A DNA stretch of 64,000 nucleotides from Flavobacterium sp. H122 (GTDB lineage Bacteria; Bacteroidota; Bacteroidia; Flavobacteriales; Flavobacteriaceae), in NCBI RefSeq assembly GCF_004959765.1, contig NZ_SJZD01000001.1:496001-560000 (forward strand), read 5' to 3'. The notes beneath the pieces are model-generated. The model did no database searches. It saw only the letters and a list, made by a program, of their open reading frames with translations, and had not been told where the DNA came from. Of the stretch, positions 1-64,000 are shown one piece after another. The position numbers were made by a program, and so were the translations under genes. Numbering within the stretch: position 1 is the stretch's first letter; every line of letters starts with the position of its first letter.

Positions 1-109
1 GAGTTTTGTGGTAAATTCACGTTCTCGCTTCGCAATAATTTTTATCTTTAACAGAAAAAAATCGGTTCCGAACTTCGCAACTGACGCGAAGCCACGAGAC
101 GTTATAGGC
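1..109 (+). repeat. attC-like cassette site A (right part)
   Basis: The site is cut by the window edge. It closely matches 1833-1940, including the stretch TCTTTAACAGAAAA and the block TTCGCAACTGACGC. It ends in GACGTTATAGGCA at 99-110, 26 bases before the first start codon. Its right end has the same CGTT(A/G) form as five other sites downstream. I read it as the left boundary of the first cassette-like gene. Confidence 0.6.
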
Positions 110-134
110 AAACTTAAAAACAGACAACAGTAAA

Positions 135-920
135 ATGATACAACGAGAATTTGCGGACAAAGCCAAGATTATTTTAGAACCAGACGACAACGTTATCGGT
201 TTGGCTGTTGCGGGTTCGTGGCTAACAAACGAAATAGATGAGTTTTCTGACCTCGACCTAATTCTTATAACAAAGCAAAAGATTTCTACCGATAAAAATC
301 TAATGCTTAACTACGCAAAAAGATTGGGCAACTTTCTATCAGGATTTACAGGTGAACATGTTGGAGAACCAAGAGTTTTAATTTGCCTTTATGACAAACC
401 ACTTTTACACGTTGACATAAAATTTGTAACTCTTGACGAATTTCATTCACGCATTGAAACACCTACCCTATTAATTGACAAAAATGGACAACTTGAAAAA
501 GTAATTAGTAATTCACAAGCAAAGTTTCCATATCCCGACTATCAATGGATTGAAGAACGATTTTGGACGTGGATACATTATGCTTTACTAAAAATCGGAC
601 GTGGAGAATATTTTGAAGCATACGATTTTATGGGGTTTTTAAGAATGGTTGTTTTGGGACCTTTGCTTCACATCAAAAACGACAATTTGCCTCGTGGTGT
701 TAGAAAAGTAGAGACAGAATTAGAAAGCGAAGATCTAGCAAAACTAAAACTCACAATTCCAACATACGAAAGACAATCATTATTAGATAGTTTAAGAAAC
801 GCTGTATCGTTATATAGAGAACTAAGGACAGAATTGTTTGACAACAATGTGAGTTTACAAAGCGACGCAGACAAAAAAGTGATGAACTATTTTGATGAAA
901 TTGAGAGCAGAAAACAATAG
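135..920 (+). CDS. nucleotidyltransferase-fold protein (aminoglycoside-adenylyltransferase-like)
   Basis: This 261-residue protein has the signature of the nucleotidyltransferase superfamily: Gly27-Ser28 followed by Asp39-x-Asp41 in the context EFSDLDL. This is the metal-binding strand-turn used by aminoglycoside adenylyltransferases and related enzymes. The remainder is helical with no membrane segment, so it is probably cytoplasmic. Substrate is unknown; relatives in this superfamily modify antibiotics, RNA or proteins, and resistance should not be assumed. The start follows cassette site A by 26 bases and the stop runs straight into site B, so it is the first gene of the cassette-like array. 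The Asp-containing fold is clear; the function is not. Confidence 0.75.
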   Translation: MIQREFADKAKIILEPDDNVIGLAVAGSWLTNEIDEFSDLDLILITKQKISTDKNLMLNYAKRLGNFLSGFTGEHVGEPRVLICLYDKPLLHVDIKFVTLDEFHSRIETPTLLIDKNGQLEKVISNSQAKFPYPDYQWIEERFWTWIHYALLKIGRGEYFEAYDFMGFLRMVVLGPLLHIKNDNLPRGVRKVETELESEDLAKLKLTIPTYERQSLLDSLRNAVSLYRELRTELFDNNVSLQSDADKKVMNYFDEIESRKQ

Positions 921-927
921 AAAGGCA

Positions 928-1060
928 CCTATACACGGGGTTGGCAAAAGTAGCGGTTTAATGCTCCGTAGACACATTTATGGAAAATCAAAATTTGATT
1001 CTCCGCATCACATTTGTGGTGAAAATCGCCACCTTCACCAAGCTCTAAAACGTTAGTGGT
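928..1060 (+). repeat. attC-like cassette site B
   Basis: Imperfect palindrome between the nucleotidyltransferase and the next gene. The left end CCTATACAC (928-936) nearly complements GTTATAGG at 101, where the upstream cassette starts. The segment GGTTGGCAAAAGTAGCG pairs imperfectly (about 12 of 17) with CGCCACCTTCACCAAGC. The right end is ACGTTAGTGGT at 1050-1060. Size (about 133 bp) and layout match large integron attC sites. Confidence 0.6.
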
Positions 1061-1093
1061 AATATCAGCGCAGAAACCAAAAAATAATTAAAA

Positions 1094-1807
1094 ATGAACA
1101 TATTAAAAAGCTTTTTGAAAAGATTATTTATAGTAATTGTTCCATTTTTAGGATTATACTATTATTCAGAAATTGCATTTGAAGCGAATAGACAAAAAGA
1201 GCACCCAACAGATGCAGGCTTAGGTATTGCAGTTTTTTTATTCTTTATTTTATTTTTCTTATTTTTAGGTTTTATTATAGATACAATTTTAAGAATTGTT
1301 AAAAAAGAACACAAAACTGTATTGATTAACATAATATTTCTTTTGCCTTTTTTATTTCTAATTTTATATATCGCAACTTTATTTAGTGGTGGCTCTTTGT
1401 ATGAAATTGTAAAAAATTTTAATAATCAAGAATTTGTTTATTTAGTGTTAATTTATTTGGTGTTAATTTCTTTAGGCTTTTTAATAGTATATAAAAATCC
1501 TTTGAAAAAGACAATCATTTATTTAACTATACTTTCTTGTATTGCCGGTGGATATTTTTATAATAAACATAGTATTGAAGAGTATTATGGTAAAAATAAA
1601 GATATATACTTTCAAGGAAAATCTAATGATACAATTATAGTTCTTGCAAGTGATAATATGTCAGTAATAACAGAAGGAAAAATTGAACGAAAAACTTGGA
1701 ATAGAGTATATATAAAAACAGATAAAAATACAGTTGAATTAAACGATTGGATAAAACCAATTGCCAGAGAATATTCGGATAGTATTAAATGTGAATTTAG
1801 ACACTAG
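1094..1807 (+). CDS. polytopic membrane protein, unknown function
   Basis: 237 residues. Hydrophobic segments at roughly 9-27, 43-66, 75-97, 112-132 and 137-155 suggest four or five membrane spans, followed by a soluble C-terminal domain of about 80 residues rich in Asn, Asp and Lys. No family was recognised and no catalytic motif is visible. It begins 34 bases after the CGTTAGTGG end of site B and stops at the left end of site C, so it fills one cassette-like unit. The reading frame is intact and AT-rich. A function cannot be proposed; hypothetical membrane proteins are common integron cargo. Confidence 0.65.
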   Translation: MNILKSFLKRLFIVIVPFLGLYYYSEIAFEANRQKEHPTDAGLGIAVFLFFILFFLFLGFIIDTILRIVKKEHKTVLINIIFLLPFLFLILYIATLFSGGSLYEIVKNFNNQEFVYLVLIYLVLISLGFLIVYKNPLKKTIIYLTILSCIAGGYFYNKHSIEEYYGKNKDIYFQGKSNDTIIVLASDNMSVITEGKIERKTWNRVYIKTDKNTVELNDWIKPIAREYSDSIKCEFRH

Positions 1808-1941
1808 CGCTAACAAGCGTTTGACAAGATTTCGAATTTTGTAGTAAATTCATGTTTACTTTTCGCAAGAAATTTTATCTTTAACAGAAAATAATCAGTT
1901 CCGAAGTTCGCAACTGACGCCAAGCGTGGGAACGTTGGCAG
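1806..1941 (+). repeat. attC-like cassette site C
   Basis: The left end GCGCTAACAAGCG at 1806-1818 looks like a classical attC 5' end; GCGCTAAC matches 6 of 8 positions of the complement of GTTAGTGG at 1052. Arms CGTTTGACAAGATTTCGAA and the complement of TTCGCAACTGACGCCAAGCG pair imperfectly. The right end is AACGTTGGCAGTAAT. The interior is a close copy of site A, so two sites of the array are recognisably homologous. Confidence 0.65.
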
Positions 1942-2018
1942 TAATGCTAAAAAACTTACTGGATATAACAAGATTCGGGATGTATATCAACTTTATTTTT
2001 TGACTTTTACTAAAAAAC

Positions 2019-2492
2019 ATGAATATGAATTTCAAATTAAAATCATTACAAGACGTAGAGTTTTCAAGCCTTTTCAAATTGGACAATTTCGAATTAGAGA
2101 AAATAGGTGCCGTAAGAATGATTGTAGACAAATTTCCCGGTTTTCCATGTAGGGTAAGTTTGCAAGACGCTGAACTTGAAGAAGAAGTAATTTTATTGCC
2201 TTACCAACATCATAAGACAAATTCGCCTTATCAAGCAAGCGGACCAATATTCGTAAGAAAGGCAGCGAAAACAGCAATTTTGGATGTTAACGAAATTCCA
2301 AAAATGTTTAATCACAGACTACTTTCATTACGTGGTTATGACAAAAATGGAATTATGAAAGACGCTTCTGTTACCGAAGGACAAAACCTCAGAGAACAAA
2401 TAATTAAAGTTTTTGAAAATGAAGATATAAATTATATTCATATTCACAATGCCAGACCAGGTTGTTACAACTGTGTAGTGGAAAGAGTTTGA
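2019..2492 (+). CDS. DUF1203 family protein
   Basis: 157 residues with the DUF1203 pattern: a central FPCRVSLQDAE segment, a hydrophobic strand leading to LLPYQHHKTNSPYQASGP followed by IFVR, a middle ending LSLRGYDKNG, and a C-terminal segment with HIHNARPGCYNC. The family is small, cytoplasmic and of unknown function. The length is normal for the family. A second ATG lies two codons downstream and either could be used. The gene occupies its own cassette-like unit between sites C and D; the 79-base leader after the CGTT of site C is longer than in the neighbouring units. Confidence 0.8.
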   Translation: MNMNFKLKSLQDVEFSSLFKLDNFELEKIGAVRMIVDKFPGFPCRVSLQDAELEEEVILLPYQHHKTNSPYQASGPIFVRKAAKTAILDVNEIPKMFNHRLLSLRGYDKNGIMKDASVTEGQNLREQIIKVFENEDINYIHIHNARPGCYNCVVERV

Positions 2493-2555
2493 TGTTTTTA
2501 GGGAACACTTTTTGAAACAAATAATATAAGACTCTTTTCCAATGAAATAGCACTA

Positions 2556-2688
2556 CCACCAACAGCAGCTTCATGAAATTGGGGTTTTAAGACGGAATTT
2601 AAAGGCTTTTTTATATTTGACTTCGGTCTTAAAGGAATGGTTTGGGGACAAATTCCCCAACTTCATGAAGCCAAGGGACGTTGTGGTG
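2556..2688 (+). repeat. attC-like cassette site D (strongest palindrome)
   Basis: The arms at 2568-2584 and 2655-2671 are complementary at 16 of 17 positions (GCTTCATGAAATTGGGG). Outside them lie CCACCAAC (2556-2563) and GTTGTGGTG (2680-2688). The 70-base loop contains TATATTTGACTTCGGT (2612-2627), a string found again in sites F and G and matching the -7 promoter box TAnnTTTG. This order of inner arms and outer core boxes is the attC architecture. Confidence 0.7.
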
Positions 2689-2702
2689 TATATAATGAGA
2701 CA

Positions 2703-3460
2703 ATGATGAAATTCAATTTTTCAGGTGAAATAAAGGCTTATGAGGTGTTAGGTGCTAAATCATTTACAGTATTGACAAAACAGGGAGAACTGCATACTGA
2801 AAATTGGATGATTAATATTAAAAACGATTTTCGGTATCCAATACTAAGACGTCTTGATAGTGATTCAATTCTTATTGCTGATTCTAGGTCTGACGAAAAC
2901 GAAAAAAATGCTGAAATATATAACAGTAACGGAGAGATAATTAATTCCTTTTCTATTGGAGATGCAGTCAATGACATAATTATCTTTGATAAAAAGTTTG
3001 TTGTTTCCTATTTTGATGAAGGAATAATGGCTGAGAAGAAATATTCCAAAGAAGGTCTTGCCATTTTTAATAAGAAAGGAAAAATGATTTGGGGCTTTAA
3101 TTCTAATTTGGAATTTGGGACTGTTATCAAGTGGTAAAAACTAATAGAAATAAAGTACTTTTCTTTGGATACGGTAAATTTCCAATTTGTGAATTGGATA
3201 TTGATTTTCTTACTATTGAAGAAGTCGAGCTACCAATTGATGTATTTGTTGATTCAATTTCGTGTTTAGACAATGAACTATTTTGGAAGAACTCTAAAGA
3301 AGTTTTTTGTTTCAATCGGGAAATTAATGAACTTAAGAAAGTGAGAACATTTACAAAGAAAGATAGAAGAGTCCTCTTAAAAGATAGTTTAATTACTGTG
3401 ACCAAAGATGGGTATGAACTAGAAAAAATAAAAAATACGACACCACAACAAAGCCTATAA
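2703..3460 (+). pseudogene. beta-strand-rich protein gene with a frameshift
   Basis: Two partial frames together make one protein of about 250 residues. The first runs from ATG 2703 (or 2706) to a stop at 3137; the second covers about 3116-3460. Moving the frame by one base at TTTGGGAC (about 3114-3121) gives a smooth join reading NLEFGDCYQVVKTNRNK. The sequence has repeated short strands (KSFTVLTKQGE, DSILIADSR, KKFVVSYFDEG, KVLFFGYGK), suggesting a small beta-propeller-like fold. The family was not identified. Upstream in-frame codons belong to site D. It could be a decayed cassette gene or a one-base assembly error. Confidence 0.6.
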
Positions 3461-3510
3461 GCAATAGCGCCCTGCGGGACGCTACTGCTCATATCCAAAC
3501 CGTTGTGCGT
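3441..3510 (+). repeat. attC-like cassette site E (short)
   Basis: A compact site of about 70 bp. The left box CACCACAAC (3441-3449) lies within the last codons of the upstream gene and is a perfect 9-bp complement of GTTGTGGTG at 2680-2688, the start of the same cassette. The core hairpin at 3460-3489 pairs AGCAATAGCG with CGCTACTGCT (one mismatch) and continues CCC/GGG around a small loop. The right box is CCGTTGTGCGTCAC at 3500-3513. The short GC-rich hairpin resembles attC sites of mobile cassettes. Confidence 0.7.
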
Positions 3511-3527
3511 CACTTTAGTAGAACCCA

Positions 3528-4013
3528 ATGAGAATAGAAAGACTAAAATATTATATTAATAAAAACAACTTCAATCTGGACTTTGAGACAAATGGTATTG
3601 GTATGACTTGGGGTGTTAGTTATGTAAGATTGACAATTGGTGCAAAAAGTAAATTTGAAAACATAGAACACTTCTTTTTTAGTACGTTGAAGTCCGAAGT
3701 AAACCAGACATCAGGAATCTATGGTCAACCAACTTGGGCAGAAAAGACAGATTTAAATAAATGGGCAGAAAATTTAAAGGTTAAAGAAATAAAAAATGAG
3801 GATCTCATTTAATTTATTGACTCTTTGGTTAATGACATCAAGGAAAATGAAAAATATTGGATAAAAGAAAACACAATTGACATCTCGTTTCTTGACACGA
3901 CAAAAGCGTATGTAAAGTGTTTACTAATAAATGAGACTTTATACCCGAGACATCGCATAAATACAACAGACATATATATAACAACAGACAATTATAATTT
4001 TTTACTACTTTGA
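3528..4013 (+). pseudogene. small protein gene interrupted by an in-frame stop
   Basis: The frame opens at ATG 3528 and reads 94 residues to TAA at 3810-3812, then continues in the same frame as FIDSLVNDIKENEKYW to a stop at 4011-4013. The second half has no credible start of its own except Met at 3825, and the site F left box follows its stop. The simplest reading is one gene of about 161 residues broken by a nonsense change. No family was recognised; the protein is acidic and soluble in appearance. It starts 20 bases after the CGTT of site E, as expected for a cassette gene. Confidence 0.55.
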
Positions 4014-4039
4014 AGGACATTGGGAATCATAAAAAGCGA

Positions 4040-4178
4040 ACGCACAACACGGTTTTGTGTTAGTGAGGTTTATAGGTATAATTTAAAGTTAGTTTTGTAT
4101 ATTTGACTTCGGTGTTTTTAACCGAAACTAAAGCAATAAAAACCCCCACCATCGTAAAGCCGGCGGAACGTTAACAGC
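4040..4178 (+). repeat. attC-like cassette site F
   Basis: The left box ACGCACAAC (4040-4048) is a perfect 9-bp complement of GTTGTGCGT at 3502-3510, the start of the same cassette. The inner arms GTTTTGTGTTAGTGAGG and CCCCACCATCGTAAAGC pair at about 11 of 17 positions. The loop holds TATATTTGACTTCGGT at 4098-4113, as in site D. The right end is CCGGCGGAACGTTAACAGC (4160-4178); CCGGCGGA recurs in the degenerate sites at 5952 and 7075. Confidence 0.7.
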
Positions 4179-4201
4179 AATCATATTGAAGCCCTCGTTA
4201 A

Positions 4202-4756
4202 ATGAAGAAAAAAATTAAAGATTATAGTTTTCAATTTATTAAAGAAATCATTCCTGTAATTGCTGGAATCTTAATAGCTCTTTTTATTGACAATTGGAAT
4301 TCTGAAAGAAAAGACAAAATTTTTGTCAATCAAGTTTATTCAACCATAAGCAATGAATTAAAAGAATCAAAAAATGACATAAACGCTATAATTCCTCAAC
4401 AGGATTCATTAATAACTGTATTGGAATTAAATTCTAATGATAAAAAAACTACTATTTTAGATATTGTAATGAAATCTAAAGGAATTTACATTCCACAAAT
4501 AAAAACTAATGCTTGGAAGTCAGTCTCCAACACTAAAATTGATTTAATTGACTTTAAAAAGATAATATCACTTTCCAATATTGATGAACTAAAAGAAACA
4601 TTGAAGAACAAAACTGTATATCTAATGAACTTCCTTTACTCAAATATTCATAAAACAGACAAGGAAAATAAACAGACTTTAAAAATGTTACTTATGGATA
4701 TTATGCAGACTGAAAAATCTCTTCTTCAGAATATTGAAGCGTACGAAAAACATTAA
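4202..4756 (+). CDS. DUF6090-like single-pass membrane protein
   Basis: 184 residues. Residues about 10-32 form one membrane helix in the context EIIPVIAGILIALFIDNWN, the hallmark of Bacteroidetes DUF6090-type proteins, which usually read EIxLVxxGILIALQINNWN. The remainder is helical and charged and should lie outside the membrane. Function of the family is unknown. The gene lies between sites F and G and starts 24 bases after the CGTT. Members of this family are often found in clusters of small accessory genes. Assignment rests on the N-terminal motif alone. Confidence 0.7.
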   Translation: MKKKIKDYSFQFIKEIIPVIAGILIALFIDNWNSERKDKIFVNQVYSTISNELKESKNDINAIIPQQDSLITVLELNSNDKKTTILDIVMKSKGIYIPQIKTNAWKSVSNTKIDLIDFKKIISLSNIDELKETLKNKTVYLMNFLYSNIHKTDKENKQTLKMLLMDIMQTEKSLLQNIEAYEKH

Positions 4757-5114
4757 TGACTGCAGCTAACAGTGATTGTTGCACAACTAAAAAATAGCCA
4801 AAAACAACAGTAAGATAAAATCACCAAACAAATTCACATTAAAATCAAGTGTTTATTAATTCAATAAGCTAACATAAACGCAAAAAAGTCTCAAAAACAA
4901 GTTGTACAACACGCACAAGGGTTTTATGCAGGAAGGTTTAGTGTTTAATGTGACAATCTTTCATTATTTGACTTCAGTCCTAACAAATTGTTTTACCCCT
5001 GCTTCTTAGCACTCAGAACATTACAGATCAGTTTTTCCAACGCATCAGACAAAATATTTTATGCGAGAATTCTTAAAAAAAAATTAAATTCGCACCATCA
5101 AATTAAATTCCAAA
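4757..5114 (+). repeat. attC-like site G and ORF-less stretch
   Basis: No gene is visible in these 358 bases. TGCAGCTAAC at 4761-4770 matches the complement of GTTAACAGCA (4170) at 8 of 10 positions and closes the cassette before it. GTTGCACAAC (4779) and TTGTACAAC (4905) could bound a 130-bp unit without an ORF. ATTATTTGACTTCAGT at 4963-4978 is the motif shared with sites D and F. The expected right end is degenerate: AACATTACAG around 5018, where other sites have CGTT. Confidence 0.45.
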
Positions 5115-5684
5115 ATGAACAAACTATATTCTTCCATTACTGTCCTTATCCTTTCCTTTTTATTTTACAATACAGCACCTGCACAAGAAAAAAAATCAGA
5201 ATTTATAAACACATCTTTGGGAATAGGCATGTGTGCTCCATACGATGAAACTGATTTAACAGGAACAGGTTTTTATGCACAAGGAGAATATGTTTATAAC
5301 CTGAAAAGTTGGTTCGCTTTCAGACCGTATGCCGGAATTATTATAGCTTCGGGAGAATCTGATGAACCAGGTATGGAGGAATACAAAATTAAATCCAATG
5401 CATTTTTACTTGGGACAAAAGTACGTATCAGTGCTCCTATTCCTTACGTTGCACCTTTTCTTGAGTCAGGCATTGGGTTGTCGGTTGGTTCATTTCAAAC
5501 TTATACACCGTATACAAACCTGAAAAAAAACGGAGTATTGCCGCACATTCCCTTTTCGGTTGGTTTGGCATTGGGCCGTAAACACAATGTCGAGATTAAG
5601 TTCACGTACTATTATCACTCAACTGCTGAACAATTTTCCGGAGCAATGGCTGCAGGACTTTCTTTTCCGCTAAATAATAAATAA
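5115..5684 (+). CDS. exported outer-membrane beta-barrel-like protein
   Basis: 189 residues. Residues 1-23 are a signal peptide ending TAPAQ. The mature part is a series of alternating aromatic and small residues typical of a porin-like beta barrel (FYAQGEYVYNL, SWFAFRPYAGIII, SNAFLLGTKVRI, YVAPFLESGIG, HNVEIKFTYYYH) and ends in strand-like residues followed by NNK. It is probably a small outer-membrane barrel of about eight strands. No specific family or ligand can be named. It lies just beyond the intact cassette sites and is followed by a strong terminator hairpin at 5725. Confidence 0.65.
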   Translation: MNKLYSSITVLILSFLFYNTAPAQEKKSEFINTSLGIGMCAPYDETDLTGTGFYAQGEYVYNLKSWFAFRPYAGIIIASGESDEPGMEEYKIKSNAFLLGTKVRISAPIPYVAPFLESGIGLSVGSFQTYTPYTNLKKNGVLPHIPFSVGLALGRKHNVEIKFTYYYHSTAEQFSGAMAAGLSFPLNNK

Positions 5685-5724
5685 AAAGTAACTTAAAGCA
5701 GTAACTACTTATAACTCCTTAAAA

Positions 5725-5776
5725 AACCATAAAACAACCTCTTTAAATTGCTTTAAAAGAGGTTGTTTTTATGGTT
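5725..5776 (+). terminator. rho-independent terminator-like hairpin
   Basis: AACCATAAAACAACCTCTTTA at 5725-5745 pairs with AAAGAGGTTGTTTTTATGGTT at 5756-5776, giving a near-perfect stem of about 20 bp just after the beta-barrel gene. The T-rich right arm makes it a plausible terminator in either direction. Confidence 0.6.
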
Positions 5777-5794
5777 ATAACACATTTTTGAAAT

Positions 5795-5966
5795 TTGAAT
5801 GATCCGAAAGGCACAATAATTTCATGAAATGCCTGGCTTGAAATTTTATGGAATGAACTTTATATCCATTCCCGGTATTTAATTAAGCTTTTTCTTTCAA
5901 TTTTTCGGTATATTTGTGTGCAGCGGTGATAATAAATGCCACTTCATAATACCGGCGGAATCTTAC
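5795..5966 (+). repeat. degenerate cassette-site repeat H (left copy)
   Basis: A direct repeat of about 165 bp shared with 6921-7088. Common blocks are TTTCATGAAATGCCTGG, GAACTTTAT-TCCATT, ATTTAATTAAGCTTTTTCTT, GGTATATTTGTG and CCGGCGGA. TATATTTG (5909-5916) fits the -7 promoter box. The right end CCGGCGGAATCTTACAG resembles CCGGCGGAACGTTAACAG of site F with the CGTT changed. It may supply the promoter of the amidohydrolase that follows. Confidence 0.6.
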
Positions 5967-6026
5967 AGAACCAGGGATGAAACAGAAAGAATTCAACCCT
6001 ATTATAAGAATATAAAATATAACATT

Positions 6027-6866
6027 ATGAAAAAATTAATCCTACTCTCATTACTTTTTGGATTGTTTAATGTTTATTCTCAAAAAGTATTCGACACGCA
6101 TATTCATGGTGAATCAGACCCAAACATGCAAATGCGCCAATTGGAAAATTCCGGTGTTTACAAGGCAGGCATCAGCACTTCCTGGGAACTGCAGGACACT
6201 TATAGGGATAAATACAAAATCGAATTACTATATGGATTAATGCTGCCATGTCCAAATGGAAAAGTCCCGTATGGCAACCGTCTTTGTTTTTCGGATGGAA
6301 AAGAATTCCCGGATATCAAATGGACAGAGCGTCAGATTATTCATGGAAAAATTGATTTCATTGGAGAAATATTAAGCCAGTATTACGGAATTTCACCATC
6401 AGATGAATTATTATACCCGTATTATGCATTAGCTGAAAAATACAATCTTCCTGTTGGTATTCATACAGGATTGGCAGGCCCCGGTCATGGTTGTCCAAAT
6501 TTTAAAGTAAGTTTAGGAAGTCCCATCTTAATGGAAGATTTAATACTGAAATTTCCGAAGTTAAAAATCTGGATTATGCATGCGGGCAGTCCTTTTTTAG
6601 AAGAAACTATTGGTATTATGAGTGTCTATCGAAATGTGTACACCGACATTTCCGTTATTTCAAATCCATACATAGTTTCCCACAAAGATTTTTACGCTGT
6701 CATGAAAAGATTAATCGATGCCGGATTAGAAAACAGATTAATGTTTGGATCCGATAATGGCGATATCAAACAAGCAATCGAATCGGTAAATAAGCTTGAC
6801 TTTTTATCTTCAGAACAAAAAGAAAAAATATTCTACAAAAATGCAGAAGAATTCTTTAAAAAATAA
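6027..6866 (+). CDS. exported amidohydrolase (amidohydrolase_2 type)
   Basis: 279 residues from ATG 6027; in-frame codons further upstream belong to repeat H. Residues 1-19 form a signal peptide ending YSQ, so the enzyme is periplasmic or anchored. Metal-ligand motifs of the amidohydrolase TIM barrel follow: D23-T-H25-I-H27, then GIHTGLAGPGHG, IMHAGSP and the C-terminal FGSDNGD aspartate. The substrate is unknown; the family includes decarboxylases and lactonases. The gene is bracketed by copies of the same 165-bp repeat, which suggests it arrived or moved as a unit. Confidence 0.8.
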   Translation: MKKLILLSLLFGLFNVYSQKVFDTHIHGESDPNMQMRQLENSGVYKAGISTSWELQDTYRDKYKIELLYGLMLPCPNGKVPYGNRLCFSDGKEFPDIKWTERQIIHGKIDFIGEILSQYYGISPSDELLYPYYALAEKYNLPVGIHTGLAGPGHGCPNFKVSLGSPILMEDLILKFPKLKIWIMHAGSPFLEETIGIMSVYRNVYTDISVISNPYIVSHKDFYAVMKRLIDAGLENRLMFGSDNGDIKQAIESVNKLDFLSSEQKEKIFYKNAEEFFKK

Positions 6867-6920
6867 AAAGCACAACCGTTAACTGCAGTTTTTTTTTATT
6901 TCAATACATCCCTTAAACTT

Positions 6921-7088
6921 GAATGGTTTAAAAGGAAGAAAGATTTCATGAAATGCCTGGATTCAAATTTTCCGAAAAGAACTTTATGTCCATTTTCTGC
7001 ATTTAATTAAGCTTTTTCTTTCAACTTCGGTATATTTGTGAGTAACAATAAAAAAAAGTCGGCGCTGTATAAAGCCGGCGGAGCAGTA
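6921..7088 (+). repeat. degenerate cassette-site repeat I (right copy)
   Basis: Second copy of the repeat at 5795-5966, diverged but collinear. It carries TTTCATGAAATGCCTGG, ATTTAATTAAGCTTTTTCTT, TATATTTG at 7031-7038 and GCCGGCGGAGCAGTATC at 7074-7090. No CGTT core is left. It precedes the acetyltransferase gene by about 35 bases. The rest of 6867-7122 holds no gene. Confidence 0.6.
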
Positions 7089-7122
7089 TCATAAATTTTA
7101 CCGTAAAAAATCAACATAAATA

Positions 7123-7659
7123 ATGAAAGTCGAATCCCTGAAAATTGATAAACTAACAACTGAAAGATTAATACTTATTCCATTTACAATTCCAGTTTGC
7201 AGGAATATATTGAATGAGAATTATAGTGATTTGGATAGTTGGAATTTAAAAAAAGGGAAAAGCTGGCCTGACAATGATGTGATTGAAACATTACCAAGAA
7301 TAATTAACAACTTATTAAAAGTTGAATCTCCAACAGGTTTTGAATCCTGGATGATAATCAAAAAAGAGACCTCAGAAATAATAGGGGATCTAGGATTTAA
7401 AGGGTTCAATTATAAAGATCAAAGCGTTGATATTGGTTATGGAATAATTAAAGAAGAAAGAAGAAAAGGATACGCTGAAGAGGCTGTAAAAGAAATTATT
7501 AAATGGGCTTTTTCAAATGAAATTGTAAAAGAAATTACCGCTAACTGTTTAATAGAAAATACAAACTCCGTAAATCTGCTCACAAAATTTAATTTTATAG
7601 AATTAAGGACGGAAAATAATATGATTTACTGGACTTTAGAAAACAAGAATTTTAAATAG
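7123..7659 (+). CDS. GNAT family N-acetyltransferase (RimJ-like)
   Basis: 178 residues. The N-terminal LTTERLILIPF is the first strand of RimJ/RimL-type GNAT enzymes. The acetyl-CoA binding segment is IGYGIIKEERRKGYAEEAVK, with R-R-x-G-Y-A as the pyrophosphate loop. The C-terminal part, NCLIENTNSVNLLTKFNF, is the usual helix and strand that follow. The acceptor is not known; relatives acetylate protein N termini, antibiotics or small amines. It stands alone, pointing away from the cassette region, and is the last plus-strand gene of the island. Confidence 0.85.
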   Translation: MKVESLKIDKLTTERLILIPFTIPVCRNILNENYSDLDSWNLKKGKSWPDNDVIETLPRIINNLLKVESPTGFESWMIIKKETSEIIGDLGFKGFNYKDQSVDIGYGIIKEERRKGYAEEAVKEIIKWAFSNEIVKEITANCLIENTNSVNLLTKFNFIELRTENNMIYWTLENKNFK

Positions 7660-7828
7660 AATCAATACCAACAATGATAACTGTTACACAACCACTATTT
7701 CCTAAAAAATCAAAAACATAAACTATGAACTGGATAAAAAACGGCTGCTGATCAGACTCTATCCAAAAAAACATGTAAGCTTACAGCTCTTTTATTTTAA
7801 CAACCTTACTTGCGAGAGAATTATTTTT

Positions 7829-8563
7829 CTATCCTGCAAATGCCAGCCTTATAAATTTCAATTTGTTGCTTTTATACTCGAACTGCCAATTGTACATAAA
7901 CTCATCTTCCGAATGATAGTCGGTAAATTCATTCAAGTCCTCAATAATTTCTGAATGGTTCATGAAACTATAAAACAAATTTATCTGATCTCCTTCTATT
8001 GATAGTTTATAAACAATTTTTACAAATCCGTTATCAGCAATTACACTGTTCTGTCCTTTGTTTTTATAATAGTTTACATCGTCAAGGTTGATTCTGTTTA
8101 AAACTTCTTTCAATGATTTAGCCTCATCAGCCTGATTTTGCTTTTCGTACATAAAAGCATATTTAGATTTCAAACCATTTAATTCACCCGACAAAACAAG
8201 TTCTTTAAATGCTTTCAACTGGTTGATCAGTTCTTCCTGATTTTGTTTGAGGAGCCTGATTCTTTCCTGAAAGGCTTTTATATTTTGTTTTTCTATTTCG
8301 TTAAATGAAACATTTTTATTGTTTCCTTTTGATTTGTACCAGGATTTTTGTTCAAAATAATCCTGAAACCTCGAATTTTCAAACTGATAACCATTTCTTG
8401 CAAAAATTTCATTGGTCAGCAATCTGATTTCATCAATGCTCAAATCTTTTATTTTTTCCGGTTTTACAATTTGTGCCGAACATACTGCACAATCTTTCAA
8501 CACCTGGGCATTCAGGTTTAGAGACAGTAACAAAAACAAAAATACCATTCGGGTTGTTTTCAT
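7829..8563 (-). CDS. exported YARHG-domain protein
   Basis: 244 residues with a signal peptide ending NLNAQ at about residue 19, then a CxxC pair (CAVC). Residues about 40-95 fit the YARHG domain: EIRLLTNEIFARNGYQF followed by FQDYFEQKSWYK, an extracellular domain of unknown function often found near peptidases or in small envelope proteins. The rest is coiled and then beta-rich. Its ATG overlaps the stop of the upstream gene as ATGA, so the two are translationally coupled. The short gap 7660-7828 before it holds no recognisable feature. Confidence 0.75.
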   Translation of the reverse strand: MKTTRMVFLFLLLSLNLNAQVLKDCAVCSAQIVKPEKIKDLSIDEIRLLTNEIFARNGYQFENSRFQDYFEQKSWYKSKGNNKNVSFNEIEKQNIKAFQERIRLLKQNQEELINQLKAFKELVLSGELNGLKSKYAFMYEKQNQADEAKSLKEVLNRINLDDVNYYKNKGQNSVIADNGFVKIVYKLSIEGDQINLFYSFMNHSEIIEDLNEFTDYHSEDEFMYNWQFEYKSNKLKFIRLAFAG

Positions 8564-9187
8564 TTCTTTTTACATTGATTAATAATTGTATCCGTTTTTA
8601 TTTCCTCATCATTTTGAAAATATCTCAAAATACCTAAACAGTTAATTGTATCATTTTCGCAGAATCGGATATCAAATTCTGCAATTCTGTATTCATAATA
8701 ATGCTCAAGAAGTTCACTGCTGAATCCGCCCGGGTCTTCTTCGTGGTCTATAAAATGCTGTGTTCCTGCTTCTCCAAACGGATTTGTTCCCCAGCCTTTA
8801 GAATATTCATAGAAACTCAGGCAATAATACAAATCTGTTCCTGAAGGTGATGAAGAACTGTACTCATACTTTGATTTGTATTTATTCTCATTGCCTGTAA
8901 ATTCATTATTCACTTTTTGAATAACCATTTTTTTGATTGCTTCATGTAAGGAATCACGATTGTAAATTGGATTTTTCACAAGATACAGATCCGGATATAC
9001 TTTTGACTGGATAAATTCCATTTTCGTAAAAAAGACAAAATCAATAATTTTTACCAAAATCAACAGTCCTATTATCGCAAATGTCCATTTGACCCTTGTT
9101 TTCTTTTTACTTATCCAGACGATTATCCGGTAAAAAAAAATAGAGCATTAAAAAAAACAATGCTCCTAATAACACTATAAATATCAT
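8560..9187 (-). pseudogene. membrane-anchored protein gene with a frameshift in a T9 tract
   Basis: The main frame (9063 down to 8560) lacks an ATG at its start and begins inside a membrane helix. An ATG at 9187 opens another frame, MIFIVLLGALFFLMLYFF, which stops after 26 residues. A run of nine T (plus-strand A9 at 9132-9140) joins them: with eight T the product continues into RIIVWISKKKT, then a second helix (TFAIIGLLILVKIIDFV) and a soluble domain of about 150 residues. The intact protein would have two helices and about 208 residues. Its stop overlaps the YARHG gene start. Either the tract is variable, the gene is broken, or the assembly has one extra base. Confidence 0.6.
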
Positions 9188-9249
9188 TTCAACGCTCCTT
9201 TTTGGGTATAGACAGATTTTGCGAAATTTCTCCGGCTTACAACTTTAAT

Positions 9250-10275
9250 TTACATTGCTACTTTAGGCAGAATATCCATTACATACTCGTGCATAACCTG
9301 ACGGTAATCCAAATGCGTTACCATACGCATCTTACCCTGTCCCATAGAGCTGATATGAATCCCTTTGACTTTCAATTTTTCAATAATCACTTTTTCATCA
9401 AGATACGATTGAATACTAAAAATAACAATATTGGTTTCCACAGGTTCTACCCCGGCAACCCATGGTAACTGCTGCAACATATAAGCCAACTCCTTAGCTC
9501 TATGATGATCAACCGCCAATCTTTCAATATGGTTATCCAAAGCATAAATACCCGCTGCGGCCAAATAACCCGCCTGACGCATTCCTCCTCCAAAAACTTT
9601 ACGGATGCGTAACGCTCTTTTTATTGTTTTTGCATCAGAAATTAAAACTGATCCCACCGGTGCTCCCAAACCTTTAGACAAACACACTGAAATGGTGTCA
9701 AACAGTTCTCCGAATTGTCGTGGAGATTGTTTCTTTGCAACTAAAGCATTCCATAAACGGGCTCCGTCAAGATGGTATTTTAAGTTATTTTGTGTGCAGA
9801 CCTGCTTAATCTCTTTTAATGTTTCAATTTCATAACAGGCTCCCCCGCCTTTGTTGGTTGTATTTTCAATACTTACCACACTTGTTAAAGGAGCATGAAA
9901 AAATTCAGGGTCATTAATAGCTTTTCTTACCTGATCTGCAGTTATCATCCCTCTGTTTCCATCAATTAAACTCAATGAACAACCGCTGTTAAAAGCCGTC
10001 CCTCCTGCTTCATACAGATAAATATGCGACCATTTGTCACAAATTATTTCGTCTCCCGGCTGTGTGTTTAATTTCAATGCTGCCTGATTTGCCATAGTCC
10101 CGGAAGGAAAAAACAATGCTGCTTCCATACCAAACATTGTGGCTGCTTTTTGCTCTAAAGCATTTATTGTCGGGTCTTGTTTATATACATCATCACCTAC
10201 TTTTGCACTAAACATAGCGTGCAGCATTTCCTGCGTAGGTTTGGTTACGGTATCACTTACCAAATTTATTTCCAT
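9250..10275 (-). CDS. ltaE: low-specificity L-threonine aldolase
   Basis: 341 residues, a normal length. This PLP enzyme cleaves L-threonine or allo-threonine to glycine and acetaldehyde. Visible motifs: the N-terminal NLVSDTVTKPT, FFPSGTMANQ before the cofactor phosphate site, the HLDGARLWNA aspartate region that holds the pyridine ring, and CLSKGLGAP with the Schiff-base lysine. Cytoplasmic. It stands alone on the minus strand, divergent from prfB. The family call is secure; stereospecificity cannot be read. Confidence 0.9.
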   Translation of the reverse strand: MEINLVSDTVTKPTQEMLHAMFSAKVGDDVYKQDPTINALEQKAATMFGMEAALFFPSGTMANQAALKLNTQPGDEIICDKWSHIYLYEAGGTAFNSGCSLSLIDGNRGMITADQVRKAINDPEFFHAPLTSVVSIENTTNKGGGACYEIETLKEIKQVCTQNNLKYHLDGARLWNALVAKKQSPRQFGELFDTISVCLSKGLGAPVGSVLISDAKTIKRALRIRKVFGGGMRQAGYLAAAGIYALDNHIERLAVDHHRAKELAYMLQQLPWVAGVEPVETNIVIFSIQSYLDEKVIIEKLKVKGIHISSMGQGKMRMVTHLDYRQVMHEYVMDILPKVAM

Positions 10276-10315
10276 ATTCTAAAACACACCAATATTTGTA
10301 GGGTTTTTAACACAT

Positions 10316-10350
10316 AAATATCACTAATTTTGGTGATATTTCTTTTTTTT
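10316..10350 (+). terminator. hairpin with T-run in the ltaE-prfB gap
   Basis: AAATATCAC (10316-10324) pairs with GTGATATTT (10333-10341), followed by CTTTTTTTT. It looks like a terminator but lies between two divergent genes, so it may instead be an attenuator-like element ahead of prfB or a leftover. No known riboswitch fold was recognised. Confidence 0.4.
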
Positions 10351-10456
10351 ATATTTTAGCTTTCTTTTTATACTCAGAAAAAATCTGAAATAAATATTTT
10401 TAGAAATTTCTAAAAATCAAATTCATAAATATAAACATCAAAATTATAAAAATTCT

Positions 10457-11552
10457 ATGACAAATACCGAACAAATTAAAGGTATTGTAGAGCGCCTGGG
10501 TGCGTTGAGGAGGTATCTTTGACATTGATGCCAAATTAATCGAAATCGCTAACGAAGAAGAAAAGACTTTTGCTCCTGATTTTTGGAACAAGGCTAAGGA
10601 AGCCGAAGTTATTGTCCGTAATCTCCGCTCAAAGAAAAAATGGGTAGAAGATTATGAAAAAGCGGTAAATCTTGCTGATGAACTTCAAATTGCCTATGAT
10701 TTCTTCAAAGAAGGTGATTTAAGTGAAGAGGAATTAGATGATTTATTCGAAACTACCAATACCCATATCGAAAACATTGAATTTAAAAACATGCTTTCTG
10801 ACGAAGGTGACTCAATGAGTGCTGTACTGCAGATTACCGCAGGTGCCGGTGGTACCGAAAGTTGTGACTGGGCAAGTATGCTTATGCGAATGTACCTGAT
10901 GTGGGGTGAGAAAAACGGCTATAAAGTTAAAGAACTGAATTTTCAGGAAGGTGATGTAGCCGGTATTAAAACCGTTACCCTGGAATTTGAGGGTGATTAT
11001 TCTTTTGGTTATTTAAAAGGTGAAAACGGTGTACACCGATTGGTAAGAATTTCTCCTTTTGACAGTAACGCCAAACGCCACACATCATTCGCTTCGGTAT
11101 ATGTATATCCGTTGGTCGATGATACGATTGAAATTGCTATCAGTCCTGCTGACATTGAAATTACTACTGCCCGTTCAAGCGGTGCCGGAGGACAAAATGT
11201 AAATAAAGTTGAGACAAAAGTCCAGTTATTGCACAAACCAACCGGAATTCAAATTCAGTGTTCAGAAACCCGTTCGCAACATGATAACCGTGAACGCGCC
11301 ATGCAAATGCTACGTTCGCAGTTATATGAAATTGAGTTGAAAAAACGACTGGAACAACGTGCCGATATTGAAGCCGGCAAAATGAAAATTGAATGGGGCT
11401 CGCAAATACGCAATTACGTTATGCATCCATACAAATTAATTAAAGATGTCAGAACACAATACGAAACCAGCGATGTGGACGGTGTTATGAATGGAAATTT
11501 AGATGAGTTTTTAAAAGCTTATTTAATGATGATGGGACAAAAAGAAAGCTAA
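10457..11552 (+). CDS. prfB: peptide chain release factor 2 (programmed +1 frameshift)
   Basis: The first 21 codons (10457-10519) end at an in-frame TGA at 10520. Skipping one T there joins 343 more codons, giving 364 residues, the usual RF2 length. The tripeptide SPF that reads UGA/UAA codons is at residues 199-201, and the GGQ that triggers peptidyl-tRNA hydrolysis at 244-246. RF2 ends translation at UGA and UAA. Autoregulation is expected: low RF2 makes the ribosome pause at TGA and shift. Annotation tools that start at an internal ATG would lose the N-terminal third. Confidence 0.95.
10508..10523 (+). promoter_or_regulatory. RF2 programmed frameshift site
   Basis: AGGAGGTATCTTTGAC at 10508-10523 contains an internal Shine-Dalgarno sequence (AGGAGG), three bases before the CTT slip codon and the TGA stop. 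This is the classical bacterial prfB signal. The ribosome slips from CTT to TTT and continues with GAC. A strong Shine-Dalgarno here is notable because genes in this window rarely show one at their start. Confidence 0.95.
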
Positions 11553-11569
11553 CTTTAAATATTTTTGAT

Positions 11570-12370
11570 ATGCATTTAAAGAGATATTTTGATAACGAAG
11601 AATGGAAAGAAGTGGATTTGAAATCTCCTTTTAAGGAAAAATACAAGCTCTTCATCTCTAATTATGGAAATTTGAGAAAAATCGATTTAAATACTAACGA
11701 GGAAAAAAATATTTCTCAAGCAACAACCGAAGGCTATCCTTCTTTTAATTTTTCGGTCTTTTCACCTCATACTGAAGAAGACTTGAAATATCTTACCGAG
11801 GAAAGAGCAAGAATTGCAGGTATTAAAAAAGAAATCACTTTACTTAAAAGAGATTTAAAAACCTGTGACGGAAAAGATGCCCGCTTTTATGATATTTCGA
11901 GAGCTATTGATGCAGTTGAAGTCAGACTTGAAACAGTTAGAAAAAAGTACAATTCGAGATTGCGCAAAATTGAAAACGGAAGAAGAAAAAGCTTTGGCAC
12001 ATTAACCCATCGTTTAGTGGCATTGCATTTTGTTGGACAGCCTTCAAAAAAACACAATTTTGTTGCTCATCTTGATTTTGATAAGTCCAACAATCATCAT
12101 TCTAATCTAAAATGGATGACGATGGAAGAAAACATTAAACATCAGCAGGACAGTCCGTATGTAATTAAAGCCAAAGCGCTTGCAAACATTAACCGTCCCA
12201 TTCGAATCACACGTTCCAAATTAACCATTCATCAGGTTATGGTTATTAAAAAGAGAATCAATGAGAATATTCCTTTGAGTAAATTGGCAAAACGATACAA
12301 AGTATCAGAAACACAATTACTCAGGATAAAAAGAGGAATCAATTGGGGAAATATAGCTCCTGCAAAATAA
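11570..12370 (+). CDS. NUMOD4/HNH endonuclease-like protein with C-terminal HTH
   Basis: 266 residues in three parts. Residues about 10-60 (EEWKEVDL, LFISNYGNLRKI) fit a NUMOD4 DNA-binding module. A coiled segment of about 60 residues follows. Residues about 140-190 (THRLVALHFVG, VAHLDFDKSNNHHSNLKWMT) fit an HNH_3 nuclease motif with His and Asn ligands. A C-terminal helix-turn-helix (LSKLAKRYKVSETQLLRI) closes it. Such combinations occur in homing endonucleases and phage proteins. It sits 17 bases after prfB and ends in its own terminator, so it is probably co-transcribed with RF2. Its role is unknown. Confidence 0.75.
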   Translation: MHLKRYFDNEEWKEVDLKSPFKEKYKLFISNYGNLRKIDLNTNEEKNISQATTEGYPSFNFSVFSPHTEEDLKYLTEERARIAGIKKEITLLKRDLKTCDGKDARFYDISRAIDAVEVRLETVRKKYNSRLRKIENGRRKSFGTLTHRLVALHFVGQPSKKHNFVAHLDFDKSNNHHSNLKWMTMEENIKHQQDSPYVIKAKALANINRPIRITRSKLTIHQVMVIKKRINENIPLSKLAKRYKVSETQLLRIKRGINWGNIAPAK

Positions 12371-12404
12371 AAAAGTGCCGATTTTGATAATCGGCACTTT
12401 TTTA
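12371..12404. terminator. bidirectional terminator
   Basis: AAAAGTGCCGATT (12371-12383) and AATCGGCACTTTT (12389-12401) form a perfect 13-bp stem with a 5-base loop, flanked by A and T runs. It serves the convergent HNH and DoxX genes. Confidence 0.85.
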
Positions 12405-12423
12405 TAATTTAAATTCACATTTT

Positions 12424-12846
12424 CTATTGCTGCATTTTGAAATAATAATCAGCCGAATGTTTACCGCTTCCGTAAAACAGGAAGAAAACACTAATGCACA
12501 GCAGTAAAAATGAAAGTATTAAGTTTCCAACATTCATTTCAAAAGTAAAATTTACTAAGAAAGCCCCAAGCAAAATAGGAATTTGTGCAATAATTGCCCA
12601 TCGGGTCAATAATCCGAAAACAATCATTACCCCTCCCATCATGTGAGCTGCCATAACATAATGTACAATCAGCATTCCTCCTCCTAAACTTTTAATGGGC
12701 TCAATTAATTGATTATAATATTCTGTATTTGTCATAAAGGAAACTCCTTTCCAAAAAAGAAATATTCCCACAACAATACGCAATATATCCAATGGATAAG
12801 AGGTATGGGCATTTGCCCACTTGTTTAAACTTTTAACAGTTTCCAT
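12424..12846 (-). CDS. DoxX family membrane protein
   Basis: 140 residues with four hydrophobic helices. The segment LDILRIVVGIFLFWKGVSFM at the N terminus and the glycine-rich MMGGVMIVFGLLTRWA helix are typical of the DoxX/DUF417-like family. These inner-membrane proteins are linked to thiosulfate:quinone oxidoreductase or redox stress in some species, but most have no assigned role. Single gene, convergent with the HNH gene. Family call good, function open. Confidence 0.8.
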   Translation of the reverse strand: METVKSLNKWANAHTSYPLDILRIVVGIFLFWKGVSFMTNTEYYNQLIEPIKSLGGGMLIVHYVMAAHMMGGVMIVFGLLTRWAIIAQIPILLGAFLVNFTFEMNVGNLILSFLLLCISVFFLFYGSGKHSADYYFKMQQ

Positions 12847-12909
12847 AGTTTCCTAGTTTAGAATTTTACTTCTAATTTACTAAAAAACAAATAATTAATA
12901 AGTTAAAAA

Positions 12910-14538
12910 TCAGTATTTTATATAAAAAGCCAATTTATCAGGCTGAATATCATTTACCGATTTAATTTTAGTTCCTGCCTTTGTCCATTCGTTAGTAGCG
13001 TTAACCCTTACTTTTCTGCCTTTTATATTCAAATCAACCGGCATGGCAAAATCAGGCTCTTCTGTTTTCCATCGAATTTCGAATGAATCACCGTTTTTTC
13101 TAATTTCCAACTCAGGAATAGAAGTATATCTAAGATATTGATTAAACACAGGAGTTAAATTTATTCCTGATTCTTTGTTAAAGAAATCAACTACCTGCTG
13201 GTTTGTTACGATTTGTTTTTTGAATGTTTCCGAGTATTTTAAAATCAATTTCCACCATTTAGCATCATCATTAATAATGTGTCTGATTGTGTTGAGCATT
13301 AACGCTCCTTTTGGATACATATCGCCGCTGCCTTCTTTGTTAACTCCGTAATGACCAATAATCGGTCTGTCATTATTAACATTGTTACGAAGTCCGTATG
13401 CATATGCCATGGCTTTTTCATAACCAAACTGACACTCAACAAATACAATTTCAGAATACTGTGTAAATCCTTCATGAATCCACATATCAGCGATATCCTG
13501 ACTCGTAATACTGTTTCCAAACCATTCATGCCCGCTTTCGTGAATAGTGATGTAATCAAAAAGAAGACCAATGCCCGTCCCCGACAAATCATTTCCAAGA
13601 TATCCCTGCAAATAATGGTTTCCGTAAGCTACTGCGCTTTGATGTTCCATTCCCAGATAAGGGGTTTCAACCAATTTATAACCATCTTCAGAAAATGGAT
13701 ACTTTCCAAATTTTGACTGAAAACAGTCCATCATAGGCTTTACTTCTTCAAAATGTTTACGCGCTTTTGCTTCATTAGCTCTTAAAACATAATAATCCAG
13801 ATCCAGTCCTTTATGACTATCATGGATATGGGCATAATCAGCAATATTTATCGTAATATCGTAGGTATTAATTGGGTTTTTAACCTCCCAATCCCAACGT
13901 GTATAACCATTTTTTAAATTTTCACTGCCAAGAAATCTGCCGTTGGACACATTCATCAATCCGTTGGGTACTGCTACTTTTACAGAAGCACCAAAATCAG
14001 GCTCATCACTTTGAGAGTCTTTTACAGGAAACCAGCTACTCGCACCAAATCCCTGACAAGCCACTCCTATCCAGGGTTTTCCGGCTGTATCTTTACTAAA
14101 AACAAAACCGCCGTCCCATGGCGCTCGTTTTGCAATAACCGGTTTACCCGAATAATAAAAACGGATTGTATGTCCACTGCCTTTTTGCAATACTTCAGGA
14201 AACTGAATAAAAGTTGCTATTAATTCTCTATTGAACTGCAGTTTTTTATTGTTGTAAACAATACTGTCAATCTGCATATTCTCAAATAGATCGATTTGAA
14301 TTCTAGACGTATTGTCAACCACTTTAAAAGTAATGTCGTTATATCCTGTAATTGATTTTTCATCAGAATTGATTTTAATATTCAAATCATAACGCTGTAC
14401 ATCGAAGCTGGTACGTTCAGGACGCAAGCCACCCTGCAATGTGTCGCGGCGTGTAAAAACTTCTTTAGCAACAGTCAGCTGTGCTGTTCCAATATTAAAA
14501 TTGCAGAATACGGTTAAAGCAAGTATTAATTTCTTCAT
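12910..14538 (-). CDS. exported M1 family metallopeptidase
   Basis: 542 residues with a signal peptide ending GTAQ. The zinc site of gluzincins is intact: HESGH at residues 333-337 and the third ligand Glu356, 18 residues later. Upstream, ETPYLGMEHQSAVAYG carries the GxMEN-like substrate loop, here GMEHQ rather than GAMEN. At 542 residues it lacks the long C-terminal helical domain of classical aminopeptidase N and matches the shorter Bacteroidetes forms. It is probably a periplasmic aminopeptidase. Transcribed alone; the gap upstream carries a terminator for the carboxylase gene. Confidence 0.88.
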   Translation of the reverse strand: MKKLILALTVFCNFNIGTAQLTVAKEVFTRRDTLQGGLRPERTSFDVQRYDLNIKINSDEKSITGYNDITFKVVDNTSRIQIDLFENMQIDSIVYNNKKLQFNRELIATFIQFPEVLQKGSGHTIRFYYSGKPVIAKRAPWDGGFVFSKDTAGKPWIGVACQGFGASSWFPVKDSQSDEPDFGASVKVAVPNGLMNVSNGRFLGSENLKNGYTRWDWEVKNPINTYDITINIADYAHIHDSHKGLDLDYYVLRANEAKARKHFEEVKPMMDCFQSKFGKYPFSEDGYKLVETPYLGMEHQSAVAYGNHYLQGYLGNDLSGTGIGLLFDYITIHESGHEWFGNSITSQDIADMWIHEGFTQYSEIVFVECQFGYEKAMAYAYGLRNNVNNDRPIIGHYGVNKEGSGDMYPKGALMLNTIRHIINDDAKWWKLILKYSETFKKQIVTNQQVVDFFNKESGINLTPVFNQYLRYTSIPELEIRKNGDSFEIRWKTEEPDFAMPVDLNIKGRKVRVNATNEWTKAGTKIKSVNDIQPDKLAFYIKY

Positions 14539-14545
14539 AGGGATA

Positions 14546-14584
14546 AAATAAAAAATCTACTACCGTAAAGTTAGTAGTAGATTT
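14546..14584 (-). terminator. terminator for the carboxyltransferase gene
   Basis: On the minus strand AAATCTACTAC and GTAGTAGATTT form a perfect 11-bp stem with a 10-base loop, followed by a T-rich tail. It ends transcription coming from 16387 and lies just before the M1 peptidase start. Confidence 0.7.
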
Positions 14585-14657
14585 TGATTTTTAGATTATT
14601 TTAAGAAAAGTTTAATTTATTGAATATACAAAATCAGTGATATTATTCTTTATTGTT

Positions 14658-14690
14658 AAACCTAACAGGTTTTAAAAACCTGTTAGGTTT
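14658..14690. repeat. interspersed palindrome (AACAGGTTT type)
   Basis: AAACCTAACAGGTTT (14658-14672) and AAACCTGTTAGGTTT (14676-14690) form a perfect 15-bp inverted repeat with a 3-base loop. A relative sits at 31395-31427. No T-run follows, so it is not an ordinary terminator. Confidence 0.7.
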
Positions 14691-14743
14691 AAAAGAGTAT
14701 TAATTACTGAAATTAAATTTCATCATTATAAAAATCTTCATAA

Positions 14744-16387
14744 TTACACTTGTATCACTCCTAAATTAAATGGCTTTTCTATTGGCGCATGATTTGCAGC
14801 TTCAATCCCCATAGAAATCCAGGTTCTGGTTTCAAGCGGATCTATAATTGCATCTGTCCACAAACGGGATGCTGCATAATAAGGTGAAACCTGTTCGTCG
14901 TAACGTGATTTTATTTTATTGAATAATTCTTCTTCTTTTTCCGGAGTGATCTCCTCCCCTTTAGCTTTTAAGGAAGCAGCCTCAATCTGCATTAACACCT
15001 TAGCAGCCTGTGCACCGCCCATAACAGCAAGTTCAGCACTTGGCCACGCAAAAATCAATCGCGGATCATACGCTTTTCCACACATGGCGTAATTTCCGGC
15101 TCCGTATGAATTTCCAACCACAACGGTAAATTTAGGCACTACAGAATTAGCCACCGCATTTACCATTTTAGCACCATCTTTAATAATTCCGCCGTGTTCC
15201 GATTTTGAACCTACCATAAAACCAGTTACATCATGAACGAACACCAATGGAATTTTCTTTTGATTACAATTCGCAATAAAACGAGTTGCTTTATCAGCCG
15301 AATCTGAATAAATAACGCCTCCAAACTGCATTTCACTTGGTTTTGTTTTAGCTCCGGTTGTTTTGGCAATCAAACGTTGATTCGCTACAATTCCTACTGC
15401 CCAACCATCAATGCGTGCATAACCTGTGATAATGGTTTGTCCATAACCAGCTTTGTATTCATCAAATTCTGAATTATCAACCATACGTTTGATAATTTCC
15501 ATCATATCATATTGTTCGGCACGTGATTTAGGCAAAATTCCGTAAATATCTTCTGGATTCAGAGCTGGTTTTTCAGACTTAACTCTATTATAACCGGCTT
15601 TGTCAAAATCACCCATTTTACCTACAATACTTTTGATTCTGTCCAGAGCATCTTTGTCATCTTTAGCTTTGAAATCGGTTACACCCGAAATTTCGCAATG
15701 TGTTGTAGCTCCTCCCAATGTTTCGTTATCTATCGTTTCACCGATAGCCGCTTTAACCAAGTAACTTCCCGCCAGGAAAATACTTCCGGTTTTATCTACA
15801 ATTAAAGCTTCATCACTCATTATAGGCAGATAAGCACCACCAGCAACACAACTTCCCATAACTGCAGCGATTTGAGTAATTCCCATACTGCTCATAATAG
15901 CATTGTTTCTGAAAATTCGTCCGAAATGTTCTTTATCCGGGAAAATTTCGTCCTGCATTGGTAAATAAACACCAGCAGAATCTACTAAATATATAATAGG
16001 CAATCTATTTTCGATAGCTATTTCCTGCGCTCTTAAGTTCTTTTTAGCGGTAATAGGAAACCAGGCACCTGCTTTTACTGTAGCGTCATTTGCCACCACA
16101 ATACACTGTTTACCTTTTATATAACCTATTTTTACAACAACTCCACCACTTGGACACCCCCCATGTTCCTTATACATTCCATCACCAACAAAAGCACCTA
16201 TTTCGATTGATTTTTCATCATTATCCAACAAATAATCAATACGTTCACGGGCTGTCATTTTGCCTTCGGCATGTAGTTTTGCTATTCTTTTTTCACCCCC
16301 GCCAAGTTTAACTTTTGCCAGGCGCTGTCTTAATTCTGAAAGTAAAAGTTTGTTATGATCTTCGTTTTTATTGAAGTTTAAGTCCAT
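14744..16387 (-). CDS. acyl-CoA carboxylase carboxyltransferase (beta) subunit
   Basis: 547 residues, the size of methylcrotonyl- or propionyl-CoA carboxylase beta chains. The N half has GKMTARERIDYLLD and GGCPSGGVVVKIGYI; the two crotonase-like domains carry SAGVYLPMQDEIFPD and MGSCVAGGAYLPIMSDEA in the first and FVHDVTGFMVGSKSE and VVGNSYGAGNYAMCGKA in the second, which form the acyl-CoA and carboxybiotin pockets. The AGGAYLP and SAGVYLP forms favour methylcrotonyl-CoA carboxylase (leucine breakdown). No biotin carboxylase or biotin carrier gene lies nearby, so its alpha partner must be elsewhere. Substrate is an inference. Confidence 0.85.
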   Translation of the reverse strand: MDLNFNKNEDHNKLLLSELRQRLAKVKLGGGEKRIAKLHAEGKMTARERIDYLLDNDEKSIEIGAFVGDGMYKEHGGCPSGGVVVKIGYIKGKQCIVVANDATVKAGAWFPITAKKNLRAQEIAIENRLPIIYLVDSAGVYLPMQDEIFPDKEHFGRIFRNNAIMSSMGITQIAAVMGSCVAGGAYLPIMSDEALIVDKTGSIFLAGSYLVKAAIGETIDNETLGGATTHCEISGVTDFKAKDDKDALDRIKSIVGKMGDFDKAGYNRVKSEKPALNPEDIYGILPKSRAEQYDMMEIIKRMVDNSEFDEYKAGYGQTIITGYARIDGWAVGIVANQRLIAKTTGAKTKPSEMQFGGVIYSDSADKATRFIANCNQKKIPLVFVHDVTGFMVGSKSEHGGIIKDGAKMVNAVANSVVPKFTVVVGNSYGAGNYAMCGKAYDPRLIFAWPSAELAVMGGAQAAKVLMQIEAASLKAKGEEITPEKEEELFNKIKSRYDEQVSPYYAASRLWTDAIIDPLETRTWISMGIEAANHAPIEKPFNLGVIQV

Positions 16388-16539
16388 AGTTAATTTTAGT
16401 TGTGTAAATATTTTGTATTTTTGAGTGGCTAAAATACAAAAAGCAATTCAATCATTCTGCCCGAATTTTCCTTAAAAATTTCTTTACAATCTTAATATGT
16501 TTTTCATGTTATGTTAATGATTTCTTAACATTGGAAATA

Positions 16540-16547
16540 TACTTTTG
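16540..16547 (+). promoter_or_regulatory. -7 promoter box of the phosphate cluster
   Basis: TACTTTTG fits TAnnTTTG and lies 23 bases before the DUF47 start. No convincing -33 element was found. The rest of the 16388-16563 gap shows nothing else. Confidence 0.5.
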
Positions 16548-16569
16548 CCACATCAAAATTTATATGATT

Positions 16570-17214
16570 ATGAACCTAAACAGTATCTTTCAATTTTTAG
16601 TACCAAAAGACACTAAATTCTTTCCTTTATTTGAACAAGCAAGCAGTACGCTTGTTGTTTTAGCAGAAACGTTACACGAAGCTGTTAATGCTCCTAAAGA
16701 AGAAAGAGACAGCTATTTTCAAAAAATTGAAGAATTAGAAAATAAAATTGAAGGAATAGCACACAAAACTCAATTAGAGTTAAGTAAAAACTTCATCACT
16801 CCGTTTGACAGAGAAGACATCAACGCATTAATCAAATCTATTGACAACGTAGCAGACAATATGCACGGTGCGGCAAGCAGAATGCGTTTATATCAGGTAG
16901 AAAAAATCACAAAGTCAATCCGTAAATTAACTGAAATTAACTTAGAAGCATGTCAATTAATTGACAAAGCAGTTAAAGAGTTAAAAGACTTAAAAAATCA
17001 CCAATCCATCAAAGGAATTTGTAAACGTATAAACAAATTGGAAAGTAAAGGTGATGTAGTTTTTGATAAAGCTGTTGCTGATATTTTTGAAAACGAATCT
17101 GATGCAATTAAAGTAATTAAGTATAAAGAAGTACTTTCTGCACTTGAAATGGCATCTGACAGATGTAAAGGCGTTTCAAACGTAATCGAACAAATATCAG
17201 TAAAACACTCTTAA
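16570..17214 (+). CDS. DUF47/PhoU-like phosphate transport accessory protein
   Basis: About 215 residues from ATG 16570 (ATG 16564 is also possible; a TTG frame opening at 16531 is rejected because it covers the promoter box). The protein is all-helical: FFPLFEQASSTLVVLAETL, KIEELENKIEGIAHKT, a TPFDREDINALIKSIDNVAD segment and a C-terminal helix MASDRCKGVSNVIEQI. This is the PhoU-like fold of DUF47 proteins, which accompany PiT transporters and probably control them. The PiT gene begins 22 bases downstream, so the pair forms an operon. Confidence 0.88.
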   Translation: MNLNSIFQFLVPKDTKFFPLFEQASSTLVVLAETLHEAVNAPKEERDSYFQKIEELENKIEGIAHKTQLELSKNFITPFDREDINALIKSIDNVADNMHGAASRMRLYQVEKITKSIRKLTEINLEACQLIDKAVKELKDLKNHQSIKGICKRINKLESKGDVVFDKAVADIFENESDAIKVIKYKEVLSALEMASDRCKGVSNVIEQISVKHS

Positions 17215-17236
17215 TTACCGTACTTCGGTTTAAATT

Positions 17237-18556
17237 ATGACTTTATTAATTATCATTATCATATTAGCCTTAATATTTGACTATATTAATGGTTTTCATG
17301 ATGCAGCAAACTCCATTGCAACCATTGTTGCAACTAAAGTTTTAACTCCGTTTCAGGCGGTATTATGGGCTGCATTTTTCAACTTTCTTGCCTATTGGGT
17401 TTTTGGTTTTGGTGTTGCTGATACAGTAGCAAAAACAGCTAAAACTTCAAGTATAGATTTAGTAGTAATCCTTGCAGGAATTATTGCGGCCATCATTTGG
17501 AATTTATTCACCTGGTGGAAAGGTATACCTTCTTCGTCATCACACACGTTGATTGGTGGATTTGCAGGAGCTGCTCTGGCACACGGTTTTTCTGGAAACG
17601 TAACGGATCCTGATCATTACGGGTTTGGTATTGTTAACTGGTTTAAAGCTGCCAAAGAAGGTGAATTGCTACCTAGCGGTGTTTTAGTCGTAATTGCATT
17701 TATTGCTCTTGCTCCGCTTGTAGGGATGCTGATTTCCTATTTAGTCTCGCTTTGGTTCATGTATTCTGCAAAGAAAAGCATCTATCCTAAAATTTTTACC
17801 GTAACATTTTTAGTGTCTACAGTTTGGTTTTTAGCAACTGTAATGAAAGGATACGATAAAATTAAAAAACCACGTTTTGAATCCCATTTCTGGAGTGTGG
17901 CTGCAGAGCCTGAAAACATCAAATGGCTATTGGTAGGATTTATCATTTTTGCTTTAGGAACTATATGTTTATTATTCAGCAGTTTTTCAGCAGGTAAAGC
18001 GGAAACCATACTTAAAAAAACACAGTTATTATCATCAGCTGCTTTCAGTTTAGGTCACGGTGGTAACGATTCACAAAAAGTAATGGGTATTATTGCTGCC
18101 GCTGTAGCTGTTTATATTAATACTTCCGGTATTGATGTATTGCAAATGCCTGAATGGTTACAGGTAGTACTGCCTAATGAAGAAAAAGGAATTAAAGCTC
18201 AAATGCCAGAATGGATCCCTTTAGCATGTTATACGGTGATTGGTCTGGGTACCTTAAGCGGTGGATGGAAAATCGTTAAAACAATGGGTTCTAAAATCAC
18301 TAAAGTTACAGCTTTTGAAGGTGTAGTAGCCGAATCAGCAGGTGCGTTGACATTATTTATCACTGAACACTTTAAAATTCCGGTATCAACTACACACACA
18401 ATCACTGGTTCAATCATAGGTGTAGGAGTTACAAAACGTGTATCGGCTGTAAGATGGGGAGTAACAGTAAACCTATTATGGGCATGGATTTTAACCATTC
18501 CGGTATCAGCTTTATTAGCTACAATAACTTATTTTATTTTAAGAATATTTTTATAA
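17237..18556 (+). CDS. PiT-type inorganic phosphate transporter
   Basis: 439 residues with about ten membrane helices. The two inverted-repeat PiT signatures are present: FDYINGFHDAANSIATIVAT near the N terminus and SLGHGGNDSQKVMGI in the second half, each with the conserved Asp and Asn of the phosphate and cation site. SSSSHTLIGGFAG and VSTTHTITGSIIG are the matching helix-hairpin motifs. It imports phosphate with Na+ or H+ across the inner membrane. DUF47 lies upstream; a terminator follows at 18579. Confidence 0.92.
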   Translation: MTLLIIIIILALIFDYINGFHDAANSIATIVATKVLTPFQAVLWAAFFNFLAYWVFGFGVADTVAKTAKTSSIDLVVILAGIIAAIIWNLFTWWKGIPSSSSHTLIGGFAGAALAHGFSGNVTDPDHYGFGIVNWFKAAKEGELLPSGVLVVIAFIALAPLVGMLISYLVSLWFMYSAKKSIYPKIFTVTFLVSTVWFLATVMKGYDKIKKPRFESHFWSVAAEPENIKWLLVGFIIFALGTICLLFSSFSAGKAETILKKTQLLSSAAFSLGHGGNDSQKVMGIIAAAVAVYINTSGIDVLQMPEWLQVVLPNEEKGIKAQMPEWIPLACYTVIGLGTLSGGWKIVKTMGSKITKVTAFEGVVAESAGALTLFITEHFKIPVSTTHTITGSIIGVGVTKRVSAVRWGVTVNLLWAWILTIPVSALLATITYFILRIFL

Positions 18557-18578
18557 CTACATATTCTTTCAAAAAAAC

Positions 18579-18605
18579 GAGACTACTGGTTAGTCTCTTT
18601 TTTTT
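18579..18605 (+). terminator. terminator after the PiT gene
   Basis: GAGACTA (18579-18585) and TAGTCTC (18591-18597) with a following run of T. It separates the DUF47-PiT pair from the porin gene, which may be partly read through. Confidence 0.8.
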
Positions 18606-18637
18606 AACCTTTTTAAAAAAACTTAACACAACACAAC

Positions 18638-19897
18638 ATGTTTTTTAAAATTAAATTAATCGCACTTACACTTTTTTTAAGTTGTAATTTAAGTGCACAA
18701 ACGGAAACAATAAAGAATGACTCTTTAAAAAAGAATCCTGAAGTTATTTCCAGTGAAAAAATTCAGAAACCAGAAACAATCGAAAAAGTAAAAAAATGGT
18801 TTGAAAATATTGCAATCAGAGGGTACGCTCAAGTTCGTTATAATAGATTACTTGAGACAAATCCCGATTTAGGCTGTGAGCAATGTGACAGATCATGGGG
18901 TAATAACGGTGGCCTTTTTATTCGTCGTGGCCGTCTTATCTTTTCCGGAAATGTTCATGAAAGAATATTTATATACATTCAACCGGATTTTGCCTCGTCT
19001 GCGGGAACAACAAATAATATTCTTCAATTAAGAGATGCGTATTTTGATATTGCTCTTGACACAGATAAAGAATACAGGTTCAGAATCGGTCAAAGTAAAG
19101 TACCCTACGGATTTGAAAATATGCAGTCATCTCAAAACAGACTTACATTAGATCGAAATGATGCCTTAAACAGTGCTGTTTCTAACGAACGTGATTTAGG
19201 AGTTTTCTTTTATTGGGCACCAAAATCCAAAAGAGATCTGTTTAAAAAACTAGTAGATGAAAACTTAAAAGGTTCCGGTGATTATGGTGTAGTTGGTCTG
19301 GGTGTATATAACGGACAAACAGCTAACCGCAGTGAAGCCAACAATGACCAGCATTTAGTTGCCCGTGTTTCTTATCCTTTCGAATTTAAAAACGGACAGG
19401 TACTTGAAACAGGTGTACAGGCATACAAAGGAAAATATGTTGTAGGTACAAAAACAGCAGGTGTTACCACTTTATTAGGTTCAGAGTACAAAGATGAAAG
19501 AATAGCTGCATCAATTACATTATATCCAAAACCTTTTGGTTTTCAAGCAGAATACAACATTGGTAAAGGTCCTCAATACAACAAAACAAACAATACTATT
19601 GAGGAAAAAAGCTTAAAAGGCGGTTATGTCCAAATATTTTACAGTTTAAAAATAGACAAGCAGCAATTTTTTCCTTTCATAAAATATCAATCTTATCAAG
19701 GTGGTAAAAAACATGAGCTTGATGCGAGAAGCTACGATGTTAAAGATTTAGAAATCGGTATTGAATGGCAGCCGTTTAAAAACTTTGAATTAGTTGCCGA
19801 CTACACTATATCCAACAGAAGATACGAAGATGCTGTACTGACCGATAATCATCAAAAAGGCAGTTTACTGAGATTACAGGCTCAGGTTAATTTTTAA
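18638..19897 (+). CDS. phosphate-selective-porin-like outer membrane protein (OprO/OprP type)
   Basis: 419 residues with a signal peptide ending NLSAQ. The mature protein begins with a Lys/Glu-rich linker, then a barrel with the family features NNGGLFIRRGRLIFSGNVHE, FIYIQPDFAS, YRFRIGQSKVPYGFENMQSS and LRDAYFDIALD. OprO/OprP porins carry phosphate or other anions across the outer membrane. Its place directly after DUF47 and PiT supports a role in phosphate entry, which is inference from context. The barrel ends in LRLQAQVNF with a terminal Phe, as expected for outer-membrane insertion. Confidence 0.88.
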   Translation: MFFKIKLIALTLFLSCNLSAQTETIKNDSLKKNPEVISSEKIQKPETIEKVKKWFENIAIRGYAQVRYNRLLETNPDLGCEQCDRSWGNNGGLFIRRGRLIFSGNVHERIFIYIQPDFASSAGTTNNILQLRDAYFDIALDTDKEYRFRIGQSKVPYGFENMQSSQNRLTLDRNDALNSAVSNERDLGVFFYWAPKSKRDLFKKLVDENLKGSGDYGVVGLGVYNGQTANRSEANNDQHLVARVSYPFEFKNGQVLETGVQAYKGKYVVGTKTAGVTTLLGSEYKDERIAASITLYPKPFGFQAEYNIGKGPQYNKTNNTIEEKSLKGGYVQIFYSLKIDKQQFFPFIKYQSYQGGKKHELDARSYDVKDLEIGIEWQPFKNFELVADYTISNRRYEDAVLTDNHQKGSLLRLQAQVNF

Positions 19898-19910
19898 AAT
19901 TATAAGTATA

Positions 19911-19944
19911 AAAAAGAGAGAAGCAAAACTTCTCTCTTTTTTTA
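19911..19944. terminator. bidirectional terminator
   Basis: AAAAAGAGAGAAG (19911-19923) and CTTCTCTCTTTTT (19929-19941) form a perfect 13-bp stem with a 5-base loop between the convergent porin and rhodanese genes. Confidence 0.85.
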
Positions 19945-20265
19945 TTTTAATTCATCTACAGGCCCATCCCATTCAGAAAAACCACCCATAAGATTGTACG
20001 TTGTACTAAAACCCATCTGACTCATAATATGGCAAGCCTGAGCGCTGCGGCCACCAGCTTTGCAATACACATAATAGTTTTTCGATTTATCCAGTTCATC
20101 AACCTGATAAACAAAACCCTGTCCTTTGTAAATATCTATATTAATAGCTCCGGGAATCACACCGTCCAAACATTCGTCAGCAGTGCGGACATCTAAAACA
20201 ACAGCATTTTCATCTTCCTGAAGTTTAGCCCACCAATCTTCTTGTGTTAAGTTCATAGTATTCAT
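19942..20265 (-). CDS. single-domain rhodanese-like protein
   Basis: 107 residues forming one rhodanese domain. Key parts are VVLDVRTADECLDGVIPGAI and the active-site loop VYCKAGGRSAQAC, in which the first Cys would carry persulfide sulfur. No signal peptide, so cytoplasmic. It is the last gene of a three-gene minus-strand operon with two thiol-redox proteins, which suggests sulfur or disulfide handling. The partner is unknown. Confidence 0.87.
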   Translation of the reverse strand: MNTMNLTQEDWWAKLQEDENAVVLDVRTADECLDGVIPGAINIDIYKGQGFVYQVDELDKSKNYYVYCKAGGRSAQACHIMSQMGFSTTYNLMGGFSEWDGPVDELK

Positions 20266-20283
20266 AATTAGTACTCAAAAATA

Positions 20284-20898
20284 CTATGCTTTTATGGAAC
20301 ATCCAATAGCCTTAGTCGTTTTAATTTCAATCTCTTTGGATTCTAAAAGTGCATTTACAGCATTTTCCACATATTTTGTTTTAACTGCAGAAGCATCGTT
20401 GTAATTATCGTCAATTGCTCCAATGTATTTTACTACATTGCCTTCAGCTGTTTTTTGCAACAGAAACACATGAGGTGTTTTAGTGGCACCGTATTGCGGG
20501 TAAATCTTCTGACCTTCATCAAATAAATACGGAAAAGTAAAGTTCTTTTCTTTTGCTCTCACTTTCATTTCATCAAAACTGTCTTTAGGCTGTACCGAAG
20601 GATTGTTTGGATTGATAGCAATTACCGGATAGCCTAGTTTTTTGCACTTCTTATCCAAAGCAATAATCCGGTCTTCATAAGCCACAGCAAAAGGGCAATG
20701 ATTACAGGTAAACACGACAATAAATCCTTTGGCATCTTTATAATCTTTTAAAGACACACTTTTACCATCAATGTTTTTAAGACTAAAATCAGTTGCGGTA
20801 TCGCCAACCTGATAACCGCCTGTGTTACTTTTGTTTACTGAAAAAGCACTTAATACAAGTACAATTAAAACGACTGCAAAGTTTCTGATTGATTTCAT
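20284..20898 (-). CDS. exported redoxin/thioredoxin-like protein
   Basis: 204 residues. An N-terminal helix of about 20 residues acts as a signal peptide or anchor, then a redoxin fold: GDTATDFSLKNIDGKSVSL, the strand FIVVFTCNHCPFAVAYEDR with a CxxC (Cys-Asn-His-Cys) near residue 63, and YPVIAINPNNP. The CNHCPF motif marks a family of peroxiredoxin-like proteins widespread in Bacteroidetes. The actual substrate is unknown. It follows the TlpA-like gene by 12 bases and precedes rhodanese by 18. Confidence 0.82.
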   Translation of the reverse strand: MKSIRNFAVVLIVLVLSAFSVNKSNTGGYQVGDTATDFSLKNIDGKSVSLKDYKDAKGFIVVFTCNHCPFAVAYEDRIIALDKKCKKLGYPVIAINPNNPSVQPKDSFDEMKVRAKEKNFTFPYLFDEGQKIYPQYGATKTPHVFLLQKTAEGNVVKYIGAIDDNYNDASAVKTKYVENAVNALLESKEIEIKTTKAIGCSIKA

Positions 20899-20910
20899 AA
20901 TTAATTTTTA

Positions 20911-21429
20911 TTATTGAATAAAGGATTGAACTTCTTTTTCTAATTCTTCATAAGTAAAGGATTGCTCATAAAATTTTCTGTTTTTAGCATTGTAGATAAC
21001 CGTTGCCGGAATGGCGCCTGACCAATTTTTGTCAACTTTCTCTATCCAGGCATTAGCATCTGGATCATTTAAATGCACAACTACCGATTTAAGTTTTTTC
21101 TTTTCTATAAATGGTAATAAACCTGTTCCAATTTTTTGAGGCATATCCAAACTCACTAAAATTACTTCTACATTTTTGTCTTTAAAATTGTTGTTAAGAC
21201 TTTCAAAATAAGGCAATTCTTTTACACAAGGCAAACACCAGGTTGCCCAAAAGTTTATGACATAAGTCTTTTCGTCATATCTATTCAAATATTTTTCAAA
21301 GGATTTAAAATCATACGATTTCACCTCTATTCCATTAGAACTAAACAACTTATATGAATCGGTATTTACAATTCCGTTTTGAGCTAAAGCAGAAAAACAA
21401 CCGAAAAGAAATACAAAGAAGATCTTCAT
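20911..21429 (-). CDS. TlpA-like periplasmic thiol oxidoreductase
   Basis: 172 residues. A signal peptide ending ALAQ is followed by a thioredoxin fold with VINFWATWCLPCVKELPYFE, CxxC near residues 64-67, and the cis-Pro region GAIPATVIYN. TlpA/ResA-like proteins reduce or exchange disulfides in the periplasm, for example in cytochrome c assembly. It is the first gene of the three-gene redox operon. The sequence CLPC differs from the CGPC of the second TlpA-like protein at 53780. Confidence 0.85.
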   Translation of the reverse strand: MKIFFVFLFGCFSALAQNGIVNTDSYKLFSSNGIEVKSYDFKSFEKYLNRYDEKTYVINFWATWCLPCVKELPYFESLNNNFKDKNVEVILVSLDMPQKIGTGLLPFIEKKKLKSVVVHLNDPDANAWIEKVDKNWSGAIPATVIYNAKNRKFYEQSFTYEELEKEVQSFIQ

Positions 21430-21501
21430 AATTAACCATTTAGAATCCCGAATTTACTCAATATTAAAATCAGCTCTAAAAACATTAACAAAAAATTAAT
21501 A

Positions 21502-21553
21502 TACATTTGTATATACAAATAAAATATTTATACATACATTTGTACCTACAAAT
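21502..21553 (+). promoter_or_regulatory. twin palindromic operator overlapping two -7 boxes
   Basis: ATTTGTATATACAAAT at 21505-21520 is a perfect 16-bp palindrome, and ATTTGTACCTACAAAT at 21538-21553 a near-perfect second copy with centres 33 bases apart (three helical turns). TACATTTG at 21502-21509 and 21535-21542 each fit the -7 box and overlap a palindrome. MarR binding here would block the promoter of its own operon. The 33-base phasing puts both sites on the same DNA face. Confidence 0.75.
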
Positions 21554-21564
21554 TTCGATGGGAA

Positions 21565-22017
21565 ATGAAAATTGAAGACGAAATAAAAAGTACTGTAGAG
21601 TTGACTATGGCAAAAAAGGTTTTGTTAAACTTAACGTTTACCAGAAATGTGGTGGGCGATAGTTTTTTAGAAATCGTAAAACCTTATGATATTTCAGGTG
21701 AACAGTATAACGTATTAAGAATTTTACGCGGGCAAAAAGGAAAACCGGCTAATATGGCTTGTATTCAGGAACGTATGCTTGCCAAAACCAGCAATACAAC
21801 CCGATTGGTTGATAAATTATTGGTAAAGGATTTAGTTGTTCGTAAAGTCTGTCCTGAAAACCGCCGTAAAATGGAAATTACAATTACTGAAAAAGGCTTG
21901 AAAATTTTAGAGGAGCTGGATCCTATTCTTATTGAACATGAGAATAGGTTTGCAGAAAAACTTACTACAGCAGAATTGGAACAATTTAATTATTTATTAG
22001 AAAAGTACAGAAGTTAA
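21565..22017 (+). CDS. MarR family transcriptional regulator
   Basis: 150 residues with a winged helix: NVLRILRGQKGKPANMACIQ leads to the recognition helix AKTSNTTRLVDKLLVKDLVV, and the wing is KVCPENRRKMEITITEKG. MarR dimers bind palindromes and usually release DNA on meeting phenolics or oxidants. Two matching palindromes lie just upstream, so it probably represses its own operon. The nitroreductase gene begins 4 bases after the stop. The signal sensed is unknown. Confidence 0.9.
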   Translation: MKIEDEIKSTVELTMAKKVLLNLTFTRNVVGDSFLEIVKPYDISGEQYNVLRILRGQKGKPANMACIQERMLAKTSNTTRLVDKLLVKDLVVRKVCPENRRKMEITITEKGLKILEELDPILIEHENRFAEKLTTAELEQFNYLLEKYRS

Positions 22018-22021
22018 AACA

Positions 22022-22654
22022 ATGAGTAAATTTATAGAACAGCAGAACTGGCGTTATGCCACTAAAAAATTTGATGCCACTAAAAAAATAACAGCAGAAG
22101 ATTTAGAAATTTTAAAAGAAGCAATCCGTTTGAGTACATCTTCATATGGTTTACAGCCTTATAAAGTTTTCATAATTGAAAATCCGGAAATACGCGAGCA
22201 ATTAAAACCCGCATCATGGAATCAATCACAAATTGTAGAAGCTTCACATTTAATCGTTTTTGCCAATTATACTAATTTGAACGAAACTGTCGTTGACAAG
22301 TACATCAGCAGAATTAGTAAAACCAGAGAAATTGCTGAAGAAAACTTAAAAGGGTATGGCGATTTCATGAAATCAAAAATTTTAGGTTTAACATCAGAGC
22401 AGCAAGCGGTATGGACTTCAAAGCAAACGTATTTAGCATTAGGCAATTTATTGAATGCCGCAGCTGAATTAGAAATTGATGTTACACCCATGGAAGGTTT
22501 TGAACCGGAAAAATACAATGAGATCTTAAAACTTTCGGAACAAAATTTGAATGCTTCATTAGTAGCTACTGTTGGTTATCGTCATGAAGAAGATGCTAAC
22601 CAGCATGTTAAAAAAGTAAGAAAATCAAAAGAAGAATTATTTATTACATTATAA
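22022..22654 (+). CDS. NAD(P)H-dependent nitroreductase family oxidoreductase
   Basis: 210 residues of the FMN nitroreductase fold. WRYATKKFDATKKI is the N-terminal FMN phosphate site of NfsB-like enzymes, STSSYGLQPYKVFIIENPE the substrate-side loop, and the segment ending KQTYLALGNLLNAAAELEID the central helix. Such enzymes reduce quinones or nitroaromatics using NAD(P)H. Cytoplasmic. Its place in a MarR operon fits an inducible detoxification role. The substrate cannot be read. Confidence 0.88.
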   Translation: MSKFIEQQNWRYATKKFDATKKITAEDLEILKEAIRLSTSSYGLQPYKVFIIENPEIREQLKPASWNQSQIVEASHLIVFANYTNLNETVVDKYISRISKTREIAEENLKGYGDFMKSKILGLTSEQQAVWTSKQTYLALGNLLNAAAELEIDVTPMEGFEPEKYNEILKLSEQNLNASLVATVGYRHEEDANQHVKKVRKSKEELFITL

Positions 22655-22679
22655 ACTTAATTATTTAAATCAATTAAAA

Positions 22680-23246
22680 ATGAGAAACTTAAAATCAATC
22701 GCATTAGCATTAGTACTTGCACTAGGAACATTAACAGCTACAGCACAAACTTCAAAAAAAGTAGACGCTTCAAAAAGTAAAGTACTTTGGTTAGCTAAAA
22801 AAGTTGGAGGTCAGCACAATGGTGATATCAAATTAAAAGAAGGGGCTTTAATCTTCAAAGGGAAAGAATTAAAAGGTGGTAACTTTACTGTAGATATGAC
22901 ATCAATCAACACTACTGATTTACAAGGTGAATGGAAAGGTAAATTAGACGGCCACTTAAAAAATGATGACTTCTTTGCAGTAGAAAAATTCCCGACTTCA
23001 ACTTTAGTATTCAAAAAAATCGGTAAAAAATCTGCTAATACTTATGCAGTTGAAGCTGACTTAACTATCAAAGGAATTACAAACCCTATTACTTTTGATA
23101 TCGTTGCTAACAAAGGTGTTGCTAATGCTACACTTATGGTTGACAGAACTAAATATGATGTAAAATATGGTTCTAAAAATTTTGGTGCTTTAGCAGACAA
23201 AGCTATTGATGACGAATTTGAATTAAAAGTTCAATTGAAATACTAA
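22680..23246 (+). CDS. exported YceI family lipid-binding protein
   Basis: 188 residues with a signal peptide ending TATAQ. The mature YceI barrel shows SKVLWLAKKVGGQHNGDIKL, the Asp-rich segment DGHLKNDDFFAVEKFPTSTL and ITFDIVANKG. YceI proteins form a lipocalin-like barrel that binds isoprenoid quinones or polyprenyl chains in the periplasm. With the nitroreductase next door, a quinone-related stress role is plausible. It is the last gene of the MarR operon, followed by a terminator at 23274. Confidence 0.9.
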   Translation: MRNLKSIALALVLALGTLTATAQTSKKVDASKSKVLWLAKKVGGQHNGDIKLKEGALIFKGKELKGGNFTVDMTSINTTDLQGEWKGKLDGHLKNDDFFAVEKFPTSTLVFKKIGKKSANTYAVEADLTIKGITNPITFDIVANKGVANATLMVDRTKYDVKYGSKNFGALADKAIDDEFELKVQLKY

Positions 23247-23273
23247 TTAATAAGCAATTCTCCATTGTTTGTT

Positions 23274-23305
23274 AAAAGGACTCTATTAGATAGAGTCCTT
23301 TTTAT
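23274..23305 (+). terminator. terminator of the MarR operon
   Basis: AAAAGGACTCTAT (23274-23286) and ATAGAGTCCTTTT (23290-23302) form a perfect 13-bp stem with a 3-base loop, then a T-run. Confidence 0.88.
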
Positions 23306-23422
23306 TTTTAATTAGATTGAATATATATTTAAAATTATCAAAAAGTTAATTAATTCATTTTAAGATATTTATAAATAATTTGTAGTATTTTTATTACAAT
23401 ATTAATTTTAACCTATTAAAAA

Positions 23423-24370
23423 ATGAAAACAAAATTTGTAAATGCCTTTAAGGCTTTATTAGTGCTTTCAGCTCTAGTACTAAACAGTTGTCAGGAAGAC
23501 AGCATCGAAAAGGCACAGGAAAATTCAATGGAACAAAATTCTATTGAAAGTTTAAAACAGGAATTAGTGCCAGCTTCTTCTCAAGAATTACCTCAAACAG
23601 TTCAAAATCAAATTAATCTTTCTAAAGCTAATCTTTCTAAACATCTGAACGATGATTTACAGATTGAAAAAATGATTGTTTTGGGTAAGGTTTCAACAGA
23701 CAAAGGAATTACCATGGCACAAAATGTGGTATCAAATGAAGAAAGCACTGTAGCTTTTGGAAATATCAAAGACTCAAAGTCTGTTGTTGTGGCAAAAATG
23801 AAAAATTTATATTCAGGTGAAACATTAAGATCTACTCAAAATAACATCAAAGAAATAGCGTCTAAAGAAATGCAGTTGGAAGACAACTTGCTTGAAATAA
23901 CGTGGATAAATAAAGGTCAAAAATTCAAAACAATATGCTGTTACAGAAACTCAGGAATTGTTTGGGATAATGTTCTTAGTGGATTAATAATGTTAGATGC
24001 TGAGGGAAAAACGGAAACTTCTGATAATATACAAGCAAAAGTTTATTCGAAATGGTACAAGCAATGGTGGACGGCTTCTTGGCTTTGGGGTTCAGATCGA
24101 GGAGAAATTGGTTACCAGATAACAATATACTATTCAGGTACTACAGTATCAAATACAGATGTTAGTGATTGGGGATACATGTCTTTAGGTTCTGCTAGAA
24201 GCGAAAGTAAAGTAACTAAAGAAACAGGAAGTTATGGTCAATGCAGATACGCTTTAGGGTTATGCACGCCAACAGGTTCGTTAAGTTTTAATTCTACCAA
24301 TTTTTCAGTATCTTTTTCAGGACTTGGAAGCAATATTGTAAGTAACGGTTACAAATCACTTTATCCTTGA
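23423..24370 (+). CDS. secreted lipoprotein, unknown function
   Basis: 315 residues. The N terminus (FKALLVLSALVLNSCQED) is a lipoprotein signal with the lipid-modified Cys near residue 23, followed by acidic residues. The linker to about residue 60 is Gln- and Ser-rich. A middle region of mixed strands follows. The C-terminal 110 residues (KWYKQWWTASWLWGSDRGEI and later SESKVTKETGSYGQCRYAL) look beta-rich, with a Cys pair in QCRYALGLCTP that may form a disulfide. No family recognised. Monocistronic, bounded by terminators on both sides. Confidence 0.6.
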   Translation: MKTKFVNAFKALLVLSALVLNSCQEDSIEKAQENSMEQNSIESLKQELVPASSQELPQTVQNQINLSKANLSKHLNDDLQIEKMIVLGKVSTDKGITMAQNVVSNEESTVAFGNIKDSKSVVVAKMKNLYSGETLRSTQNNIKEIASKEMQLEDNLLEITWINKGQKFKTICCYRNSGIVWDNVLSGLIMLDAEGKTETSDNIQAKVYSKWYKQWWTASWLWGSDRGEIGYQITIYYSGTTVSNTDVSDWGYMSLGSARSESKVTKETGSYGQCRYALGLCTPTGSLSFNSTNFSVSFSGLGSNIVSNGYKSLYP

Positions 24371-24389
24371 TTTTAAACAAAAAAATGTC

Positions 24390-24423
24390 AACTCCTGTTT
24401 TTAAAAAAGAACAGGGGTTTTTA
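24390..24423 (+). terminator. terminator after the lipoprotein gene
   Basis: AACTCCTGTTTTT and GAACAGGGGTTTTT pair with G-T wobble and end in a T-run, upstream of the trp promoter. Confidence 0.6.
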
Positions 24424-24545
24424 TAAAAAGTAGCTTTTATCCCATTATCGAAAGGACTGACTACTTTACATCATTAAAAAAACGCACAACACAAAAAAAT
24501 ATTTTTTCCCCTTTTATTTCAATTGAAAATTTTACTACTAAAAAA

Positions 24546-24578
24546 TTTGTTTAATTAAAAAAACATTCTATACATTTG
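24546..24578 (+). promoter_or_regulatory. trp operon promoter
   Basis: TTTG (24546-24549) and TACATTTG (24571-24578) fit the Bacteroidetes -33/-7 promoter with a 21-base spacer. It lies 23 bases before the leader peptide start. Nothing else is visible in 24424-24601. Confidence 0.75.
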
Positions 24579-24601
24579 CATTATACAATTACAAAAAGAA
24601 A

Positions 24602-24658
24602 ATGAACAACATTTTAAACAATACTTGGTGGTGGAACAACTTACGTCAAACGTCGTGA
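24602..24658 (+). CDS. trpL: trp operon leader peptide
   Basis: An 18-residue ORF reading MNNILNNTWWWNNLRQTS, with three consecutive Trp codons at 24626-24634. It sits between the promoter and a terminator directly ahead of trpE, so it acts as a sensor rather than a working protein. Ribosomes that stall at the Trp codons when charged tRNA-Trp is scarce would prevent termination downstream. The GTCGTGA at its stop codon complements TCACGAC in the terminator. Confidence 0.9.
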   Translation: MNNILNNTWWWNNLRQTS

Positions 24659-24699
24659 GCGGTACCAGCTATGTAGTAGTTTAAACAAAATATATACTC

Positions 24700-24733
24700 A
24701 AAGGGCTTGTCAATCACGACAAGCCCTTTTTTA
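24700..24733 (+). terminator. trp attenuator terminator
   Basis: AAGGGCTTGTC (24701-24711) and GACAAGCCCTT (24718-24728) form a perfect 11-bp stem with a 6-base loop and T-run. TCACGAC at 24714-24720, covering the loop and the first bases of the right arm, is a 7-nt complement of GTCGTGA at 24652-24658. That pairing would disrupt the terminator. Confidence 0.88.
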
Positions 24734-24758
24734 TTGTCCAAAATTGAAATTTGAAAAA

Positions 24759-26159
24759 ATGATAAAATATAAATTACATACTACTCACAAACAAATCCTT
24801 GCAGATACCATTACGCCTGTAAGCATTTATTTAAAATTACGCGATAAATTCTCAAACAGCATTCTACTGGAAAGTAACGACTATCATGCCAACGATAATA
24901 GCTTCTCCTACATTTGCTGTAATCCAATAGCTTCAATTAAAGTTGAAAATGAACAAATCATTCAACATTTCCCTGACGGAAGTTCAACTAAAAAAACAAT
25001 TGAAAGTAAAAATGAAGTGATTCAGTCAATATCTGATTTTAAAGATTCGTTTGAAACTACTTCACTAGACTTTAAATTTATCACCAATGGTTTATTTGGC
25101 TATACTGCTTATGATGCTGTTCGCTACTTTGAAAAAGTAAGCATATCAAAAAGAACTAATGATTTAGAAATTCCGGATTTGATGTACACCGTTTATCAAA
25201 ATATTATCGCAATCAATCATTTCAAAAATGAAGCACATATTTTTTGCCATAGCCTTGACAACAGTAATAATCTTGAAGAAATAGAGCAACTTATTCAAAA
25301 CAAAACTTTTGCATCCTATTCATTTACAAGAGAAGGAAATAACATTTCTAATCTAACCGATGAAGAATTTAAAGCAAATGTCCAATTGGCTAAAAAACAT
25401 TGTGCCCGTGGAGATGTTTTCCAATTGGTTTTATCGCGTCGATTCTCTCAAAAATTCAAAGGTGACGAATTTAATGTGTACAGAGCTTTAAGAAGTATTA
25501 ATCCATCACCGTATTTGTTTTACTTTGATTTTGGCAATTTCAAAATAATGGGTTCATCACCAGAAGCACAATTGGTTGTCCAAAACAGAAAAGCTGAAAT
25601 TCACCCCATTGCAGGTACTTTTAAACGCACAGGTAATGACGAAAAAGACGCTCAATTAGCTAAAGAATTAGCTGAAGACCCAAAAGAAAACAGTGAACAC
25701 GTAATGTTAGTTGATTTGGCAAGAAACGATTTAAGCCGTAACGGACATAATGTTACCGTAGAGAAATATAAAGAAGTGCAATATTTTTCACATGTTATTC
25801 ATTTAGTTTCCAAAGTTACCGGTGAACTTTATCCAAAAGCTACTACCATGCAGGTTGTTGCTGATACTTTCCCTGCTGGTACACTATCAGGAGCTCCTAA
25901 ACACAGAGCTTTACAGTTAATTGAACAAATAGAAAATACGAATCGTACTTTCTACGGAGGTGCCATAGGGGTAATGGATTTTGAAGGAAATTACAACCAC
26001 GCTATTATGATTCGTACCTTTATAAGTAAAAATCATGAATTGCATTATCAGGCCGGGGCAGGAATCGTAAATGGTTCTATTGAAGAAAATGAAAAAAACG
26101 AAGTATTTAACAAGTTGGGAGCCCTAAACAAAGCTTTGGAATTAGCAGAAAAAATATAA
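24759..26159 (+). CDS. trpE: anthranilate synthase component I
   Basis: 466 residues from ATG 24759; a TTG five codons upstream is less likely. The chorismate-binding domain is clear: FQLVLSRRFSQKFKGDEFN, SSPEAQLV, PIAGTFKRTGNDEKDAQLA, LVDLARNDLSR, and the C-terminal IRTFISKNHELHYQAGAGIV. It converts chorismate to anthranilate using ammonia from TrpG, the first step of tryptophan synthesis. An N-terminal motif with LLESND supports feedback control by tryptophan, as in other TrpE proteins. First structural gene of the operon. Confidence 0.95.
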   Translation: MIKYKLHTTHKQILADTITPVSIYLKLRDKFSNSILLESNDYHANDNSFSYICCNPIASIKVENEQIIQHFPDGSSTKKTIESKNEVIQSISDFKDSFETTSLDFKFITNGLFGYTAYDAVRYFEKVSISKRTNDLEIPDLMYTVYQNIIAINHFKNEAHIFCHSLDNSNNLEEIEQLIQNKTFASYSFTREGNNISNLTDEEFKANVQLAKKHCARGDVFQLVLSRRFSQKFKGDEFNVYRALRSINPSPYLFYFDFGNFKIMGSSPEAQLVVQNRKAEIHPIAGTFKRTGNDEKDAQLAKELAEDPKENSEHVMLVDLARNDLSRNGHNVTVEKYKEVQYFSHVIHLVSKVTGELYPKATTMQVVADTFPAGTLSGAPKHRALQLIEQIENTNRTFYGGAIGVMDFEGNYNHAIMIRTFISKNHELHYQAGAGIVNGSIEENEKNEVFNKLGALNKALELAEKI

Positions 26160-26201
26160 ATTCAGTATTCAGATAAACCTGAAACCCTAAACAACATTAA
26201 C

Positions 26202-26777
26202 ATGAAAATATTAGTCATAGATAACTACGATAGCTTCACTTACAATTTGGTTCATTATTTGGAAGATTTGGATTGTGAGGTTACAGTTTTAAGAAACGAC
26301 GAATTTGAATTAAACGAAGTCGGTTCTTTTGACAAAATCCTGCTTTCACCTGGACCAGGTATTCCTGAAGAAGCTGGTTTATTAAAAGAAGTAATTAAAA
26401 CTTATGCACCAACTAAAAGTATCTTGGGTGTTTGTCTGGGACAACAAGCAATTGGAGAAGTTTTTGGCGGGCAATTGACAAATCTTGAGAAAGTGTATCA
26501 TGGAGTAGCTACTGAAGTAACCCTAACATCTGAAGATGAGGCACTATTTAAAAATTTACCAAAAAAATTTGAAGTAGGCCGCTACCATTCTTGGGTGGTT
26601 GCAACAGAAAATTTTCCTTCAGATTTAGAAATTACTTCAGTTGATGAAAACGGACAAATAATGTCTTTAAAACATAAAAGTTACGACGTAAGAGGTGTGC
26701 AATACCATCCTGAAAGCGTTTTAACCCCTTACGGAAAAGAAATTCTAAAAAACTGGGTAAGTTGGCGTAAGCCTTAA
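26202..26777 (+). CDS. trpG: anthranilate synthase component II (glutamine amidotransferase)
   Basis: 191 residues of a class I amidotransferase. ILVIDNYDSFTYNLVHYLED opens the domain; the nucleophile Cys lies in GVCLGQQAIGEVFGG; the catalytic His and Glu are in VQYHPESVLTP. It supplies ammonia from glutamine to TrpE and often also to PabB in bacteria without a separate PabA. It follows trpE by 42 bases and is not fused to trpD. Confidence 0.95.
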   Translation: MKILVIDNYDSFTYNLVHYLEDLDCEVTVLRNDEFELNEVGSFDKILLSPGPGIPEEAGLLKEVIKTYAPTKSILGVCLGQQAIGEVFGGQLTNLEKVYHGVATEVTLTSEDEALFKNLPKKFEVGRYHSWVVATENFPSDLEITSVDENGQIMSLKHKSYDVRGVQYHPESVLTPYGKEILKNWVSWRKP

Positions 26778-26867
26778 AAGCACATTTAATACAAACACAT
26801 TGACAATCAACAACTATCACACAAAAAAGAATGTGTGACAGCCTAACTTATATCTAATTTAAAAAAT

Positions 26868-27863
26868 ATGAAAACAATATTAAACCGACTATATCAACAA
26901 GAAACACTTTCCCAACAGGAAGCAAAGAGTATCTTGGTAAACATTTCAAATGGCACTTACAATCCTAGTCAGATAGCATCATTTCTAACCGTTTTTATGA
27001 TGCGCCCCATTACAATAGAAGAGTTAGCTGGATTTCGTGAAGCTTTATTGGAATTGTGTATTCCAATAGATTTTTCAGCTTATGACACTATCGATTTATG
27101 TGGCACCGGAGGTGATGGAAAAGATACTTTCAATATTTCAACTTTGGCCTCTTTTATAACGGCTGGTGCAGATATAAAAGTAACAAAACATGGTAACTAC
27201 GGCGTTTCATCCATATCGGGATCAAGTAACGTAATGGAAGCTTTAGGGATTAAATTCAGTAACAGCAAAGGTTTCTTAGAAAAATGTCTGGAAGAAGCAA
27301 ATATTACAATTCTTCATGCTCCGCTTTTTCACCCAGCAATGAAAAATGTGGCTCCTATAAGAAAAGAGTTAGGAGTTAAGACTTTCTTCAACATGCTGGG
27401 ACCTATGGTGAATCCTAGTTTTCCCAAACATCAAATGGTAGGGGTTTTTAGTTTGGAATTGGCAAGAATGTATGCCTATCTGTATCAAAACACCTCAACC
27501 AATTTTACTATTTTACATGGGTTGGATGGTTATGATGAAGTTTCATTGACCAATGACACCAAGGTTATCTCAAGGCAAAAAGAACAAATCATAAAACCCG
27601 AAGATTTTCAGGTCCAAAGACTTTCAGCAGTTGACATTGCCGGAGGCACTACAGTAGAAGCTTCTGCGCAACTATTTTATGAAATTCTTTCAGGTAAAGG
27701 AACACAAGCGCAAAACAATGTAGTGTGTGCCAATGCAGCTTTAGCAATTGCAACAGTAAAAAATTGTTCAATCACTGAAGGCTTTGAACTGGCAAAAGAG
27801 AGTCTTTCAAGCGGTAAAGCATTGGAAAAACTGAAAAAATTACAATTATTGAGTAAAAAGTAA
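26868..27863 (+). CDS. trpD: anthranilate phosphoribosyltransferase
   Basis: 331 residues. The PRPP loop reads DLCGTGGDGKDTFNISTLAS, followed by KVTKHGNYGVSSISGSSNVM and the anthranilate-side residues PAMKNVAPIRKELGVKTFFN. It joins anthranilate and PRPP, the second step of the pathway. The 90-base gap before it carries a weak hairpin (TCACAC/GTGTGA near 26820) but no terminator. Confidence 0.95.
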   Translation: MKTILNRLYQQETLSQQEAKSILVNISNGTYNPSQIASFLTVFMMRPITIEELAGFREALLELCIPIDFSAYDTIDLCGTGGDGKDTFNISTLASFITAGADIKVTKHGNYGVSSISGSSNVMEALGIKFSNSKGFLEKCLEEANITILHAPLFHPAMKNVAPIRKELGVKTFFNMLGPMVNPSFPKHQMVGVFSLELARMYAYLYQNTSTNFTILHGLDGYDEVSLTNDTKVISRQKEQIIKPEDFQVQRLSAVDIAGGTTVEASAQLFYEILSGKGTQAQNNVVCANAALAIATVKNCSITEGFELAKESLSSGKALEKLKKLQLLSKK

Positions 27864-27872
27864 AGAGTAAAA

Positions 27873-27938
27873 AGTGATTAGTCTATGACTATAATATAAA
27901 GCTAATCACAAAATACTGTTCATTAATCACTAATCACT
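27873..27938. repeat. inverted repeat between trpD and trpC
   Basis: AGTGATTAG (27873-27881) pairs perfectly with CTAATCACT (27930-27938); CTAATCAC also occurs at 27902. AGAGTAAAAAGT-type short repeats precede it. It makes an internal hairpin in the operon RNA that may tune stability; no T-run follows. Confidence 0.5.
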
Positions 27939-27943
27939 AAAAA

Positions 27944-28729
27944 ATGACAATACTAGATAAAATAATAATAGATAAAAAAAAGGAAGTCGAACTTAAAAAA
28001 AGATTGATTCCGGTAAATCAATTAGAAAGCTATAGTTTATTTGGTTCAAGAACCAATTCTATGAGCAAAAACTTAAGAAATAACATTATAGGAATCATTG
28101 CCGAACACAAGCGCCGTTCACCTTCGAAACCAAACATCAATCAAAATCTTTCGGTAGATGATGTTGCAACGGGGTATCAAAATGCTGGTGCTTCAGGCAT
28201 TTCAATTTTGACAGACTCAAAATATTTTGGTGGCTCACTGGATGATTTGCTTTTAGCCAAGGCTTCAACTAACATTCCTCTTTTACGAAAAGAATTCATT
28301 GTTGATGAATATCAGCTTATCGAAGCAAAGGCACATGGGGCAGATGCCATTTTGTTAATTGCTTCGGTATTGACCAGAGACGAAATCAAGCAATTCTCTG
28401 AATTAGCACAATCATTGGCTCTGGAAGTTTTGCTGGAAGTACACAATCAGGAAGAACTCGAAAAATCGATTATGCCAAGTCTGGATATGATTGGCGTAAA
28501 TAACAGAAACCTTAAAACGTTTGAAGTAAGCTTAGAATTCAGCAAAAATCTGGCTTCAAAGATTCCGGATGAATTTGTAAAAGTATCAGAAAGCGGTATC
28601 AGTTCAATCGAAGCTATAAAAGAATTGCAACCTTATGGCTATCAAGGCTTTTTAATTGGAGAAAACTTTATGAAGACTGATAATCCCGGACTAGCTCTTA
28701 AAAATTTTATAAACCAATATAGTTTGTGA
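27944..28729 (+). CDS. trpC: indole-3-glycerol phosphate synthase
   Basis: 261 residues forming one TIM barrel. TILDKIIIDKKKEVELKKR is the N-terminal lid helix; IIAEHKRRSPSKPNIN carries the catalytic Lys and Ser loop; PLLRKEFIVDEYQLIEA, VGVNNRNLKTFEV-like (IGVNNRNL) and KVSESGISS complete the active site. It closes the indole ring of CdRP. It is a single-function enzyme, with trpF as a separate gene four bases later. Confidence 0.95.
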   Translation: MTILDKIIIDKKKEVELKKRLIPVNQLESYSLFGSRTNSMSKNLRNNIIGIIAEHKRRSPSKPNINQNLSVDDVATGYQNAGASGISILTDSKYFGGSLDDLLLAKASTNIPLLRKEFIVDEYQLIEAKAHGADAILLIASVLTRDEIKQFSELAQSLALEVLLEVHNQEELEKSIMPSLDMIGVNNRNLKTFEVSLEFSKNLASKIPDEFVKVSESGISSIEAIKELQPYGYQGFLIGENFMKTDNPGLALKNFINQYSL

Positions 28730-28733
28730 ATTA

Positions 28734-29360
28734 ATGGCTGTAAAAATCAAAATATGCGGCATGAAATATCCTGAAAACATTCAGGAAGCGGCACAATTGC
28801 AACCAGATTATCTGGGACTCATTTTCTATGAAAAATCACCACGCTATTTTAACGGAATAGTGCCCGAAATATCAAAATCAATACAAAAAGTAGGCGTTTT
28901 TGTCAATGCTCCATTAAATGAAATTTTAGAAAAAATAAAACTGTATGACTTACAAGTTATACAATTACACGGGAATGAATCACCGGATTTTTGTGATTTG
29001 TTAAAACATATCAATGTAGAAATCATTAAAGCGTTTCAAGTTGATGATACTTTTGATTTTGAAACAATACAACAATATGAAAACGTATGTGATTATTTCT
29101 TGTTTGACACAAAAGGAAAACATTTTGGAGGAAACGGAACGACTTTCAATTGGCAATTACTGGAAAATTATCCATCCCAAAAACCTTATTTTTTAAGCGG
29201 CGGCATAGGAATTGGAGAAGTTTCCCAATTCAAAGATTTTCAAACAACAGTTATTGGTAAATTATGTATCGCCATAGATGTAAACAGTAAATTTGAAATA
29301 CAACCAGGATTAAAAAACACACAACAATTAAAAGAATTTAAAAATGAATTATCACGTTAA
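28734..29360 (+). CDS. trpF: phosphoribosylanthranilate isomerase
   Basis: 208 residues. [13 protein letters not shown] holds the catalytic Cys; [14 protein letters not shown] the substrate loop; [23 protein letters not shown] and [17 protein letters not shown] with the catalytic Asp. The Amadori rearrangement it performs is the third step. Its last 17 bases overlap the start of trpB, so the two are translationally coupled. Confidence 0.94.
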
Positions 29361-30525
29361 CCAACAAGGATTTTATGGCGAATTTGGAGGTGCTTTCATC
29401 CCTGAAATGCTATATCCTAATGTAGAAGAATTACGCCAGCAATATCTTGACATTATAAAAACCGAAAGCTTTCAGGAAGATTATTTAAAATTATTAAAAG
29501 ATTATGTGGGACGCCCTACTCCACTCTATTTTGCCAAAAATTTATCCAAACAATACAAAACTAAAATCTATTTAAAAAGGGAAGATTTATGCCACACTGG
29601 CGCCCATAAAATCAACAATACTATTGGTCAGATTTTGTTGGCAAAACGTTTAGGCAAAAATAGAATCATTGCCGAAACCGGTGCAGGTCAACACGGTGTT
29701 GCCACAGCAACTGTATGTGCCTTAATGGGATTGCAATGCATCGTATATATGGGGGAAATTGACATTCAGCGTCAGGCTCCAAATGTAGCCCGAATGAAAA
29801 TGCTGGGTGCTGAAGTTCGTCCGGCCACATCTGGCTCAAAAACTTTGAAAGACGCTACCAACGAAGCCATTCGTGACTGGATTAACAATCCGATTGACAC
29901 TTTCTATATCATTGGTTCTGTAGTGGGACCTCATCCTTATCCTGATATGGTTGCACGATTTCAAAGCATTATATCAGAAGAAATAAAAAAACAATTAGTA
30001 GAGAAAGAAGGAACTGAAAATCCGGATTATGTTATTGCCTGCGTTGGAGGTGGAAGTAATGCCGCAGGAGCCTTCTATCATTTTTTGGAAGATCCAAATG
30101 TTAATTTAATCGCTGTCGAAGCTGCCGGTAAAGGAATTGATTCAGGTGAAAGTGCAGCCACATCCGTATTAGGTAAAACAGGAATCATTCATGGGAGCAA
30201 AACATTGTTAATGCAGACAGAAGACGGACAAATTACAGAGCCCTACTCTATTTCGGCAGGATTGGACTATCCAGGTGTAGGTCCTCTGCATGCACATTTA
30301 TTTCAATCAGGTCGTGCAGTATTCATGTCGGCAACTGATGATGAAGCCATGCTGGCCGGTTTAAATTTATGCAAACAGGAAGGCATCATTCCGGCAATTG
30401 AAAGCTCACATGCCTTGGCAGTTTTAAATCAAAAACAATTCAAGTCTGACGATATTGTAGTAATTAATTTATCAGGACGGGGAGATAAAGATTTGAATAC
30501 GTATATCAATTATTTTAATCTGTAA
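29344..30525 (+). CDS. trpB: tryptophan synthase beta chain
   Basis: 393 residues. GGAFIPEML and [10 protein letters not shown] lead to [17 protein letters not shown] with the PLP lysine; [18 protein letters not shown] holds the catalytic Glu, and [12 protein letters not shown] the phosphate-binding glycines. It condenses indole with serine to give tryptophan. The ATG lies inside trpF. The strength of all motifs makes this the active TrpB1 type rather than TrpB2. Confidence 0.96.
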
Positions 30526-30531
30526 TAGTGA

Positions 30532-30579
30532 CTTCGAGAGCCTCAGTCACCCTGTAGCCTGAGGTTCCCGAAGGCTACA
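30532..30579. repeat. inverted repeat between trpB and trpA (CTTCGAGAGCCTCAG type)
   Basis: CTTCGAGAGCCTCAG (30532-30546) pairs with CTGAGGTTCCCGAAG (30559-30573) at 13 of 15 positions; a nested pair TGTAGCCT/AGGCTACA spans 30553-30579. GC-rich and unlike its AT-rich surroundings, it resembles the CTTCGACAAGCTCAG element at 58176. It sits inside the operon and could affect the trpB to trpA ratio. Confidence 0.6.
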
Positions 30580-30598
30580 AAAAATAAAAAAACTAATA

Positions 30599-31360
30599 AT
30601 GAACAGAATCAACATAAAACTACAAGAAGATAAAAAGCTCTTATCTATATATTTCACGGCAGGTTTTCCCAGTCTGAATGATACAGTGTCCATCATCGAA
30701 AACTTAGAAAAAAACGGTGTGGACATGATTGAAATTGGTTTGCCTTTTAGTGATCCATTAGCCGATGGCCCTACTATTCAGGAAAGTTCGACAATAGCTT
30801 TAAAAAACGGCATGACCACAACATTGCTTTTCGAACAATTAAAAAACATCCGTCAAACAGTTCAAATTCCGTTATTGATTATGGGGTATTTGAACCCAAT
30901 ACTGCAGTTTGGAATCGAAAATTTTTGCCGGAAATGTGCAGAAGTAGGTATCGACGGACTTATTATTCCTGATTTGCCTTTAGAGATTTACCAACAGGAA
31001 TATCAGGCAATTTTTGAAAAATACAATTTGAAAAACATCTTTTTAATCACGCCTCAAACCTCTGAAGAGAGAATCCTTCAAATCGATTCAATTTCAGACA
31101 GTTTTATTTACATGGTAAGTACAGCAAGTGTTACAGGAAGCCAGAGTGGTTTTGGGGACCAACAAATGGTGTATTTTGAACGTATTGCCTACATGAATCT
31201 TAAAAACCCTCAGGTGATTGGTTTTGGCATTTCCAATTCAGAAACCTTCCAGCAAGCCGCCACACACCAACAAGGTGCAATTATAGGCAGTGCTTTTATT
31301 AAAAATCTGACTACTAAAGGGGTTACCTCTATTGGTGATTTTGTAAAAACGATACGCTAA
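30599..31360 (+). CDS. trpA: tryptophan synthase alpha chain
   Basis: 253 residues. YFTAGFPSLNDTV, then DMIEIGLPFSDPLADGPTIQ with the catalytic Glu and Asp, LIIPDLPLEIYQQEY, FIYMVSTASVTGSQSGFGDQ and IGFGISNSETF are the expected loops of this TIM barrel. It releases indole from indole-glycerol phosphate and feeds it to TrpB. Last gene of the operon. Confidence 0.95.
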   Translation: MNRINIKLQEDKKLLSIYFTAGFPSLNDTVSIIENLEKNGVDMIEIGLPFSDPLADGPTIQESSTIALKNGMTTTLLFEQLKNIRQTVQIPLLIMGYLNPILQFGIENFCRKCAEVGIDGLIIPDLPLEIYQQEYQAIFEKYNLKNIFLITPQTSEERILQIDSISDSFIYMVSTASVTGSQSGFGDQQMVYFERIAYMNLKNPQVIGFGISNSETFQQAATHQQGAIIGSAFIKNLTTKGVTSIGDFVKTIR

Positions 31361-31363
31361 AAT

Positions 31364-31394
31364 AAAGCCTGAAAATATGTTTTCAGGCTTTTTT
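31364..31394 (+). terminator. trp operon terminator
   Basis: AAAGCCTGAAAA (31364-31375) and TTTTCAGGCTTT (31380-31391) form a perfect 12-bp stem with a 4-base loop and T-run, immediately after trpA. Confidence 0.9.
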
Positions 31395-31427
31395 ATACCT
31401 GACAGGTTTCAAAAACCAGTCAGGTAT
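31395..31427. repeat. interspersed palindrome (relative of 14658)
   Basis: ATACCTGACAGGTTT and AAACCAGTCAGGTAT pair at 14 of 15 positions around a 3-base loop, abutting the trp terminator. Same layout and CAGGTTT core as the element at 14658-14690. Confidence 0.65.
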
Positions 31428-31523
31428 AACTACAGAAAATACTAAATTTGAAAACTAAAACTTCATGGATAAAATTTTATATTTACTTTGACGTTTAATT
31501 AAACAACTCCAAATCGTAACACC

Positions 31524-32387
31524 ATGAAAGTATTTTGCTATTCACTTTTATTATTCACAAGTATAGCTTTTTCACAAATAAAAAAACAGCAACACAAAGA
31601 TTTTAGAAGTCCGAAAGAAATTGAGCAGGAAAAAGTGATAACAGAAATGAAAAAACATTTCAAAAACGATTATCTCTTTACCCAAAATAACTTTTATAAG
31701 GTAGATGCAAATTTAACCGTAAATAATACTCCTTTTTACCTTTTTAATGGTATAAGCAAACTTAAAGAAATAAGCCCTATTGAATGCGAAAGCAAATACC
31801 AGATCAATAAAGAAATAATCGAAGCCTACATCAAATCTGAAAATGCTGTTTTCAAAAAAGAAAGAGCACCACGGGAAATGATTCCGTTTTATCTGGTTGC
31901 TGTTTTTTCTAAACTGGAAAATATTTATGAAAACTATCATTTCTTTTCTGCCAAAGATTTCAATTACAACTTAACGGATACAAATCCCGGTGACGATTTT
32001 TACCAGCTTACTTTTCAGTCCAAAAATCCCAAACTTCCTGTAAGAGGTAAAATTATTCTGGATAAGAAAACGTATTCCCCTAAATCACTGACTTACAACA
32101 TTACTGAAGATTATATTTTTGAAATGAGTTCTGAAAATTTCAATTACAAAAAAAGTACACGTTATTTAGCCAAAGTAATTAAGGAGTCTGTTAAAATAGA
32201 ATTTCAAAACTCAGGAAATCAGTTTATGGTTGCAAAATATGAATCGGAATACAACTTTAAAAACAGCCAAAATAATTCACAGGAAATCAGCAACGGCGAT
32301 GAAGGTCATTCTAAAATAGCTTTTGAACTTTATCCTAATGAACCTAAAATTTGTAATGAAAATTTCAATCTGAATACTTTAGAGTAA
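31524..32387 (+). CDS. exported protein of unknown function
   Basis: 287 residues with a signal peptide ending IAFSQ. The rest alternates Lys/Glu-rich helices (about 20-60) with strands such as DDFYQLTFQSKN and LPVRGKIILDKKTYSPKSLT. The pattern of a protein that describes a mature strand plus DKKTYSPKSLTY recalls periplasmic lipoprotein-sorting-like folds, but this is only resemblance. No catalytic residues seen. Monocistronic; a terminator lies at 32517. Confidence 0.6.
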   Translation: MKVFCYSLLLFTSIAFSQIKKQQHKDFRSPKEIEQEKVITEMKKHFKNDYLFTQNNFYKVDANLTVNNTPFYLFNGISKLKEISPIECESKYQINKEIIEAYIKSENAVFKKERAPREMIPFYLVAVFSKLENIYENYHFFSAKDFNYNLTDTNPGDDFYQLTFQSKNPKLPVRGKIILDKKTYSPKSLTYNITEDYIFEMSSENFNYKKSTRYLAKVIKESVKIEFQNSGNQFMVAKYESEYNFKNSQNNSQEISNGDEGHSKIAFELYPNEPKICNENFNLNTLE

Positions 32388-32516
32388 AATGCTTTTACAA
32401 TAAATATAATTCTTAATTCCTTAATGGTGAAAATGATTCCGCTTTACTCTGGAATAGTAAGACAACTATTTTACATAAAGCGAACTAATAAATAAGACCA
32501 GACAATTACAACTTTT

Positions 32517-32548
32517 AAAAGAGCTTTTTGAATAAGCTCTTTTTTTTT
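32517..32548 (+). terminator. terminator-like hairpin
   Basis: AAAAGAGCTT and AAGCTCTTTT pair around a short loop and run into nine T. It lies 130 bases after the 31524 gene, with no gene recognised in the gap. Confidence 0.7.
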
Positions 32549-32610
32549 GTTCAAAAAATCACTTCAAAAAAATACTACAAAAATAGTTAATAAAATGTTA
32601 AAAATAATTT

Positions 32611-32646
32611 AAACAAACGTTTAATTTAAACAGCTGTTTAAATTTG
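32611..32646 (+). promoter_or_regulatory. TetR-type operator overlapping the efflux operon promoter
   Basis: TTTAAACAGCTGTTTAAA at 32625-32642 is a perfect 18-bp palindrome; AAACAAACGTTTAA at 32611-32624 abuts it with the same half-site letters. The -7 box TAAATTTG (32639-32646) begins inside the palindrome, so a bound repressor would cover the promoter. The tetR gene starts 24 bases downstream. Confidence 0.75.
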
Positions 32647-32670
32647 TACCTTATTTAAGTTAAGACAATT

Positions 32671-33297
32671 ATGAGTCAGTTTAACGACAAACAAATAGCC
32701 ATCCTTCAAGTAGCAGAAAAACTGTTTGCAGAAAATGGTTTTGACGGCACTTCGATAAGAGATATCTCTAAGGCAGCGCAGATTAATGTAGCAATGGTAT
32801 CCTATTACTTCGGCTCTAAAGAAAGATTATTGGAAGACTTGATTATTTACAGATCTGCCAATTTAAAACTGCAAATGGAAAGCATTTCCAATCAGGAAAC
32901 GGATCCTTTAGTTAAAATCGAAAAACTGGTAGAGTTGTATTTGGTTCTGATACATAAAAACAAATGTATTTACCAGATTATGAATGCCGAATCCTCAAAC
33001 CCTAAAAGGGAAATAGATACAAATCTTTACAACGAAAGCAAAAAAAACAACTTCAGAATGTTGAATAAAATAATAACTGAAGGTCAGGAAAAAAACATCT
33101 TTAAAAAGAATATCAATATCAATCTGATCCCTCCTACCATTATAGGGACCTATTTACATTTTTATAACAGCAAATCTTTCTTTAAAGATTTACTGGGATT
33201 AACAAATGATGTACAATTTGACAATTACATCCATAATGAACTCACTCAACATATCAAACAAATCATTAAATCATTAATTATCAATGAAAATAAATAA
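32671..33297 (+). CDS. TetR family transcriptional regulator
   Basis: 208 residues. The N-terminal helix-turn-helix is textbook: AEKLFAENGFDGTSIRDISK then AAQINVAMVSYYFGSKERLL. The ligand-binding half is helical and divergent. It is the first gene of the efflux operon and overlaps the TolC-like gene by 14 bases, so it most likely represses its own operon through the palindrome upstream until a pump substrate binds. Confidence 0.92.
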   Translation: MSQFNDKQIAILQVAEKLFAENGFDGTSIRDISKAAQINVAMVSYYFGSKERLLEDLIIYRSANLKLQMESISNQETDPLVKIEKLVELYLVLIHKNKCIYQIMNAESSNPKREIDTNLYNESKKNNFRMLNKIITEGQEKNIFKKNININLIPPTIIGTYLHFYNSKSFFKDLLGLTNDVQFDNYIHNELTQHIKQIIKSLIINENK

Positions 33298-34615
33298 TTT
33301 ATTATTTGGACTATTGCTATTGAGTTTTGGGAGCGCTTTCGCACAGGAACGCACAAACCTTGACTTAAAAGATGCCTTGGACTTATTACTAAAAAACAGT
33401 AATGAAGTTATACTTGCCAATACAAAAGCCGAGACAAAAAAATACGAATGGCAGCAAACCAAAGACCATCAATTACCTGATGTGAAATTAAGCGGACAGT
33501 ATTTCAGACTGACTGATGCTGATGTGGATTTTAAATTAAACAGCGGGCAATCAAGCGGAGGCAGCGGTGCTCCTGCCCCACAGGTAAATCAATTAATGAT
33601 TGGTCAGGCAAATGCAAGTTTACCCATATTTGCCGGCGGTAAAATACGCAACAGCATTCAGGCTTCTGAAAATTTATACAAAGCCGAATTAGCAAAATCA
33701 AGCAACACAAAAGAAGAAACTGCTCTAAAAGTCATCGAGTATTATGCACAGCTTTACAAATCTTTAAAAACTGTTGAACTGATTCAGGACAATTTAAAAA
33801 GTGCTGAGCAACGTGTAAAAGACTTTACAAATCTTGAGCAAAACGGAATTATTGCGCGCAACGATTTATTAAAAGCACAGTTGCAGCTGGCCAAAGTGCA
33901 GCTTTCTCTTGAAGAGGCAAATAAAAATGTAAACGTGGTAAATTATGCATTGGTAACACTTTTAAAATTACCCGAAGGCTATAAAATTGGAATTGATGAA
34001 CACCAGTTTGATGGAAATGCACCCTTGACTGCTATTGCAACAAGCGAACAGGCATTGCAGAACCGTAAGGATTTGGAAGCAATCCATTTTTATCAAAAAG
34101 CGAATGAAAACAACATCAAGATTGCACGCAGCGGTTATTTCCCGTCGATAGCTTTATCTGCCGGATATGTTGCTTTAAGTCTTCAAAATGTAGTTGATGT
34201 AACAAATGCTATCAATTTTGGTGGTGGGATTTCATACAATTTGAGTTCGCTTTTTAAAACCCCAAAAGAAATTAAAGTTGCTAAAAGCAAATCTGAAGAA
34301 ATGAAACAAACAGAAGCGATGCTAAGCGAAGGAATCAAAATTCAGACACAGCAGGCCTTTGAAAATTTTGCATTGACACAAAAGCAAAACAAAGTTTATC
34401 AGCAGGCTATAGAACAAGCAACTGAAAATTACAGAATTGTAAAAGACAAACACGATAACGGATTAGCAACTACAAACGACTTGCTTGATGCCGATGTTGA
34501 ACAGTTAAACGCTCAAATTAATTTTGCCAATTCAAGAGCAAACGTGCTTTTAAAATACTATGAAATGCTCTCGGCATCAGGATTACTAACCTCTTCTTTC
34601 AACTTAACAAAATAA
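33284..34615 (+). CDS. TolC-like outer membrane efflux protein
   Basis: 443 residues with a signal peptide ending SAFAQ. The two OEP repeats are visible as long alpha-helical stretches (KEETALKVIEYYAQLYKSLK; EEMKQTEAMLSEGIKIQTQQ) separated by strand pairs (SIALSAGYVALSLQNVVD). It forms the outer-membrane channel and periplasmic tunnel for the pump encoded next. The start overlaps the tetR gene. Confidence 0.9.
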   Translation: MKINNLLFGLLLLSFGSAFAQERTNLDLKDALDLLLKNSNEVILANTKAETKKYEWQQTKDHQLPDVKLSGQYFRLTDADVDFKLNSGQSSGGSGAPAPQVNQLMIGQANASLPIFAGGKIRNSIQASENLYKAELAKSSNTKEETALKVIEYYAQLYKSLKTVELIQDNLKSAEQRVKDFTNLEQNGIIARNDLLKAQLQLAKVQLSLEEANKNVNVVNYALVTLLKLPEGYKIGIDEHQFDGNAPLTAIATSEQALQNRKDLEAIHFYQKANENNIKIARSGYFPSIALSAGYVALSLQNVVDVTNAINFGGGISYNLSSLFKTPKEIKVAKSKSEEMKQTEAMLSEGIKIQTQQAFENFALTQKQNKVYQQAIEQATENYRIVKDKHDNGLATTNDLLDADVEQLNAQINFANSRANVLLKYYEMLSASGLLTSSFNLTK

Positions 34616-34625
34616 TTTCTGCTTT

Positions 34626-35711
34626 ATGGAAAAAGAAAAAAAACAAATGAATAAAAAATTCACCATCATATTAGCTGCATTAGTAATTGGCGGGGGAATT
34701 TACGGAGTAAGCAAATATTTGCACGCTCAGGCACACGAAGAAACAGACGATGCTCAGGTTGAAAAGAAAATGAATCCTATCATTCCAAGAGTATCAGGTT
34801 ATGTGACCAAAGTATTTGTAAAAGACAACGACTTTGTAAAAAAAGGAGATACACTATTTGTAATAGACAATAGAGATTATTTAGTTAAAGTGGAAGAAGC
34901 TAAAGCGACTGTTGCTTCTGCAGAAAGTACATATGAAGTATCAAAAGCAGACGCAGGAAGTGCTCAAGCCAGTGTAGCCGTTTCTGATGCTAACGAAGCT
35001 TCTGCAATAGGAACAATTGAATCCGCTAAAATTAGATTAGACCGTGCGACTAGTGATTATGAGCGTTATAATAATTTATATAAAAATCACTCCATCACAA
35101 AACAACAATATGAACAAGCTCTTGCTGCTAAATTAGAAGCTGAAAATCAAGTTCGCATTTTAACTAACCAAAAAAAAGCAAGTTCGTACCAAAAGAATGT
35201 TGTGTCTTCAAAAGCGGTGGTTTCTGGAAAACAAACACAAGTAGCTGCTGCTAATATTAATAGAGCACAAGCTGCATTAGATGCTGCTAAATTGAATTTA
35301 GACTATACGGTTGTAACTGCAGCCATTGACGGTCAAGTTTCTAAAATTAACGTACAACCTGGACAATTAGTAAATCAAGGTCAATCGTTATTTTACATTG
35401 TAAACAATACCGAAACTTGGGTAATTGCTAACTTCAAAGAAACGCAATTAGGAAAAATGAAAATAGGTCAGGAAGTAACTATCAAAATAGACGCATTTGG
35501 TGGCGAAAAATTCAAAGGAAAATTAGCATCATTTTCTCCGGCAACAGGATCACAATTTTCTATTTTACCTCCAGACAATGCTACTGGTAATTTCGTAAAA
35601 ACAGTACAACGTGTTCCTGTTAAGATTGAATTTACCGCTGCTAACGATAAAGATAAACTGAAGCTTTTACGTTCAGGAATGAATGCAGAAGTAGATGTTC
35701 ACGTAAAATAA
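34626..35711 (+). CDS. HlyD/EmrA-like membrane fusion protein
   Basis: 361 residues; an alternative start is ATG 34647. One N-terminal helix (FTIILAALVIGGGIYGVSKY) anchors it in the inner membrane. EETDDAQVEKKMNPIIPRVS and GYVTKVFVKDNDFVKKGDTL form the first half of the biotinyl-lipoyl domain, the coiled hairpin follows, and YTVVTAAIDGQVSKINVQPG the second half. It links the TolC-like channel to the transporter. Confidence 0.9.
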   Translation: MEKEKKQMNKKFTIILAALVIGGGIYGVSKYLHAQAHEETDDAQVEKKMNPIIPRVSGYVTKVFVKDNDFVKKGDTLFVIDNRDYLVKVEEAKATVASAESTYEVSKADAGSAQASVAVSDANEASAIGTIESAKIRLDRATSDYERYNNLYKNHSITKQQYEQALAAKLEAENQVRILTNQKKASSYQKNVVSSKAVVSGKQTQVAAANINRAQAALDAAKLNLDYTVVTAAIDGQVSKINVQPGQLVNQGQSLFYIVNNTETWVIANFKETQLGKMKIGQEVTIKIDAFGGEKFKGKLASFSPATGSQFSILPPDNATGNFVKTVQRVPVKIEFTAANDKDKLKLLRSGMNAEVDVHVK

Positions 35712-35719
35712 TATACTTC

Positions 35720-37300
35720 ATGGAAAACAATCCAGATAACTTAGTAGAATACGGTTTCAGGAGAGCTATTGTAACCATAGTTGCCATTTTATGTTCGCTT
35801 CTTGAAATTGTAGATACTACTATCGTAAATGTAGCCCTTAACGACATGAAAGGAAGTCTAGGTGCTACCTTAAGCGATGTTTCTTGGGTAATTACGGCCT
35901 ATGCTATCGCCAATGTAATCATCATACCAATGACAAGCTGGTTGTCACAGCAATTTGGGCGTAGAAATTATTTTACAGCGTCCATCATCATATTTACGGT
36001 AACCTCATTTTTATGCGGTAACTCAACCAATATCTGGGAATTGGTAATCTTTAGATTTATCCAAGGTCTGGGAGGAGGTGCGTTACTGGTAACAGCTCAA
36101 ACCATTATTACCGAAAGTTACCCTGTTGAAAAAAGAGGTATGGCTCAGGCTATTTATGGTATGGGAGTAATCATGGGACCTACATTAGGACCTCCTTTAG
36201 GAGGTTATATCGTAGATCATTTCTCATGGCCGTTTATATTTTACATCAATATTCCTTTAGGTATTATAGCAACCATACTTACATTGATGTATGTAAAAAG
36301 CCCTAAATACAGCGAAAAACTTAAAGCTAATCAAGTCGATTGGCTGGGTATAGTATATCTGACAATGTTTGTCGGATCGCTCCAATATGTTTTGGAACAC
36401 GGTCAGCAGGATGATTGGTTTAATAATAATACAATCATAACCCTAAGCATCATATCATTCTTTGGGCTGTTATTCTTTATAAAAAGGGAATTGAGTTACA
36501 AATACCCTATAGTAAATTTAAGAGTGTTAAAAGACACCAATTTAAGGGTGGGTGTATTATTGTCCTTCATATTAGGCTTTGGACTTTATGCTTCCACATT
36601 TTTAATACCTATTTACACCCAATCTATTTTAAGATGGCCCGCTACTGCCGCCGGAATGCTGTTAATACCAAGTTCTGTAATGACAGCCTTTATGATGCCG
36701 CTGGTAGGTAAAATGCTTCAAAAAGGCGTTTCACAAAAGTATTTGATTGTTATAGGCTTTCTGGTATTCTTTTTCTTTACTTTTTGGATGTACAAAATTA
36801 TGACTCCGGATACCGGTGAAGAACATTTCTGGTGGCCGTTGATCATGCGTGGTATTGGATTAGGGTTATTATTCGTTCCTATTACAAGTTTGTCATTATC
36901 TAATCTAAAAGGAAAAGAGATTGGCGATGGTGCCGCTTTTACAGGTATGCTTCGTCAATTAGGAGGTTCCTTCGGTATTGCAATTGTAACAACCTTTATC
37001 TCAAGATTCGGACAGGAACACAGAGCCCAATTAGTGGCCCACCTGGACAAAACCAGTTTTCAGGTACAAAACCAGATCAATATGATGCAAAAAGGTTTCA
37101 TGGCTAAAGGTTTTTCATTTAATGAAGCATTAAACAAAGCCCATCAGGTTTTAGATTTTCAGGTAATGAAACAAGCCAATGTATTAGCATTTATGGATAT
37201 ATTCTTATATCTGGGAATATTATTCTTGATTTGTATTCCATTGGTTATGGTATTAAAAACAGGGAAATCAACCATTAATCCAGCCGATGCAATGCACTAA
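35720..37300 (+). CDS. DHA2 family (EmrB-like) multidrug efflux MFS transporter
   Basis: 526 residues with 14 predicted membrane helices. LEIVDTTIVNVALNDMKGSL is the DHA2 helix-1 motif, WLSQQFGRRNYF motif A, and GMGVIMGPTLGPPLGGYIVD motif C of drug:H+ antiporters. With the TolC-like channel and the adaptor it builds a tripartite pump of the EmrAB-TolC type. Substrates are not known. Last gene of the TetR operon; no clear terminator before kdsA. Confidence 0.92.
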   Translation: MENNPDNLVEYGFRRAIVTIVAILCSLLEIVDTTIVNVALNDMKGSLGATLSDVSWVITAYAIANVIIIPMTSWLSQQFGRRNYFTASIIIFTVTSFLCGNSTNIWELVIFRFIQGLGGGALLVTAQTIITESYPVEKRGMAQAIYGMGVIMGPTLGPPLGGYIVDHFSWPFIFYINIPLGIIATILTLMYVKSPKYSEKLKANQVDWLGIVYLTMFVGSLQYVLEHGQQDDWFNNNTIITLSIISFFGLLFFIKRELSYKYPIVNLRVLKDTNLRVGVLLSFILGFGLYASTFLIPIYTQSILRWPATAAGMLLIPSSVMTAFMMPLVGKMLQKGVSQKYLIVIGFLVFFFFTFWMYKIMTPDTGEEHFWWPLIMRGIGLGLLFVPITSLSLSNLKGKEIGDGAAFTGMLRQLGGSFGIAIVTTFISRFGQEHRAQLVAHLDKTSFQVQNQINMMQKGFMAKGFSFNEALNKAHQVLDFQVMKQANVLAFMDIFLYLGILFLICIPLVMVLKTGKSTINPADAMH

Positions 37301-37378
37301 TTTTAATCAGATACTATTTTTTTAGCTGAAAGATTAAAAATTCTAAATTCTGAAATCTGAAATCTAAAATCTAAAAAG

Positions 37379-37386
37379 TATCTTTG
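37379..37386 (+). promoter_or_regulatory. -7 promoter box of kdsA
   Basis: TATCTTTG matches TAnnTTTG and lies 16 bases before the kdsA start. Ahead of it is an AT-rich run of degenerate TCTGAAATCTGAAATCTAAA repeats. Confidence 0.6.
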
Positions 37387-37402
37387 CATAAATTTATAAA
37401 AA

Positions 37403-38221
37403 ATGAACTTACACAACATACCAAATATCAAGCACTTAGACAGTGGAAACTTTTTTGTTCTTGCAGGACCTTGTGCCATTGAAGGAGAAGAAATGGCTAT
37501 GAAAATTGCAGAACGTCTTGTACAAATCACAAACGATTTAAAGATTCCTTATGTTTTTAAAGGTTCCTTCAAAAAAGCAAATCGCTCAAGAGTGGACAGC
37601 TTCACTGGAATAGGTGATGAAAAAGCTTTAAAAATCCTTCAAAAAGTAAGTCAGGAATTCAACATACCAACAGTTACCGACATTCATACAAATGAAGATG
37701 CGGCTATGGCAGCTCAATACGTTGATGTCCTGCAAATCCCAGCATTTTTAGTTCGTCAAACGGACTTGGTAGTTGCCGCTGCTCAAACCGGTAAAACTGT
37801 GAATCTGAAAAAAGGTCAGTTCATGAGTCCTGAAAGTATGAAGCACGCCGTTCAAAAAGTATTGGATTCCAACAATGAAAATGTAATGGTAACAGACAGA
37901 GGTACAATGTTTGGCTACCAGGACATGATTGTTGATTTCCGCGGGATTCCTACCATGCGCGAAATGGCTACTACTGTGCTTGATGTAACCCATTCGTTAC
38001 AGCAGCCTAATCAGCTGGCAGGTGTTACAGGCGGCCGTCCTGACATGATTGAAACAATAGCTAAAGCCGGTATCGCTGTTGGTGTTGACGGAATTTTTAT
38101 TGAAACTCATTTTGATCCTGCTAATGCAAAAAGCGACGGAGCGAACATGCTTCATTTAGATTATTTTGAAGGCTTAATGAAAAAATTAGTAGCAATCCGT
38201 CAAACCATAAATCAATTTTAA
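37403..38221 (+). CDS. kdsA: 3-deoxy-8-phosphooctulonate synthase (KDO-8-P synthase)
   Basis: 272 residues, normal length. FFVLAGPCAIEGEEMAMKIA opens the barrel; FKGSFKKANRSRVDSFTGIG binds PEP; TDIHTNEDAAMAAQYVDVLQ and QIPAFLVRQTDLVVAAAQTG, then LKKGQFMSPESM follow; the C-terminal GVDGIFIETHFDP holds metal or substrate residues. It makes KDO-8-phosphate from PEP and arabinose-5-phosphate for the lipopolysaccharide core. It stands as a single gene here. Confidence 0.95.
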   Translation: MNLHNIPNIKHLDSGNFFVLAGPCAIEGEEMAMKIAERLVQITNDLKIPYVFKGSFKKANRSRVDSFTGIGDEKALKILQKVSQEFNIPTVTDIHTNEDAAMAAQYVDVLQIPAFLVRQTDLVVAAAQTGKTVNLKKGQFMSPESMKHAVQKVLDSNNENVMVTDRGTMFGYQDMIVDFRGIPTMREMATTVLDVTHSLQQPNQLAGVTGGRPDMIETIAKAGIAVGVDGIFIETHFDPANAKSDGANMLHLDYFEGLMKKLVAIRQTINQF

Positions 38222-38312
38222 TTTCCCATATATAAAAATTCTTTTTTTTAAACTGTTTTTTGGTTTCTGCATAAAATCAGTACAGTTGGAGGATTTTTAA
38301 AATTTAACATCC

Positions 38313-38345
38313 AAAGCCCTGAAATTTCAGGGCTTTTCTATTTTA
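38313..38345 (+). terminator. kdsA terminator, identical in core to 39825
   Basis: AAAGCCCTGAAA/TTTCAGGGCTTT is a 24-bp perfect palindrome followed by TTCTATTTTA. The same 24 bases recur at 39825-39848, ahead of the next paralogous gene. Confidence 0.8.
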
Positions 38346-38452
38346 TTTTTCAAACATCGATTAAGCACCAAAATATCCGATAATAAACAAGAACCAGATT
38401 CATTATTTGTAAGAAAAAATTTATTTTTGTATTGCACACAAATAATGTAATT

Positions 38453-39793
38453 ATGAGATTGATATTTTTTACAATTTTAAGTTTACTACTGACTTTTTCA
38501 GTTTCAGCTCAAAACAGACTGGTTAAAAAAGTTAAATCAGTACCTAAAGAGACTTCCGCTAACGAAGCAGCTGCAGAGCCGGCAAATAGCGAAAATGGAG
38601 AGCTAACCGTTGATACAATTCACATTCCTAAAGGGAAACCAACTTTATTACTTGTACAAGTAACAGGAATAAACACTGCTGCTTATAAAGACACACGTGA
38701 AATACAAGAGCTCAATACAAATTTTGACAAAAGTAAAACTGATATAATTTACATAAAAAGACATTCTTTTATCATATTTGAAAACAATCAGACTCTAGAT
38801 GTTTCAAAGCATGAAGACAGTTATGCTTCAAAAGTCTTTTGGAGCGGTAAACAGAAGGAACAATTACAGACCGAAGAAGGTTTAGAAAACTCAACAGAAT
38901 TTTTTGCTAAACAATTAAAAGTAAAAAAAGAATCTTCTTATATAATTGATGCAAAAAAACACAAAAAAGAATTGGCAGCATTAACCAAAAAAAACATCAT
39001 CACTGATAAATCAAAAGAAGTGATGAATGCACTTTTGAAACTTTATGCATTATCTATCAAGGCTGAACTTAGAGAATTATCGATGTTCAATGAAGACTTG
39101 AAAAAACTTAAAGAAATAAAAGTTTATTATTCAGAGAAAAAAATAAAAAAGCTGCTTACACTGCATATTATTTTCAACGAAGAAGGGCAGCCAGTTAACT
39201 TGAAATCGTATAAATCAAGCGGAAAAACTGAAGCTGATGTAAACTTTATTTATGAAAACGGGATGCTTTCCAAAATAAATGACGGAAGACAAATACACTC
39301 TGTTTCGTATAATAACGATAAAATGATTGTTTCAAAGAAATTGGATGACGGTGAAGAAATAAAAATTTACACGCTTGAAAACAATATCCTGCTCGAAAAA
39401 GGATACAGTTTAACAAATGATGACAATTTGGCTTATCACAATACTGTTATAGAAGAAAAACTTGAAAATGACTGCATCATAAAAACGTACAATGGTCAGA
39501 TATTAAAAAAAGAATGCATTGCTAAGAAACCAAACCAGCCTTTTTTAATGGATTACATTTCATATCAGGGGGAAGATATTTTAGAAAAATATAAAGTAAA
39601 GGTTATTAAAAAGAATGAAACGGTTTACGAAAGATATAAGGCCGATTATGAAGAAACTGAAAATGAATCAAAAGACAACTTTAAATTAACTGCGACGTAT
39701 CAATTGGACAATAAAAAGCAAATAAGTGTTATTAAATTATTAGAAAACAATTCGGAAAAAACTTTAAAAATAGATTACATCTACAGCAAATAA
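38453..39793 (+). CDS. exported paralogous protein 1, unknown function
   Basis: 446 residues from ATG 38453; codons upstream (from TTG 38432) overlap the promoter. Signal peptide ends SVSAQ. The protein is Lys/Glu-rich with short strands; the C-terminal half has YD/RHS-like repeats (NFIYENGMLSKINDGRQIHS, YNNDKMIVSKKLDDGEE) as in strand-rich envelope proteins. It is a close paralogue of the next gene: FEN NQTLD, YASKVFWSGK and LKVKKESSYIIDAKKHKKEL are shared. -7 box TATTTTTG at 38422. No family recognised. Confidence 0.7.
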   Translation: MRLIFFTILSLLLTFSVSAQNRLVKKVKSVPKETSANEAAAEPANSENGELTVDTIHIPKGKPTLLLVQVTGINTAAYKDTREIQELNTNFDKSKTDIIYIKRHSFIIFENNQTLDVSKHEDSYASKVFWSGKQKEQLQTEEGLENSTEFFAKQLKVKKESSYIIDAKKHKKELAALTKKNIITDKSKEVMNALLKLYALSIKAELRELSMFNEDLKKLKEIKVYYSEKKIKKLLTLHIIFNEEGQPVNLKSYKSSGKTEADVNFIYENGMLSKINDGRQIHSVSYNNDKMIVSKKLDDGEEIKIYTLENNILLEKGYSLTNDDNLAYHNTVIEEKLENDCIIKTYNGQILKKECIAKKPNQPFLMDYISYQGEDILEKYKVKVIKKNETVYERYKADYEETENESKDNFKLTATYQLDNKKQISVIKLLENNSEKTLKIDYIYSK

Positions 39794-39824
39794 ACGTATT
39801 TGGATTTTACTCAAAAAGATGAAG

Positions 39825-39853
39825 AAAGCCCTGAAATTTCAGGGCTTTTTTTA
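39825..39853 (+). terminator. terminator between the paralogues
   Basis: Same 24-base palindrome as at 38313, followed by seven T. Its repetition upstream of both paralogues indicates that the duplicated unit started before the promoter. Confidence 0.85.
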
Positions 39854-39946
39854 TGATACAGGACATCATTTTGAAAAAGCCCAAATAAATAAATGTAAGA
39901 AAAAAACTATATTTGTATTTGTAACACAAATATATCAAATACAATT

Positions 39947-41281
39947 ATGAAACTTTTATGCAGCATTTTTTTCGCCTTACTCATTTCTTTTTCAGGTGAA
40001 GCACAAAAAAAACAAAACAAAAAAACAAATTCAACTTATAAGAAAAAAACGGAGGCTGTAGGAGTAGAAGTCGGCCCTTCAGGACATCTCACAGCAGAGA
40101 TTGACACACTTCATATCGCAGCCGGCAAACCTACGGTATTATTAGTTGATGTAAGTGAATACAATGTACACAGGGAAAAAGATAATACTGAGGAGCAGGA
40201 ACTCTTGAATAATTTTGACAAAAACAAACTGCAGGTTAAAACCATTACAAAACACACTTTTGTAATTTTTGAAAACAATCAGACTTTAGACATGAGCGAT
40301 CCAAAAAACTCATACCAGGCAAAATCATATTGGAGCGGTAAGGTCAAAGACGAAATTCAAGTGGAAGAAGGCACTCCTATGGCTACTGAATTTGTTGCAA
40401 AGCAGATGAAAGTAAAAAAAGAATCCTCTTACATCGTAAATGCTAGAAAATATAAAAAAGAATTGGCCAGTCTTAAAAAAAGCAATCCTACTGAAAAATC
40501 AAAAATCGTAATGAATGCTTTTCTAAAGCGGTATTCCACTCCTTTAATGGAAGAGGAAGATATTGCATTTGGACAGAATATCGATAAAATAAAAACAATC
40601 AATGTCTATGTTTCAGAAAAAAAAATAACTAAAGCTCTTGTAAAAACCATAGAATTTAACGAACTGGGCCAGCCTGTTACAGTCATAGATAAAAATGTAA
40701 ATGGAAAAAAAGAAAGCGAGAGAAAATTTATCTATGAAAATGGATTGCTGACAAAAATAATAGAAGGAGATATTAGTAAAACGTTTACCTACAACGATGA
40801 TAAAATGATTTCAGTAAATAAAAGTGAAGATGGTGAAATCACTGATTCGTATTGGGTAGAAAATGGAGTATTATTTGGTAAAACTTACATTGTTTATAAT
40901 GATGACAACTATGCTTATCAAAATTCAGTCTCTGAAACAAAATTTCAGGACAATTGCATCGTAAGAACATCTAATGGAAAAATAATAAAAAAAGAATGTT
41001 ACACAAAAAAAGATGAATTCCCTTTCATTTATACAAACACTTCTTTTCAAGATAATGATATAATGCAGATTTATAAATCAAAAATCACAAAGAAAACCGA
41101 AACCTTATACGAAAGTTATTATTCAAGCTCTGATGATCCAAAGCAATATAAAGATAATTTCAAATTAATGGGAACGTTTCAATTGAATGAAAAAAAACAA
41201 GTCGTTGCATTTAATTCTTCAAAAATTTTAAAAGGCAAACCTGAAAGAACAGCCAAAATAGAATACACTTATTATCAATAA
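39947..41281 (+). CDS. exported paralogous protein 2, unknown function
   Basis: 444 residues, signal peptide ending SGEAQ. Layout equals the upstream protein: a basic linker, IDTLHIAAGKPTVLLVDVSE, FVIFENNQTLDMSDPKNSYQ, WSGKVKDEIQVEEGTPMATE, KVKKESSYIVNARKYKKELA, then repeats such as KFIYENGLLTKIIEG and FTYNDDKMISVNK. Promoter TATATTTG at 39908 with the same upstream TGTAAGAAAAAA as paralogue 1. Probably secreted or periplasmic; no motif shows an enzyme. Confidence 0.7.
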   Translation: MKLLCSIFFALLISFSGEAQKKQNKKTNSTYKKKTEAVGVEVGPSGHLTAEIDTLHIAAGKPTVLLVDVSEYNVHREKDNTEEQELLNNFDKNKLQVKTITKHTFVIFENNQTLDMSDPKNSYQAKSYWSGKVKDEIQVEEGTPMATEFVAKQMKVKKESSYIVNARKYKKELASLKKSNPTEKSKIVMNAFLKRYSTPLMEEEDIAFGQNIDKIKTINVYVSEKKITKALVKTIEFNELGQPVTVIDKNVNGKKESERKFIYENGLLTKIIEGDISKTFTYNDDKMISVNKSEDGEITDSYWVENGVLFGKTYIVYNDDNYAYQNSVSETKFQDNCIVRTSNGKIIKKECYTKKDEFPFIYTNTSFQDNDIMQIYKSKITKKTETLYESYYSSSDDPKQYKDNFKLMGTFQLNEKKQVVAFNSSKILKGKPERTAKIEYTYYQ

Positions 41282-41301
41282 TTTATTTTCTTAAAAAAAT
41301 T

Positions 41302-41330
41302 AAAATTTATTTGGTCACCAGATAAATTTT
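41302..41330. repeat. inverted repeat before the envelope operon
   Basis: AAAATTTATTTGGT (41302-41315) and ACCAGATAAATTTT (41317-41330) pair at 13 of 14 positions with a one-base gap. No T-run follows. It could be a terminator remnant for paralogue 2 or an extra operator for the next operon. Confidence 0.5.
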
Positions 41331-41335
41331 AATTT

Positions 41336-41352
41336 ACTTTGTTTTTCAAAGT
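41336..41352 (+). promoter_or_regulatory. operator-like palindrome ACTTTG-N5-CAAAGT, copy 1
   Basis: ACTTTGTTTTTCAAAGT lies 20 bases before the first gene of the envelope operon, followed by TCTTTTAAA. The same palindrome and tail occur at 43297. It overlaps a near -7 box (TTACTTTG). The likely binder is the winged-helix regulator at 42980. Confidence 0.65.
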
Positions 41353-41371
41353 TCTTTTAAAAATAAAAACT

Positions 41372-41656
41372 ATGTTAAACAAAAATCAATTTTTCGTCCT
41401 GGCAGGAACCTGCTTCCTGCTTTTAATTCCTTTAATAGGAATGCAGTTTACCAATGAAGTAAACTGGAGTGTCTTTGATTTCATCCTAATGGGAGCATTA
41501 CTTTTGGGATTAGGCTTTACTTCTGAATTTATTTTCAGAAAAATTACCCACAAAACTTACAAATTAGGCTTAATAGTATTATTAGTAATTGTATTTTTGC
41601 TCATTTGGGTAGAATTGGCTGTTGGTTTATTCAACTCACCATTTGCAGGATCTTAA
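41372..41656 (+). CDS. small membrane protein of the envelope operon
   Basis: 94 residues from ATG 41372. Three hydrophobic helices (FFVLAGTCFLLLIPLIGMQ, SVFDFILMGALLLGLGFTSE, KLGLIVLLVIVFLLIWVELA) and ending NSPFAGS. Flavobacterial operons that carry a winged-helix regulator often begin with such a protein; no function is assigned. First gene of six transcribed together to creD. Confidence 0.7.
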   Translation: MLNKNQFFVLAGTCFLLLIPLIGMQFTNEVNWSVFDFILMGALLLGLGFTSEFIFRKITHKTYKLGLIVLLVIVFLLIWVELAVGLFNSPFAGS

Positions 41657-41694
41657 GATCTTAATAAAAAATCAAGAAATATAATCTGTTATAA

Positions 41695-42318
41695 ATGGAA
41701 CCAAACAATTATTTACAAGACATAAAAGACATTAAGCAAATGATGTCACAATCATCACGATTTATTTCATTGAGTGGTTTATCTGGCGTTTTAGCCGGTA
41801 TTTACTGTCTTATTGGTGCTTTTCTTGCCTATCGGATAATTTACCCTAACACAATCTATTTTAAAGATTATAAATTGATTATAATTAATTCAAGCACTAT
41901 TTACAATTTATTTTCAATTGCAGCTCTGGTAATTTTGCTTTCAATAGCAACCGTCATTTATTTAAGCACAAAAAAAGCAAACAAGATAAATGCTTCGGTT
42001 TGGAATTCGGCGTCCAAAAGATTAATTATAAACTTTATGATTCCATTGGCAACAGGAGGTTTCTTTATTCTTTTTTTAATTGAAAAAGAGATATTAAGCT
42101 TAACAGCGCCGTTAATGCTTATTTTTTATGGTTTGGCCTGTGTAAATGCAAGTAAATATACTCTTGGTGATATTCGGTATTTAGGAATCACAATGATCCT
42201 GCTTGGCTTATTGTCTACCTGGTTTATTGGCTATGGATTACTATTTTGGGCTTTAGGATTTGGAGTTTGTCATATTATTTATGGCGGAATCATGCACTTT
42301 AAATATGATAGTAAATGA
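41695..42318 (+). CDS. multi-pass membrane protein of the envelope operon
   Basis: 207 residues. The N-terminal YLQDIKDIKQMMSQSSRFIS and SLSGLSGVLAGIYCLIGAFL are followed by about five more helices (IIINSSTIYNLFSIAALVIL, GGFFILFLIEKEILSLTAPL, MILLGLLSTWFIGYGLLFWA). The MSQSSRFISLSGLSG segment is characteristic of a Bacteroidetes membrane family of unknown role found beside winged-helix regulators. Its stop overlaps the next start by 4 bases. Confidence 0.75.
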   Translation: MEPNNYLQDIKDIKQMMSQSSRFISLSGLSGVLAGIYCLIGAFLAYRIIYPNTIYFKDYKLIIINSSTIYNLFSIAALVILLSIATVIYLSTKKANKINASVWNSASKRLIINFMIPLATGGFFILFLIEKEILSLTAPLMLIFYGLACVNASKYTLGDIRYLGITMILLGLLSTWFIGYGLLFWALGFGVCHIIYGGIMHFKYDSK

Positions 42319-42983
42319 AAAAGTATTTAATCATTATTATTGGTGCCTTCCTTGCTTTTTATCTGTTAGGCTATTTCAATGCAAAAAAAGTAGTAGATGA
42401 TTTTTATTTTCATGAAAATAAAGTTTCTGAACAGGTAAAAGAAGGCGATATAATACTTCAGACTTCAGAATCGTATCAGTGCGAAGCTGTCAGATTAGCC
42501 ACCAATTCAAAATTTTCTCATTGCGGTATAATTTTTAAAGACAATGATAAAACTTATGTTCTGGAAGCTGTTCAACCTGTAAAGATAACTCCTTTAGATG
42601 AATGGATTTCACATGGTAAGGAAAGCGATTATTTAATTAGAAGATGTAAAAACTCAGAAGAATTGCTTGATTCCAAAAAGATTGAGAGCATGAAGACTTA
42701 TGGAAAAAACATGCTGAATAAAGATTATGATTTGTATTTTGAATGGTCTGATGAAAAAATATATTGCTCTGAATTAGTCTGGAAAATCTATAAAGAAGGT
42801 GCAGGTATTGAAATATGTCCGTTTAAAAAGCTGAAGGAATTCAATTTATCGAACCCTAAAGTAAAAAAGATTATGAAGGAAAGATATGGAAACAATGTGC
42901 CGCTTGAAGAAAATGTTATAGCTCCTTCTCAACTAGCAGAATCAAAACTTTTAGAAACAGTTATTGACACTTATAACAATTGA
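42315..42983 (+). CDS. YiiX/YebB-like permuted papain-fold hydrolase
   Basis: 222 residues with an N-terminal helix (IIIIGAFLAFYLLGYF) that anchors or exports it. The catalytic pair of the permuted NlpC/P60-like fold is visible: His69 in KFSHCGIIF and Cys151 in YCSELVWKIY, with EGDIILQ ahead of them. Members of this family hydrolyse amide or ester bonds in cell-wall or lipid substrates; the target here is unknown. It overlaps both neighbours by 4 bases and is therefore tightly coupled to them. Confidence 0.82.
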   Translation: MKKYLIIIIGAFLAFYLLGYFNAKKVVDDFYFHENKVSEQVKEGDIILQTSESYQCEAVRLATNSKFSHCGIIFKDNDKTYVLEAVQPVKITPLDEWISHGKESDYLIRRCKNSEELLDSKKIESMKTYGKNMLNKDYDLYFEWSDEKIYCSELVWKIYKEGAGIEICPFKKLKEFNLSNPKVKKIMKERYGNNVPLEENVIAPSQLAESKLLETVIDTYNN

Positions 42984-43276
42984 AAAATATCATTCAAAAT
43001 ATCAACAAAGCCTTTGATCACCGAATTCGTTTGGGTATCATGTCTGTATTAATGGTCAACGAAAGTGCCGACTTTAATACGTTCAAGGAATTATTGGGGG
43101 TAACTGACGGTAACTTAGCCAGCCATGCCAAAGCACTGGAAAGTGAAAATTATATCGTTGTCGAAAAACAATTCATTGGAAAAAAACCAAACACAAGTTA
43201 CAAAGCTACAACCGAAGGTAAAAAAGCTTTTCAGGAGCATATTGATGCACTTGAAAAATTGCTATCAAATATGTAA
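42980..43276 (+). CDS. winged-helix transcriptional regulator (HTH_34-like)
   Basis: 98 residues starting at TTG 42980, which overlaps the preceding TGA as TTGA. HRIRLGIMSVLMVNESADF, TFKELLGVTDGNLASHAKAL and ENYIVVEKQFIGKKPNTSYK are the helix, recognition helix and wing of small DNA-binding proteins of the HTH_34 group. It sits mid-operon, with a palindrome ahead of the operon (41336) and another just after itself (43297), a layout fitting autoregulation. Confidence 0.85.
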   Translation: MKNIIQNINKAFDHRIRLGIMSVLMVNESADFNTFKELLGVTDGNLASHAKALESENYIVVEKQFIGKKPNTSYKATTEGKKAFQEHIDALEKLLSNM

Positions 43277-43296
43277 AGCTATTTTTTTATTTATTA

Positions 43297-43313
43297 ACTT
43301 TGAAATTCAAAGT
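43297..43313 (+). promoter_or_regulatory. operator-like palindrome ACTTTG-N5-CAAAGT, copy 2
   Basis: ACTTTGAAATTCAAAGT, followed by TCTTTTAAA, 12 bases before the 43325 start. TAACTTTG (43295-43302) fits the -7 box. It would allow a second, regulated transcript for the last two genes. Confidence 0.65.
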
Positions 43314-43324
43314 TCTTTTAAATC

Positions 43325-43777
43325 ATGAAAGACTATATAATCGAACTCATTTACAAAACGATAAAAAAGCCGTATCAATTACTATTTAAAAACAAAACAG
43401 CATGGAATTTAAACATAAGCGATTATATCAATTGTCCTGATGGCAGCATAGGAAAACATTTGGGACTTTTTTTGAAGAAAAACAATTATTCAATTCAACC
43501 GCAACTCGAAGAGCATGATGTATTTCACGTTATCACAAACAGTGGCACAACAGTCAAAGAAGAAATAAAAATGCAGTTTTATTTATTAGGAAACGGAAAA
43601 AGAAGCCCATTTGTATTTATAGTAATATCGGCTGGATTTTTTTATCCGCTCAATTACACAGAATTTATAGAATCTTATAAAAAAGGAACAAAAGCAAACA
43701 AATTTTATCATTTGGATTATTCAAAGTTACTCACGATAGACTTAAAAGATTTTCAAACAACATTTAATATCAAATAA
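43325..43777 (+). CDS. small protein beside creD, unknown function
   Basis: 150 residues, no signal peptide. DYIELIY-like N terminus (IIELIYKTIKKPYQLLF), then NISDYINCPDGSIGKHLGLF, LEEHDVFHVITN and a hydrophobic strand FVFIVISAGFFYPLNY. Similar proteins are found next to creD genes in Flavobacteria, often described as ubiquinone-biosynthesis Coq4-like; the pattern of conserved Asp and His (EEHDVFHV) supports that idea weakly. It precedes creD by 2 bases. Confidence 0.65.
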   Translation: MKDYIIELIYKTIKKPYQLLFKNKTAWNLNISDYINCPDGSIGKHLGLFLKKNNYSIQPQLEEHDVFHVITNSGTTVKEEIKMQFYLLGNGKRSPFVFIVISAGFFYPLNYTEFIESYKKGTKANKFYHLDYSKLLTIDLKDFQTTFNIK

Positions 43778-43779
43778 CA

Positions 43780-45123
43780 ATGGAAACACAATTCAATCAA
43801 TTAAAAAACAGTTTCTTCCAGTCTACAACGGTAAAAATGGCGGTTGTAGGGTTTTTAACCTTAATCCTTCTAATACCTTTAGAATTTGTAAAAAGTCTTA
43901 TTACTGAACGTTCCATACGCAAAAAAGAAGTGGTAGAAGAGGTTTCAAATCTGTGGGGAAAAGACATTTATTTTTACGGTCCAATTTTAAAAATTCCATA
44001 CAAATCCTACGAAGAATACAATATTGCAAATCCAAGAACCGGAGCCATAACAATTGAAAAGAAAGTCATTACAAAAAACGCATTCTTCTTCCCTGAAAAT
44101 TTCAACAGTAAAACAAATGCCAGAAAAAACACCTCATTAAAACGTGGCATCTATAACAATGTGGTATTTACTGCCATTATGAATTTCAAAGGAAATTTTG
44201 GAAAACCAAATTTTGAAAAATTAGGCATAAAGGCGGAGGATTTATTATGGGATCAAGCCTCAATTGTAGTGAAAACAACCAACTTAAAAAGCATTAAAAG
44301 TGATTTGAATATTGCATTGAACAATCAAAAACTGAATTTTGAATCAAAATCTGAAGATGACAATTTCTACGGAACTTTAGAATCCGATAAGTTTAATTAT
44401 AATAGTTTAAACAAGAACAATACAATTGCCTTCAACTTTACTATGGAATACAACGGAAGTAACAGCATCAGGTTTATTCCAATTGGTAAAAAAAGCACGA
44501 TAAACATTGATTCTGACTGGGATTCACCAAGTTTTGAAGGAGCTTTTTCGGCTAATGACACTACAAAAATTATCGACAAAAAAGGTTTTCACGCCGACTG
44601 GAAAATTCTGGATATCAATAGAGCATTCTCCCAACAGCATTTGAATAAAATCCCTAACTTAAATGAATACTCTTTTGGTGTAAAACTTATTGAAACTGTT
44701 GATGAATACCAGCAAAACGAACGTGCTTCAAAATATGGTTTTTTAGTAATTGGCTTAACCTTTTTAGTCTTCTTTCTGATTCAATCTATCAGTAAAATCA
44801 ATATACATGTATTTCAATATTCAATGATTGGATTGGCTTTGATTATGTTCTATACATTACTGATTTCAATCACTGAACATTCAAGTTTTACATTTGCATA
44901 CATTGTGGCAGGAATAGCTGTAGTTATCATGATTAGTTTATATTCCAAGTCAATCCTCAATAATAAATTTTCGGGTTTTATAGCGATAGCGCTAACAGCT
45001 TTATATACTTTCATCTATGTAATCATCCAACTGGAAAGCTATGCCTTATTGGTTGGCAGTATAGGATTATTTGCCATATTAGGAGCGGTAATGTACTTCT
45101 CCCGAAAAATTGAATGGAAGTAG
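43780..45123 (+). CDS. creD: CreD-like inner membrane protein
   Basis: 447 residues. One N-terminal helix (MAVVGFLTLILLIPLEFVKS) is followed by ITERSIRKKEVVEEVSNLWG, the CreD hallmark leading to a large periplasmic domain (GPILKIPY; FHADWKILDINRAFSQQ), and about five C-terminal helices starting KYGFLVIGLTFLVFFLIQSI. CreD (Cet) is linked to envelope stress and colicin or antibiotic tolerance in enterobacteria; its mechanism is unknown. Last gene of the envelope operon. Confidence 0.9.
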   Translation: METQFNQLKNSFFQSTTVKMAVVGFLTLILLIPLEFVKSLITERSIRKKEVVEEVSNLWGKDIYFYGPILKIPYKSYEEYNIANPRTGAITIEKKVITKNAFFFPENFNSKTNARKNTSLKRGIYNNVVFTAIMNFKGNFGKPNFEKLGIKAEDLLWDQASIVVKTTNLKSIKSDLNIALNNQKLNFESKSEDDNFYGTLESDKFNYNSLNKNNTIAFNFTMEYNGSNSIRFIPIGKKSTINIDSDWDSPSFEGAFSANDTTKIIDKKGFHADWKILDINRAFSQQHLNKIPNLNEYSFGVKLIETVDEYQQNERASKYGFLVIGLTFLVFFLIQSISKINIHVFQYSMIGLALIMFYTLLISITEHSSFTFAYIVAGIAVVIMISLYSKSILNNKFSGFIAIALTALYTFIYVIIQLESYALLVGSIGLFAILGAVMYFSRKIEWK

Positions 45124-45151
45124 TTTAAGAAGAATATCATTCATAAAAGAA

Positions 45152-45288
45152 AAGGTGTCCAAAAAGTCGGCAAACCTGCCATTTCAATCAAAGGAAGAAA
45201 TCACATAATATTGATGATGTGACTCCTCCTAACATCGGAGTGACAAACCAGACGTTGATTTTTTACTTTTAGGACACCCTCTTTTTTT
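45152..45288. repeat. MITE-like 137-bp palindromic element acting as terminator
   Basis: The ends AAGGTGTCCAAAAAGT (45152-45167) and ACTTTTAGGACACCCT (45265-45280) are inverted at 14 of 16 positions. A nested repeat (AGGAAGAAATCACAT with ATGTGACTCCTCCT) lies inside. A T-run follows on the plus strand. It lies between convergent creD and the M28 peptidase and has no coding capacity. Confidence 0.6.
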
Positions 45289-45311
45289 ATGGTAAGTCAG
45301 TGATTTTTATT

Positions 45312-46682
45312 CTAAATTCCATATTTATCAATCAGATAAATCAAAGAAGTCATGGTTGCCGCCCCCAATTCCAGTTCTCTTTTATTAACAGCATCAAACT
45401 TGTCATTAGCGGCATGATGGTAATCAAAATAACGCTGTGAATCCGGTCTCAAACCAGCCTTTACAATTCGTTTGGAAGTTAAATCCTGTATATCGGAACC
45501 GCTGTGGCCTTTTACAAAACTATGGATTAAATAAGGCTCAAAAAGTGATTTCCATTGAATAATTTTAGTGAAACTTGCCTCATCACCTTCCAAAGCAAAT
45601 CCTCTCGGGGTAAATCCGCCCGAATCACTTTCCATTGCAAAAATGTGATTCTCGTTATTTTTTAAAGACAATTCCTGATATTTGTCGCCACCACGGCCTC
45701 CGTTTTCTTCATTCATAAACATAACCACGCGAATGGTATTCTTTGGCTTATAACCTATATTTTTAAAAATATTAGCCACTTCCATACTTTGCACGCAACC
45801 GGCACCATCATCGTGAGAACCGTCAGCCAAATCCCATGAATCAAGATGACCGCCAACTACCATAATGTTTTCAGGGGTTTCAGAACCTTTAATCTCGCCT
45901 ATTACATTATATGACAACACATCTGCTTCCTGACGGCAGGATTGTTTGAAATAAAAAGTCAGATGCGGGTTTTCTTTCAACTGCTTACTTAAAAGTTCTG
46001 CTCCGTTTGTACTTATTGCGACCGAAGGAATACGCTGTTCCAAAGAAATATCACCATAATTAGTTCCTCCTGCATGAGGAAAATCATCCAGTCTAAAATT
46101 AAGCGAACGGACTATAACTCCCACTGCGCCGTATTTTGAAGCTTCTTTAGCCCCGGATCTGCGTTGGTCACCTGCATCACGGTAAGAATGAAATGCTTCG
46201 ATATTTGCAGGATTCATCGGGCGGTTAAAAAAAACTATTTTTCCTTTTATTTTTTCTGCCCCCAGTTTTTCCAATTCTTTCAGTGTCTGCACTTCAATAA
46301 CTTCTGCTGTAACACCGCTTTTTGAAGTTGCAATACTTCCTCCTAAAGCACAAATAGGCACTTTTATTTTCTTTCCCTGTACTTTAATAAAAGCTTCCTC
46401 TTTTTCTCCCCTGATCCACTTAGGCACCATTACTTCCTGCAGATACACCTTATCAAAATTTCCTGAGGCCTCCATTTGAGATTTTGTATACTGTACTGCT
46501 TTTTCAGCTCCCGAAGAACCTGACAAACGATGTCCGATTGTATTTGACAAATAATCCAATTGAGAGTAACACTTGGAATTGGTTAAAGCCTGATTATAAA
46601 TTGCTTTTAACTGGTCTTCATCCGAATTTTGTGAAAAACCTAAAGCACTGACAAAAATGAATAATGGAAGAATTGATTTCAT
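45312..46682 (-). CDS. exported M28 family zinc peptidase
   Basis: 456 residues, signal peptide ending GFSQ. A protease-associated (PA) domain occupies about 110-250 (AVGVIVRSLNFRLDDFPHAG). The two-zinc site follows: GGHLDSWD (His, Asp), DDGAGC, MNEENGGRGGDKY (Glu pair), MESDSGGF and FDYHHAAND (His). The enzyme is a periplasmic or secreted aminopeptidase. Single gene. A 13-bp inverted repeat lies upstream at 46749. Confidence 0.9.
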   Translation of the reverse strand: MKSILPLFIFVSALGFSQNSDEDQLKAIYNQALTNSKCYSQLDYLSNTIGHRLSGSSGAEKAVQYTKSQMEASGNFDKVYLQEVMVPKWIRGEKEEAFIKVQGKKIKVPICALGGSIATSKSGVTAEVIEVQTLKELEKLGAEKIKGKIVFFNRPMNPANIEAFHSYRDAGDQRRSGAKEASKYGAVGVIVRSLNFRLDDFPHAGGTNYGDISLEQRIPSVAISTNGAELLSKQLKENPHLTFYFKQSCRQEADVLSYNVIGEIKGSETPENIMVVGGHLDSWDLADGSHDDGAGCVQSMEVANIFKNIGYKPKNTIRVVMFMNEENGGRGGDKYQELSLKNNENHIFAMESDSGGFTPRGFALEGDEASFTKIIQWKSLFEPYLIHSFVKGHSGSDIQDLTSKRIVKAGLRPDSQRYFDYHHAANDKFDAVNKRELELGAATMTSLIYLIDKYGI

Positions 46683-46748
46683 AGTTTAATTTAAAACACT
46701 AAAAATAAAACAAAATATTATGACAGAAAATATCTTTCATTTTTTTCA

Positions 46749-46784
46749 CAAAATGTATTTTAAATTCATATCTAAAATACATTT
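46749..46784. repeat. perfect inverted repeat upstream of the M28 peptidase gene
   Basis: AAAATGTATTTTA (46749-46761) and TAAAATACATTTT (46772-46784) are exact complements across 10 bases. They lie 67 bases before the peptidase start on the minus strand, where an operator might sit. No regulator gene is near. The rest of 46683-46875 shows no gene. Confidence 0.55.
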
Positions 46785-46875
46785 TCAGCTCAAGTAGATT
46801 TGAATCAACAAACACAAAATAAAATGGAAGAAAGCCCGAAGGCAAAACCGGCTATTTAAACCTTCCTTTTTAACA

Positions 46876-46912
46876 ACAAAAGAGGCTGTCTCAATAGGAC
46901 AGCCTCTTTGTT
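46876..46912 (-). terminator. terminator of the small peptide gene
   Basis: AAAGAGGCTGTC (46879-46890) and GACAGCCTCTTT (46898-46909) form a perfect 12-bp stem. On the minus strand it lies 52 bases after the stop of the 54-residue peptide and is followed by T-rich sequence. Confidence 0.8.
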
Positions 46913-46963
46913 TTAGTTATTCAGAAAAAATCCGTTTTTAAAAGAATTCTTTCAGAAATCAAA

Positions 46964-47128
46964 TCATGGGCAGTATTGACCACTGCTTACCCATAAAGTA
47001 CAAATTAAGTTGCCGTTAGCATCATAATCGTACTCGCAACATCTTCTGAATCCTGCTCCAACAATTGACTGCTGTTCAGATTTACTCAAGTTTTTTGCAC
47101 CTGCTAAATTTGAAAGATTTTTAATCAT
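46964..47128 (-). CDS. 54-residue Cys-containing peptide with bacteriocin-type leader
   Basis: ATG at 47128 opens a 54-codon frame. Residues 1-26 (MIKNLSNLAGAKNLSKSEQQ then SIVGAG) look like the leaders of Bacteroidetes bacteriocin-like peptides, which typically read KNLS-L-GA-LSK-EQ-SI-GG. Cleavage would follow GAG, where a double glycine is usual. The core FRRCCEYDYDANGNLICTLW and VSSGQYCP has four Cys. It has its own terminator. No maturation enzyme or peptidase-ABC transporter is nearby. Export and activity are inference. Confidence 0.65.
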   Translation of the reverse strand: MIKNLSNLAGAKNLSKSEQQSIVGAGFRRCCEYDYDANGNLICTLWVSSGQYCP

Positions 47129-47267
47129 AATTTTTTGGTTGTTAGGTTAATAAAAAAATTATGACGTAAATCTAAGAAACCTTAAAATAAAAAAATTACG
47201 GTTTTTCCGTAAAAAATCTTAAAATTTAAAATTCAAAAAAGCCTGTTTTTACACAGGCTTCATTTGA

Positions 47268-48728
47268 TTATTTTAATGGAATATTCTGCAAAATTTCCAA
47301 TACGAATTTCCAATATTTTTGAGCAGATGAAATACTTGCTCTTTCATCAGGACTATGAGCACCTTTGATAGTAGGTCCAAAAGAAATCATATCCATATCA
47401 GGATAATTCGTTCCTAAAATACCACATTCCAAACCTGCATGACAAGCTACAACATGAGCTTTAGAGTCATTTTGTTTTTCATAAATAGAAGTCAGAACAT
47501 CAAGAATAGGAGAATTAACATTAGGCGTCCATCCTGGATAAGAACCTGTAAAATTCACTTCACAGCCAAACAGCTCAAAAGCTGAACGCAATGCATTAGC
47601 CAAATCAAATTTTGAGCTTTCTACAGATGAACGGGTTAAATTTTGAATAGAAATCTGTCCTTCTTTAACAATTACTCTCGCAATATTATTAGAAGTTTCC
47701 ACCAAGTTGTCCATATCCGCACTCATACGGTACACACCATTGTGAGCTGCATAAATGGTACGCAACAAACCTTCCTGAACTCCTAAATCCATAACTTTAG
47801 TAGGTAGATCTCCTTTTTCTATTAAAATTTGAAGATTAGGCTCAGTAGTTTTGAATTCGGTTTTAATATCGTTGATTACTTCCTGCATATCAAACACAAA
47901 AGCTTCATCATACATTCCTGCGATAATTACTTTTGCCACACTCTCACGAGGAATCGCATTACGCAAACTGCCTCCATTGATTTCAGAAATCTGCAGACCA
48001 AAATTTTCAAAACCATCAAACAATAAACGGTTCATAATTTTATTGGCATTTCCTAAACCTTTGTCAATATCCATTCCTGAATGACCTCCCATCAGCCCTT
48101 TTATAGTAATAGTATACCCTACTGAACCTTCAGGAGTTTCTTCCTCGTTATATTCTCTTTCAGCAGTTACATCTACACCACCGGCACATCCTATATCAAT
48201 TTCATCGTCTTCTTCCGTATCTAAGTTTAAAAGAATCTCACCTGAAAGTAATCCTCCTTTTAATCCCATGGCACCCGTCATACCTGTTTCTTCATCAATA
48301 GTAAATAAAGCTTCAATAGCAGGATGAGGAATATCTGTACTTTCTAAAACAGCCATGATAGTTGCAACACCAAGTCCGTTATCAGCACCTAAAGTAGTTC
48401 CTTTAGCACGAACCCAATCACCATCAACATACATTTCAATACCCTGAGTATCAAAATCAAATACCGTATCGTTGTTTTTTTGGTGTACCATATCCAAATG
48501 CGACTGCATTACTATGGTTTTTCTATTTTCCATTCCAGCTGTTGCCGGTTTTTTAATAATTACGTTTCCTACTTCGTCTTTAATAGTTTCCAGACCTAGT
48601 TTTTGTCCGAAATCCATCATAAAAGCAATAACACGTTCTTCTTTTTTTGAAGGACGGGGCACCGAATTCAAGTCGGCAAACTTGTTCCAAAGTGCTTTTG
48701 GTTCAAGGTTTCTTATTTCCTGGCTCAT
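47268..48728 (-). CDS. pepD: aminoacyl-histidine dipeptidase (M20)
   Basis: 486 residues, the usual PepD (carnosinase-like) size. Metal ligands of M20C enzymes are in place: SHLDMVHQKNND (His, Asp), KGTTLGADNGLGVA (bridging Asp), TIDEETGMTGAMGL (catalytic Glu and ligand Glu), LNLDTEEDDE (Asp), and a C-terminal GPTIKGAHSPDE (His). It splits X-His and other dipeptides in the cytoplasm. Single gene. Confidence 0.93.
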   Translation of the reverse strand: MSQEIRNLEPKALWNKFADLNSVPRPSKKEERVIAFMMDFGQKLGLETIKDEVGNVIIKKPATAGMENRKTIVMQSHLDMVHQKNNDTVFDFDTQGIEMYVDGDWVRAKGTTLGADNGLGVATIMAVLESTDIPHPAIEALFTIDEETGMTGAMGLKGGLLSGEILLNLDTEEDDEIDIGCAGGVDVTAEREYNEEETPEGSVGYTITIKGLMGGHSGMDIDKGLGNANKIMNRLLFDGFENFGLQISEINGGSLRNAIPRESVAKVIIAGMYDEAFVFDMQEVINDIKTEFKTTEPNLQILIEKGDLPTKVMDLGVQEGLLRTIYAAHNGVYRMSADMDNLVETSNNIARVIVKEGQISIQNLTRSSVESSKFDLANALRSAFELFGCEVNFTGSYPGWTPNVNSPILDVLTSIYEKQNDSKAHVVACHAGLECGILGTNYPDMDMISFGPTIKGAHSPDERASISSAQKYWKFVLEILQNIPLK

Positions 48729-48823
48729 TGTTGTTAGTATGTTAGTTACAAAGCCTCAAATTTACAAAGTTTAAATTCTTTTTCTAATAATTGGGATTGA
48801 TTATATTTACCTAAAAAAACGTT

Positions 48824-49876
48824 TTGAAAAGAAAATACCTTCTTCCACTATTTTTAATCATCCAAATCATCTCCTTACAAGCTTTATTCTATTTTCCGGA
48901 ATTTGTAGAAAATTATTACAGCAATGGTTTTTACCCGATTCTTGCAAAGCTTTCCCGTACACTATTAGGCTGGATTCCTTTTTCTTTTGGAGACATCGCT
49001 TACAGCTTATTAATACTATGGTTTATTTTTTGGTTAATCAAAAACAGGAAAGAAAACTGGAAGATTAAAACATTGGCAATAATCAATGTAGTTTCCATCG
49101 CTTATTTTTTATTTCATTTTTTATGGGCATTCAACTATTACCGCCTGCCGTTGTTTTCAAAAATGAACATCAAAACCGAATATACTCAGGAGCAATTGGT
49201 TGCCTTTACTCAAAAATTAATTACAAAAACGAACCAAACACATCTCCAGATAACTAAAGATACAGCCTTAAAAGTTGTCTCTAAATATACCTCCGAAGAC
49301 ATCTATAAAATAGCTTCTAAAGGCTATGACGAACTTTCAAAAAAGTACAATTACTTTTCTTACCAACAGCCAAGCATTAAAACATCGTTATTCAGCTATC
49401 CGCTTACTTATATGGGTTTTGGCGGTTATTTGAATCCATTTACTAATGAAGCACAGGTAAATAATCTGCCGCCTTCCTATCATTTACCCGCTGTCACCTG
49501 TCATGAAATGGCACATCAAATGGGGTTTGCCAGTGAGAGTGAATGCAATTTTATAGGCTTTTTAGCAGCTACACATAACGACGATTTGTTTTTCAAATAT
49601 GCGGGATACACCTATGCATTGCGTTATTGCTTAGCGAATATAGGGAGCAAAGACGAGAAAAAATTTAAAGAGCTTTTAAAGTCAATTCATCCAGGTATTT
49701 TAAAAAATTTCAAAGAAAGTGAGGATTTTTGGATGGCTCACCGCTCATTTATCGACAAGGGTTTTGAAATTTTCTATGATAATTTCCTGAAAATGAACCA
49801 ACAAAAAGACGGAATGGACAGCTACAGTAAGTTTGTGGATTTGATGGTAAATTATTTTGCAAAAAGAAATCTATAA
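48824..49876 (+). CDS. DUF3810 membrane-bound metalloprotease-like protein
   Basis: 350 residues from TTG 48824; an in-frame stop four codons upstream and no early ATG leave TTG as the only good start. Two or three N-terminal helices (YLLPLFLIIQIISLQALFYF; SLLILWFIFWLIK; VVSIAYFLFHFLWAF) precede a soluble domain with a zincin motif HEMAHQMGF (His227, Glu228, His231). DUF3810 proteins are found mainly in Bacteroidetes and Firmicutes. The substrate is unknown. Divergent from pepD. Confidence 0.85.
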   Translation: MKRKYLLPLFLIIQIISLQALFYFPEFVENYYSNGFYPILAKLSRTLLGWIPFSFGDIAYSLLILWFIFWLIKNRKENWKIKTLAIINVVSIAYFLFHFLWAFNYYRLPLFSKMNIKTEYTQEQLVAFTQKLITKTNQTHLQITKDTALKVVSKYTSEDIYKIASKGYDELSKKYNYFSYQQPSIKTSLFSYPLTYMGFGGYLNPFTNEAQVNNLPPSYHLPAVTCHEMAHQMGFASESECNFIGFLAATHNDDLFFKYAGYTYALRYCLANIGSKDEKKFKELLKSIHPGILKNFKESEDFWMAHRSFIDKGFEIFYDNFLKMNQQKDGMDSYSKFVDLMVNYFAKRNL

Positions 49877-49879
49877 AAA

Positions 49880-49920
49880 AACTCCTAAAAGAGACTGTCT
49901 TAAAGGAGTAGTTATTTTTG
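49880..49920. terminator. weak bidirectional terminator
   Basis: AACTCCT (49880-49886) pairs with AGGAGT (49904-49909), with an inner AAGAG/TCTT-like pairing. It lies between convergent DUF3810 and cupin genes and is T-rich on both sides. Confidence 0.5.
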
Positions 49921-49937
49921 TTCTGATTTGCTTTTTT

Positions 49938-50303
49938 TTACTTAATTTCTGTAACAATTGCTTTAAAAGGTTTTTTTCCAACATTTGTTGTTCTGTGTGT
50001 TACTGCTTCTGACCAACCAACTTGTCCTGCCTTAAACTCTACAACTGTAGGTTCTTTATCTTTCATTTCGACTTTCATTTTTACATCGGTAACTGCATAA
50101 ACAGAATAATTAGGATGTGAATGCCAATCAGCAACAGCTCCGGGAGCAAAAGTTACCTCAGATACTGTAACTTTATCATTATCAGTTAAAACCTTTTTAG
50201 TGACTCCAGGCCAAGGTTCCATTTTTTCTTGTGCATTTGTAAACTGTATTCCAAGTACTGATATGAATACAAATAATAGCACATTTAAAATTGATTTTTT
50301 CAT
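49938..50303 (-). CDS. exported cupin-domain protein
   Basis: 121 residues with a signal peptide ending FTNAQ. One cupin barrel: TVSEVTFAPGAVADWHSHPN carries the first motif with two His, and KAGQVGWSEAVTHRTTNVG the second. It may bind a metal ion; no enzyme activity is assigned. Periplasmic. The flanking gap 50304-50525 shows no gene or clear signal. Confidence 0.8.
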   Translation of the reverse strand: MKKSILNVLLFVFISVLGIQFTNAQEKMEPWPGVTKKVLTDNDKVTVSEVTFAPGAVADWHSHPNYSVYAVTDVKMKVEMKDKEPTVVEFKAGQVGWSEAVTHRTTNVGKKPFKAIVTEIK

Positions 50304-50525
50304 TTGTTTAAATTTTTAAATCCTTTGTATTAAACATGATAACTTTCAGAAAACATTCTAAATGAGCAAAAGTTCAAGGAAATTTAAACATAAGATGCAA
50401 ATCAACACATAACAAATTTACTAAAAAAACAAACGCTAATTATCAATCTCCATTTATATTACAGTATCATTAAACTCTAATAATCAGCAATATATTAAGA
50501 AAAACATAATTAATAAGACTTATAC

Positions 50526-51830
50526 TTATATCTCATCCGAAGTAAACGTAATAAAACTTTTCTTTTTGTATGGACGGATAATCAAACGTCCCTCACGGTC
50601 AAAACGGATATAATTATAGACCCAGTTCAAGAAAACCACGGCTTTGTTTTTAAATCCGATCAAGGAGAATAAATGCACAAACATCCATACAAACCAGGCA
50701 AACACTCCGTTGAAATGATATTTAGGCAAATCCACAACAGCCAGGTTTCTGCCTATCGTAGCCATGGATCCTTTATCTTTATAATCAAAAGGTTTTGCCG
50801 GTTGGTTATTGATCAGTTTAATTAAATTTTCTCCCAATAATTCACCTTGCTGTATAGCCGGCTGTGCCATCATAGGATGTCCTTGGGGGAAAGCTTCGCT
50901 TTCCATCGAAGCTATATCACCTACAGCGAAGATGTTTTCAAAGCCCTTTACCTGATTGAATTCATTCACCCTGATACGTTCTACACGTTCAACAACCGCC
51001 TCAGAAGGCAAACCATGGATAGAAGCGCCTTGTACACCTGCTGTCCAGATAACAGTTGCAGAATCAAGGGATAAATCGGTGTTTGTAGAAATAGTTCTAC
51101 CGTCGTAATTGGTTACGCGGACATTCTTCCAAATCTTAACTCCCAGACCTTCTAAAAACTTTTCTGACGCAGCAGATGATTTTTCAGTCATGGTGTTTAG
51201 TATACGGTCACCACTTTGAATCAAGTGAATCTGCATTTTTTTGATATCCAAATCGGGGTAATCCTTCTGAAAAATTGCCTTTTTCATTTCGGCCAATGCT
51301 CCGGCAAGCTCCACTCCTGTAGGCCCTCCGCCAACAAGTACAAAATTCATTAAGGCATTTCTTTCTGCCGGATCTTTAGTTAAAACGGCCTGTTCAAAAT
51401 TTTCCAGAATCAAACTTCGGATATTCAATGATTGCGGAATGGTTTTCATTGACATTGAGTTACGCTCGATTTCTTTATTACCAAAATAATTGGTTTTTGA
51501 ACCCGTAGCAATCACCAAATAATCATAATGTAAATCACCTATTTCAGAGAATACCTTTTGATTTTGAACATCAATTTCTTTTACAGATGTCAGCCTGAAA
51601 TAAAAATCCTTACAACCTTGAATTACTTTCCTTATAGGATAAGCAATGGAACCGGCTTCCAGACCACCAGTAGCAACCTGATATAACAATGGCTGGAAAG
51701 TGTGGTAATTGTGTTTGTCTATTAAAACAACCTGAAGGTTTTTATTTTTTAGTTTTTTGGCTAAGGCAATTCCTGCAAAACCACCTCCAATAATAACGAC
51801 TCTTTTTTTGGAACTTTGAGGGATGTTCAT
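50526..51830 (-). CDS. ndh: type II NADH:quinone oxidoreductase (NDH-2)
   Basis: 434 residues. RVVIIGGGFAGIALAKKL is the FAD-binding fold; NFVLVGGGPTGVELAGALAE the NADH-binding one; NIFAVGDIASM and GHPMMAQPAIQQGELLGENL the C-terminal FAD contact. A C-terminal amphipathic stretch (FAWFVWMFVHLFSLIGFKNK) attaches it to the membrane. It feeds electrons from NADH to quinone without pumping protons. Single gene. Confidence 0.9.
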   Translation of the reverse strand: MNIPQSSKKRVVIIGGGFAGIALAKKLKNKNLQVVLIDKHNYHTFQPLLYQVATGGLEAGSIAYPIRKVIQGCKDFYFRLTSVKEIDVQNQKVFSEIGDLHYDYLVIATGSKTNYFGNKEIERNSMSMKTIPQSLNIRSLILENFEQAVLTKDPAERNALMNFVLVGGGPTGVELAGALAEMKKAIFQKDYPDLDIKKMQIHLIQSGDRILNTMTEKSSAASEKFLEGLGVKIWKNVRVTNYDGRTISTNTDLSLDSATVIWTAGVQGASIHGLPSEAVVERVERIRVNEFNQVKGFENIFAVGDIASMESEAFPQGHPMMAQPAIQQGELLGENLIKLINNQPAKPFDYKDKGSMATIGRNLAVVDLPKYHFNGVFAWFVWMFVHLFSLIGFKNKAVVFLNWVYNYIRFDREGRLIIRPYKKKSFITFTSDEI

Positions 51831-51999
51831 TCTGCTTTTTAGATTGAAAAATTTAAGAATTTAAAGATAATAATATCAAAGGCAATATTCAATTTCAATG
51901 ACAATAAGTTTCAAGATTTATTTTATTATTGAGATTGAAATTGCTATTGAAATTTCATTTTTTTGTAACAAAATCAACACAATTACTACTAACTCCTAT

Positions 52000-52494
52000 A
52001 TGAGTACCGAATTAGAGAAGTCGTTTGTTTCACAATTAAAAGAAAACCAGAACATTGTTCACAAGATTTGTCGGCTTTACACTCAAAATGAAGACGAGCA
52101 TAACGACTTATTTCAGGAGATTACAATCCAGCTTTGGAAAGCGTTTCCAAAGTTCAGAGGAGAAAGCAAATTTTCTACCTGGGCTTACCGTGTAGCTTTA
52201 AATACAGCAATTACTTTATACAGAAAGTCGTCGAAATCAGTAAATACAATTGAATTTGAAACCGGTAGGCATTTTGTAATGCAGGATGAGTATAATTATG
52301 AAGAAGAGGAACATATCAAACTCTTATATAAAGCGGTACAACAATTAAATGATATTGAAAAAGCTTTGATTTTTTTATATCTGGAAGATAAAGATTACAC
52401 TGAAATAGCAGAGACGCTGGGTATAACCGAAGTAAATGCACGTGTCAAAATGAATCGTGTCAAAACGAAACTAAAACAAATTATTAATCCATAA
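52000..52494 (+). CDS. ECF-type RNA polymerase sigma factor
   Basis: 164 residues from ATG 52000; the frame opens earlier at 51898 with an isoleucine-rich stretch that is unlikely to be translated. Region 2 is DEHNDLFQEITIQLWKAFPK plus FRGESKFSTWAYRVALNTAI; region 4 is YLEDKDYTEIAETLGITEVN with ARVKMNRVKTKLK. It directs RNA polymerase to a dedicated promoter set. The membrane protein 16 bases downstream is the likely partner. Confidence 0.9.
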   Translation: MSTELEKSFVSQLKENQNIVHKICRLYTQNEDEHNDLFQEITIQLWKAFPKFRGESKFSTWAYRVALNTAITLYRKSSKSVNTIEFETGRHFVMQDEYNYEEEEHIKLLYKAVQQLNDIEKALIFLYLEDKDYTEIAETLGITEVNARVKMNRVKTKLKQIINP

Positions 52495-52510
52495 CGATAA
52501 CGGAATACAA

Positions 52511-53152
52511 ATGGAAGAATTGGATTTATTGAAAAAAAGTTGGAACAAAACTGAAAATTTCCCAAAAATTTCAGAAGAGAAAATCTATGCTATGCTGCAT
52601 AAAAACTCATCTTCGGCTGTGAAGTGGATATTTATCATAAGCATAATAGAATTTGCGTTTGGAATATTTGTCAATGTGGGTATGACTTTCACAAAAAGCC
52701 ATGATTCCACAATTAAATTATTAAAAAGTGCAGGCATTCATACATTTTATCAAATCGGCTCTTCAATTCTTTGGATAGTTGCTTTATATTTTATGTATTT
52801 ATTCTACAAACACTACAAAGAAATAACTACTACATCGAGTGTCAAAAAACTGATGGAAACCATTATAACGGCAAGAAAAACGGTACGTAATTACATTATA
52901 TTCAATTTAGCAGCTGGAGCAATTTTCTTGCTTACTGTGTATTCCTTCGTATTAAAAGAGATTCTTAGAAATATTTCGATTGAGCAACACAAAGAGCTTA
53001 CAACCGGAGTTTATATAGGTGCTTTTGCAGGAGTTATTTTTATTACAGCTGTTATTATAGGTGGATTTTGGTTGGTATACAGACTTATTTATGGATTCTT
53101 ATTAAGACGTTTGAAAAAGAATTATCACGAATTAGAAAAAATCGATTACTAA
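52511..53152 (+). CDS. membrane protein paired with the sigma factor
   Basis: 213 residues. The cytoplasmic N terminus (ELDLLKKSWNKTENFPKISE then EKIYAMLHKNSSSAVKW) leads into four membrane helices. In Flavobacteria this gene regularly follows an ECF sigma gene, and the N-terminal helix could bind the sigma factor as an anti-sigma domain, though no known anti-sigma motif is seen. Its role is inferred from position only. Confidence 0.7.
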   Translation: MEELDLLKKSWNKTENFPKISEEKIYAMLHKNSSSAVKWIFIISIIEFAFGIFVNVGMTFTKSHDSTIKLLKSAGIHTFYQIGSSILWIVALYFMYLFYKHYKEITTTSSVKKLMETIITARKTVRNYIIFNLAAGAIFLLTVYSFVLKEILRNISIEQHKELTTGVYIGAFAGVIFITAVIIGGFWLVYRLIYGFLLRRLKKNYHELEKIDY

Positions 53153-53183
53153 AAAAGCGCTACTGATGCAGCGCTTTTTTAGT
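53148..53183. terminator. bidirectional terminator
   Basis: ACTAAAAAAGCGCT (53148-53161) and AGCGCTTTTTTAGT (53170-53183) form a perfect 14-bp stem with an 8-base loop, starting in the last codons of the membrane protein gene. Confidence 0.85.
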
Positions 53184-53209
53184 AATAAGAATCTATCCTT
53201 ATTTAAAAA

Positions 53210-53650
53210 TTAAGCTTTAAATTTCCAATCGAACTCATCGGCTTTTTCATTGAAAACCGCTCCCAACTCAAATCGGATAACCTGACCGTATTCCACCTGA
53301 AAAATCATCCAGTTACTTTCATTAAAGTAATTGTCTACTGAATCAAAAGATTCTACTTCCAAAGGCTTGAAATTTTTAGTTTTCAATAATTCTTCTATTT
53401 TATTTATTGGGAGATTGATAATTTTTTGGTCAAACAATCCCAATTCCGGATTAGAAGAAATAATATAACCAAAACGGAACTCTTCATCTTCATAAAATGT
53501 CAAGCGCCACTTTTTATCATTGTATAAATAAATGATATTTTGATCTTCATCTTTGAATTGCTTGTCAGGTTTACCATAGATTTTTTCAACATCTTTTTGT
53601 TTCATCCCGAAAACTAATTGGTCAATACCAACTTTTGGGTTTATTTTCAT
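53210..53650 (-). CDS. hypothetical cytoplasmic protein
   Basis: 146 residues, no signal peptide. The N terminus KINPKVGIDQLVFGMKQKDV then KIYGKPD resembles a short repeat seen in proteins that track small-molecule or phage-associated roles, but no family can be named. Strands such as KKWRLTFYEDEEFRFGYIIS alternate with short helices, giving an alpha/beta look. Single gene, convergent with the sigma operon. Confidence 0.6.
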   Translation of the reverse strand: MKINPKVGIDQLVFGMKQKDVEKIYGKPDKQFKDEDQNIIYLYNDKKWRLTFYEDEEFRFGYIISSNPELGLFDQKIINLPINKIEELLKTKNFKPLEVESFDSVDNYFNESNWMIFQVEYGQVIRFELGAVFNEKADEFDWKFKA

Positions 53651-53779
53651 TTTATAAAAGTTTTAACATTAAATAAAATTGACCGCATAAGAAAAATCCT
53701 ATTTTTGACACAAATACAAAAAACAGACTTATAATCTTATACAATAATATCCTTCAAAATTAAAAAGACATCACGAATT

Positions 53780-54559
53780 ATGAAAAAAATTTTATTCTTC
53801 CTTTTAATAATTTCTGTTCAATTATTTCAGGCACAAAATAGTGTTAGTAGAAAGCCTGAATTTATAATGGTTGTTAATGACGAAATTGTTTCTAAAGAAA
53901 AAGCCAAAGAATATGAAGAAAAAGGACTTGTAGAATCAGTATCAATGGGAGTAACTGACATCGAAAGACAAAGACTATATGAAAAGCTAGGAGATAAAAT
54001 TGGCGACAAAGAATTTATAGTTGTTATAAAGTTAAGATCGAAAATTGAGGATAGTAAAAAAGAAAATACAACATCAAAAATAGTAGCAAGTGATCACAAA
54101 AATGCTACTTCTAAAACTAAATTAAAAACAAACCAAGCTGCACCTGATTTTACGGTTAACATGTTAGATGGAAACAACATAAAGCTTTCTGATTTAAAAG
54201 GAAAAGTAGTTCTCTTAAATTTTTGGGCAACATGGTGTGGCCCATGTTTAATGGAACTTCATGAAATACCTTCCAAAATCATTGAGCCTCATAAAAACTC
54301 TCCTTTTGTTTTTTTAGCAATTTCTTCTGGAGAAGAAAAAGAAAAAGTAGCCAAAAAAATCAATGCTCTCAAAAATAAAGGGGTGAACTTTGATACTGGA
54401 ATAGATCCAAGCAAAACTATTTGGGCAAACTATGAAAGCGGTTCGATACCTGCGAATTACCTTATAGATAAAAACGGTGTTATTAGATACATTTCAATAG
54501 GAAATAACGAAGAAAGCCTAGATAAACTTAGTGAGGAAATCAAAAAGTTACTTAAATAG
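53780..54559 (+). CDS. TlpA-like thioredoxin-fold protein with N-terminal extension
   Basis: 259 residues with a signal peptide ending LFQAQ. Residues about 24-110 are a non-thioredoxin extension (FIMVVNDEIVSKEKAKEYEE) of unknown function. The thioredoxin fold follows: APDFTVNMLDGNNIKLSDLK, LLNFWATWCGPCLMELHEIP with Cys153-Gly-Pro-Cys156, and SIPANYLIDKNGVI. Probably a periplasmic thiol oxidoreductase of the TlpA/ResA group. Single gene, ended by the hairpin at 54686. Confidence 0.85.
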   Translation: MKKILFFLLIISVQLFQAQNSVSRKPEFIMVVNDEIVSKEKAKEYEEKGLVESVSMGVTDIERQRLYEKLGDKIGDKEFIVVIKLRSKIEDSKKENTTSKIVASDHKNATSKTKLKTNQAAPDFTVNMLDGNNIKLSDLKGKVVLLNFWATWCGPCLMELHEIPSKIIEPHKNSPFVFLAISSGEEKEKVAKKINALKNKGVNFDTGIDPSKTIWANYESGSIPANYLIDKNGVIRYISIGNNEESLDKLSEEIKKLLK

Positions 54560-54685
54560 TTTATTAAATTCTCCATTAATTATTTAAACGGTTTTCGACT
54601 AACTTAATTTTGATTGAAATCTTAATGACAAAAAATAATTGTCTCAGAAGATTTACTGGAATTTTAAGGACATAAAAATCAGAAC

Positions 54686-54729
54686 AAAAAATCTTAACTT
54701 TTTTCCTTATAAAAAAGTTAAGATTTTTT
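54686..54729. terminator. strong 19-bp hairpin
   Basis: AAAAAATCTTAACTTTTTT (54686-54704) and AAAAAAGTTAAGATTTTTT (54711-54729) are exact complements with a 6-base loop. Placed 127 bases after the TlpA-like gene and 40 before the dioxygenase-like gene. Confidence 0.75.
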
Positions 54730-54768
54730 GTAAATTCAATACAATTAACTGACTTTTAAACTCTTAAA

Positions 54769-55416
54769 ATGACTGATTATATCAAAAAATATCTTTGCGT
54801 GTGTATTTTGATTGTGTCACTATCCTGTCAGCAGACTATTTCAAAAAACGACATAATCCAAACAGCTTCATCAGTAAACCAAAAAGATGATTGCGACAAT
54901 CCTGATGCCAACATTAATTGTTGTTTTAAAAACATGCCTGAGCGACTCACATCTACTATGGTTATACCAAGTAATGACAGCAATGGTGAAAAAATGGTAC
55001 TTAACGGCACAATTTATAAAAAAGATAAATCAACTCCTTATCCAAATATCATCCTCTATGCCTATCATACAGACAGTAAAGGAGAATATTCAAAAAAGGG
55101 TAATGAAAAAGAGGTCCAAAAATGGCACGGCTCTCATTATGGCTGGTGTAAAACAGATGAAAATGGAAATTACAGAATTGAAACAATTCGGCCGGCATCC
55201 TATCCCGGCACAACCAATCCAGCACATATTCATGCTGCAGTAAAAACTCAGGACAAACAAGTTCCTTTTTATATTACCGATTTTGTATTTAAAGACGATC
55301 CTCTGCTTACCAAAATACAACCAAATAAGTTTTCATACCAAGGCGGAACCGGTGTAGTTGATGTAAAAAAAGTAAATAATGTTTGGATTGGAAAGTGGGA
55401 CATTATTTTGAACTGA
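54769..55416 (+). CDS. intradiol-dioxygenase-like lipoprotein
   Basis: 215 residues. The lipoprotein signal ends VSLSC at about residue 20. The C-terminal 150 residues keep the intradiol ring-cleavage dioxygenase fold: LNGTIYKKDKSTPYPNIILY, AYHTDSKGEYS, HYGWCKTDENGNYRIETIRP, ASYPGTTNPAHIHAAVK. In true enzymes two Tyr and two His (the HxH here) bind ferric iron; all four kinds of residue appear to be present, but an exported, lipid-anchored enzyme of this family has no defined aromatic substrate. It might bind iron or sugars instead of cleaving rings. Confidence 0.75.
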   Translation: MTDYIKKYLCVCILIVSLSCQQTISKNDIIQTASSVNQKDDCDNPDANINCCFKNMPERLTSTMVIPSNDSNGEKMVLNGTIYKKDKSTPYPNIILYAYHTDSKGEYSKKGNEKEVQKWHGSHYGWCKTDENGNYRIETIRPASYPGTTNPAHIHAAVKTQDKQVPFYITDFVFKDDPLLTKIQPNKFSYQGGTGVVDVKKVNNVWIGKWDIILN

Positions 55417-55419
55417 TGA

Positions 55420-56019
55420 TTACAATCTCGCTTTCAAATTGGTTTTAACCTCATTAAACCATTCGTCACGTAAAATGCTCAATATAATACTATCACGCCT
55501 TGAACCATCAAGTTTAAGCATATTACTGCGTAAAACACCATCTACTTTACAACCAATACTTTTCATGGCTGCTTTACTGCGTTCATTGTTATTATCTGCA
55601 CGAAACTCGACACGATCCAAATTCATTTTTTCAAACGCAAATTCAAGTAATAAATATTTACAGTGTTTGTTTAATCCGGTTCCGTGAAACTGTTCTCCGT
55701 ACCATGTATAACCAATTTGTAATGTTTTATTATTTAACTGAATATCATAAAACCGTGTACTTCCTGCATACTCATTTATTCTTTTATCAAAAACTGCGAA
55801 AGCATATTCAATATTTCTTTCACGTTGGTCTAAAGCAATTTGGATATAATTTCTAAAATTAGTTTCCCCGATGGCTGCGATAGAAGAAAATTTCCAAATT
55901 TCGGGTTGATTAAGGGAATATGTAAGTAAATCAGGGATATGCGAAGATTGCAAAGGTTCAAGACGAACCATTTCAGTTTCTAAAATATAGTTTTTATTAA
56001 AATCGAATTGAAAGTCCAT
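55420..56019 (-). CDS. GNAT N-acetyltransferase (RimJ/RimL-like)
   Basis: 199 residues from ATG 56019; a longer frame to 56136 would overlap the upstream gene out of frame and is rejected. ETEMVRLEPLQSSHIPDLL is the opening strand; IGYTWYGEQFHGTGLNKHCK the acetyl-CoA site with GTGLNK in place of R-G-x-G-x; VEFRADNNNERSKAAMKSIG the following helix. The acceptor is unknown. It follows the 56027 gene by 7 bases, so the two are one operon. Confidence 0.87.
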   Translation of the reverse strand: MDFQFDFNKNYILETEMVRLEPLQSSHIPDLLTYSLNQPEIWKFSSIAAIGETNFRNYIQIALDQRERNIEYAFAVFDKRINEYAGSTRFYDIQLNNKTLQIGYTWYGEQFHGTGLNKHCKYLLLEFAFEKMNLDRVEFRADNNNERSKAAMKSIGCKVDGVLRSNMLKLDGSRRDSIILSILRDEWFNEVKTNLKARL

Positions 56020-56026
56020 AAAAAAA

Positions 56027-56383
56027 TTATTCTGCCATTTCATCATAGCGTTGCGGCACCTGAGGATCGTACAACGGACATTTGTATTCTTCCATGATCT
56101 GACATAGTTTTTCCATATCGCCACCTTTTGTTCCATAACAATTAATTTGCACGCTTTGAGGTGTGGTAATTATATGGAATGCTCCTGCTCCATTGGTATT
56201 TTTAAAACTAAACTCGTCAACACGTTCCCATTGCGAGAATACTTTTGCAATACGGTTTAAAATCACCTCGACAGGTAAATCTTCCAACCCTTCAACAGCC
56301 TGGTTTTCTATTAAAGCCTCGTAAACTTCCTGATGATTTAAATATACCTCATCAATGTATTTCCAAAAGAATAGTTCGTACAT
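56027..56383 (-). CDS. hypothetical protein, operon partner of the GNAT
   Basis: 118 residues, acidic, cytoplasmic. FFWKYIDEVYLNHQEVYEAL and EDLPVEVILNRIAKVFSQWE suggest two helices; AGAFHIITTPQSVQINCYGT a beta hairpin; CPLYDPQVPQRYDEM is a C-terminal tail. No known family recognised. It precedes the acetyltransferase by 7 bases. Confidence 0.65.
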   Translation of the reverse strand: MYELFFWKYIDEVYLNHQEVYEALIENQAVEGLEDLPVEVILNRIAKVFSQWERVDEFSFKNTNGAGAFHIITTPQSVQINCYGTKGGDMEKLCQIMEEYKCPLYDPQVPQRYDEMAE

Positions 56384-56535
56384 ATTTTTTAAAATAATTA
56401 ATCAAAGATACTGATTCTAAGACTTACAAAAAAATTGATAAATTACTAAAGTAAGGTTAAATATTTTGTAATTTTAGTACCCCATTGAATGTTTTATTTG
56501 AGATTATAGTGTTTCATCCTTTAATTCTTGGTATC

Positions 56536-56953
56536 ATGAAAAAAACATTCTCCTTAATAATTGCAGCCTTATTTCTTTCCGCAATGTCCTATGGCCAAAC
56601 TGCCGGTATCAATTCAGCTGAATTTCATTTAAAACAAAAAAAAAACGAACAATACGGCTGGATGGGTGTTAGTCGGAGTTGGAACTGCTGCACTTGCTGG
56701 TGGAATAGCCTTAGATTTCGATAAAAATTTCCATATGTTTGAAGAAAGCACTTCATACGATGCAAGCGGTATTGTCATTGCATGTATTGGCGGTGGTATG
56801 GTGATTGCAAGTATCCCTTGCTTTATTAGTGCTCACAAACATAAAAAACTTGCCAAAGCACAAGCTTCAGTCGCTTTAAAAACTATTCAATACCCTAATG
56901 GAAATTTTTCTTACAATCACCAGTCTGTTGTGTCAGTTTCAATAAAGTTTTAA
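56536..56953 (+). pseudogene. small membrane protein gene with a frameshift
   Basis: ATG 56536 encodes a signal peptide ending MSYGQ and a linker (SAEFHLKQKKNEQYGWM), then loses its frame. The frame 56666-56953 continues the likely sequence as VLVGVGTAALAGGIALDFDK and later SGIVIACIGGGMVIASIPCF, two glycine-rich membrane helices. Removing one G from ATGGGTG (56662-56668) joins them as WMVLVGVG, giving about 138 residues. Similar W-x-L-x-G-x-G proteins are common in Flavobacteria. Error or true decay cannot be told apart here. Confidence 0.65.
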
Positions 56954-56958
56954 AAAAA

Positions 56959-58137
56959 TCAATATTCAAAAACACCAAATTCTGATTGAATAGTAAGCTT
57001 TTTAGTTGCCGAAGCTTCTACTCTACCCACAATCTGAGCTTCTACATTGAATGATTTGGAAATTTCAATAATATCCTGTGCAATTGCTGCAGGTACATAT
57101 ACTTCCATACGGTGACCGCAGTTGAAAACCTGATACATCTCTTTCCAATCGGTTTTTGATTGTTCCTGAATTAACTTAAACAAAGGCGGTACCGGGAATA
57201 AATTATCTTTAATTACGTGTACATTATCTACAAAATGAAGTACTTTTGTTTGTGCGCCGCCACTGCAATGCACCATTCCGTGAATATCTTTTGGAGTATA
57301 CTTCTCTAGTATTTTTTTAATGATAGGCGCATACGTTCTTGTTGGTGACAACACTAATTTACCTGCGTCAATTGGAGAACCTTCAACAGTATCAGTCAAT
57401 TTCACATTTCCAGAATACACCAATTCAAAAGGAACCGATGCGTCATAACTTTCAGGATATTTTGATGCCAATTCGTTAGCAAAAACATCATGGCGGGCAG
57501 AAGTTAATCCGTTACTCCCCATTCCTCCGTTATAACCAGTTTCATACGAAGCCTGACCGTAAGAAGCCAAACCAACAATTACATCTCCAGCCTGAATATT
57601 GGCATTATCAATTACATCAGCACGCTTCATTCGGGCTGTAACTGTTGAATCGACAATAATCGTACGGACCAAATCACCCACATCAGCAGTTTCACCGCCT
57701 GTAGAATTAATTGTCACACCAAATGATTTCAACTCGTTGATTAGTTCTTCTGTACCGTTTATAATTGCAGATATTACTTCTCCCGGAATCAAATTTTTAT
57801 TTCTTCCGATTGTTGAAGAAAGCACAATATTATCTACAGCTCCCACACACAATAAATCATCAATATTCATGATTAAAGCATCCTGGGCAATACCTTTCCA
57901 AACCGACATGTCACCGGTTTCTTTCCAATACATATAAGCCAATGATGATTTTGTTCCCGCACCGTCTGCATGCATGATTAGACAATAATCTTCATCATTG
58001 GTTAAATAATCCGGAACAATTTTACAGAAAGCCTTTGGGAATAATCCTTTATCAATGTTTTTGATGGCATTGTGTACATCTTCTTTAGATGCAGAAACAC
58101 CACGCATAGCGTAACGCTTGGAAGTATCAGAACTCAT
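56959..58137 (-). CDS. purM: phosphoribosylformylglycinamidine cyclo-ligase (AIR synthetase)
   Basis: 392 residues, longer than E. coli PurM (345) but typical for Bacteroidetes. SSDTSKRYAMRGVSASKEDV opens it; LIMHADGAGTKSSLAY holds the substrate loop; DALIMNIDDLLCVGA, FGVTINSTGGETADVGDLVR and DVIVGLASYGQASYETGYNG are the ATP-grasp-like PurM core; MVHCSGGAQTKVLHFVDN and FNCGHRMEVYVP the C-terminal domain. It closes the imidazole ring in purine synthesis. Single gene. Confidence 0.9.
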   Translation of the reverse strand: MSSDTSKRYAMRGVSASKEDVHNAIKNIDKGLFPKAFCKIVPDYLTNDEDYCLIMHADGAGTKSSLAYMYWKETGDMSVWKGIAQDALIMNIDDLLCVGAVDNIVLSSTIGRNKNLIPGEVISAIINGTEELINELKSFGVTINSTGGETADVGDLVRTIIVDSTVTARMKRADVIDNANIQAGDVIVGLASYGQASYETGYNGGMGSNGLTSARHDVFANELASKYPESYDASVPFELVYSGNVKLTDTVEGSPIDAGKLVLSPTRTYAPIIKKILEKYTPKDIHGMVHCSGGAQTKVLHFVDNVHVIKDNLFPVPPLFKLIQEQSKTDWKEMYQVFNCGHRMEVYVPAAIAQDIIEISKSFNVEAQIVGRVEASATKKLTIQSEFGVFEY

Positions 58138-58175
58138 TTTTGTATTGTGTTGTTGTGGCGCAAAGATAAAAAGAA

Positions 58176-58203
58176 GTTGTCACTTCGACAAGCTCAGTGT
58201 AAC
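58176..58203. repeat. interspersed GC-rich palindrome (CTTCGACAAGCTCAG)
   Basis: GTTGTCACTTCGACAAGCTC followed by AGTGTAAC carries CACT-AGTG ends around CTTCGACAAGCTCAG. This string is widespread in bacterial intergenic DNA and, within the window, resembles 30532-30579. It sits upstream of purM on the minus strand. Confidence 0.6.
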
Positions 58204-58241
58204 AAAGTTAGGCATTAGAACTTATAAGTTTTTTAAATAAG

Positions 58242-59126
58242 TTAATTAGCCACAATTTCAATTTCCACTCTGCGGTTGGCCGCTCTTTCTTCTTCTGTTT
58301 TTTCAGGTAAAGCATGTAAAGGCTGCGTGCTTCCAAAACCTCGATACGACATTCTTGACTTGGGTATACCTTTCATTTCAAGAAATTTATAGATTGCTTT
58401 GGCTCTTTGTGTTGATAAATCCTGTCGGTCAGATTTTACACAGCATACATGTCCCTGAATATCTATCTTTAGCAATGGATTTTGCTGCATTACCAAAAGA
58501 AGTTCATACAATTTACCCCGGGACTCTTTTGTAATCCCAAAAGTATTCAAAACAAAATTCAGGTTTTCCAGTTTAAGTTTTTCACCTGTTTTGGATTCAT
58601 TGAGAGTTTTCATAAAAACTACATCAAGCTTGATTTCCGATTCTGAACCATCGGGGTTATTTAAAATTATTGATTCCGGAAATTGAACAGGCTGGCTTTT
58701 TTTTACTTCCTTTGGTTTTAAGCCTAATATTTCAGCTTCTTTATGCAAGTCTTTTTCTTTTAAATAGAAAATTATAACCTTTCTATTCTCAGATTTTATT
58801 TTTGAATGATTATGCTGTTCTCCAAAACTTATTCTTTTAAAATCCTCCCTTATTTTGACTTTATTCTTAATCAACCCATAAATCGTCTCAACACGCTTTT
58901 TTGCCAGAGTATCATTGTATTGATTACCTCCGTCCTCATCGGTATAACCATTCATGGAAAGGATTTTACTGCTTTTGTTTTCCTCAATCCACTTTTGAAA
59001 TTCTGCCGCCTGTTGTCCTGTCAATAAATGCTTGTCACTTTGAAAATAAACAGAATATTGTTCCTGAGAATAACTTTTTACCCCCAGAAAAACAAATAGT
59101 ACACTAATTGCAAAAAACCGATTCAT
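58242..59126 (-). CDS. exported protein with two OmpA-like domains
   Basis: 294 residues with a signal peptide ending VKSYS. Residues about 25-130 form one OmpA-like domain (SDKHLLTGQQAAEFQKWIEE, SMNGYTDEDGGNQYNDTLAK then KRVETIYGLIK). A second, clearer one is at about 190-294 (LLKIDIQGHVCCVKSDRQDL, STQRAKAIYKFLEMKGIPKS, RMSYRGFGSTQP, AANRRVEIEIV). OmpA domains bind peptidoglycan. No barrel is present, so it is a periplasmic cell-wall binder. It follows glnN, facing the same way. Confidence 0.83.
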   Translation of the reverse strand: MNRFFAISVLFVFLGVKSYSQEQYSVYFQSDKHLLTGQQAAEFQKWIEENKSSKILSMNGYTDEDGGNQYNDTLAKKRVETIYGLIKNKVKIREDFKRISFGEQHNHSKIKSENRKVIIFYLKEKDLHKEAEILGLKPKEVKKSQPVQFPESIILNNPDGSESEIKLDVVFMKTLNESKTGEKLKLENLNFVLNTFGITKESRGKLYELLLVMQQNPLLKIDIQGHVCCVKSDRQDLSTQRAKAIYKFLEMKGIPKSRMSYRGFGSTQPLHALPEKTEEERAANRRVEIEIVAN

Positions 59127-59140
59127 AGGACTAAGGTAAA

Positions 59141-59172
59141 TAAAAAAACCGCATCAAGTTGATACGGTTTTA
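59141..59172 (-). terminator. glnN terminator
   Basis: AAAACCGCATCAA and TTGATACGGTTTT pair at 12 of 13 positions, with A-run (T-run on the minus strand) following, just after glnN. Confidence 0.8.
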
Positions 59173-59189
59173 AAGTTATTTCAAAAACA

Positions 59190-61379
59190 TTATTTCGTAA
59201 ATAATAGTTCTCTGTATTTAGTTAATGTCCACATTTCATCATCCACTAATAATTCCAACTTATCAGAATGTTCACGAATTACATCAAAATACGGTTTTAC
59301 TTTATCACAGTAAGCTTCTGCCATTTTTTCTGAAGAATCAAGATTGTTTGCTTTTTTACGCTCTTCAATCATTTCGTCAACATTACGGTTAATGCCTTCG
59401 ATATGTTCAGAAATCTCTTTAATTAATCCAATTTGCTCTTTGGCAATTTTTTCAAAATCTTTACCAAAGATTTCTTTCAGACCTTTAACGTTTTCAATCA
59501 ATACATTTTGGTAACGGATAGCCGTTGGAATTACGTGGTTACGTGCTATATCACCTAAAACACGTCCTTCAATCTGGATTTTCTTAGTATACTCTTCCAA
59601 TTCGATTTCGTAACGGGCTTCCACTTCAACATGATTCATTACACCCATTTCTTCAAACAATTCGATTGCTTTTTTAGAAACTTTGGCTTTTAATGCTTCA
59701 GGAGTAGTTTTATGATTGCTTAATCCGCGTTTTTCAGCTTCTTTTTCCCAAGCCTCGCTATATCCGTCGCCTTCGAATAAAATATTTTTAGTCTGTTTGA
59801 TGTATTCTCTTAATACATTGAAGATAGCTTCGTCTTTCTTTAATCCTTTTCCATCCACTAAAGCATCAACTTCATTTTTAAACTCTTTTAACTGCTTAGC
59901 CACAATTGTGTTTAAAGTAGCCATAGAAGTTGCACAGTTTGCCGATGAACCCACTGCACGGAACTCAAATTTATTTCCTGTAAAGGCGAATGGTGAAGTT
60001 CTGTTTCTATCTGTATTATCCAAGAAAACATCCGGTAATTTACCAACAACGTTTAATTTTAAATCGGTTTTTTCTTCTGGTGATAATTTCCCTTGTGTTA
60101 CACCTTCCAATTCCTCCAATACTTTTGTCAATTGCTGCCCAATGAACACTGAAATAATAGCTGGTGGCGCCTCATTAGCTCCTAAACGGTGGTCGTTACT
60201 TGCCGATGCAATTGAAGCTCTCATTAATTCCTCATAATCATGTACCGCTTTGATAGTATTGATGAAGAAAGTCAGGAACTGCAAGTTGCTCATAGGCGTT
60301 TTACTTGGAGACAATAAATTCACTCCTGTATCTGTTGCCAATGACCAGTTGTTGTGTTTACCCGAACCATTTACCCCTTTGAACGGTTTTTCATGGAATA
60401 ATACTTTAAAATCATGACGTTCAGCCACTTTCTGCATCACATCCATTAATAAAGAGTTATGGTCAACCGCTAAGTTAGTCTCTTCAAAAATCGGAGCCAA
60501 CTCAAACTGGTTAGGCGCTACCTCATTATGACGAGTTTTAACTGGAATACCCAACAACATACATTCGTTTTCCAAATCACGCATATAGTTTAAAACACGT
60601 GTAGGAATCGAACCAAAATAGTGATCTTCCAACTGCTGTCCTTTTGCAGAAGTATGCCCTAACAATGTTCTTCCAGTTGCTAAGATATCCGGTCTTGAAG
60701 CCGCTAAAGCTGAATCAACCAAGAAATATTCCTGCTCCCAACCTAAAGTTGGTGTAACCTTCTTTACATTTTTATCAAAATATTTAGCTACATCAGTCGC
60801 AGCAGTATCGATAGCCTGTAATGCTCTTAATAAAGGTGTTTTATTATCTAAAGCTTCCCCTGTATACGAAATAAATACAGTAGGAATACATAAAGTAGTA
60901 CCGTAAATAAATGCCGGTGAAGTTGGATCCCAAGCAGTATAACCACGGGCTTCGAATGTATTTCTGATTCCTCCGTTAGGGAAAGATGACGCATCCGGTT
61001 CTTGCTGCACCAATTGACTACCTCCAAATTTTTCAACCGGATCACTACCATCAAATGAAGTTTCAAAGAAAGCATCATGTTTTTCAGCAGTCGTTCCTGT
61101 TAAAGGCTGAAACCAGTGTGTATAGTGTGTTACACCTTTTGACAATGCCCATTCTTTCATTCCCATTGCAATATAATCCGCAATTTTACGATCAATTTTG
61201 ATTCCGTTCTGGATTGCATTCTGTACTGCTTTGTATGCTTCAGAAGTCAGGAACTGACGCATAGCTTTGTCGTTAAATACATTTGAACCAAAAATTGCCG
61301 ATTTTTTGTCTAATTCCTCCACAAAAACAGTTGGTCTGCTAGTTGCTTTTTGCAAGGACTGAAAGCGAAATGTTGCCAT
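59190..61379 (-). CDS. glnN: type III glutamine synthetase
   Basis: 729 residues, the usual length of GSIII, the large class found in Bacteroidetes, cyanobacteria and some others. The N-terminal FGSNVFNDKAMRQFLTSEAY is a GSIII marker. Catalytic motifs include TLGWEQEYFLVDSALAASRP (metal-binding Glu), PVKTRHNEVAPNQFELAPIF, HEKPFKGVNGSGKHNNWSLA and NRTSPFAFTGNKFEFRAVGS. It makes glutamine from glutamate and ammonia in the cytoplasm. Single gene; no PII or NtrC element seen upstream. Confidence 0.95.
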   Translation of the reverse strand: MATFRFQSLQKATSRPTVFVEELDKKSAIFGSNVFNDKAMRQFLTSEAYKAVQNAIQNGIKIDRKIADYIAMGMKEWALSKGVTHYTHWFQPLTGTTAEKHDAFFETSFDGSDPVEKFGGSQLVQQEPDASSFPNGGIRNTFEARGYTAWDPTSPAFIYGTTLCIPTVFISYTGEALDNKTPLLRALQAIDTAATDVAKYFDKNVKKVTPTLGWEQEYFLVDSALAASRPDILATGRTLLGHTSAKGQQLEDHYFGSIPTRVLNYMRDLENECMLLGIPVKTRHNEVAPNQFELAPIFEETNLAVDHNSLLMDVMQKVAERHDFKVLFHEKPFKGVNGSGKHNNWSLATDTGVNLLSPSKTPMSNLQFLTFFINTIKAVHDYEELMRASIASASNDHRLGANEAPPAIISVFIGQQLTKVLEELEGVTQGKLSPEEKTDLKLNVVGKLPDVFLDNTDRNRTSPFAFTGNKFEFRAVGSSANCATSMATLNTIVAKQLKEFKNEVDALVDGKGLKKDEAIFNVLREYIKQTKNILFEGDGYSEAWEKEAEKRGLSNHKTTPEALKAKVSKKAIELFEEMGVMNHVEVEARYEIELEEYTKKIQIEGRVLGDIARNHVIPTAIRYQNVLIENVKGLKEIFGKDFEKIAKEQIGLIKEISEHIEGINRNVDEMIEERKKANNLDSSEKMAEAYCDKVKPYFDVIREHSDKLELLVDDEMWTLTKYRELLFTK

Positions 61380-61566
61380 AAAATGATTTTTAGAAGTTTA
61401 TACCCTATAAATTTTGGTCAAAAATAATAAATTTTACAACACAAACCATACAGACCCCTATTTTTTTACAGGTTTATTTTGTTTTTTGCAATTTTAAAAG
61501 TAACACCCCCTATTTTTCTCCCTATTCAATTAAAAAAATTATATTTGTTATACAAATATTATCATT

Positions 61567-62520
61567 ATGCTTGTCTGGATTATTTTCTTAGTTGCTATTT
61601 TTATCTTTTTAGCATTGGATTTAGGCGTTTTCAATAAAAACCCACATGTAATTTCCACAAAAGAAGCCAGTATGTGGACAGGAATCTGGGTAACTCTATC
61701 CTTTGCTTTTTCCGGAGTTGTCTTTTGGCTCTATCAAAACAATTATGTTGCCAATCCAGATCAGCTAAAACCCATAGGAGCATCATTAAAGTTCCTATCC
61801 GGCTATCTTATCGAATTGTCACTGAGTATTGATAATATATTTGTTATTGCAATTATTTTCTCCTCATTTAATATTCCACAAAAATTCCAGCACAGAGTGT
61901 TATTCTGGGGGATTTTAGGAGCTATTGTATTCAGAGGACTGATGATTTTCTTTGGTGTGATGGTCATCAATAAATTTAGCTGGACTACCTATTTATTTGG
62001 TGCCTTTTTGATTTTTACAGCAATTAAAATGCTTCTCACCAATGATGAGGAGGAATTCAATCCAAGGGAATCCTTTGTTTATAAAACTATTGGAAAATTA
62101 TTTCCAATTACCGAAGAAATTAAAAGTCAAAACTTTTTTCTCATTATCAACAGAAAAAGATACGCCACACCCTTATTTGTAGCCTTAATGGTAATTGAAG
62201 TGATGGATGTTGTGTTTGCAATTGATAGTGTACCGGCAATTTTAGCTATTACATCAGATCCTTTTTTAGTGTTCAGCTCTAATATTTTTGCTATTTTAGG
62301 ATTACGCTCCATGTATTTTTTCCTTGCCAATATGCTTGAAAAATTCCAATACCTGGAATACAGTTTAATTGCAATCCTTACGTTTGTAGGTATAAAAATG
62401 CTGCTGACACACCATTACAAATTTCCGGAATGGGTATCATTAGGCTTCATTGCAGTAGCTTTGATAGTTGGTATTTTAATCTCATTGAGAACAAAAACCG
62501 AAGAAGATTTAGAGGAGTAA
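61567..62520 (+). CDS. TerC family membrane protein
   Basis: 317 residues with about nine helices. The signature acidic residues of the TerC/Alx family are in ELSLSIDNIFVIAIIFSSFN and VIEVMDVVFAIDSVPAILAI. The family is tied to tellurite resistance and, more recently, to manganese export for secreted enzymes or alkaline response (the Alx/TerC riboswitch group). No riboswitch was seen upstream of this gene. Its stop abuts the stop of the next gene. Confidence 0.9.
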   Translation: MLVWIIFLVAIFIFLALDLGVFNKNPHVISTKEASMWTGIWVTLSFAFSGVVFWLYQNNYVANPDQLKPIGASLKFLSGYLIELSLSIDNIFVIAIIFSSFNIPQKFQHRVLFWGILGAIVFRGLMIFFGVMVINKFSWTTYLFGAFLIFTAIKMLLTNDEEEFNPRESFVYKTIGKLFPITEEIKSQNFFLIINRKRYATPLFVALMVIEVMDVVFAIDSVPAILAITSDPFLVFSSNIFAILGLRSMYFFLANMLEKFQYLEYSLIAILTFVGIKMLLTHHYKFPEWVSLGFIAVALIVGILISLRTKTEEDLEE

Positions 62521-63714
62521 TTAATCCTTTAAAATTTTTAACAAAGACCTACAAAAATCATATTTCTGTTGCTGTCCGTTATTTTTAAAATCCTGAGCAG
62601 CAACAGAAATCATAACTTCCAGTGCCGAACTGATTCTATTTGTCATTTGCAGAATCTGAATATCCTGATTTATTTTATTTTCTTTTTCATTTAGTTCTTT
62701 GTTCAAATTAATCCAAAACTTTAAATCATTTTTTACTTTTAGATTATTCAAATCCTGATAAAATTTAATTTCACATTCTTTAATAAGATTTTCTTCAAAA
62801 ATTTCAACTTCATTCATTACTTTCTTCATTTTAGAAAAATCTTTGCTTTTTTTAATTTCATTAATTTTCTCTGTGAAATCATCTTTAGAATTTATACTGC
62901 CGAACTCAGCATCCAATCTTTCGTATTCATGCAAAGCCAGCAATAAATTATTTTCTTCAAAAAATGCATCGGCTATAATTTTATTTTTTTGATAAATCCT
63001 GTTTACTATTTCATTATTCTTTTCTGTAAACCCTTTTTTCTGAAACTCAATTTCCAACCAATCAAACGCTCTGAGAATTTCACTCTCATCCGGCCAAACG
63101 TGACCTTTATCAGAAATAAAAATTTGATTTTTAATACGTTTCTTATCCAGCCAATTTACATTCTTTATCATTTCCTGATAATTCATATCATTCTTTCCTA
63201 TTAACCCAACATATAAAAAATCATTAATTTGAGGAACAAAAATATCCAGAAGCTGAAAAGAAGCTCCGCATGCAACTACTCCGTTAAAAATACCTGTATT
63301 GAGAGCTAAATTCCCAGCCAATCTTGCTCCTCCTGAAAAACCGGCAACAACAAGCCTCTTTTTATCTATATTGTATTTTTTAAAAACAAAATCAAAAAGC
63401 CTGAAAGCTATTTCATTGTTCAAATTCAAGGGTCCGTTTTTTGAATTATTGGAACAAACCAATAAAAAATTATAGTTCTCCGCAGCAGATACAAACGGCA
63501 TTATCCCATCAACACCATTTCCTCCTGGATCAAAAATAAAAACAACTCCTACAGACTTGGATTGAGTGTATTTTTTCGGAAAATAAACCATAAAAGATTC
63601 ATCTTTAGTCCCTTCAACTTGAACTGAATCAACTAATCCTATATTTGCAGCAGCTTCACTCTTTTGAGCGAGAATGACTTGATAAAAGAATAAAAAAACG
63701 ATTAAAATTTTCAT
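62521..63714 (-). CDS. exported alpha/beta hydrolase (esterase-like)
   Basis: 397 residues, signal peptide ending VILAQ. The esterase domain covers about 25-240: VVFIFDPGGNGVDGIMPFVS near the oxyanion side, RLVVAGFSGGARLAGNLALN with the nucleophile Ser in G-F-S-G-G, and ISDKGHVWPDESEILRAFDW with the probable catalytic His. The C-terminal 150 residues are charged helical repeats with no named family. It resembles feruloyl-esterase or PHB-depolymerase-like enzymes. The stop touches the TerC stop, so no terminator space separates them. Confidence 0.78.
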   Translation of the reverse strand: MKILIVFLFFYQVILAQKSEAAANIGLVDSVQVEGTKDESFMVYFPKKYTQSKSVGVVFIFDPGGNGVDGIMPFVSAAENYNFLLVCSNNSKNGPLNLNNEIAFRLFDFVFKKYNIDKKRLVVAGFSGGARLAGNLALNTGIFNGVVACGASFQLLDIFVPQINDFLYVGLIGKNDMNYQEMIKNVNWLDKKRIKNQIFISDKGHVWPDESEILRAFDWLEIEFQKKGFTEKNNEIVNRIYQKNKIIADAFFEENNLLLALHEYERLDAEFGSINSKDDFTEKINEIKKSKDFSKMKKVMNEVEIFEENLIKECEIKFYQDLNNLKVKNDLKFWINLNKELNEKENKINQDIQILQMTNRISSALEVMISVAAQDFKNNGQQQKYDFCRSLLKILKD

Positions 63715-63862
63715 CCGGTAAAAAATTACCTAAAAATAGACATATCCAATTTTTTTAATCAATAAAAAAACACAAAAAGCAGGATAAAGTATACATACTA
63801 CAACTCCATACCCTAAAATGCTTTTTATTTTTTAAGAAAACAGTCAAATTAAATGATTTACT

Positions 63863-64000
63863 TTATTCATGAAACACCAGCACCGGTATATCCACTTTAT
63901 GAGAGACCTTTTGTGTAAATCGCCGTGTAAACAGATCGACAAAAAAGTTACGCTTGTAAGTTACCATTCCTAATATATCAATTTCATGATGCACAATAAA
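63863..64000 (-). CDS. universal stress protein, C-terminal fragment
   Basis: The last 45 codons of a gene that continues beyond the window. FIVHHEIDILGMVTYKRNFF, then VDLFTRRFTQKVSHK and VDIPVLVFHE matches the C-terminal strand-helix-strand of UspA domains, in which the usual glycines of the G-x2-G-x9-G-S/T ATP loop are replaced (YKRNFFVDLFTRRFTQK), as in non-ATP-binding forms. Single or tandem domain cannot be judged. Confidence 0.75.
   Translation of the reverse strand, partial: FIVHHEIDILGMVTYKRNFFVDLFTRRFTQKVSHKVDIPVLVFHE

What the first reader, a model, noticed from the sequence alone, without database searches (positions are those of the whole stretch)
46964..47128. Unannotated RiPP/bacteriocin-like peptide
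A 54-residue gene with a leader ending SIVGAG, four Cys in the core and its own terminator lies in a gap where gene finders often call nothing. The GAG ending departs from the usual GG. With no transporter nearby, a peptidase-containing ABC exporter elsewhere would be needed.
Basis: partly seen in the sequence, partly recalled or inferred. Interest (0 to 1): 0.6.

Follow-up and report, generated by a model that had tools for sequence, protein, structure and literature searches.

The report
Stand-alone secreted cysteine-rich peptide gene
A real but small gene in a Flavobacterium genome encodes a peptide that is probably cut and exported by a bacteriocin-type transporter encoded elsewhere in the same genome; it is a new member of a known kind of secreted peptide, and what it does outside the cell is untested.

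Summary
The 54-codon ORF at 46964-47128(-) is a genuine gene. A leader model built without it ranks it first of 1754 window frames (E 9e-7). Five further genomes or bins carry full-length orthologues (61-83% identical) under purifying selection (dN/dS 0.08-0.18 in the 9 of 15 pairs with unsaturated dS), near the same dipeptidase gene in 6 of 6 loci. The leader motif is not 'GAG': G24-A25 aligns with the GG of cluster paralogues, an ordinary Gly-Ala variant; residue 26 varies. The missing exporter exists: contig C23 holds a C39-peptidase ABC transporter, HlyD adaptor, two VKOR proteins, an AraC/TPR protein and ten peptides with this leader. Peptide and exporter lie on different contigs or 2.2 Mb apart in 5 of 5 genomes where both were placed. 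Best reading: a 29-residue, four-Cys, probably disulfide-bonded peptide matured and exported in trans, bacteriocin-like or signalling. No modifying enzyme lies beside it. Its promoter carries a composite element found 4-8 times per genome in four genomes, none on contig C23. Novelty: new member of a known kind; the stand-alone arrangement and separate promoter are the interesting part.

The parts
46964..47128 (-). Peptide precursor gene, 54 aa, stop at 46964-46966
47054..47128 (-). 25-residue leader MIKNLSNLAGAKNLSKSEQQSIVGA, predicted cleavage after Gly24-Ala25; L(-12), E(-8), I(-4), G(-2), A(-1)
   Evidence: alignment with cluster leaders; many leader matches in other genomes end at position 25; GA variant and L(-12)/E(-8) consensus in PMC6363468 (passages)
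46967..47053 (-). 29-residue core GFRRCCEYDYDANGNLICTLWVSSGQYCP, four Cys, possible beta-hairpin
   Evidence: hairpin from a low-confidence model
47196..47223 (-). Promoter element TTTAAG-N9-GG-N5-CCGTAA with palindrome ACGGAAAAACCGT at 47198-47210
   Evidence: conserved upstream of orthologues; 27 sites in 4 genomes against 1 for the reversed pattern
47167..47174 (-). -7-like box TAGATTTA (consensus TAnnTTTG), 21 nt after CCGTAA
   Evidence: consensus from PMC9723704 (passages)
46879..46909 (-). Terminator-like hairpin after the gene (also readable on +)
47238..47261 (-). Terminator-like hairpin between the upstream dipeptidase gene and the peptide promoter
47268..48728 (-). Dipeptidase gene (beta-Ala-His dipeptidase family TIGR01893, Peptidase_M20), the conserved upstream neighbour
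   Evidence: 86-92% identical homologue upstream of the orthologue in the other five loci

Best explanation
The gene encodes a precursor of a secreted, cysteine-rich peptide of the double-glycine (here Gly-Ala) leader type. Inferred steps: the 25-residue leader docks on the C39 domain of the ABC exporter encoded on another contig (G000:C23), the leader is cut after Ala25, the 29-residue core leaves through exporter, HlyD adaptor and an outer-membrane channel, and the VKOR proteins of the same cluster join the four cysteines into two disulfides, perhaps stabilising a beta-hairpin. Outside the cell it acts as a bacteriocin-like antagonist or as a signal between cells; I lean slightly to antagonist (about 55:45). 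It is transcribed alone from a promoter with an activator-type palindromic element that was not found on the exporter's contig. Shown here: the gene is real and selected, the leader is shared with the cluster peptides, exporter and oxidase genes co-exist with it. Not shown: cleavage, export, disulfides, activity.
For: Leader shared with ten C23 cluster peptides. Exporter with C39, ABC membrane and ABC ATPase domains above Pfam cut-offs, HlyD adaptor and two VKOR proteins above cut-off (the thioredoxin domain is above cut-off in one VKOR protein, just below in the other). Cys, His and Asp that I take to be catalytic (motifs recalled) are invariant in 7 of 7 C39 domains aligned. The 4 orthologue carriers among 398 genus genomes all have the exporter, which 137 of 398 have (P 0.014); F. 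humi has it at 86%. All 43 cores examined have 4 or 6 Cys. dN/dS 0.08-0.18 in nine pairs (ratios).
Against: No direct evidence of processing, export or activity. The sixth orthologue's record (a MAG labelled Limnohabitans) has only a 42% identical exporter-type match, though that contig may be misplaced. G392 has a 92% identical exporter and no orthologue, so the exporter does not depend on this peptide. No curated family matched the peptide above cut-off. Four carriers are few and related, so the co-occurrence is weak evidence. The exporter was not shown to recognise this leader, and other C39 exporters in the genome were not looked for.
Confidence: 0.75

Rival explanations
1. A conserved extracellular signal (pheromone) or community factor rather than a killing peptide, like the Gly-Gly/Gly-Ala peptides that act in Synechococcus biofilms. 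It shares the export route of the best explanation and differs in what the peptide does.
For: One orthologue in each of the four carrier genomes, conserved core, net charge -1.3 to +0.8; the genes downstream differ between the four loci compared, so no conserved immunity-type partner is seen; its own promoter element. Gly-Ala motif and biofilm role of EbfG peptides in PMC4997328 (passages).
Against: Two cluster cores are about as conserved: 0.69-0.93 identity in three of the four other carrier genomes (0.21 in the fourth), and 0.59-0.86 in all four, against 0.62-0.72 for the window core, so conservation does not single this one out. No receptor was identified.
Confidence: 0.4
2. A RiPP whose core is enzymatically modified (for example thioether or ester rings) before export.
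For: Leaders of this type are used by many RiPPs (PMC6363468, passages); Ser, Thr and Cys are present in the core.
Against: No modification enzyme beside the gene or among the five larger C23 cluster genes scanned; even Cys counts in 43 of 43 cores and VKOR partners suggest disulfides. The rest of the genome was not scanned for such enzymes.
Confidence: 0.08
3. A relic: the precursor is translated but no longer exported, kept only by descent.
For: Not found in the eight exporter-bearing genomes inspected: nothing in 1.5 kb downstream of the dipeptidase gene and no full-length match genome-wide.
Against: dN/dS 0.08-0.18, frame intact in 6 of 6 loci, conserved promoter element.
Confidence: 0.05
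4. A chance ORF in an intergenic gap.
For: Mechanical ORFs of 40-60 aa are common here.
Against: Orthologues, leader match and codon-position pattern.
Confidence: 0.01

Closest known systems
Bacteroidetocins (PMC6671954, passages)
   Same: Bacteroidota; leader predicted to be cut by an ABC exporter with double-glycine peptidase domain; four Cys in bacteroidetocins A and B; a thiol oxidoreductase with the exporter
   Different: There a four-gene region holds peptide, oxidoreductase, exporter and membrane protein together, leaders are 15-16 aa ending in GG and mature peptides 42 aa (the two first studied); here the gene stands alone, leader 25 aa ending in GA, core 29 aa. Core similarity was not tested.
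EbfG1-4 of Synechococcus elongatus (PMC4997328, passages)
   Same: Small GG/GA-motif peptides secreted with the help of a C39-family peptidase protein; one member has Gly-Ala
   Different: The four genes are encoded together (locus tags suggest next to the peptidase gene); no sequence relation was tested
NCBIfam bacteriocin-type leader families (NF047798 leader_Chryseo, TIGR01847, NF047792)
   Same: Six of the ten C23 cluster peptides match one of these or another GG-leader family weakly, below cut-off
   Different: The window peptide matches none of them

Membership tests
Double-glycine-leader (PCAT substrate) peptides | Leader ending in GG, GA or GS with L(-12), E(-8) and a hydrophobic residue at -4 | tested here: met
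   L14, E18, I22, G24, A25; features from PMC6363468 passages. Position -7 is Gln, not Leu, as in 8 of the 10 C23 cluster peptides
Double-glycine-leader (PCAT substrate) peptides | A C39-peptidase ABC exporter in the same genome | tested here: met
   L011:15033-17243; on another contig than the peptide gene
Double-glycine-leader (PCAT substrate) peptides | Cleavage after the GA and export | not testable with these tools
   needs biochemistry
Bacteroidetocins | Peptide gene beside exporter, thiol oxidoreductase and membrane protein | tested here: not met
   neighbours are M28-type peptidase and dipeptidase genes
Bacteriocin | Kills or inhibits related bacteria | not testable with these tools
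   needs an assay
NCBIfam/Pfam bacteriocin families | Match above curated cut-off | tested here: not met
   one unrelated NCBIfam match (TIGR01643) below cut-off, no Pfam match
Enzymatically modified RiPP | Modification enzyme with the precursor | tested here: inconclusive
   none beside the gene or among the five larger C23 cluster genes scanned; genome not scanned

The most novel reading that the evidence does not exclude
The stand-alone peptide is the message of a signalling circuit: its promoter belongs to a small regulon, marked by TTTAAS-N9-GG-N5-CCGTAA-N20/21-TAnnTTTR, that in relatives also includes a sensor kinase and small lipoproteins and, in this genome, a tandem array of seven near-identical RNA-like units and a divergent eighth; the peptide is matured in trans by the bacteriocin-type exporter, with a catalytically dead C39-like domain on the VKOR protein holding the leader while disulfides form.
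Probability: 0.1. Interest if true: 0.75.

Novelty: new member of a known kind. Interest (0 to 1): 0.4.

Why it matters
Precursor genes of this kind are usually looked for beside their exporters. Here a selected precursor sits away from its likely exporter in the five genomes where both were placed, under its own promoter, so such peptides may be undercounted in Flavobacterium. If the peptide is a signal between cells, it and its promoter element would make that directly testable.

Tried and rejected
Chance ORF: rejected. 'GAG' as a new cleavage motif: rejected, residue 26 varies and G24-A25 aligns with GG. Genome-wide enrichment of the bare palindrome ACGGNNNNNCCGTA: not seen in the own genome (20 rows against 15 for the reversed control; 11 distinct places, five of them in one tandem array). 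Only the longer composite element is clearly above control, and its spacing N9 was the upper limit allowed, so longer spacings were not examined. Relation of the VKOR N-terminal domain to the exporter's own C39 domain by hhalign: weak (E 0.015, probability 2.9, shallow alignments); Pfam finds Peptidase_C39 in 11 of 11 members at E up to 1, best 1e-5, and above the gathering score in one of the two own full-length copies, barely (22.5 against 22). Structure model: mean pLDDT 63, so only the hairpin tendency is used. Rfam near the gene: 15 matches, all below gathering scores, taken as chance; none in eight loci with the promoter element. Paper searches for VKOR with C39 and leader peptides found no paper, nor did the palindrome as a string; some searches gave the papers cited or nothing closer. 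These cover only the open-access library held. Fold search was not used.

Full report
What is there. The ORF at 46964-47128 on the minus strand translates to a 54-residue peptide with four cysteines at 30, 31, 43 and 53. It lies alone between a dipeptidase gene (47268-48728; TIGR01893, 558 bits against a cut-off of 344) and an M28-type peptidase gene (45312-46682), with terminator-like hairpins on both sides. The start codon has A at -3, -6 and -12 (read), three of the four positions reported as favourable in F. johnsoniae (PMC6847099, passages).

It is a gene. A 25-column profile built only from the ten leaders of the C23 cluster ranks it first among 1754 window frames, E 9.3e-7, the next being 1.8. 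In 398 genomes of its genus, 34 had a match at E up to 0.01; four of them (own genome included) are full length at 69% or more; one of the 34 (G388) has four stops inside and is spurious; most of the rest cover mainly the leader. Over 15 pairs of six orthologues dN is 0.09-0.28; dS is 0.89-2.28 in nine pairs and saturated in six; the third codon position is the most changed in all 15. A dipeptidase homologue (86-92%) lies upstream in the five other loci, directly so except in G194, where two genes lie between. Eight further genomes with exporter and dipeptidase gene have no such peptide within 1.5 kb downstream and no full-length match elsewhere.

Wider family. An alignment of six orthologues and the two contig C46 peptides matched 27 of 397 genomes of the family at E up to 0.001, mostly through the leader. 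One relative in another genus (L107, G575) has a similar core pattern, CCEW...C..WV; its relation was not tested further.

The leader. The six orthologues have I-[VI]-G-A at 22-25, followed by G, A, R or V. G24-A25 aligns with GG of the cluster peptides; of 43 peptides from six genomes, residues 24-25 are GG in 29, GA in 10, GK in 2, and AG and GS in one each. PMC6363468 (passages) lists Gly-Gly, Gly-Ala and Gly-Ser as the motif, with L(-12) and E(-8); both are present.

The exporter. Region G000:C23:213000-232900 (L011) holds two VKOR proteins (6597-8228, 12385-13959), ten peptides MLKNIL..., an AraC/TPR protein (10108-11877), a C39-ABC exporter (15033-17243) and an HlyD protein (17246-18544). 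Two more stand-alone peptides with GA or GS leaders and a CCEYNY core lie on contig C46 (L012). The exporter is present at E up to 1e-250 in 137 of 398 genus genomes; the four orthologue carriers all have it (P 0.014). Of the 34 genomes with any match, 30 have it (P 1.6e-11), but many of those matches lie in exporter clusters and genomes are related, so this P is not an independent test. F. humi has it at 86%; the MAG record has only a 42% match. Peptide and exporter are on different contigs, or 2.2 Mb apart in G194, in the five genomes G000, G194, G098, G186 and F. humi. G392 has the exporter at 92% and no orthologue.

The core. Fifteen of 30 alignment columns are invariant, RRCCE, DY, CT, WVS, Q and CP in order among them; F. 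humi lacks three residues between the second and third Cys, as a hairpin loop would allow. AlphaFold from five sequences gives a leader helix 16-23 and strands 27-35 and 41-49, mean pLDDT 63: a hint only. All 43 cores have 4 or 6 cysteines, which with the VKOR genes argues for disulfides. The window core is 0.62-0.72 identical to its orthologues; two cluster cores are about as conserved.

The VKOR proteins begin with a C39-like domain (11 of 11 at E up to 1 in Pfam; first member from profile position 20 on, which would leave out the catalytic Cys, position recalled) with no invariant Cys. A dead peptidase domain that holds leaders is an inference; hhalign support is weak.

The promoter. GGAAAAACCGTAA stands upstream of four orthologues; the MAG has GGAAAAACCGTATT and F. 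humi GGGAAATCCGTAA. The composite TTTAAS-N9-GG-N5-CCGTAA occurs 8, 8, 4 and 7 times in G000, G194, G098 and G186 against 1, 0, 0, 0 for the reversed pattern; all 27 have N9, the largest of the spacings 6-9 allowed. Four of the eight own sites are repeats of one array. A box TAnnTTT[GA] follows at 20 or 21 nt in 21 of 27 sites; 25 of 27 lie outside frames of 120 codons or more. A stricter pattern, searched in three genomes without the own one, gave seven matches, all at 21 nt with 10-22 allowed, none in the control. If the box lies at -12 to -5 as in F. psychrophilum (PMC9723704, passages), the palindrome is centred near -41, as for class II activators (recalled). Genes downstream are mixed: of six proteins scanned, YfbU domain, histidine kinase, lipoprotein and PurK-like, two without a family. 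No own-genome site lies on contig C23.

Verdict. A real, selected, stand-alone precursor of a known kind of secreted peptide, most likely served in trans by a distant exporter. Bacteriocin versus signal remains open.

Noticed in passing
L073 (G000:C1:651,000-654,000, outside the window), minus strand: Seven near-identical ~313-nt tandem units plus a divergent eighth, each beginning with a promoter-like element of the type found before the peptide gene (4 match the composite pattern exactly) and ending in a terminator-like hairpin; no Rfam match. Looks like a tandem array of small RNA or small-peptide genes.
   Followed up: partly
L134-L160 (four Flavobacterium genomes): A spacing-exact promoter element TTTAAS-N9-GG-N5-CCGTAA-N20/21-TAnnTTTR before unrelated genes; regulator unknown; some sites have no ORF of 50 codons or more close downstream.
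   Followed up: partly
L011:6597-8228 and 12385-13959: Fusion of a C39-like domain lacking the usual catalytic residues, VKOR and a thioredoxin-like domain, beside a GG-peptide exporter.
   Followed up: partly
L012:8678-8878 and 9137-9331 (G000:C46): Two more stand-alone peptides with GS/GA leaders and a CCEYNY core resembling the window peptide; no exporter in the fetched 14 kb.
   Followed up: partly
L011:11882-12136(-): An 84-aa ORF inside the exporter cluster with SIKGG near residue 27 and no Cys, on the opposite strand; no NCBIfam match. Possibly a different kind of precursor.
   Followed up: partly
window 24582-24711(+): Bacteroidete tryptophan peptide leader RNA (Rfam RF01692), with a 471-aa ORF starting at 24744; ordinary.
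   Followed up: no
L078 (JASGCW010000060.1): A contig filed under a Limnohabitans MAG carries Flavobacterium-like genes (dipeptidase 92% identical to the window's), probably a binning or labelling error.
   Followed up: no
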